From NCBI GenBank assembly GCA_023488865.1, contig JAMDDG010000342.1, positions 1-33,121 of the forward strand: 33,121 bases of DNA. Reading direction: 5' to 3'. Each line of letters begins with the position of its first letter. Positions within the stretch are counted from its first letter, which is position 1. The position numbers and the translations under genes are program-made. This stretch comes from Bacteroidota bacterium. GTDB lineage: Bacteria > Bacteroidota > Bacteroidia > Bacteroidales > Prolixibacteraceae. This document shows positions 1 to 33,121 of the stretch, in pieces. The notes under the pieces are model-generated. The model was not told where the DNA came from. It saw only the letters and a program-made list of their open reading frames with translations, and made no database searches.

Positions 1-610
1 TCTTATCCGTTTCCACGATCGGGATGAACTGCATCCAGGTAAGGCCCAGGCCTTTGTAGTAGTTGTAAAGCTCCTCCGCATAATCGGAAGAGTAGTCTGT
101 GATGCAGCACATGGCATTGACGGCAACTCCCTCTTCGAGCAACATTTTGGCGACGCTTTCCACCTTTTCCCAGGTAGGATGCTCCCCTTTGTCGAAGCGG
201 TAGTGGTCATGGATATGTTGCGGACCGTCGAGCGACAGGCCGATCAGCCAGTCGTATTTTTTGAAGAATTTGGCCCATTCGCGGTCGAGCAGCGTTCCGT
301 TGGTCTGGAAGCCGTTGCCAACTGACTGGCCGTGCCCGTATTTCAGCTCCAGTTCGATGGCCCGCTTGTAAAAATCGAGCCCCATCAGGGCTGGTTCGCC
401 TCCCTGCCAGGCAATAGAGACTGCCTCGCCCGATTGCTGCATTACCTGGCGGATCAACTCTTCCTGAACCTCCGGGCTCATCCTGTGGGTTTTGGTTTCG
501 GGGAACAGCGCTTCCTTCTCTAAGTAAAAACAGTAGGTGCAACCCAGGTTGCAGTCTGGTCCGGAAGGCTTGACCAGAACGGAGTTGAGGGGCTTGTGCT
601 TGAGTGCCAT
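1..610 (-). CDS. Radical SAM anaerobic sulfatase-maturating enzyme (anSME family), partial: runs off the left edge
   Basis: Reverse-strand reading from ATG (608-610): MALKHKPLNSVLVKPSGPDCNLGCTYCFYLEKEALFPETKTHRMSPEVQEELIRQVMQQSGEAVSIAWQGGEPALMGLDFYKRAIEL...; CxxxCxxC radical SAM motif (CNLGCTYC) and the WQGGEP motif. Not in the ORF track because the stop lies outside the window. Confidence 0.9.
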   Translation of the reverse strand, partial: MALKHKPLNSVLVKPSGPDCNLGCTYCFYLEKEALFPETKTHRMSPEVQEELIRQVMQQSGEAVSIAWQGGEPALMGLDFYKRAIELELKYGHGQSVGNGFQTNGTLLDREWAKFFKKYDWLIGLSLDGPQHIHDHYRFDKGEHPTWEKVESVAKMLLEEGVAVNAMCCITDYSSDYAEELYNYYKGLGLTWMQFIPIVETDK

Positions 611-657
611 AGATGTAGTTTAAATAATGGACAATTAATGTCGTTTAGTTATCGAAA

Positions 658-705
658 TTCTTTGTGTTTTCTTTGTGTTATCCGTTGTGAACTTGGTGGT
701 TAAGT
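658..705. repeat. Degenerate tandem word repeat (TTCTTTGTGTT-like)
   Basis: ttctttgtgttttctttgtgttatccgttgtgaacttggtggttaag: repeated TTTGTGTT word with decayed copies, intergenic. Confidence 0.4.
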
Positions 706-707
706 GT

Positions 708-950
708 TTAAATCTCACCGAAAAGGGCCCAAGGGGATTTCAATCCGGGATTTTTAGCAAGATTTTCAAGTGTTTCCCTGGCTCTGATAGTCTTTTGGAA
801 GGCGGCAGAACACAGGGTTACACCATCAGCGGAAGCGCCAAAATCACGGATGTCAAGATCCTTGGCCCAAACATTTCCGGAAAGGAAACAGAGAAGGAGA
901 AGGCCCGCCAACTGTCTGGCCTTTTTTTGAGCAACAGGTACTATTTGCAT
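708..950 (-). pseudogene. Truncated remnant of a GH28 (polygalacturonase-like) secreted glycosidase
   Basis: MQIVPVAQKKARQLAGLLLLCFLSGNVWAKDLDIRDFGASADGVTLCSAAFQKTI...: signal peptide followed by the GH28/pectate-lyase-like N-terminal motif (D-x-RDFGA-x-x-DG-x-T-x-x-x-x-AFQ-x-x-I), then about 25 unrelated residues and a stop. Confidence 0.65.
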
Positions 951-1179
951 TGTCTTGCTGTTTTTGAAGTGAAGCGGCAACCATAACCGGGTTATTGTTG
1001 CCTCCCGGTCGCCCTGGCTGGCCGAACGATCCAAAATTACACAAATCTGTCAATTTTGCGACAACGACCCGATCGCTGTGTGGCTGCTCCCGGAGCATAC
1101 TTTAGCCCTATATTTCGTCAGCGCCGATTGAACTATCATTAAATTCTAATAACCATTTAAAGTCGTATAGGTATGTTTT

Positions 1180-1221
1180 TGAAATAAGCGAGTTTTTACC
1201 CGTAAAAACTCGCTTATTTCA
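1180..1221. promoter_or_regulatory. Perfect palindrome, candidate AbiEi operator
   Basis: tgaaataagcgagtttttac-cc-gtaaaaactcgcttatttca: 20-bp perfectly complementary arms (1180-1199 / 1202-1221) separated by 2 nt. Confidence 0.75.
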
Positions 1222-1223
1222 TT

Positions 1224-1231
1224 TATATTTG
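1224..1231 (+). promoter_or_regulatory. Bacteroidetes -7 promoter element (TAnnTTTG)
   Basis: TATATTTG immediately downstream of the palindrome, about 20 nt upstream of ATG 1252. Confidence 0.5.
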
Positions 1232-1251
1232 TTGTGAGTATATTCATTCAA

Positions 1252-1971
1252 ATGATTGATATCATAAAAGATACCATAGACAGGTTCCCAATAGGATTTG
1301 TATTCACCTCATCAGATTTTCCGATAGAGGTGAATAGACTAAAAGCTGTCAATAAAGTCATAAATGTACTGGTGGCTCAGGGGAAAATCCGCCGTCTTTC
1401 CAAAGGCCGCTTTTATAAGCCTCAGATTGGCAAGTTCGGCGAATTGCAGCCCGATACTTATCAGGTAGTAAAAGACCTGATCGGGAAAAACGGTAAAACA
1501 ATCGGCTACCTGACTGGCTATTCCGTATTCAATGATTTGGGGTTGACGACTCAGATTCCTGCTTCGCTTCGGATCGCAAGCAAAAAAGAGAAAAAGTCAA
1601 TTACAAGAGGCATATACCGAATTAGTTTTGTAAAACAGGAAAACACGATAACGAAGGAGAATATTCCTCTTTTTCAGCTTCTTGATTGTTTGCGGTTCTT
1701 CAAAGAGATACCTGGCACAATGCCCGACAATGCCTGTAAAAGACTGTTAACATTGTTCAAAACCCTTACTCCGACGCAAATAGCCACCGTCAAAAAACTG
1801 GCACTTAAATACAATCCGGCTACCATTGCTTTTCTGGGGGCAATACTTGAAACAATCAATGCGGACGAAGACACTGCGGCCCTTTTCAATACCCTGAATC
1901 CCATGACAACCTATAAAATGGGAATATCGGCCGACATACTTCCATGCCAACGAAAATGGTATATAAGATGA
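1252..1971 (+). CDS. DUF6088/AbiEi-like type IV antitoxin, putative transcriptional regulator
   Basis: MIDIIKDTIDRFPIGFVFTSSDFPIEVNRLKAVNKVINVLVAQGKIRRLSKGRFYKP...: N-terminal winged-helix 'G.i.rl.kGrfykp' typical of AbiEi/DUF6088; overlaps the AbiEii gene downstream. The ORF track starts at GTG 1234; ATG 1252 is preferred because of promoter placement. Confidence 0.75.
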   Translation: MIDIIKDTIDRFPIGFVFTSSDFPIEVNRLKAVNKVINVLVAQGKIRRLSKGRFYKPQIGKFGELQPDTYQVVKDLIGKNGKTIGYLTGYSVFNDLGLTTQIPASLRIASKKEKKSITRGIYRISFVKQENTITKENIPLFQLLDCLRFFKEIPGTMPDNACKRLLTLFKTLTPTQIATVKKLALKYNPATIAFLGAILETINADEDTAALFNTLNPMTTYKMGISADILPCQRKWYIR

Positions 1972-2921
1972 TGACACTCCACAACAACACAAAGGAATTT
2001 ACCGAGTTGATTCAGCTTACAGCTTTTCACTTCGGGATCTCTCCCGATTTTGTGGAGAAAGATTATTGGATTACGTCAGTGCTCAAGAAGCTTGCTCTGT
2101 CCGCAAATACGGGCAGTATCGTTTTTAAAGGGGGGACATCTCTGTCCAAAGGATTCCGTTTGATTAATCGGTTTTCTGAGGATATTGACATTGCCATGAT
2201 AAACGAAAATCTGACTGGCAATGCGCTGAAAACCAAAATAGGTTCGGTAGAGAAAGAAATAACAACTGACCTTACCGAAATTGTAGAACCGCAAATCACA
2301 AGCAAAGGCTCCATGTTCCGTAAGTCTGTTTTTCTGTATCCTGTTGTCACTTCCCGTCGGTTAAATAGTGGTACACCAAGGCGAATCATTATTGAAATCA
2401 ACTCTTTTGCTAATCCCCATCCCTATGCGAAACAGACAATCACCTCTTTTATTGCGGAATTTCTGAATGCAATAAACAGGAAGGAAGCTATAGAGGAATA
2501 TGGCTTGCAGCCTTTTTCAATCAATGTGCTTGACAAATCCCGGACTATGGTAGAAAAACTGATTTCGTTGATTCGATTCTCTTTCGACGAAAATCCGGTG
2601 AAGGCAGTTGGCTCAAAAATCCGCCATTTCTACGATTTATATTTTCTGGCTAACGATGAACAGTGCAGCGCTTATTTGCATTCCGACAACTTTAAAAAAG
2701 ACTTTGCAGAACTATATGCTCATGATCAACAAACATTCGATACACCCTCGGGCTGGCCAGGCAAATTGGTGGAGCTATCACCACTGAAAACCGACTTTCC
2801 TGCCTTTTGGAGCAAAATAAAAGATACCTACCGTTCCGAACTTCCTCAACTGGCATTTTCTTCAATACCAGACGAAAAAGAGGTGGCGGAATCTTTTATG
2901 GAAGTGATAAAATCAATATAA
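1968..2921 (+). CDS. AbiEii/AbiGii-family nucleotidyltransferase toxin
   Basis: DFVEKDYWITSVLKKLAL...IVFKGGTSLSKGFRLINRFSEDIDIAM: canonical KDYW, FKGGTSLSK and SEDIDI (GS-like, DxD) motifs of the AbiEii nucleotidyltransferase family; ATGA overlap with the upstream stop. Confidence 0.88.
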   Translation: MMTLHNNTKEFTELIQLTAFHFGISPDFVEKDYWITSVLKKLALSANTGSIVFKGGTSLSKGFRLINRFSEDIDIAMINENLTGNALKTKIGSVEKEITTDLTEIVEPQITSKGSMFRKSVFLYPVVTSRRLNSGTPRRIIIEINSFANPHPYAKQTITSFIAEFLNAINRKEAIEEYGLQPFSINVLDKSRTMVEKLISLIRFSFDENPVKAVGSKIRHFYDLYFLANDEQCSAYLHSDNFKKDFAELYAHDQQTFDTPSGWPGKLVELSPLKTDFPAFWSKIKDTYRSELPQLAFSSIPDEKEVAESFMEVIKSI

Positions 2922-2949
2922 TGTGTAAATTAATAGAGAGATACATAAA

Positions 2950-4284
2950 ATGTCCAAAAAAACAGATAAAATAATAGATGAATTAATCGACCAATACTTG
3001 GAAGATGACCGTAATAATCGTCCTTGGATAATTGGATTTAGTGGAGGGAAAGATTCCACAGTTTTACTTACATTAGTTTGGTTAGCTCTTCAAAAGATAA
3101 GAGATAATGACTTAAATTTCAAATATAAACGCCCAGTATATGTCGTATGTAATGATACAATGGTCGAAAATCCTGTAATTCAAGAGTATGTACAAACTGT
3201 TTTAAACACTATTCAAAAAGCAGCTAAAGAGCAAAACTTACCTATTATGGTAAAAACAACAACCCCAAAATTAGAAGATACATTTTGGAGTTGTGTAATT
3301 GGGAAGGGTTATCCCGTTCCAAATAATTCTTTTCGTTTCTGTACAGAGAAGATGAAAATTAAACCGACCTCACAATTTATCGTAGATCAGGTAGCAGCTG
3401 ATGGTGAAGCCATTGTTTTAATTGGAACACGACTAGCCGAAAGTCAACAGCGAGCAAAGTCTATAAAAAAACACGATATAAAAGGGCACAGGCTTTCTAA
3501 GCACCCGTTAAATCCAAATACATACACCTACGCCCCAATCAAGGAGTTGATGCTGGAGGAGGTTTGGTATATCATAAATGCAATACCTTCTCCTTGGGGG
3601 TTTGATAATCAAATTCTGTTCAAAATTTATCTGAATGCAAGTGCCGATGATTATGAATGTCCTACAGTTGTAACCGATGACTCTCATAAATCATGCGGTC
3701 AGAGCCGTTTTGGATGCTGGGTGTGTACTGTGGTTAAAGAAGACAAATCTATGACCGCATTAATTAAAAACGGAACAGAATGGATGCGCCCACTTCTTGA
3801 TTTTCGGAATAGTTTAGTTGTAAACAGGAATGTTTCTGAATATAGATATTCAACCCGAAGAAATGGTCAGATTGCTGTTGACGAGACAGGCCATAATATG
3901 GGTAACTATACTATTGAATACAGAATGCAGTTATTGAAGGAATTACTTACAATTCAGAAAGAAACTCAGAACTATAGATCAAGTATTGACCTTATTACCA
4001 GTCAAGAATTGATTGCAATTCAAGTGATATGGTATCGTGATGGACATTTCAAAACAACGGTGAATGATATTTACAATGAGGTATATGGATACGATATTCC
4101 TAACGATAAAATAGGTTTACAAGAAAGACTACTTCTTGAAAAAGCATGCAATAAATCAAGTCATTACTCACTAATTCAAGAATTGCTTGCTTTACAAAAA
4201 AATAAAATTTTATTGATGAAAAAATATGGGCTTCAGAACGATCTTGAAGCAAGATTAGACACATTTATAAAGGAGACGGTATGA
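2950..4284 (+). CDS. dndC: DNA phosphorothioation protein DndC (PAPS-reductase-like, Fe-S)
   Basis: PP-loop IIGFSGGKDSTVLLTLVW (about 3040-3060), SFRFCTEKMKIKP, TRLAESQQRA, and the cysteine cluster KSCGQSRFGCWVCTVVKEDKSM; followed by dndD. Confidence 0.93.
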   Translation: MSKKTDKIIDELIDQYLEDDRNNRPWIIGFSGGKDSTVLLTLVWLALQKIRDNDLNFKYKRPVYVVCNDTMVENPVIQEYVQTVLNTIQKAAKEQNLPIMVKTTTPKLEDTFWSCVIGKGYPVPNNSFRFCTEKMKIKPTSQFIVDQVAADGEAIVLIGTRLAESQQRAKSIKKHDIKGHRLSKHPLNPNTYTYAPIKELMLEEVWYIINAIPSPWGFDNQILFKIYLNASADDYECPTVVTDDSHKSCGQSRFGCWVCTVVKEDKSMTALIKNGTEWMRPLLDFRNSLVVNRNVSEYRYSTRRNGQIAVDETGHNMGNYTIEYRMQLLKELLTIQKETQNYRSSIDLITSQELIAIQVIWYRDGHFKTTVNDIYNEVYGYDIPNDKIGLQERLLLEKACNKSSHYSLIQELLALQKNKILLMKKYGLQNDLEARLDTFIKETV

Positions 4285-6404
4285 TTATTAAGAGTATAGA
4301 ATTAAACAACTACCGACTTTATAAAGGAGTAAATAAAATATCATTTTCAAATGAAAATGATAAGAATCTATTTTTGATTTCTGGCGAAAATGGCTTTGGA
4401 AAATCAACTTTTTTACATTCACTACTCTGGTGCATGTATGGTCGACTAATGGTGGATATTGATGAGTCTTACCGTAAAGAAATTCAGAATGCTGGCGGTG
4501 GTTATAATCAAATGCAAATAAATAATCTAAATGAATTTTACAAGCAAAAACTTAACATCGAAGTTACCCATAGTTTATTGACGAGTATTAAGAAGCAAGG
4601 ATATTCCATTGATACTGAATATTTAAAACAGTGGTCTCAATATGCTGTTTCATTAGAATTTTCAGAGATTTTCATTCCGTCTATTCCTTGTCGCTCATTA
4701 AAGATTACTCGTTCCTATGATGTAATACGTGATGAAGAAAGTGTTGAAATTCTTATTGACGGAATAAAAAATGAACTTACCTCCGAAATCGGACATGAAG
4801 TTTTTATTAATGATTTTGTCTTAAATAAAGATATTGCTCGATTTTTCTTTTTTGATTCCGAAAAAATTGTAACGCTTGCTGAAACAAATACAATAGATGA
4901 GAAACGAAAACTTTGCTCAGCTTACAACGAAGTTCTTGGAGTGAAGAAATACGAAGATTTAAAGAGAAATCTGGAAAATTTACGTTTGCGTTTCCGCCGG
5001 AAGTCCGATGATATCGAAAGTCGTAACAAGCTGACTTCCTTGCTTTACAAGCAAAAGTCTTTGCATGAAATCATAGCAGAAAAAGAAAAGAAAACAGCAG
5101 AATTTGATGACAAACTTTTATCCCTTCGCAAGGACAATGAAAAATTTCAAATGCAACTTATGCGTGAAGGGAACGGAATGACTATCGAAGAACTGAAACG
5201 ACAGGAAGATGTTGTTACAACAACAAAAAAACGAGACGAAGAATATAAACAAAGGCTCAAAATCTTTCTCGAATATGTTCCTTTTGCTATTTCAGGTAGA
5301 TTATTACAGCAAGCAAAAAATCAATTGGAACACGATTTTAATGTTCTAAAATCTCAAAATGATATTCAAAACCAGAATCTGTTGCTTCAAAATATATCGA
5401 CAGATTTATTGTCTGCAATTGAACAACTATCAATTACTGAAAACAGTAAGAAAAAGTTGGACAATTCAATTCAAAGAATTGTTTCCAAATATCAAAATCA
5501 ATCAAGTAGTGGAGATTCTTTATTGAATGTTAGCAAAGAGACCTTCGAGGAGTTTCTATCAGTGTATAACAATATAAGGACCACTTACAAAATTGAATTT
5601 GAGCACCTGACGGACGACTATCGTAAAAATAAGCAGATTCTTAACAATGCTGTCCGTAAAATCTCAAATATGCAGAGCAATGAGAATGATTCTATCATTA
5701 AAAATATCCGTAAAAGTAAAAATGAAATAGAGAAAACAATTACAGACATAGAAACTCAGATTCGTCAGCAACATGAAATACGCGGCGGTATGAATAAAGA
5801 ATTAGCTGTTGTAAGCCGTCAAATTTCAGAGTTAAGCAAAAAGGTTAGTCTTGATGACAGCGATACATTGAAAGATAAAGTTGCGGAACAGCTTATTGCA
5901 GAGCTAAATACATTTCTTGTTTCGTTGAAAAACGAAAAAAAATTCTCATTGGAAAGACGTATTAAAGGCACAATGAATAAGCTAATGCACAAATCTAATT
6001 TTATCAGCAAAGTTGAGGTTTTAATTTTTGATGATATAATTGACATAAATCTTTATGCAAACGATGGAAATATTATCAAAAAGGAATCTCTTTCCAAGGG
6101 TGAACAGCAACTTTATGCAACCTCGCTTCTTAAGGCTCTTGTAGAAGAATCGGGCATACAGTTTCCGGTATTTATTGATAGTCCGTTGCAAAAATTTGAT
6201 AAGAGCCATGCAACCAAAATTATTACGGAATTTTACCCTACTGTCTCAAAGCAGGTTATTTTATTTCCATTACTGCATAAAGAATTGACAAAAAATGAAT
6301 TAGAAATAATGAAGCCATTTGTAAATTCTGCATTTATTTTGAAAAATGGAAATACATATTCATTTATTCAAGAGATTGATATTAACAATTTAATGAAGGA
6401 ATAG
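4281..6404 (+). CDS. dndD: DNA sulfur modification protein DndD (SMC-like ATPase)
   Basis: MIIKSIELNNYRLYKGVNKISFS...LISGENGFGKSTFLHSLLWCMYGR (Walker A), DIARFFFFDSEKI, coiled coil, LSKGEQQLYATSLLKAL signature, FPVFIDSPLQKFDKSH Walker B; overlaps the dndC stop by 4 nt. Confidence 0.93.
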   Translation: MIIKSIELNNYRLYKGVNKISFSNENDKNLFLISGENGFGKSTFLHSLLWCMYGRLMVDIDESYRKEIQNAGGGYNQMQINNLNEFYKQKLNIEVTHSLLTSIKKQGYSIDTEYLKQWSQYAVSLEFSEIFIPSIPCRSLKITRSYDVIRDEESVEILIDGIKNELTSEIGHEVFINDFVLNKDIARFFFFDSEKIVTLAETNTIDEKRKLCSAYNEVLGVKKYEDLKRNLENLRLRFRRKSDDIESRNKLTSLLYKQKSLHEIIAEKEKKTAEFDDKLLSLRKDNEKFQMQLMREGNGMTIEELKRQEDVVTTTKKRDEEYKQRLKIFLEYVPFAISGRLLQQAKNQLEHDFNVLKSQNDIQNQNLLLQNISTDLLSAIEQLSITENSKKKLDNSIQRIVSKYQNQSSSGDSLLNVSKETFEEFLSVYNNIRTTYKIEFEHLTDDYRKNKQILNNAVRKISNMQSNENDSIIKNIRKSKNEIEKTITDIETQIRQQHEIRGGMNKELAVVSRQISELSKKVSLDDSDTLKDKVAEQLIAELNTFLVSLKNEKKFSLERRIKGTMNKLMHKSNFISKVEVLIFDDIIDINLYANDGNIIKKESLSKGEQQLYATSLLKALVEESGIQFPVFIDSPLQKFDKSHATKIITEFYPTVSKQVILFPLLHKELTKNELEIMKPFVNSAFILKNGNTYSFIQEIDINNLMKE

Positions 6405-6406
6405 GC

Positions 6407-6805
6407 ATGGTATTTACGCAGATAAGAACAAGTAGTAGAAACAGGGAAATAGTTATTGAATTGACACGCAAATTCAATTTGGGTGCAGAGAATGTAATTG
6501 CTCGAATTGCCATTGGTTATTCGTTACAATCAGGGATAAAGTTTGAATCTACCGATGTCAAAGATTCTGGAGGTAAAGAATATAGTAAAAGTGTGCTTTT
6601 CGGGAATTACTACCCAATATATTTAGCAATGATTTGTACGTACTATCAGATAAATGAGAACAACAAAGATTTACCTCGTTACTTCAAAATGCACCTTGAC
6701 CACGGATTACAACTTATTTATGACGATATTATGGACAATCCGAATTTAGTAGGTTACGATTATTTATTTGATAAAATACATAGCGGATTAAGTGAGATAT
6801 GTTAA
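6407..6805 (+). CDS. dndE: DNA sulfur modification protein DndE
   Basis: 132 aa, MVFTQIRTSSRNREIVIELTRKFNLGAENVIARIAIGYSLQSG...HLDHGLQLIYDDI; size, motif and position directly after dndD match DndE. Confidence 0.88.
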   Translation: MVFTQIRTSSRNREIVIELTRKFNLGAENVIARIAIGYSLQSGIKFESTDVKDSGGKEYSKSVLFGNYYPIYLAMICTYYQINENNKDLPRYFKMHLDHGLQLIYDDIMDNPNLVGYDYLFDKIHSGLSEIC

Positions 6806-9015
6806 GAGAGAATTTGAAATATATTACGATAGAGCAATTACTGACTACAAATCAAATTTCTGTGCGTACAGCTAATTGCTGTCATAATGCAGAGTTTGAT
6901 TCGCTCTATGATATTATTTCATACTACGAACAAGGTAGTTCGTTTTCGACAATAAGAAATGCAGGCAAATTGACATGTGAAGAATTAAAGAATTTGTGTG
7001 AGAATTATTTGTCAAATCTATCTGATTTTGATTTGCAGAATGTTGAGGGCAAAGATTTAATGCCAGAAAGAAAAACTAAAGGTGAACTATTATATGAATC
7101 TTTAAGTACGAATCAGAGTCTTTTAATTGAACAGAAGTATTCAGAGTTAATTTCTCATTGCTCCGTTAGGACTTGTAATGGACTACGAAAATTCACAGCT
7201 AATGAATTTATCGAATCCTATTTAATCAGCGATAGCAACGAACTGATTAAGATAAAAAATATTGGTAAAAAATCGATAAATGAAATTCTCGAATTTAGAT
7301 TGAAGCTTAAGGCATTCATCGATGAAATAAAATACGTTAAAGATTCATCTTTGCAATGTATTAGATTGAATACAATAAACAAATATGGAGACTTTTGCGA
7401 CAACGATTTCGTTTCTAATTTTTACGAAAAATATTGCCATCTGCCAATGTTTTGGATTTTAGAGCAATATATTAAAAATGATAATTCTACAAGAATAGAA
7501 ATCTTAATAGATTCATTTCATGTTTTTCAACATCGGAAAATGCTTTCATTGGAAGAAATGGCACAAAAGCACAATTTTTCACGAGAGCGTGTAAGACAAA
7601 TTCGTAATGGTTTATTCCATAATATATTAAGGATTCCCATAGTGTTAATTGATAATAAAAAAAATTGCAATAGAAATTATGGAATGCTTCAAAGTAAAGA
7701 CGATTGGGCATATCTTTTGGATACTTTCAAAGAGATTGATATTTTTTGTCAAGAATCGTATGAAATACAAAATTGCTTGAAAGAAGAAGAATGCAATTTC
7801 TCAGTTGAGTTTGTTTTACAAATCGTTGCATACATTTTTCGGGATAAGTACTCTCTTTTTGGTGGCATTGATGTATCTCAAAGGTTTAGGATTTGGGATA
7901 CGACCTTTCTTGTAAAAAATGAATATTCCGACATTTTCGATTTTGAAAAAATGAGAGATGAATTTAGCAATGTCTTAATGGATAATGAGACCGATTATTT
8001 GTTAGACATTGAAGATTATATTGCAAATTCTCAATGTTGGGTAAAATATGATTATAATAAGACTTACAGTCTCGTAAGTATAGTAAGAGATATTTTACTT
8101 TACGAATTTCATTTATATTCAGATGGTATCGATGGTCGCATAAAAATACCGGCAAACAAAGAAAGGAAACCTATAGATGTGATATATGAAATATTACATC
8201 AAACCGGAAGGCCTATGCACTTAGATGAAATTTTTGAGGAATTCAAAATTATTTTACCGGAACATAAATATACAGAAGCAGCGCAATTAAGACCTTATCT
8301 ACAAAGACATGAAGCTATATCATACAGAAATAGAAAAAGTGTTTACACACTCAAGGAATGGGAGCATATCAAAACAGGTACTATTCGTGATGCTATCGTA
8401 GAATTCTTATCAGAAAATGATTTACCTCAAACTGCTGATGATATTACGGAATATGTATTACAATATTTTCCCGAGACAAATATTGCAAGCGTTAGAACCA
8501 GTATGTTTAATGATACCCAAAAACGTTTTTCCTTTTTCAAAGACAATATATTTGGATTAAAAGACAAAGAATATCCCTCTGAATACGAGTTAGGAGAACA
8601 ACAAGAAGTTTTAAGAAGATCGTTTGAACAACGGTTGCTTGATCTGGAGATATTCATTGTTGAAAAAGGGCATTTCCCTTTCGTTTCCAGCGGCAAAAGT
8701 AAAGAAGGATCACTTGGGCGATGGTGGTATCGAATTATCAACAATAAACAACAGATAAGTGAGTCACAACAAACAGAAGTGAATAGAGTTAAAGTTCAAT
8801 ATGCAGAATACGATACTGATAAGACAATTTATGATTGGAGTCTCAATTACAATAAGTTAAAGTGTTTTTTGCTTGAAAATAGGCGCATACCTTTTGCTCG
8901 TGGAGATGAGAAGTTTCTTTATCGATGGCTCAGTCGTGTAAATGAGGATTTTCAGAATTACAGGTTAACCGAAGAACAGCGACAAAAGTATATTGATCTC
9001 GCAAAATTGATTTGA
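6799..9015 (+). CDS. Multi-domain nucleic-acid-binding protein: two alpha-CTD-like segments, sigma-70 region-4-like HTH, winged-helix-like segments, helicase-associated-like repeats; putative PT-system effector component
   Basis: SVRTANC...IRNAGKLTCEELKNL and SVRTCNGLRKFTANEFIESY...LIKIKNIGKKSINEILEF (RpoA C-terminal/HhH-like); LSLEEMAQKHNFSRERVRQIRNGL (sigma r4 HTH); DVIYEILHQTGRPMHLDEIFEEF (winged-helix-like); two C-terminal W/LG.W repeats ending LTEEQRQKYIDLAKL. Confidence 0.75.
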   Translation: MLRENLKYITIEQLLTTNQISVRTANCCHNAEFDSLYDIISYYEQGSSFSTIRNAGKLTCEELKNLCENYLSNLSDFDLQNVEGKDLMPERKTKGELLYESLSTNQSLLIEQKYSELISHCSVRTCNGLRKFTANEFIESYLISDSNELIKIKNIGKKSINEILEFRLKLKAFIDEIKYVKDSSLQCIRLNTINKYGDFCDNDFVSNFYEKYCHLPMFWILEQYIKNDNSTRIEILIDSFHVFQHRKMLSLEEMAQKHNFSRERVRQIRNGLFHNILRIPIVLIDNKKNCNRNYGMLQSKDDWAYLLDTFKEIDIFCQESYEIQNCLKEEECNFSVEFVLQIVAYIFRDKYSLFGGIDVSQRFRIWDTTFLVKNEYSDIFDFEKMRDEFSNVLMDNETDYLLDIEDYIANSQCWVKYDYNKTYSLVSIVRDILLYEFHLYSDGIDGRIKIPANKERKPIDVIYEILHQTGRPMHLDEIFEEFKIILPEHKYTEAAQLRPYLQRHEAISYRNRKSVYTLKEWEHIKTGTIRDAIVEFLSENDLPQTADDITEYVLQYFPETNIASVRTSMFNDTQKRFSFFKDNIFGLKDKEYPSEYELGEQQEVLRRSFEQRLLDLEIFIVEKGHFPFVSSGKSKEGSLGRWWYRIINNKQQISESQQTEVNRVKVQYAEYDTDKTIYDWSLNYNKLKCFLLENRRIPFARGDEKFLYRWLSRVNEDFQNYRLTEEQRQKYIDLAKLI

Positions 9016-9016
9016 T

Positions 9017-11251
9017 ATGTTGAAAGATAAAGACTTTAAATATAGATATTCTACTGGGAGAAAGGATCTGCCTTTCGACTTTTTCGAACTGGCGTTGTCG
9101 AATAGTATAAATTTTGACATGGGGTTAGGTTATTTCAGTAGTGCCTCGTTCAATATCCTCTCTGTTGGCATTGCTCATTTTATTAGTAATGGTGGTAACA
9201 TGCGTTTGTACATAAATCAATATCTTACGGAAGAGGATTATAAACTTTTGCAAAACAAGGAAATAGTTGATTTTGAGGATTATATATTACAATCTTTTTT
9301 TGCCCTTAAGAAAGCATTATCCCAGAGAGATGAACATTTTTTTAAATGCCTTTCATACCTTGTTCAAACTAATAGAATTGAAATAAAGATCGTAATTCCT
9401 AAAGATGGTGGATTAGCCCATGAGAAATTCGGCATTTTTACCGATAAAAATAATGATAAAGTTGCTTTTACAGGCTCCCTGAACTTAACGGCTGCTGCCT
9501 TGGTCAAGAATATTGAAACAATCGAATGTACATGCTCTTGGAAAAGTGAAGATAGCAGAGAAAGAATTAAATTAAGCGAACAAGATTTTTCGGAAATTTG
9601 GGACGGAAAAAACAACAATGTGTTGGTCTTCCCCGCAAAGAAATTCTGCCAAGAAATAGTGAAAACTTATCCTACTGTTGATTCTAACGAATTATTAATA
9701 CAAGAGAAAGAAATAATCAAAAAATTATCTAATAAAACAACTATTGTAAGTGAATCATTACCAAGCTATCAGACAATAAAAGAGCCTCATTTCCCCGATC
9801 AATATCCTGATGGTGCAAGACAATATCAAATTCAGGCGTATGAAGCGTGGCTAAAAAATGGCAAACGAGGTATATTTGCAATGGCTACCGGGACAGGTAA
9901 AACCATAACTTCATTGAATTGCGCTTTACTAGAATATAAAAACGATGGTGTTTACCAACTATTGATATTAGTGCCAACTATTGCATTAGTTGAGCAATGG
10001 ATTGACGAAATTGCGTTGTTCGATTTCAAAAATGTAATAACAGTATCTTCTGAAAATCCCCGATGGCGACAACAGATTGTAAAATTAGAAGATAAAGTTA
10101 CAAGAGGTAAGAGAGTTAGCTTTGTAATAGTATCTACTTACCAATCTTTCACAAATAAAGACTTTCAACAAATCTTACCTTATTTGCCTGAAGAAATGAT
10201 TATTATTGCCGATGAAGCACACAACATCGGATCCGAATCAGTTAGGGCAATTTTCAGATTATTACATTTAAGAAGGAGAATTGCATTATCTGCTACTCCA
10301 AGCCGAATTTACGACGAAGATGGAACAGCCGAGTTAGAAAGCTTCTTTAATGACAAACCTCCTTATGTATACAGTTTTTCTATGAGCCAGGCTATAGAAG
10401 AAGGTCGTCTAATGGAATATTGCTATTATCCCAAAATGGTTAAGCTGAACGATGATGAAATGCAAGAATATGCTGCAATCACAGAACAACTTATGCGGTT
10501 ATTTGATAATTCTTCAGGAGAATTTAGTGATAGCCAAAAGGCAAAGAAACTATTGATGTTACGTAAACGCATTTTACACAAAGCTGACGATAAAATGCGT
10601 GTATTTAAAGAAATAATCAAAGAAATCGGTAGTGAAAAGTTGAAATATTGTTTTGTATATGTTCCAGAGGGGAATAAAGTATTTGATTCTGATGAGGCTC
10701 TGTTATACTCTAAAACAGATATTGATTCAGATCAAGAAATATACGAAGAAAGCATAATGAAAAAAATGCTTGATTTAACAAAAGAGATTTCTCCTAACAC
10801 CACCTGTAATACATACACGGGAAAGAACAACAAAACTGAAAGAAAAGCTATTTTACAAGGTTTTGAAAGTGGACAAATAAATGTATTGTTCGCGATGAAA
10901 TGTTTAGATGAAGGGGTTGACGTGCCAAGAGCTGAGTATGGCATTTTTGCTTCAAGCACAGGAAATCCTCGACAGTTTATTCAAAGACGTGGTCGTTTAC
11001 TACGTAAACATAAGGAAAAAACATTCGCCCATATCTACGATATGGTCGTTGTACCTAATTATCAATCTCCATACTATTCTAAGGAATTTTGGCAAATGGA
11101 ACGCAGTCTGGTGAAAGGAGAATTAACTCGCGTTGCATATTTTGCCAATTTAGCAACCAATAATTATACGGGTGCTCTTCGATCTCTTGACGAAGTCGCA
11201 CGGTTTTACGAATTGGTATTATCTGAACTGATTTTGAGTATAAACCAATAA
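9017..11251 (+). CDS. PLD-like nuclease domain fused to SF2 DEAD/DEAH-box helicase
   Basis: N-terminal single HKD-like motif AHEKFGIFTDKNNDKVAFTGSLNLTAAAL (HxK 9419-9427, GSxN from 9473); then ATGTGKT Walker A, IIADEAHNIG motif II, ALSATPSR motif III, FIQRRGRLLRKH motif VI. Confidence 0.9.
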   Translation: MLKDKDFKYRYSTGRKDLPFDFFELALSNSINFDMGLGYFSSASFNILSVGIAHFISNGGNMRLYINQYLTEEDYKLLQNKEIVDFEDYILQSFFALKKALSQRDEHFFKCLSYLVQTNRIEIKIVIPKDGGLAHEKFGIFTDKNNDKVAFTGSLNLTAAALVKNIETIECTCSWKSEDSRERIKLSEQDFSEIWDGKNNNVLVFPAKKFCQEIVKTYPTVDSNELLIQEKEIIKKLSNKTTIVSESLPSYQTIKEPHFPDQYPDGARQYQIQAYEAWLKNGKRGIFAMATGTGKTITSLNCALLEYKNDGVYQLLILVPTIALVEQWIDEIALFDFKNVITVSSENPRWRQQIVKLEDKVTRGKRVSFVIVSTYQSFTNKDFQQILPYLPEEMIIIADEAHNIGSESVRAIFRLLHLRRRIALSATPSRIYDEDGTAELESFFNDKPPYVYSFSMSQAIEEGRLMEYCYYPKMVKLNDDEMQEYAAITEQLMRLFDNSSGEFSDSQKAKKLLMLRKRILHKADDKMRVFKEIIKEIGSEKLKYCFVYVPEGNKVFDSDEALLYSKTDIDSDQEIYEESIMKKMLDLTKEISPNTTCNTYTGKNNKTERKAILQGFESGQINVLFAMKCLDEGVDVPRAEYGIFASSTGNPRQFIQRRGRLLRKHKEKTFAHIYDMVVVPNYQSPYYSKEFWQMERSLVKGELTRVAYFANLATNNYTGALRSLDEVARFYELVLSELILSINQ

Positions 11252-11260
11252 AAAAATAAT

Positions 11261-11476
11261 ATGACAGCGGAAGAAATTTTCAAAGAGGTATTGAAATCGG
11301 CTGAATTTCAAACGATTTTTCAAATTTCCAAAGAAGATTTGGAACGGGAAGATTTTTCTACAGAATCTGAATATCATGTTATAGAAATTGTCAAAGCAAT
11401 TCTAAGTGGACAGGAAAACCACAAGAGTAAAGAGCAGATCTTTCAAACCATTCAGAAACAAATAATGCAGTTATAA
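11261..11476 (+). CDS. Small hypothetical protein (71 aa), operonic
   Basis: Intact ORF with 9-nt and 3-nt gaps to its neighbours; acidic/helical composition; no family recognised. Confidence 0.65.
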   Translation: MTAEEIFKEVLKSAEFQTIFQISKEDLEREDFSTESEYHVIEIVKAILSGQENHKSKEQIFQTIQKQIMQL

Positions 11477-11479
11477 GAT

Positions 11480-13615
11480 ATGGCTACAATAATTAAGTCC
11501 GTTAGTTTTCAGAACTTTTATAACTACTACGGAAGTTTTGACGAAAACACTTATCGTTTCAAAGAGGGTATTAATATTGTTAATGCCGACAATAATATGG
11601 GTAAATCCAAGTTCTACAACGGTATTCTTTGGATTTTGAAAGATACAGTATATGATTCGGATTTGAAAAAAATGGTCACTGCCGCCTCGTCATTTCTAAA
11701 AATGGCTTCGGGCAAGGCAATAAACGAGGAAAGCAATTTTGATATGGGAGTAAATATCACCTTCGTTGAGAATGAAAACATGTATTCCGTTTCAAAAATT
11801 GTACAGTTTAAGAAAGACGGTAACAGTTGGAAAACTAATGAAAAATTGGATATATTACAAACTATTGACAACCGCGATATTCCTGTTTTAGATACTGCAG
11901 ACAAGGACAAAATCACTAAAAAAATTATTCCGGCCGAGTTAATGAATTACGCATTACTACAAGGTGAATCAATGGAAGAGATGGTAGATTTGTCCTCCCA
12001 TAACGGTTTATCTTCTACGATTGAAGCTTTGGCAGGCATTAAAAATCTAATTGAAATTTGTGACATGTCAAAATTTCTCTCTAAAAATGCAAACGACTTG
12101 TTAAAGAAAAAGAATACCGAATTTACAACCAACAATGATAAAGTTGATGGGTATATCAAAGAACAAGAAATGCTTGAAGATCGTATTGAAAACACAACAA
12201 ATCAGATTGAAACTTATCGAACAGAGCTGTCCGAAGCAAAAAAAACTAAAGAACGATTAGAGGCATTACAACTTTATGCTGCTAAAAGAGGAGAATATAG
12301 AGAAAAACTGAGCAATTTGAATTCGGAAATTAATAGGTTAGAAGAAAAAAAGAATGAGAAAGAAAAAAGTATTACAGCAATGCTATTTTCCGAAAATTCG
12401 CCTTGGATATTGATGGGTTTGCAAGAGCAAATTTCATTGTTCGACGAACATAGAATAAACTTATCAAGCGAAATAGCTACTCAAAAGGCGATAAGCAATC
12501 CGTATACCAAATTACCCATAAACTCGCCTGATGCAATTTCTTTAAAAAGAATGATAGATACACATTTTTGTGAAGTTTGTGGTCGAGGAGCACCAGAAGA
12601 TTCGGATGCTTGGAAGCATATGAAAAAGATATATGACCGACCTGTTGAAAATACAAATAGAAATAATTTTTCCACATTTTACAGCGGTATTCAAACCACG
12701 GTCGGCTCATTTTCGTTGAGTATCCCTAAAATCACGGATAACTTACAGAAATATAGAGATAAAATTGATGAGTTGGAAGAATCTATTACAAAAAAGAAAG
12801 AAGAAAAAGATGTAGCCACACAAGAGTTCTTCAATATTGGCGGGAATGAAGGAGATTCTGATGTTAAGGACCGTCGGAACAAATTTGATTACGACCTTGC
12901 TACAAAAACTATTGATAAAAAAGATGAGGATATAAGAAAAGCAGAAAAATCAATAAAAGATTGGAAGGTTCGATTGAAGCAGATAGAAGAAGAAATAGAG
13001 GGTATAAACACAAACAGAGAAATTGAAAGTTATCGTAAATTTAAAGAAATTATGGTGAGTGTTGAGTATACTCTCCTTAATTCCAAAGAACGAATTTTTG
13101 ATGAAATTCTAAAATCATTGGAAATAAACGCCAACAAAAAATACGGGGAACTCACACAAGGCAATTTATCGGCAGGTGGTAAATTAAATTTCTCAAAGCA
13201 GGCTGATGGTACTGTTCAAGTTTGTATAAAAAATATCAATGACGGTGAATTGACCGGTCTTGGCACTGGATTTCAGCGGATGAAGCAGTTATCTATCATT
13301 ATGGCTATCATTTCTTCCAAGATTGGGAATAATCAATTTGATTATCCTTTTATTTCCGATGCACCATTTTCTGAGTTTGGTGACAATTTTATCAATAATT
13401 TCTTCAAAATAGCTCCGAATGTATTTACTCAAAGTATCATTTTTATAAAAGAATTATACGACTCTAAATCTGAGGATTTTCTAAATGATCTAGGTAAGAA
13501 GATTTTGAGAAAAATGGAAAATGGTGAAATACCAGGTACATTCTATGTAAATGTGATTGAAGAAAAGGCCGACACAACGAATTTAGTTACAAAAAATAAA
13601 TGTTATAAAGAATAA
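11480..13615 (+). CDS. SMC/Rad50-like ATPase with CxxC hook (DndD-like architecture)
   Basis: MATIIKSVSFQNFYNYYGSF...NIVNADNNMGKSKFYNGILWIL (Walker A-like), coiled coils, central FCEVCGRG (CxxC at 12569-12580), LGTGFQRMKQLSIIMAI signature-like, YPFISDAPFSEFG Walker B-like. Confidence 0.85.
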   Translation: MATIIKSVSFQNFYNYYGSFDENTYRFKEGINIVNADNNMGKSKFYNGILWILKDTVYDSDLKKMVTAASSFLKMASGKAINEESNFDMGVNITFVENENMYSVSKIVQFKKDGNSWKTNEKLDILQTIDNRDIPVLDTADKDKITKKIIPAELMNYALLQGESMEEMVDLSSHNGLSSTIEALAGIKNLIEICDMSKFLSKNANDLLKKKNTEFTTNNDKVDGYIKEQEMLEDRIENTTNQIETYRTELSEAKKTKERLEALQLYAAKRGEYREKLSNLNSEINRLEEKKNEKEKSITAMLFSENSPWILMGLQEQISLFDEHRINLSSEIATQKAISNPYTKLPINSPDAISLKRMIDTHFCEVCGRGAPEDSDAWKHMKKIYDRPVENTNRNNFSTFYSGIQTTVGSFSLSIPKITDNLQKYRDKIDELEESITKKKEEKDVATQEFFNIGGNEGDSDVKDRRNKFDYDLATKTIDKKDEDIRKAEKSIKDWKVRLKQIEEEIEGINTNREIESYRKFKEIMVSVEYTLLNSKERIFDEILKSLEINANKKYGELTQGNLSAGGKLNFSKQADGTVQVCIKNINDGELTGLGTGFQRMKQLSIIMAIISSKIGNNQFDYPFISDAPFSEFGDNFINNFFKIAPNVFTQSIIFIKELYDSKSEDFLNDLGKKILRKMENGEIPGTFYVNVIEEKADTTNLVTKNKCYKE

Positions 13616-13620
13616 GTACT

Positions 13621-14115
13621 ATGGATGGACAGTCAATTAGAGACCGAATTGGTCAAAAAAGAGTAAATTACAATAAAAAATATGATGGTTTAATAAGAGC
13701 TATTTCAAAAGTAGGGGCTTCTTCTCAAAAAGGTGAATTTTCTTCATTTGGTCCCATTTACGAAACTTTTATGTACGCATTTATTATAGGATATAAATTA
13801 GGAGCACCTAAACCATTGGAAAGCGGGGAGAGAGTTGGATTTAATGATTTCGTAGATTTCAAGCCCACTCCAATTAGGGATTTTGTTTTAATGCTGCTAC
13901 TTAATAAATCAGAAAAATTTGGCATTAAGTGGATTGAATTAGAAAATGCAAGTGAAGACGTAATCAATACCTTTGTGACTGAACTTATTAGACAAATGGA
14001 AGGCTATGCAAATACAGGTTTCGAGTATCTACAAAACAAATGGAACAATGAGAATATGAAATTTCGTAATCCTTTTGTTTTTGTGAATTTTATCGAAGAA
14101 TTGAGTATGTCATAG
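13621..14115 (+). CDS. Small protein resembling DndE / dnd system-associated protein 4
   Basis: 164 aa; YETFMYAFIIGYKLGAPKPLESGERVGFNDFVDFKPTPIRDFVLMLL resembles the '.F..aigy..g...pl' core of DndE-like/dnd-associated proteins; 5 nt after the SMC gene. Confidence 0.55.
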   Translation: MDGQSIRDRIGQKRVNYNKKYDGLIRAISKVGASSQKGEFSSFGPIYETFMYAFIIGYKLGAPKPLESGERVGFNDFVDFKPTPIRDFVLMLLLNKSEKFGIKWIELENASEDVINTFVTELIRQMEGYANTGFEYLQNKWNNENMKFRNPFVFVNFIEELSMS

Positions 14116-14216
14116 GATACATACAGAAAAGAATAAACAAGTACCTAAAAAATTATGGAATCACGCAACTACTAAACTGGGTTCTTCCTGCGGGTTGACT
14201 GTCATCGGGCAGGATT

Positions 14217-14232
14217 GTCAGATATTTCTGAC
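14217..14232. repeat. Small dyad GTCAGA-tatt-TCTGAC upstream of ftsK
   Basis: gtcagatatttctgac, 6-bp perfect arms. Confidence 0.35.
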
Positions 14233-14243
14233 TTTTCTTTAAC

Positions 14244-14269
14244 TTTGTTCTGATTTAATCCTAAATTTG
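14244..14269 (+). promoter_or_regulatory. Bacteroidetes promoter for ftsK (-33 TTTG / -7 TAAATTTG)
   Basis: TTTG 14244-14247 and TAAATTTG 14262-14269, about 22 nt upstream of ATG 14291. Confidence 0.55.
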
Positions 14270-14290
14270 GCTTTTCAAATCAATCCGGTA

Positions 14291-16714
14291 ATGGTTCAGC
14301 AAAAGAGTGATTATCAACCAAAAACTGCATCAGTAAAAAACAACGGCGGAGGGAAAAGCTCCAAACATACCCGTTGGGAGAAGATTCGCGGAATTTTGGC
14401 CATTCTTCTTTTTTTCTTCACGATCTATTTATTCGTTGCTTTTATCTCCTTTCTAATACAGAATGGTGCAGATGTTAGTAATCTGGATGTGTCTATCAAA
14501 GAGCTGCTTACCAATCCCAACATCAAAATTGAAAATGCAGGCGGAAAGTGGGGCGCCGTATTGGCCAACTGGTTTATTAACAAGGGTTTTGGTTACGGGT
14601 CTTTTATTATCCTCTACCTTTTCACGGTGTTGTCGATGCGATTGGCCAAAATTGGGAAAATCTCCCTTACCAGGAATTTCGGATACGGTATCTTTTTAAT
14701 TATTTGGATCTCCCTCACTTTGGCCTATTCGTTGGCTGCCTTTTATAAAAATTCACCCATTCTGCCCGGCGGCGCATATGGTTTTCTGATGTCTCAACAC
14801 ATGAACTCAGTAATTGGAAAGCTGGGGACTTTCTTCGTCCTGTTCGGTTCGATGCTGGTCGTTGTTATCATCGCTTTTGAAGATGCCTGGGGAACGATCC
14901 TTAAATTGTTAGCCTACCGGAGGCCCCCTAAGAAGAGAGAGCTCGAATTAAGTACCGGCGACTTCGCGGTAGCGTCACAACCAGCTAAAATTTTGGAAAA
15001 GGACCGTTCTTTCTCCAAAGTAGCTGATGATGATGAGGTAAAGATCGTTTATGCGGAGGGAGATGAAGATTCCATTGAACTGGAGATGGGAGAAGTCTTT
15101 GTGGAGAACGGACCCTATTTATTGCCCGAAAAAGAGGCTGTTGCATCTGCCGGCAATAGAAATAACGAATTGGATTCCCTGGAAGATGATCCCGAAATGG
15201 AGGAAGCTGATTATGATCCTACCCTCGATCTTTCCAGGTATATTTTCCCAACCATCGATCTGCTGGAAGAGCGATCTACCGGAAATCCACAGGTGACGGA
15301 TGATGAATTAAGGGCGAACAAAAACAAGATCCTGCAGACGCTGAAGAATTACAGCATTGAGATAGAGAAAATCCGGGCGACAACAGGTCCAACCGTCACA
15401 TTGTATGAAATAGTTCCAGCTCCGGGTGTCAGGATCTCTAAAATTAAAAACCTGGAAGATGATATTGCCCTCAGTTTATCCGCCCTGGGCATCCGGATTA
15501 TCGCCCCGATGCCGGGGAAAGGAACTGTGGGGATCGAGGTGCCGAACAACAAGCCTGAAGTGGTCTCGATGCGGTCGCTGATCGCTTCCAAAGTTTTCCA
15601 GGAATCTGATTATGAACTTCCGCTGGCATTGGGCAAGACCATCTCCAACGAAACGTTTGTGGTCGACCTGACGAAAATGCCGCACATTCTGGTTGCCGGT
15701 GCAACGGGTCAGGGGAAATCTGTCGGTTTAAATGCCATCATCTCTTCCCTTTTGTACAAGAAACACCCGTCGCAGCTCAAGTTTGTCTTTATCGATCCCA
15801 AAAAAGTGGAGTTGAACCTGTACTCTGTCATCGAAAAGCATTTCCTGGCCAGGATGGAAGGAATGGAGGATTCCATTATCACGGATGTGCAGCAGGTTAA
15901 AGATACCCTGAACTCGCTGATCATTGAAATGGAGCGCAGATACGATCTGCTGAAGCTCGCCCAGACCAGAAACGTCAAAGAGTACAACGTTAAATTTATC
16001 TCCAGGCGGCTCAATCCCAACAAAGGGCACCGTTATCTCCCTTACATCGTGGTGGTGGTAGATGAATTTGCCGATCTGATTATGACAGCCGGAAAAGAGA
16101 TTGAGCTGCCGATTGCCCGCATCGCCCAGTTGGCGCGTGCGGTGGGCATTCACATGATTATAGCCACCCAGCGTCCATCCATCAACATCATCACAGGGGT
16201 TATCAAAGCGAACTTCCCTACCAGGATTGCGTTCAAAGTGGCATCCATGGTCGACTCAAGGACCATCCTGGATACTCCGGGGGCCAACCAGTTGATAGGC
16301 AGGGGAGACATGCTCGTCTCCATCGGAAACGTTTTGACCCGGATCCAATGCGCCTTTGTAGATACGCCGGAGGTAGAAGCCATAGCCAACTTCATTGGCA
16401 AACAACCCGGTTATCCTACTGTTTTTGCACTCCCGGAATACCGAAGTGATAGCTCGGATACGTCAGATGAAGTTGATTTGAAGAACCGTGATGAACTATT
16501 TGACGATGCCGCACGGATTGTGGTTTTAAACCAAACCGGCTCTACTTCGTCTATCCAACGGAAGTTCTCGATAGGTTACAACAGGGCCGGCAGGATCATG
16601 GACCAACTGGAAGCGGCCGGAATCGTTGGGGTCAACGCCGGGAGTAAAGCCAGGGAGGTACTCATTCAGGACGAAAATAGTTTGGAACAGATTTTGCGGA
16701 AACTTCCCCAGTGA
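14291..16714 (+). CDS. ftsK: DNA translocase FtsK/SpoIIIE
   Basis: N-terminal TM segments; HILVAGATGQGKSVGLNAII Walker A; FVFIDPKKVELNLY; YIVVVVDEFADLIMTAGKE Walker B; C-terminal gamma winged helix (GYNRAGRIMDQLEAAGIVG). Confidence 0.96.
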   Translation: MVQQKSDYQPKTASVKNNGGGKSSKHTRWEKIRGILAILLFFFTIYLFVAFISFLIQNGADVSNLDVSIKELLTNPNIKIENAGGKWGAVLANWFINKGFGYGSFIILYLFTVLSMRLAKIGKISLTRNFGYGIFLIIWISLTLAYSLAAFYKNSPILPGGAYGFLMSQHMNSVIGKLGTFFVLFGSMLVVVIIAFEDAWGTILKLLAYRRPPKKRELELSTGDFAVASQPAKILEKDRSFSKVADDDEVKIVYAEGDEDSIELEMGEVFVENGPYLLPEKEAVASAGNRNNELDSLEDDPEMEEADYDPTLDLSRYIFPTIDLLEERSTGNPQVTDDELRANKNKILQTLKNYSIEIEKIRATTGPTVTLYEIVPAPGVRISKIKNLEDDIALSLSALGIRIIAPMPGKGTVGIEVPNNKPEVVSMRSLIASKVFQESDYELPLALGKTISNETFVVDLTKMPHILVAGATGQGKSVGLNAIISSLLYKKHPSQLKFVFIDPKKVELNLYSVIEKHFLARMEGMEDSIITDVQQVKDTLNSLIIEMERRYDLLKLAQTRNVKEYNVKFISRRLNPNKGHRYLPYIVVVVDEFADLIMTAGKEIELPIARIAQLARAVGIHMIIATQRPSINIITGVIKANFPTRIAFKVASMVDSRTILDTPGANQLIGRGDMLVSIGNVLTRIQCAFVDTPEVEAIANFIGKQPGYPTVFALPEYRSDSSDTSDEVDLKNRDELFDDAARIVVLNQTGSTSSIQRKFSIGYNRAGRIMDQLEAAGIVGVNAGSKAREVLIQDENSLEQILRKLPQ

Positions 16715-16734
16715 TGAATTGAAAATTGAATATT

Positions 16735-17400
16735 ATGAAGTTGAAAATTGCGAATATTTTAGTATTGGTTGTGGCTGCATTCATGATGTCCACCAATTTG
16801 ATGGCACAACAAGATCCGAAAGCCAAAGAGATCCTGGATAAGCTCTCACAAACGACAAAGAGCTATAAAACCATCCGGATTGAATTCTCTTTTACGCTTG
16901 AGAACAAGAAAAATAATGTGGACCAGACCAATGAGGGGGTAGTGACGCTAAAAGGAAAGAGTTACCGGTTGCACATGCCTGTGTTCAGCATGGAAATATT
17001 TTGTGACGGGACCACTGTCTGGAGTTACCTGACGGATGCCAAAGAGTGCAATATCTCGGGTGCAGAGGAGGATAAAGATGGCTCTCTCAATCCGGCAAAT
17101 ATTTTTACTATTTATGAAAAGGGATTCAATTTTACTTACATTGGAGAAGAGAATTTAACCGGGAAAACGGTGCAGGTGGTTGATCTGTTCCCGGTCGATA
17201 AATCCAAAGAGTTTGTCAAAGTGCGGCTTTACGTAGACAAGGCGAAATCGCAAATTGTCAAAGCCCAGACATTCAACAAAGACGGGAATACTTACATTCT
17301 GGTATTAAAGACGATGAAAACCAATGTTGAGTTAAAAGACGACTATTTCAAATTCGACAAAACCAAATATCCCGGAGTTGAGATCAATGACATGCGGTAA
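16735..17400 (+). CDS. LolA-like outer-membrane lipoprotein carrier family protein
   Basis: Signal peptide MKLKIANILVLVVAAFMMSTNLMAQ; DPKAKEILDKLSQTTKSYKTIRIEFSF...; adjacent to ftsK. ATG 16735 preferred over TTG 16726. Confidence 0.85.
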   Translation: MKLKIANILVLVVAAFMMSTNLMAQQDPKAKEILDKLSQTTKSYKTIRIEFSFTLENKKNNVDQTNEGVVTLKGKSYRLHMPVFSMEIFCDGTTVWSYLTDAKECNISGAEEDKDGSLNPANIFTIYEKGFNFTYIGEENLTGKTVQVVDLFPVDKSKEFVKVRLYVDKAKSQIVKAQTFNKDGNTYILVLKTMKTNVELKDDYFKFDKTKYPGVEINDMR

Positions 17401-17419
17401 AGTAAGTGAATAACGAAGA

Positions 17420-17460
17420 GTGAACAGTGAAAAATGGAGTGTATTTTTTTCACTGTTCAC
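17420..17460. terminator. Bidirectional terminator hairpin between lolA-like and pyk
   Basis: gtgaacagtgaaaaa (17420-17434) / tttttcactgttcac (17446-17460): 15-bp perfect stem, A/T tracts on both sides, between convergent genes; overlaps the pyk stop. Confidence 0.65.
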
Positions 17461-18893
17461 TTTTCACTCTTCTCTTTCTTCTGGTGCATCATTTGTGCAA
17501 CAGAAGCAATCTCAATAAAAGAGGTGCCGCCCCCGACCCCAAAGTTGCCCCCAACATAAACTACCGTATCTTTTTCGGCGATGAAGCCTCTGTCAACAAG
17601 GTCAAGCAGAGAGGTTTCCACTAATTTGTGCTTGTTCTTTTTTACCACAATTTCACTGGCGAAGACGCCATAGGAGAGCGCCAGTTCCCTTTTTACTTTT
17701 CCTGTATGGCATTTGGCATAGACCGGACTTGGGCTTCTGAATGCAGAGATATAACGGGCTATCTTCCCAGTCAGCGTGTCGGTAATGATGGCAGAAACTT
17801 TCAGTTCGTTGGCCGACATCACAGCGGCTTCTGCCAAAAAAGCGGAGACTTCCCCCTCTAATCGGGGAACCGGCAAATCATTTCTCTTGTCTTTATTCGA
17901 TTCGACCTCGATGGCAACCCGGGTCATCAGTCGTACAGCTTCGACAGGATACTGTCCATAAGCAGTTTCACCCGAAAGCATGATGGCGTCGGTGCGGTCG
18001 TAGATGGCCGTTGCCACATCGCTTACTTCGGCGCGGGTAGGCCGTGGATTGGTGATCATCGAATGGAGCATTTGCGTAGCTATGATCACCGGCTTTTTTC
18101 GTTCCACACATTTTCTGATCAGCTTGCGCTGAATGGCCGGGATCTTCTCGGCAGGAATTTCAATTCCCAGGTCTCCGCGGGCAACCATAATTCCATAAGC
18201 ATAGTCGAGAATTTCATCAATATTTTTGACGCCGTCGGTATTCTCAATTTTGGCAATAATTTTTATTTTGCTGTTTTCTTCATCCAAAATTTGCTGAACT
18301 GCAAGCACGTCTTCTTTGTTCCTCACAAATGAGTGGGCAATAAAATCAAGGTCGTTCGCAGCCGCCCATCTGATAAACTGACGGTCTTTTTCAGTAAGGG
18401 AGGGGAGGTCCAATGATAATCCGGGAACATTGATGCTTTTCCTGTTTTTGATGAACCCATCGTTTCCAATTATAGCAATCAGCCGGTCATCGGTTTTCTC
18501 CACGATAGTCAGTTCCAACTCTCCGTCGTCAATCAGCACGGAACTTCCTACCGGGATATCGCGTGCAAAATTGGGGTAGTCGACCACGAGCAATCCCTCT
18601 CCCGATGGTTCGTCACCCCCTTTGATCGCAATCCGCTCCCCTTTGCTGATTTTAATGGGTTCTACGATATTTTTGGTGCGTATTTCAGGACCTTTGGTAT
18701 CCACCAGGATCGCCAGACAGTCGCAAACCGATCTCACATTGTTGATGATCTGCATGGCCGACTCAGGGGTCTGGTGGGCCGTGTTGATCCTGACCACATT
18801 CATCCCGGCCTCCATGAGGGAGGATAAAAATTCAGCGGAACATTTCTTATCCGATATGGTGGCAACAATTTTGGTATGTTTTGTTCTGTTCAT
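17457..18893 (-). CDS. pyk: Pyruvate kinase
   Basis: MNRTKHTKIVATISDKKCSAEFLSSLMEAGMNVVRINTAH...DTKGPEIRT...IMVARGDLGIEIPAEKIPAIQRKLI...TQMLHSMITNPRPTRAEVSDVATAIYDRTDAIMLSGETAYG. Confidence 0.96.
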   Translation of the reverse strand: MNRTKHTKIVATISDKKCSAEFLSSLMEAGMNVVRINTAHQTPESAMQIINNVRSVCDCLAILVDTKGPEIRTKNIVEPIKISKGERIAIKGGDEPSGEGLLVVDYPNFARDIPVGSSVLIDDGELELTIVEKTDDRLIAIIGNDGFIKNRKSINVPGLSLDLPSLTEKDRQFIRWAAANDLDFIAHSFVRNKEDVLAVQQILDEENSKIKIIAKIENTDGVKNIDEILDYAYGIMVARGDLGIEIPAEKIPAIQRKLIRKCVERKKPVIIATQMLHSMITNPRPTRAEVSDVATAIYDRTDAIMLSGETAYGQYPVEAVRLMTRVAIEVESNKDKRNDLPVPRLEGEVSAFLAEAAVMSANELKVSAIITDTLTGKIARYISAFRSPSPVYAKCHTGKVKRELALSYGVFASEIVVKKNKHKLVETSLLDLVDRGFIAEKDTVVYVGGNFGVGGGTSFIEIASVAQMMHQKKEKSEK

Positions 18894-18959
18894 TTTTGGT
18901 GTGTAAGAAAAATATTCAGGACTTCGTTCAAAATGCAGGGAAGCCAATACCGTTAAAGC

Positions 18960-19388
18960 TTAACCGAGGTCTGGTTTTAAAAAGCTCTCTATTCCAAGCC
19001 GGTAAGAATCGAGGGAGAATCCCATGATGCTACCTTTGCAGACTGGTCCGATTAAAGATTCGTGCCGAAAAGACTCGCGGGTCAGAATATTGGAGATGTG
19101 GACTTCAACTACCGGTGTTGTGACAGCAGAAATAGCATCCCTGATGGCAATGGAGGTGTGAGTATAAGCTCCTGCATTAATTACAATCCCATCGGCCGAG
19201 AAACCCACTTTTTGGATAAAGGAGACGATCTCCCCTTCAATATTCGACTGGAAATAATCCAGTTCAATTTGCGGAAAGTGGGGCTTTATTTTTTCGAACC
19301 ACGCTTCGAATGAAGTGTCGCCGTAAATTCCCTTCTCGCGCTTGCCCAATAAATTGAGGTTTGGTCCGTTGATGATGCTGATCTTCAT
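18960..19388 (-). CDS. aroQ: Type II 3-dehydroquinate dehydratase
   Basis: MKISIINGPNLNLLGKREKGIYGDTSFE...QSNIEGEIVSFIQ...GIVINAGAYTHTSIAIRDAI...VEVHISNILTRESFRHESLI. Confidence 0.95.
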   Translation of the reverse strand: MKISIINGPNLNLLGKREKGIYGDTSFEAWFEKIKPHFPQIELDYFQSNIEGEIVSFIQKVGFSADGIVINAGAYTHTSIAIRDAISAVTTPVVEVHISNILTRESFRHESLIGPVCKGSIMGFSLDSYRLGIESFLKPDLG

Positions 19389-19589
19389 ACTTGTTTGTTT
19401 TTTGATGTCAAGATTGCCCTCTGGTTGTTTTGGATGAAAAACTTAACGAAATTCGGAAAAATAATCGAGTGTGTCTAAATAATTGATCTATTTAATTTAA
19501 TGCATCGGTCTATATGTCCTGTTAACCAGGTGAAATGAATGCGTTCGACTTCCGGTTTGAAATACTTATGTTTATTCGAAAAGGGGTAT

Positions 19590-20462
19590 CTTTGGGCTGG
19601 GCATTGTTCCTTTTCTTAATCAGGGAGTTTCAACAATTTCCTCCGGCAAATTCGGACCCCTCAACCAGGTTTGCGCCGGCGTTAACATCCACTTTAACAC
19701 CGGTCACGAAAAAGATTTAGACCTGATGCCAGGATTATCGGGCCAACCACATCCGGGGTACCGATCCCATTTATCGAATCGTTTGTGGCTTCGGGTGTAC
19801 TGGAATATCTGGATGCAATGAGTGTCCCTCCCTACCGCAATTACGCCAAGTCGCCCGAAACGGCTATCGAAGATTACAATAAGTTGCGCACATTGATTGA
19901 TCGCTATGCACCTGCCGGGAAAAAGGGGATGCCCATAATCAGCAGTGAATGGGGCTATTCCTCCGCCACCAAGGGCGTTTCGCAGGAGGTACAGGCTGCC
20001 AGCGGCGTCAGGATGCAATTGTCCAATCTGCTTTATGGAATACCGGTTTCCATCTGGTATGACTGGAAAAACGACGGTGATGATCCTGCCGATCATGAAT
20101 CAAACTTTGGCACTGTCACTTCCAATTTGGAGCCAAAACCAGTGTATGCCGCGATTCAGTTGATGAACAAACAGTTAAAAGGTTTCACATTGGTACGTCG
20201 GATTGAACTTAAAAACGGAAACGACTTTGTACTGCTATTCAAAAATAAGGAAAATAAATATAAGATTAGCGCATGGACCGCGGATTCCGCCCATTCTGTC
20301 CTGTTAGATAACAATATGCCAAAAATCAAGCGTGTAGCTGCCATAGATGGAAATGGTAATGTTTTGAAATTGAGGGCAGAACGGGGTAGGCTTTCTTTGG
20401 ATTTGAAAGCGTTGCCACAATATATTTCCATTGGCCTCTTTCCTGACAAATTTGGAAAATAA
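19590..20462 (+). pseudogene. Secreted/cellulase-like glycoside hydrolase pseudogene with internal deletion
   Basis: One frame gives ISSGKFGPLNQVCAGVNIHFNTGHEKDLDLM, a glycosidase N-terminal region; another frame immediately afterwards gives RIIGPTTSGVPIPFIESFVASGVLEYLDAMSVPPYRNYAKSPETAIEDYNKLRTLIDRYAPAGKKGMPIISSEWGYSS..., the C-terminal half with a catalytic-like SSEWG. The junction is near 19726-19733. Confidence 0.7.
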
Positions 20463-20612
20463 GTAAGTTGAAATCGCAACCCAACAAATAAAACTGTAAA
20501 TTGCTGTAAATTAATTAAGTATTTGTTATTTAAACGAGATAAAGTATTGGTTATTGAGCTGTTTTGCAACTGTTACCCAAACAAAATTGACCATTATTTG
20601 TTTAAATCAAAA

Positions 20613-21521
20613 ATGAAGGTTATGAACTGGGCAGAAAGCAAAAAAAAGGCTATGAAATTTTTGAGATTGGAAAAATCCCTTTCCCAAAATTCTGTTAGTG
20701 CTTATTTGAATGACATAAACAAGTTGATTTCTTTTTTAGAAGAAAACTATCCGACTGTTACGCCAGAAACGGTAAAATTAGCCCTGCTCAGAAAATTTGT
20801 CGAATGGATGAATGACAAGGGGGTGAGTCCAAGAACGCAAGCCCGGACGATCTCCGGGATCAAATCGTTCTACAAATTTCTTCTGATTGAGGAGGTTGTA
20901 GAGAATGATCCAACTACGCTTTTGGAATCTCCCAAGATTGGGCGAAAGTTGCCGGATGTCCTTACCGACAGAGAGATCAACCTGTTGATCGACTCCATTG
21001 ATTTGAATAAACCTGAAGGGCTCCGGAACAAAGCCATTCTTGAAACACTTTACAGTTGCGGGCTGAGGGTATCTGAATTAGTCAATCTGCGTCTGTCGAA
21101 CCTGCATTTCGAACAGGAATTCATTAAAATTGCCGGGAAGGGAGAGAAAGAACGATTGGTCCCCATCAGTAAACGGGCCATCGACGACATTAGAAAATAC
21201 ATAGTAAACTACCGCAGAAAATTAAAAATTGATAAACTGAGCGAAAATATCCTGTTTCTCAACCGCAGGGGACGAAAATTGAGCAGGGTAATGATTTTCA
21301 CTATTATCAAAAACCTGGCAGAAAAAATAAAGCTTGAAAAAAGCATCAGTCCACATACTTTCAGGCACTCGTTTGCCTCAGCGCTGGTGAAGGGAGGGGC
21401 CGATCTTCGGGCTGTTCAGGAAATGTTGGGGCATGAGTCTATCCTTACGACCGAAATCTATACTCACTTGGATAAAGAATTTCTGAAGGAAACGGTTAAC
21501 AAGTTTCACCCAAGGTCATAA
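20613..21521 (+). CDS. xerD: Site-specific tyrosine recombinase XerD
   Basis: Core SAM-like domain plus catalytic residues: LYSCGLRVSELVNL, ISPHTFRHSFASALVKGGADLRAVQEMLGHESILTTEIYTHL. ATG 20613 (MKVMNW) preferred over the track start. Confidence 0.93.
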   Translation: MKVMNWAESKKKAMKFLRLEKSLSQNSVSAYLNDINKLISFLEENYPTVTPETVKLALLRKFVEWMNDKGVSPRTQARTISGIKSFYKFLLIEEVVENDPTTLLESPKIGRKLPDVLTDREINLLIDSIDLNKPEGLRNKAILETLYSCGLRVSELVNLRLSNLHFEQEFIKIAGKGEKERLVPISKRAIDDIRKYIVNYRRKLKIDKLSENILFLNRRGRKLSRVMIFTIIKNLAEKIKLEKSISPHTFRHSFASALVKGGADLRAVQEMLGHESILTTEIYTHLDKEFLKETVNKFHPRS

Positions 21522-21553
21522 TTTTAAAGTATAGATTTGATACCCGGCAATTT

Positions 21554-21590
21554 ACAGAAAGGGCGTTGATTCATTCGACGCCCTTTCTGT
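21554..21590. terminator. Strong hairpin downstream of xerD
   Basis: acagaaagggcgt (21554-21566) / acgccctttctgt (21578-21590): 13-bp stem, 11-nt loop; no long T tract. Confidence 0.5.
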
Positions 21591-21720
21591 TGCTGATGAA
21601 TATAAAAAACATTAATTCATCGTTAAGTTTTTCCCCGCTTATCGCTGTTCTGGAAGTCAGCGTTTTTTTTTACATAGCTTTGCAATCAAGTTTTTTATAA
21701 ATAAACTAATCTTCAATAAA

Positions 21721-23016
21721 GTGGATCAGCAAGCAATCACATTGAATGAGGTGATTCAAAAGAGCAACCCCTCCATTTTTGAATTACTCTCCGAAAGAGG
21801 TAAAAATATTTTCTTTCCAAAATTAGGGATCTTAGCACAGTCGGCACAGGCGAAAGGCAAAGATATAAATGCTACCATTGGGGAAGCCGTTGAAGATAAC
21901 GGGCATCCGATGCACCTGTCTGAATTCAATCAATTGATCAACCTTCCGGATACCGCTGTTTTCCCCTATGCACCCAGTTTTGGAAAACCTGATCTGAGAA
22001 ATAGCTGGAAATCTTTTATTTATAAGAAAAATCCTTCATTGGGCGAATCGCCGATTAGTTTGCCTATTGCAACCAATGGCATTACGCACGGCATAAGCAT
22101 ATCTGCATACCTTTTTGTAGATGAAGGAGATACAGTAATAATCCCAGATCTATACTGGGAAAATTATTCCCTCATCTTTGAGAATAGCTATTTGGGTAAA
22201 ATTGATAATTTCCCGCTTTTCCACAAGGGGGGCTTCAATCATGCTGCCATGGCAGCGAAGATGGAGCAATCCACCGGTAAAATCATCCTGTTACTTAATT
22301 TCCCGAACAATCCATCCGGCTATACCCCTTTGGAAAGTGAGATCGGGAAAATTGTTGATTTGATAAAAATTCAGGCTGAAAAAGGTAAAAAAGTGGTCGT
22401 TTTGATTGACGATGCCTATTTTGGACTGGTTTACGAAAAAAACGTTTTCACAGAATCCATCTTTACCAGATTGGCCACACTCAACGAAAACGTGCTGGCA
22501 GTCAAGCTGGATGGTGCAACCAAAGAGGATTATGTGTGGGGCTTCAGGGTCGGGTTCATCACTTTTGGTGTAAAGAATGGCACTCAGGCCGTTTATGAAG
22601 CATTGGAAAATAAAACTGCGGGCGCTGTTCGTGGTAACATTTCCAATATCAGTCATCTTTCGCAGTCGCTTTTGCAAAAAGTGTATGCTGCTGAAAATTA
22701 TGACAAAAGCAAAGAAGAAAAGTTCAAGATCCTGCATTCCAGGTATGAGAAGATCAAACAAGTATTGTTGGATCCAAAATATAGCCGCTATTTTTCAGCC
22801 TTGCCCTTTAATTCGGGATATTTTATGTGCATTGAATTGAAGGATGGACTGAAGGCAGAGGAGGTAAGGAAGATCTTGCTGGAAAAATACAGTACGGGTG
22901 TTATTGTCTTCGGTAATTTGATAAGGATTGCATTCTCTGCAGTACCGGAAGCGAAGATCGAACAGTTGTTCGAGAACATTCACCTGGCCTGTCAGGACTA
23001 TTTGGATAAAAAATAA
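21721..23016 (+). CDS. Class I/II PLP-dependent aminotransferase
   Basis: LLLNFPNNPSGYTPLESEIGKI, VVLIDDAYFGLVYE, KLDGATKEDYVWGFRVGFI (PLP Lys). GTG start; TAGCTTTG motif at 21675-21682. Confidence 0.88.
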   Translation: MDQQAITLNEVIQKSNPSIFELLSERGKNIFFPKLGILAQSAQAKGKDINATIGEAVEDNGHPMHLSEFNQLINLPDTAVFPYAPSFGKPDLRNSWKSFIYKKNPSLGESPISLPIATNGITHGISISAYLFVDEGDTVIIPDLYWENYSLIFENSYLGKIDNFPLFHKGGFNHAAMAAKMEQSTGKIILLLNFPNNPSGYTPLESEIGKIVDLIKIQAEKGKKVVVLIDDAYFGLVYEKNVFTESIFTRLATLNENVLAVKLDGATKEDYVWGFRVGFITFGVKNGTQAVYEALENKTAGAVRGNISNISHLSQSLLQKVYAAENYDKSKEEKFKILHSRYEKIKQVLLDPKYSRYFSALPFNSGYFMCIELKDGLKAEEVRKILLEKYSTGVIVFGNLIRIAFSAVPEAKIEQLFENIHLACQDYLDKK

Positions 23017-23072
23017 TTTCAGGTTAGCTGAAATCGATAGATAGATTAGATTCATTAAATAAATGCAGATTC

Positions 23073-24860
23073 ATGACAAAAAATCAAAAATTAATCCGGT
23101 GGGTGAATGAATGGGCTGAACTTTGTCAGCCCGAAAATGTATATTGGTGTGATGGTTCAGAAGAAGAGAACGATCGCCTGATGGCTGAAATGGTGGCTTC
23201 AGGGATGGCAGTAAAGCTCGACGACAAGAAACGTCCAAACAGTTATTATTTTCAGTCAGATCCAAGTGATGTTGCACGTGTAGAAAATAGAACTTTTATC
23301 TGTTCAGAGAAGCAGGAAGATGCCGGCCCTACCAACAACTGGGCTGCTCCTGCAGAAATGAAGGCCACACTTAAAGGCCTTTTCAAAGGCTCAATGAAAG
23401 GTCGTACCATGTACGTTATTCCTTTCAGCATGGGTCCGCTGGGTTCAGATATCGCACATATCGGTATCGAATTGACAGACTCCCCGTATGTAGTTGTCAA
23501 TATGAAAGTAATGACCCGGATGGGTAAAGCCGTTTTGGACGTACTTGGTGACAACGACTTCGTTCCTTGTATCCACTCAGTTGGTGCGCCACTTCAACCC
23601 GGACAAAAAGATGTCAAATGGCCTTGTGCGCCGATTGACCAAAAATATATTACCCACTTCCCCGAAACCAAAGAAATTATTGCATACGGTAGCGGATACG
23701 GCGGCAACGCGCTGTTGGGCAAAAAATGTTTTGCACTTCGCATTGCCTCTACTATGGCTAAGGAGCAAGGCTGGCTGGCTGAGCACATGTTGATCATGGG
23801 TATTACCAATCCTAAGGGAGTAAAAAAATACATCGCGGCAGCATTTCCAAGCGCTTGCGGTAAAACCAACCTTGCCATGCTGATCCCGACTATTCCGGGC
23901 TGGAAAGTTGAGACAGTAGGTGATGACATTGCCTGGATGAAATTTGGCAAAGACGGACAATTGTATGCAATCAATCCGGAAGCCGGTTTCTTTGGCGTTG
24001 CTCCCGGAACTTCCATGGATACCAATCCTAATGCCATGCTTTCGGCTAGCGCCGGAACCATCTTTACCAATACCGCGCTAACCCCTGATGGCGACATCTG
24101 GTGGGAAGGAATTGGAACGGAGGCCCCAGAAGGAACGATCACCTGGACCAACGAAGTGTACGATAAAGCATCCGGGAAACCGGCGGCACACCCAAATGCA
24201 CGCTTTACTGCACCTGCATTTCAGTGCCCTAGTATCGACCCTGCATGGGAAGATCCCAAAGGAGTTCCGATTTCGGCCATTCTTTTCGGCGGACGCCGTC
24301 CAAGTACCGTACCATTGGTTTACCAAGCCATGAGCTGGAAACACGGTACCTTTATGGGTTCGGTAGTGGGTTCTGAAGTAACTGCTGCAGCTATCGGTCT
24401 GAAGGCCGGTGTGCGCAGGGATCCATTCGCTATGCTTCCTTTCTGCGGTTACCACATGGGTGACTATTTTGGCCATTGGTTGACAATCGGCAAGAATGCA
24501 CCAAAACCGGAAGCATTGCCAAAAATTTTCAACGTAAACTGGTTCCGTAAAGACAAAAATGGCAAATTTTTGTGGCCTGGTTATGGCGATAACATGCGCG
24601 TTCTTGCATGGATTTTCGGAAGATGCGAAGGCACTGCTGCTGCCACTGAAACCGCAATCGGATTTGTTCCAACAGTGGATAGCATTGACATCAGTGGACT
24701 GAATGTCACCAAAGAAGATATCGCCGAATTGGTCAAGGTGGACAAAGCACTCTGGAAAGACGAACTGGAGCTGATCAAAGAGCAGCAAGCTGAGCTGGAT
24801 GGCAGATTACCAAAAGAGTTGAAACTTCAGGTAGAAGAACTAGAAGCAAGATTGGGATAA
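23073..24860 (+). CDS. pckG: Phosphoenolpyruvate carboxykinase (GTP)
   Basis: [75 protein letters not shown]...NWFRKD. Confidence 0.96.
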
Positions 24861-24881
24861 TCATCCTACTGATATAGAATG

Positions 24882-24910
24882 AAAAACGCCTCAGAGATGG
24901 GGCGTTTTTT
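24882..24910 (+). terminator. Rho-independent terminator after pckG
   Basis: aaaaacgcc-tcagagatg-gggcgtttttt: GC stem followed by a T tract. Confidence 0.8.
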
Positions 24911-25035
24911 ATTTTATGTCATTATACCCACTCTATTTTTCCGGATCCATATCGCCAATTTTTCCGGGTTTTTCGGTTTTGAAATGAACAGGGAAAAAAT
25001 TATAACTTTAGGTCAAACAAACACAACTACCAATC

Positions 25036-26418
25036 ATGACACAATCAAAATTTGATCGTAGAAAGTTCTTGAACAATTCAGTTGCGATAGGTGCATTTTC
25101 ATTAGTAGGTGGAAATGCTTTTGGACATGGCTTCAGCGCTCCGCTCTCCGCAGAAAAGGATGTATATCTGGAGCCGAAGAAGAAATTACCTGTTTATGGC
25201 AGGTTTGATGTAATTGTTGTAGGTGGCGGGCCTGCCGGTTGGGCAGCAGCGCTTGCAAGTGCAAGAAATGGGGCTAAGACACTTATCATCGAACGGTTCC
25301 CGTTCTTTGGCGGTACCGCAACCGCTTCGCTGATGTTAAATATTGTGGGTTACCGGAATCAGGTAAAACCGGATAGCTTGCAAACCAGTAAGGGAATTGC
25401 CGAAGAGTTGATCCTCCGGCTGAAAGGAATAAACGGACTTGGAATTTCGACCAGTTATGAGTCTGCTGAACAATATCCAACCACGAAAGGGAAAATGAAT
25501 TATAGCTATCCGCTCGACGGAGAAAAGACAAAATACATGCTGACAAAAATGCTTTATGATGAAGGAGTGAATATCCTCTTTCATACCATCTTTGTCGATT
25601 CTATCATGGAAGGGGATAATATCATTGGTGTTGTTGTTGAAAACAAATCAGGAAGACAGGCCATATTCGGGAAAGTAATTATTGACGCCAGCGGTGATGC
25701 CGACGTGGCACACAGGGCAGGAGTCCCTTATTGGCAGGCGGCTATCGGGAAAGACAAATACCTGAAAAACTGCCTGATGTACAAAGTCAGAATAGACCCA
25801 AAGAATGCAGACAAACTTAAAGGGGTCATTGCCAACAACGACAAACTATACTGGGGACCGGCTTCTGATACCGATTGTATCAATGCGGATGACCTTACCA
25901 AAGGTGAAATTCAGACCAGACTGGAGGTATTTGACCATTTCAAAAAAGCGCAGGAAAACGCCGCACCTCTGCTGGATGATGCGTACATTACCGAAACAGC
26001 CTCTATGCTGGGAATCAGGCAAACACGTTTTATTAAGGGACTATATCAAATAAGTAATGAGGATGTGCTTGAAGGGAAGAGATTTGATGATTCGATAGCA
26101 ATGTCTGCCCAGCCTATTATAAGTTATTACGGATACAGACGTTTCCTGGAGCATACGGGTTATGAAATCCCGTACAGATGTATGTTGCCCCAGAAAGTGG
26201 AAGGATTATTAGTGACAGGCAGATGTATGTCTACCGACCAACAAGCGTATGAGTCCTGGAGGGCCATGGCCCCTGTAATGTGTTTGGGAGAAGCGGCCGG
26301 AACTTCAGCTGCACTCTGCGTTAAAACAAAGAAATTGCCTAAGGAGGTCGATGTTGAAATGCTTAGGGCACAACTCGTAAGGCAGGGTGCAGAAATAGGC
26401 CAGAACAATAAAAAATAA
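25036..26418 (+). CDS. Tat-exported FAD-dependent oxidoreductase
   Basis: Twin-Arg signal (DRRKFLNNSVAIGAFSLVGG), dinucleotide-binding VIVVGGGPAGWAAALASARNGAKTLIIER, C-terminal GRCMSTDQQAYESWRAMAPVMCLGEAAGTSAAL. Confidence 0.88.
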   Translation: MTQSKFDRRKFLNNSVAIGAFSLVGGNAFGHGFSAPLSAEKDVYLEPKKKLPVYGRFDVIVVGGGPAGWAAALASARNGAKTLIIERFPFFGGTATASLMLNIVGYRNQVKPDSLQTSKGIAEELILRLKGINGLGISTSYESAEQYPTTKGKMNYSYPLDGEKTKYMLTKMLYDEGVNILFHTIFVDSIMEGDNIIGVVVENKSGRQAIFGKVIIDASGDADVAHRAGVPYWQAAIGKDKYLKNCLMYKVRIDPKNADKLKGVIANNDKLYWGPASDTDCINADDLTKGEIQTRLEVFDHFKKAQENAAPLLDDAYITETASMLGIRQTRFIKGLYQISNEDVLEGKRFDDSIAMSAQPIISYYGYRRFLEHTGYEIPYRCMLPQKVEGLLVTGRCMSTDQQAYESWRAMAPVMCLGEAAGTSAALCVKTKKLPKEVDVEMLRAQLVRQGAEIGQNNKK

Positions 26419-26434
26419 CCCCTTGAGGTCTTAG

Positions 26435-27589
26435 ATGATGAGTAGAGCTGTATTATCAATGATTGTATTATCGATCCTATTGTCAGGAAACAAGCGTATT
26501 GACAACAATGAACGTCTGTTTTTTAACAGCTCTTTTCGACCAACAGAGGCTTACAAATCATCCAAAATTCCGATCCATTTTAAGGATTCAATCCCTGATG
26601 ATACGCTGACCCTCTACTTTTCTGATGCCAACTTACCGGTCGCTTTTAGCAGAAATATTTCGACAGCTGTCTGCTACGACAGCCTGTGCCGTCGCGCCAA
26701 TATTACCCTCTATTGGGAAGTATTCGGGAAATACCTTGGTTACTCAATTCCCCGGGGTGATGAGTTAACCAAAAAAGAACATGTTCCTTTCTCGGATAGC
26801 GATTATGCCAGGCTCAACGAAGTTTTGAGCGATTCCTTGTCGGCGCTTAAGTACTTTACCTTGGATAAAATCATCCCTGTAAAACCAATCGCCGGGAAAG
26901 CTGACGCCATTTCTGGAGCTACTGTCCCCAATCTCGAACCGTGGATCGTTCCCGCCGCAGCTTATACCTCCTTCACGCTCTGGAAAATTACCTATGGAGC
27001 AACCCGTGACAGTATCGTCGTTTATACGAAGAAGAATTTGCTTATTAATAAATTAATATTCAATGCGTTGCGAAATTGGGATCCTTATAACCAGATAAAA
27101 GCGCTTCAATGGATTGGCGAAACAAACATTCCACATGATCCATTTATAGAACCTGCACTAAACATCCTTCACAGCGGGAACTTTTATACTTCGAGGCAAG
27201 CGCTGAAGTTCTTAAAGAAATGCACCCTGAGTACGGAGTTTCTGCAAATGGAGATGATTAAGTTGTTTGAGAAGGAAGATTTCAGAATTAAGAACGCAGT
27301 CATTGAGTATATCAGTTCTGCAAATAAACTAACAAAACCTGTTGCTGTCGAGATGTTTAGGCTCCTTAAAGACGATGATTATTATTTGGTCAACGTAATG
27401 CTTACCCTGCTTACGAAAAGGTATCAGCCCGATTATGCGGATCAGCTTTATCTCAGCCGGCTATTGAAAAGCAAAAATAAAAATGTATCGAACCGGGTTT
27501 ACAGCTATTTGAGCAATATCCCGGATCAATCGCACGATATAGCCAGGCTACTTAACCGCTATCGAAAAAAAATTTTTGACCAAAATTAA
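26435..27589 (+). CDS. Exported protein with FMN-binding-domain-like flavinylation motif (DAISGAT) and C-terminal HEAT-like helices
   Basis: N-terminal signal-like hydrophobic stretch; DAISGAT at 26903-26923 matches the DxxSGAT covalent-FMN motif; helical C-terminal half. Confidence 0.6.
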   Translation: MMSRAVLSMIVLSILLSGNKRIDNNERLFFNSSFRPTEAYKSSKIPIHFKDSIPDDTLTLYFSDANLPVAFSRNISTAVCYDSLCRRANITLYWEVFGKYLGYSIPRGDELTKKEHVPFSDSDYARLNEVLSDSLSALKYFTLDKIIPVKPIAGKADAISGATVPNLEPWIVPAAAYTSFTLWKITYGATRDSIVVYTKKNLLINKLIFNALRNWDPYNQIKALQWIGETNIPHDPFIEPALNILHSGNFYTSRQALKFLKKCTLSTEFLQMEMIKLFEKEDFRIKNAVIEYISSANKLTKPVAVEMFRLLKDDDYYLVNVMLTLLTKRYQPDYADQLYLSRLLKSKNKNVSNRVYSYLSNIPDQSHDIARLLNRYRKKIFDQN

Positions 27590-27618
27590 ATAAACAGTTA
27601 CTTAAAGTTTCCTTCTGA

Positions 27619-28938
27619 ATGAATAAAAGACAAACTGCTATCGATATTTTTCTGGCTGGTGTTGAGCGTGTCAAGCCTGGCAACCTGATCGACCGGTATG
27701 TTTCCATCGTCGGGAATACGTTGCAGATTGAAAACATCCAGTTTGATCTTTCAACCATAAAAAATATTTATGTTGTAGGGGCAGGAAAGGCAAGCGCAGC
27801 AATGGCGCAGGCGATTGAATCCATTTTAGGGTACAGGATCTCCGCAGGTCATATCGTGACTAAATATGACCATTCTGTCCCGCTAAAATTTATAACGATT
27901 ACGGAAGCAGGGCACCCGGTTCCGGATGAAAATGGGATCAACGGAACGGCACAAATTCTTTCAATAGTTAAAAAGGCAGGGAAGGATGATTTGGTCATCT
28001 GTCTCATCTCAGGCGGGGGTTCTGCCCTTCTGGCCGATGTTCCCGAAGGGTGTACATTACAGGATTTGAAGACGCTCAATTCCGTTTTATTGAAGACCGG
28101 CGCAAATATCAATGAGATGAACTGTATCCGTAAACACCTGTCCAAAGTAAAAGGCGGGCAATTGGCGAAAGCGGCTTCACCCGCAAGGGTTGTAAGTTTA
28201 ATCCTATCGGATGTTATCGGCGATCCGCTTGATGTAATAGCTTCAGGGCCAACTGCTCCGGATCCGACAACTTTTGCGGATGCTTTAACCATTATCAGAA
28301 ATTACCATATTGAGAACGATATCCCCGAGCAGATTTTGCAGGTACTTCAGGATGGAGTTGACAACAAACTACCGGAAACGCTAAAAGATACTGACACCCT
28401 ATTGCAACTGACAAATAACTTGATCATTGGGACAAATCTTTTGGCATTGCAAACGGCAAAAGAGAAAGCGGAAGCATTGGGGTATGATTCCCGGATAATA
28501 ACAAACAGACTTGATGGGGATGTTGGCGATGTTGCCAATTGTATCATTGATGCTGTCCGTCGCATTGAGAAGGGACAATTCAACCAAAAGTGCTGTTTGC
28601 TTTTTGGCGGAGAACCCACTGTGAAAGTGAAGGGAACAGGTCTTGGTGGAAGAAATCAGCATTTGTCCCTGCTTGTCGCCAAATTACTGGAAGATTATCC
28701 TGCAGTAACATTTTTATCGGGCGGATCGGATGGATCTGATGGCCCAACAGATGCCGCCGGGGCTGTAGTCGATGCTTTAACATTGAAGAAGGCATCAAAT
28801 CTCAACCTGGACATAGACAATTACCTCAACAATTGGGATTCCTATCATTTTTTCGAACAGGAAGGAGGACTGATTATTACCGGGCCAACCCAAACAAATG
28901 TGATGGATTTGATGGTCGTGCTCATTGATCAATATTAA
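27619..28938 (+). CDS. Glycerate 2-kinase (DUF4147/MOFRL family)
   Basis: VVGAGKASAAMAQAIE, LISGGGSALLADVPEG, LSDVIGDPLDVIASGPTAPDPTTF, GGRNQHLSLLVAKLL, LSGGSDGSDGPTDAAGAVVD. Confidence 0.93.
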   Translation: MNKRQTAIDIFLAGVERVKPGNLIDRYVSIVGNTLQIENIQFDLSTIKNIYVVGAGKASAAMAQAIESILGYRISAGHIVTKYDHSVPLKFITITEAGHPVPDENGINGTAQILSIVKKAGKDDLVICLISGGGSALLADVPEGCTLQDLKTLNSVLLKTGANINEMNCIRKHLSKVKGGQLAKAASPARVVSLILSDVIGDPLDVIASGPTAPDPTTFADALTIIRNYHIENDIPEQILQVLQDGVDNKLPETLKDTDTLLQLTNNLIIGTNLLALQTAKEKAEALGYDSRIITNRLDGDVGDVANCIIDAVRRIEKGQFNQKCCLLFGGEPTVKVKGTGLGGRNQHLSLLVAKLLEDYPAVTFLSGGSDGSDGPTDAAGAVVDALTLKKASNLNLDIDNYLNNWDSYHFFEQEGGLIITGPTQTNVMDLMVVLIDQY

Positions 28939-28977
28939 CCCGGATATTCTATGAATTGGAGTCAAGGTTGAAATTTT

Positions 28978-30441
28978 CTACTCCAACTCAAACCACGGCT
29001 TTACAAATTGAGTTTTGTCATCAACCTCCCGGTTGTGTTTGAATTCGTTGGTTTTGTTGTTGTAAGTGTAGTCGTTTTTCCAGGTTTGATGGTTAGCCTG
29101 CACCTGCTTAATCGCATCCAGGATAAAATAAAGTTCCTCATTGGTCATGGTTGGATGAAGCGATAGCCTGATCCATCCCGGTTTTTGGGAGAGGTCTCCA
29201 AAATTGATGCGTTCTGTGATTTTTTTCGACTGATCGTGCGAAACATGCAGCAGGAAATGGCCGTAAGTACCGGCGCAGGCGCATCCGCCCCGGACCTGTA
29301 TCCCGAAGTGGTCGTTCAATAGCTTGACGACCAGGTTAAAATGTACATTTTCCAGGTAAAATGAGATGATCCCGAGCCGTTTGTGAACGTTATCAGCCAG
29401 GATATGCAATTCGGGGATTTTTGGCATCTCCGCAAAGACAATTGTTACAAGCTCTTCTTCACGGCGTCTCATCCGGTCAACTCCCATTTGTTCTTTCAGT
29501 TTGATACAAAGTGCCGTTTTAATCGTCTGAAGAAAGCCGGGCGTCCCGCCGTCTTCCCGGGCTTCAATGTCATCCACATATTTAAATTCGCCCCAGGGAT
29601 TGGTCCAGTCGACAGTGCCTCCGCCCGGGTTGTCCGGTACCGGACTGTTGTACAAAGCTGAGTTGAAAACCAATACACCGGAACTTCCGGGCCCCCCCAG
29701 AAATTTATGCGGGGAGAAAAAAATGGCATCCAGCGCTTCATTTGGATCATTGGGGTGCATATCGATTTTTACATAAGGCGCCGAAGCGGCAAAATCAATA
29801 AAACACAGACCTCCATGTTCATGCATGATCCTGGCCATCTTATGGTAAGGAGTAGTAATCCCGGTTACGTTGGAACAGGCTGTAAAAGAACCGATTTTCA
29901 TTTTGCGTTCTTTGTACTTTACCAATTCCCTTCGAAGCTGGTTCAGATCAACCAGCAAATCTTTGTCGGGCGCTAACTGAACTACATCCGCAATGGTCTC
30001 TAACCAGGAGGTGTGGTTGGAGTGGTGCTCCATGTGGGTGATAAAGACGACCGGACGATCTTCTTTGGCGAGATGATCCGGATGGCGAAATTTCGCCATG
30101 GACCGGAAGCCCAAAATGCGCTGCAATTTGTTGACAACGGTGGTCATACCCGAACCGGCATTGATAATTACATCGTTCGGGCCTGCATTCACATGTTCTT
30201 TAATGAGGTGCTGTGCATAATGATAAGCTTTGGTCATCAGGGTACCGGTCTCGCTGGTTTCCGTATGGGTATTGCCAACAAAAGGGCCAAATTGGTGCGA
30301 CAGGGAATCTTCAATTGTGCGGTATAGCCGGCCGCTGGCAATCCAGTCGGCATAGATAATCTTCTTTGTACCATACGGGGAGTCAAAGGTTTGATCGATC
30401 CCGATAATATTTTCCCTGAATTTTTTGAAATATGCTTCCAT
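28978..30441 (-). CDS. Class V aminotransferase-fold PLP enzyme (cysteine desulfurase-like)
   Basis: YADWIASGR, FSPHKFLGGPGSSGVLVF (PLP Lys), VRGGCACAGTYGHFLLHVS. Confidence 0.88.
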   Translation of the reverse strand: MEAYFKKFRENIIGIDQTFDSPYGTKKIIYADWIASGRLYRTIEDSLSHQFGPFVGNTHTETSETGTLMTKAYHYAQHLIKEHVNAGPNDVIINAGSGMTTVVNKLQRILGFRSMAKFRHPDHLAKEDRPVVFITHMEHHSNHTSWLETIADVVQLAPDKDLLVDLNQLRRELVKYKERKMKIGSFTACSNVTGITTPYHKMARIMHEHGGLCFIDFAASAPYVKIDMHPNDPNEALDAIFFSPHKFLGGPGSSGVLVFNSALYNSPVPDNPGGGTVDWTNPWGEFKYVDDIEAREDGGTPGFLQTIKTALCIKLKEQMGVDRMRRREEELVTIVFAEMPKIPELHILADNVHKRLGIISFYLENVHFNLVVKLLNDHFGIQVRGGCACAGTYGHFLLHVSHDQSKKITERINFGDLSQKPGWIRLSLHPTMTNEELYFILDAIKQVQANHQTWKNDYTYNNKTNEFKHNREVDDKTQFVKPWFELE

Positions 30442-30530
30442 TACTGGTGAAATCGAGAAATTAACTTTTTGCTAAAATAACATATTAGATTGAGAAGAGA
30501 TAGGATAAGAATCAGTTAGAAATAGGGAAA

Positions 30531-30560
30531 GAAATAAATGGAAATAAATGGAAATAAATG
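30531..30560. repeat. 10-bp tandem repeat, three perfect copies
   Basis: (gaaataaatg)x3. Confidence 0.9.
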
Positions 30561-30645
30561 GAAAGAGGGGGATTCCTAAAAGCTAACAGCCAATAGCCCA
30601 AAGCTAAAAGCTTACAGGTTCAAAAGATCGCTGGCAAAAAAGTAT

Positions 30646-30653
30646 TATCTTTG
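30646..30653 (+). promoter_or_regulatory. -7 element TATCTTTG, 4 nt before the DUF1456 ATG
   Basis: TATCTTTGaatcATG. Confidence 0.4.
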
Positions 30654-30657
30654 AATC

Positions 30658-30945
30658 ATGACAAACAACGATATTTTAAAGAAGCTGAGAGTGGCCCTTC
30701 AACTCAGGGACGATGACATCGTTAAGATTCTTTCGCTGGTCGATTTCAAAATTACTGCGACAGAATTGAGTGCCATCTTTCGCAAAGAGGATCATCCCAA
30801 CTACAAGGAGTGTGGCGATCAGTTGCTGCGAAATTTCTTAAATGGGTTGATTATTCAACTGAGGGGACCGATGGAGAAACCTCAAAAGCCGGCCCCTTCT
30901 GCACCGAAGAAGATCGTCATAAACCTGAGGAAGGCAAAAGGATAA
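30658..30945 (+). CDS. DUF1456 family protein (YehS-like)
   Basis: MTNNDILKKLRVALQLRDDDIVKILSLVDFKITATELSAIFRKEDHPNYKECGDQLLRNFLNGLI, the diagnostic duplicated motif of this family. Confidence 0.9.
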   Translation: MTNNDILKKLRVALQLRDDDIVKILSLVDFKITATELSAIFRKEDHPNYKECGDQLLRNFLNGLIIQLRGPMEKPQKPAPSAPKKIVINLRKAKG

Positions 30946-31011
30946 AGGCAAAAGGCAAAAGTGAGGACGTTGCGATTCTGATTTTAGCAATATAAATATA
31001 ACGCTCAACTT

Positions 31012-32097
31012 TTATACACATATGCCTTTATTTGCCTTTGCTTGCCGCTCTCTCCATTGAAGTGCGAACCTAACGAGCAAAATCATCACCGGCACCTCTA
31101 CCAGCGGCCCGACAACAGCAGCAAAAGCCTCCCCCGAATTGATCCCGAAAACAGCAATGGCTACCGCGATGGCCAGTTCAAAATTGTTGCTGGCTGCTGT
31201 AAAAGAAAGGGTAACCGATTGTTCGTAGCTGGCCCCTGCCTTCTTGCTGAAAAAGAAGGAGCCTGCAAACATCACCAGGAAGTAAATGACCAATGGAATG
31301 GCGATTAAGACCACATCCAGCGGTATTTTGACGATGTACTCGCCCTTCAGTGAAAACATGACTACAATGGTGAAAAGCAGTGAAATCAACGTCAACGGAC
31401 TGATTTTCGGAATGAACTTCGTCTGATACCACACTTCATTTTTTACCCTTACCAGGATAAAGCGGGAGAGGAACCCTGCGATAAACGGGATTCCCAGGTA
31501 GATAAAGACACTCTTGGCTATCTGCCCGATGGTGATACTTTCAACGCTGCTGTTGGTAGGCAACCCGAACCATCCCGGCAGGACTGCAATAAACAGGTAG
31601 GCATAAACGGAGAAAAGAAGTACTTGAAAGATCGAATTGAAAGCTACAAGTCCGGCAGCATATTGGTTGTCGCCTTTGGCCAGGTCGTTCCAGACGAGCA
31701 CCATGGCAATGCAGCGTGCCAGGCCGATCAGGATGATCCCATACATGTAGGGAAGGTTGGCATTGTTCTGACCTGGAAACAGCTTAAAAAAGAGGAAGGC
31801 TAACGCAAACATCAGGATCGGCCCAACAATCCAGTTTTGTACCAGGGAGAGCCCCAGTATCCGGGTGTTTTTAAACACATCGCCCAGCTCTTCGTATTTC
31901 ACTTTGGCTAAGGGAGGGTACATCATCACAATCAACCCGATGGCAATCGGGATGTTGGTGCTACCACTCGATAAGCCGTTCCAGAATCCGGCGACTGCCG
32001 GACTGGCCCAGCCGATAAAGACACCGATAAACATGGCCAGAAATACCCAGAGGGTGAGGAAGCGGTCTAAGAATTTCAAACGTTTTTGAGCAGGCAT
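31012..32097 (-). CDS. ACR3-family arsenite efflux transporter
   Basis: [24 protein letters not shown]...[21 protein letters not shown]...[34 protein letters not shown]; multiple TM helices; ars gene neighbourhood. Confidence 0.95.
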
Positions 32098-32159
32098 GGT
32101 ACTAATTTGAAAATGTGGAAATGTGGAAATTTGAAAATGAAAGAAGGTGCCTTCCGTTT

Positions 32160-32465
32160 TTATTTGCTTATTGGTTTTTCGGCATAGACAGTGATGCTGA
32201 AGATCCCGGCCCCGGAACCCAGATCAATGACGGTATCCCCCTGTTTGATCTGCGCAAATTCGGTTGGGATTCCGCAACCAAGTCCCAGATCGGCATCCGG
32301 ATTGTACCCTTCGAGTTGATCATACTTTTCGCTGAAGATGGAATAATCAATAGTCGGGCAGCATCCTGTCGCGCCACAGCAGGAGGTTGCATTTGCCAAT
32401 TTACTTTGTTTGACTATTTCGCCATACTTTTCCCTGACAACTGATTTTATATCTTCTGCCTTCAT
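32160..32465 (-). pseudogene. arsM: Arsenite methyltransferase ArsM with in-frame internal deletion
   Basis: MKAEDIKSVVREKYGEIVKQSKLANATSCCGATGCC...DYNP-like...[35 protein letters not shown] then directly [14 protein letters not shown]; only about 101 aa versus about 270 for full-length ArsM. Confidence 0.75.
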
Positions 32466-32890
32466 GATAATTGAGGTTTTATTTGTTCGGCATACAATTG
32501 CCAAAATCTGTTTTTAATTTCATCGCGGACGCGAATAAATTCGCTCCAAACAAATTCAGGACTCCCTGGAGCATGGGAAGGATCATCAAAGCCAATATGC
32601 ATCCGGTGCTTAACCTTGCCGATAAAGGCAGGACATGCTTCGTTGGCCCCCCCGCAGACGGTGATCACATAATCCCATTCCTCGTTCAGGTATTTTTCGA
32701 CCGGGTCTGAGGTATGGTGACTGATATCTATACCGGCTTCTTTCATCACTTCAACGGCTTGTGCGTTGAGTTTGCCGGATGCCTGTGTCCCTGCCGAACA
32801 GACCGTGAGCCTTGGATCGAAGGATTGTAGAAAGCCGTGTGCCATCTGGCTGCGGCAGCTGTTTCCGGTACAAAGTATTAAGATTTTCAT
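32462..32890 (-). CDS. arsC: Arsenate reductase, LMW-phosphatase type
   Basis: MKILILCTGNSCRSQMAHGFLQ (CX5R P-loop), VITVCGGANEACP, IGFDDPSHAPGSPEFVWSEFIRVRDEI. Confidence 0.93.
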   Translation of the reverse strand: MKILILCTGNSCRSQMAHGFLQSFDPRLTVCSAGTQASGKLNAQAVEVMKEAGIDISHHTSDPVEKYLNEEWDYVITVCGGANEACPAFIGKVKHRMHIGFDDPSHAPGSPEFVWSEFIRVRDEIKNRFWQLYAEQIKPQLS

Positions 32891-32950
32891 AAAACTGATT
32901 TAAAGATGGAAAATGAAGACGGTCCCTGAGCGAAGCCGAAGGGGAAATGG

Positions 32951-33121
32951 TCAGCACTTGCAGTCGATGTCGCTGCTGCCAATCTCTTTGAAGAAGCTGG
33001 TAAATAGTTCTTTGAACCTTGTAAGCTCCGTGCCGCACAAACAATAATTAATCTTCAAGCCGTCAATATCGCCGTGGATCAGTCCCAGTTCGCGCAGCTC
33101 CTTCAGGTGCTGTGAGACGGT
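32951..33121 (-). CDS. arsR: ArsR-family repressor, partial: runs off the right edge
   Basis: Reverse-strand reading ...VSQHLKELRELGLIHGDIDGLKINYCLCGTELTRFKELFTSFFKEIGSSDIDCKC*; ArsR recognition helix/wing, first in the ars operon. Confidence 0.85.
   Translation of the reverse strand, partial: TVSQHLKELRELGLIHGDIDGLKINYCLCGTELTRFKELFTSFFKEIGSSDIDCKC

Follow-up and report, generated by a model that had tools for sequence, protein, structure and literature searches.

The gene pair at positions 11480 to 14115 of the window (the whole stretch of 33,121 nucleotides that was analyzed) is a newly found member of the published PbeC/PbeD family. Within a PbeABCD restriction module, it very probably acts as the core that scans DNA, and the module shares an operon with DndCDE, which writes phosphorothioate (PT) marks. 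An earlier note on this DNA had proposed that the modification ATPase and its nick-binding partner were duplicated into a sensor or restriction complex. This idea was already published in 2024 and agrees with the proposal of Rakesh, Aravind, and Krishnan for PbeC/PbeD (NAR 2024; PMC10853773). That study re-annotated PbeC as an ABC ATPase that has a zinc hook and is the sister of DndD, PbeD as a second DndE clade, and PbeA as a combination of an HKD nuclease with an SF2 helicase, and it proposed a duplication of the ATPase-DndE pair. The present finding gives the pair its correct name and provides an independent test of the duplication idea, with a strong outcome for the ATPase and agreement in outline only for the small protein.

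The dnd-pbe operon and its relatives

The two genes are the last of a single co-directional operon spanning positions 2950 to 14115, in the order dndC-dndD-dndE-X738-pbeA-pbeB-pbeC-pbeD, in which neighboring genes overlap or are spaced by at most 9 bases. Both open reading frames (ORFs) reported in the earlier note are present, encoding 711 and 164 aa. Its description of the pair holds for these two genes but omits the 71-aa pbeB directly before the ATPase gene. The operon is made up as follows.

dndC, 2950 to 4284, plus strand: PP-loop sulfurtransferase of phosphorothioation (TIGR03183, 2.2e-125, above cut-off)
dndD, 4281 to 6404, plus strand: modification ATPase without a hook (PADLOC DndD, 3.9e-76; TIGR03185, 7.8e-62)
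dndE, 6407 to 6805, plus strand: DNA-binding protein of the modification complex (PF08870, 2.9e-24, above cut-off)
X738, 6799 to 9015, plus strand: putative, unnamed DNA-binding adaptor of 738 aa (Pfam, AlphaFold2, Foldseek)
pbeA, 9017 to 11251, plus strand: 744 aa, HKD (PLD) nuclease domain fused to an SF2 helicase (PADLOC PbeA, 5.5e-252; TIGR04095, 2.1e-121)
pbeB, 11261 to 11476, plus strand: small protein of 71 aa in the interval between pbeA and pbeC (open frame)
pbeC, 11480 to 13615, plus strand: 711-aa ABC ATPase of the Rad50/DndD type ("CxC" clade) with a central CxxC zinc hook (best PADLOC PbeC match, 1.9e-25)
pbeD, 13621 to 14115, plus strand: 164-aa partner of PbeC, dnd_assoc_4 (TIGR04062) family, proposed clade-2 DndE with two ribbon-helix-helix units

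Positions 9017 to 14115 thus hold the complete A-B-C-D gene set of PbeABCD (744, 71, 711, and 164 aa), which is conserved in relatives, with a PLD/HKD-SF2 helicase PbeA adjoining PbeC-PbeD. The HxK...D...GSxN motif and the helicase motifs are present in 68/68 PbeA proteins, and relatives of pbeB were found in 31 loci. The source genome is a draft of 472 contigs that is 83% complete and contains several class-V aminotransferase genes, none of which was assigned as DndA, the cysteine desulfurase for the writer. An AbiEi/AbiEii-type toxin-antitoxin pair lies at 1234 to 2921 and ends 28 bases 5' of dndC. It was rejected as a component of the system because, among the related loci, AbiEii occurs in just one and AbiEi in none.

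A scan of GTDB genomes and of genomes of the same order yielded 80 loci, including the window. The relatives were picked by two peptide patterns of this PbeC family and are mostly Bacteroidota, and the fractions reported here are not global. Some loci may represent one genome met twice, as three pairs of PbeC sequences are identical. PbeA occurs in 77 loci, PbeC in 80, and PbeD in 79, the missing genes including those lost to cut contigs, and the order PbeA-(B)-C-D is conserved. Since PbeC relatives are found in 80 loci, 79 of them with PbeD, both ORFs are conserved genes and not chance ORFs.

Co-variation was assessed by partial correlations of pairwise distances in the 36 loci that encode all six proteins. 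PbeC-PbeD is the tightest pair (partial r of 0.68), followed by DndC-DndD (0.52), DndD-DndE (0.40), and PbeA-PbeC (0.37). The values across the two pairs are 0.11 for PbeC-DndD, -0.12 for PbeC-DndE, and -0.14 for PbeD-DndE. Because co-variation is found within the pairs, with no excess across them, PbeC-PbeD and DndD-DndE behave as two separate cognate pairs. The small protein displays both the operonic pairing (79/80 loci) and the coevolution with a CxC ATPase (r of 0.68) expected of a clade-2 DndE. A partial r of 0.37 was also obtained for PbeA-DndE in these 36 loci and is unexplained.

PbeC and PbeD compared with DndD and DndE

The resemblance between the two ATPases is evident at the profile level. 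Comparison of the protein families encoded at 4281 to 6404 and 11480 to 13615 with hhalign gave a probability of 99.3% (E value of 1.1e-20) over 602 columns, against 12.6% for a reversed DndD profile used as a control. The N-lobe alone scored 98.9% (reversed control, 0.1%). SbcC from related genomes matched PbeC less well, at 95.3% over 245 columns and 77.6% for the N-lobe. These scores show full-length homology between the two ATPases and place PbeC nearer to DndD than to SbcC, as expected of a DndD sister and not of an SMC/Rad50 protein. The view that the second ATPase mirrors DndD is thus borne out. BLAST of the two window sequences alone returns only a 58-residue match (E value of 7e-4). 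With an identity of approximately 14% across the profiles, the duplication is ancient and not local.

The ATPase motifs quoted in the earlier note are real. The Walker A sequence NADNNMGKSK occupies PbeC residues 35 to 44, and its Gly is replaced by Asn (DNNMGKS or alike) in 20 of the 77 full-length relatives, including the window lineage. The Walker B region (residues 624 to 634 in the window protein) reads DAPxS in 77/77, with Ala at the position of the usual catalytic Glu in all of them, and the Q-loop YxxxQGE is likewise kept in 77/77. These motif counts take in close relatives. Because the Walker B Glu is replaced by Ala and the Walker A sequence is odd, ATP hydrolysis by PbeC may be slow, altered, or lost. 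The CEVC hook spans residues 364 to 367; both Cys residues are present in 77/77 full-length relatives (CxVC in 72), and a conserved Cys pair at this position is absent from 44 DndD relatives, in agreement with the hook being a difference from DndD. With its zinc hook, PbeC is of the Rad50/DndD type and does not have the hinge of an SMC protein, so the label "SMC ATPase" used earlier was not apt.

Membership in the PbeC family is indicated by the PADLOC match (1.9e-25) together with the hook. The hook is needed for this decision because PADLOC PbeC models also match DndD. PADLOC names alone were rejected as proof of PbeC identity, as several PbeC models favor the DndD of the window; PDLC02742, for example, fits DndD (395 bits) far better than PbeC (88 bits). 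Sequence searches of the PDB with PbeC and PbeD as queries returned nothing useful.

For the small proteins, the resemblance between IGYKLG and IGYSLQSG that had been pointed out does not extend to a sequence relationship. BLASTP of PbeD against DndE gave an E value of 4.5, and the profile comparison of 6407 to 6805 with 13621 to 14115 gave a probability of 9%, which became 3% after seven distant relatives were added. The PbeD profiles comprised 60 to 69 relatives, the seven extra ones originating from Cyanobacteria, Alphaproteobacteria, Bacilli, and Halobacteria. The DndE Pfam family PF08870 was found in none of the 60 PbeD relatives. With BLASTP, Pfam, and profile-profile comparison all nonsignificant, proof of PbeD-DndE homology at the sequence level was rejected. 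The dnd_assoc_4-like label proposed earlier is confirmed by TIGR04062, which matches 45 of 60 close relatives (best, 4.6e-11; the window protein itself only weakly, 0.059) and places PbeD within PbeABCD through these relatives. PbeD is not filed as DndE by sequence, and its published assignment rests on structure.

An AlphaFold2 model of PbeD, built with 60 relatives (pLDDT of 86, pTM of 0.84), predicts a helix at residues 3 to 11, a strand at 14 to 18, and helices at 19 to 28 and 46 to 60, followed in the second part by a strand at 71 to 76, helices at 83 to 95 and 112 to 149, and a C-terminal helix at 153 to 163. The result is a strand-helix-helix unit repeated twice, with in-unit loops of 17 and approximately 16 residues and a long last helix. 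This order of elements matches that of the clade-2 DndE proteins (PMC10853773), with a C-terminal extension shorter than the average reported in that paper. A Foldseek search of the PDB matched E. coli DndE (4lrv) with an E value of 1.0, a probability of 0.41, and a TM-score of 0.54 (target length), which is not significant; DndE chains make up 7 of the top 17 matches, with 0.41 the highest probability among these. The predicted fold is weakly indicative of DndE descent, with which it is compatible in outline, and does not amount to proof. The proposed duplication of the pair is accordingly upheld by profiles for the ATPase half and is weak for the PbeD half, which agrees in fold outline but not in sequence. 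Neither the profiles nor the predicted fold pointed to an unrelated SMC family combined with the lack of a DndE fold, the outcome that the earlier note had set against its own idea.

In ten loci (L002, L003, L030, L032, L038, L039, L040, L042, L045, and L065), PbeD is longer, at approximately 345 to 355 aa. Pfam identifies a Schlafen AlbA_2 domain (PF04326) in the C-terminal part of the long PbeD of L030, and the others that were inspected read alike.

Modification writers and the additional gene X738

Among the 80 loci, 46 carry Dnd genes, 20 carry SspBCD, none carries both, and 14 carry neither, many of these on short contigs. The Ssp-associated loci are L050, L051, L053, L054, L059, L060, L063, L064, L066 to L069, L071 to L073, L075 to L077, L079, and L080, and two further loci with Pbe and sspBCD were found outside the main 80 (L111 and L115). 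In a PbeC tree, which is a quick tree with long branches, Dnd and Ssp loci separate with a single change. A Sphingomonadaceae plasmid carries co-directional, overlapping sspABCD-pbeABCD genes, and Ssp-Pbe is also found on a Rhizobium plasmid. No description of Ssp-Pbe coupling was found in the open-access literature searched, and the replacement of dndCDE by sspBCD in 20 of the 80 PbeC loci, none having both, is possibly new. SspFGH was considered as another name for PbeACD and rejected: SspH is an FtsK-like translocase, and no PLD or SMC protein is mentioned there. In an earlier survey, 165 of 553 PbeA/PbeC genes were reported as solitary, with no PT writer nearby (PMC6459918). Among the 34 loci that lack dndCDE, 20 have sspBCD, which offers a simple explanation, open to testing, for some of the writer-less Pbe systems.

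The gene between dndE and pbeA, X738, combines RpoA-CTD/HhH-like repeats, a sigma-70 region-4-like helix-turn-helix, winged-helix segments, and an HA-like C terminus, as judged by Pfam, AlphaFold2, and Foldseek. It occurs in 15 sampled loci (the window, L008 to L014, L024 to L028, L031, and, by profile with an E value of 2.5e-71, L052), either in the dndE/pbeA interval or, in loci with a cut contig or no dnd genes, directly 5' of pbeA. On a Ruegeria plasmid (L109, positions 4885 to 7965), the gene for a 1026-aa relative overlaps the 5' end of pbeA (6.8e-24). Nine rumen Prevotella-type loci (L015 to L023) have no X738, and their PbeA carries an N-terminal extension of 180 to 200 aa homologous to X738 residues 372 to 616, the central winged-helix part being missing (98.8%; E value of 1e-16).

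X738 also lies directly upstream of genes for DndD and a fusion of DndE to a HerA/FtsK-type ATPase (525 to 527 aa) at L123:7750-13798 and L125:6688-12522, with neither dndC nor pbe genes in view. In the phylum sample, it was found in two other genomes without DndD/DndE-HerA neighbors. No description of X738 was found in the open-access literature searched, including the text of PMC10853773. Its predicted domains suggest an unnamed DNA-binding adaptor, possibly new, and it is a concrete candidate for bringing PbeA to DNA.

Taken more broadly, we consider it an even call whether Pbe is a general PT-checking restriction engine whose partner can be either PT writer, dndCDE for double-stranded or sspBCD for single-stranded marks (never both in the 66 informative loci), with X738 as a fifth component in one lineage that would work directly with PbeA and is also found 5' of DndD and the DndE-HerA fusion.

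Proposed working and relation to known systems

Xiong et al. (Nat Commun 2019; PMC6459918) described PbeABCD in the haloarchaeon Haloterrigena jeotgali A29, where PbeB is 66 aa and PbeD about 152 aa. In this archaeon, PbeB, PbeC, and PbeD are each essential for antiviral activity and PbeA partly so, and PT-marked virus is exempt. Viral DNA replication is halted with no visible cleavage, virus is PT-marked in cells expressing dndCDEA alone, and deletion of dndCDEA is nontoxic (PMC6459918).

For the window, we propose that DndC-DndD-DndE, aided by a cysteine desulfurase from elsewhere in the genome, would place PT marks at some chromosomal sites. ATP binding would bring about dimerization of PbeC at the heads, and zinc would join the CxxC hooks; PbeC would carry PbeD as the DNA-binding subunit, the DNA contact of PbeD and the stoichiometry of the complex being conjectural. 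This second scanner would inspect DNA for sites without PT marks. On unmarked (phage) DNA, PbeC-PbeD may license PbeA, and replication would be blocked. PbeB could be a small subunit for coupling or inhibition, and X738 an added DNA- or mark-binding adaptor for PbeA. Cutting or nicking by PbeA is plausible given the HKD motif intact in 68/68, but a simple nuclease model is hard to square with the archaeal experiment, in which viral DNA was not visibly cleaved.

The step of this proposal that concerns PbeD can be read otherwise: the duplicated ATPase could have acquired a new subunit, PbeD being an unrelated small helical partner in the place of DndE and not a DndE descendant. The missing sequence match at all levels, PF08870 included, and the nonsignificant Foldseek result fit this reading. 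The doubled strand-helix-helix with its in-unit loops, the long helix of unit two, and the C-terminal helix nevertheless correspond to the clade-2 DndE description, DndE chains recur among the top structural matches, the gene order is parallel, and each ATPase co-varies with its own small partner, all of which leaves an unrelated origin rather unlikely. Mixing of PbeC with DndD, or of PbeD with DndE, would instead make the pair an accessory of the modification complex and not a separate sensor. A shared operon and homologous ATPases would suit such a complex, but it is highly improbable in view of the low PbeC-DndD and PbeD-DndE correlations, the archaeal virus that was PT-marked with dndCDEA alone expressed (PMC6459918), the Ssp loci, and further Ssp-Pbe examples on two Alphaproteobacterial plasmids. 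PbeC-PbeD need not partner with DndD/DndE, because 20 loci combine them with SspBCD and have no DndCDE in view.

As a different function, the NAR 2024 study raises abortive (suicide) defense as an alternative: infection would lead PbeA to cut the DNA of the host, and PbeB would serve as an inhibitor released by phage. An HKD motif that is intact although the archaeal test showed no viral DNA cleavage would be explained in this way, and PbeB is small and fast-evolving. The escape of PT-marked archaeal virus points instead to self/non-self marking, and the archaeal dndCDEA deletion was nontoxic; we regard suicide as unlikely, and retain PbeC-PbeD as the probable scanner of a restriction module.

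Rad50/SbcC shares with PbeC the ABC heads, the coiled coil, and the CxxC hook, but gives a weaker profile match (95%, 245 columns), is longer (about 1,030 aa), and has no PbeD partner. DndD-DndE is likewise a pair of an ABC ATPase and a small protein, with profile homology over the full length of the ATPase; it differs in having no zinc hook, in a DndE that matches PF08870 where PbeD does not, and in writing PT marks rather than restricting. The CxC ATPase/clade-2 DndE system (PMC10853773) has the same zinc-hook ATPase, DndE-like partner, HKD-SF2 nuclease, small protein, and tandem with DndD-DndE, although the hook spacing is CxxC in the present protein (CxVC in most of its relatives), in contrast to the CxC of that paper's label. 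In comparison with H. jeotgali PbeABCD, the present locus is of a Bacteroidota type, with no dndA in the cluster, X738 as an extra gene, and a PbeC that the PADLOC PbeC models match only weakly, whereas the A-B-C-D set itself, the PLD-SF2 PbeA, the PbeB of about 70 aa, the PbeC ATPase, the PbeD of about 150 aa, and the link to dndCDE are the same.
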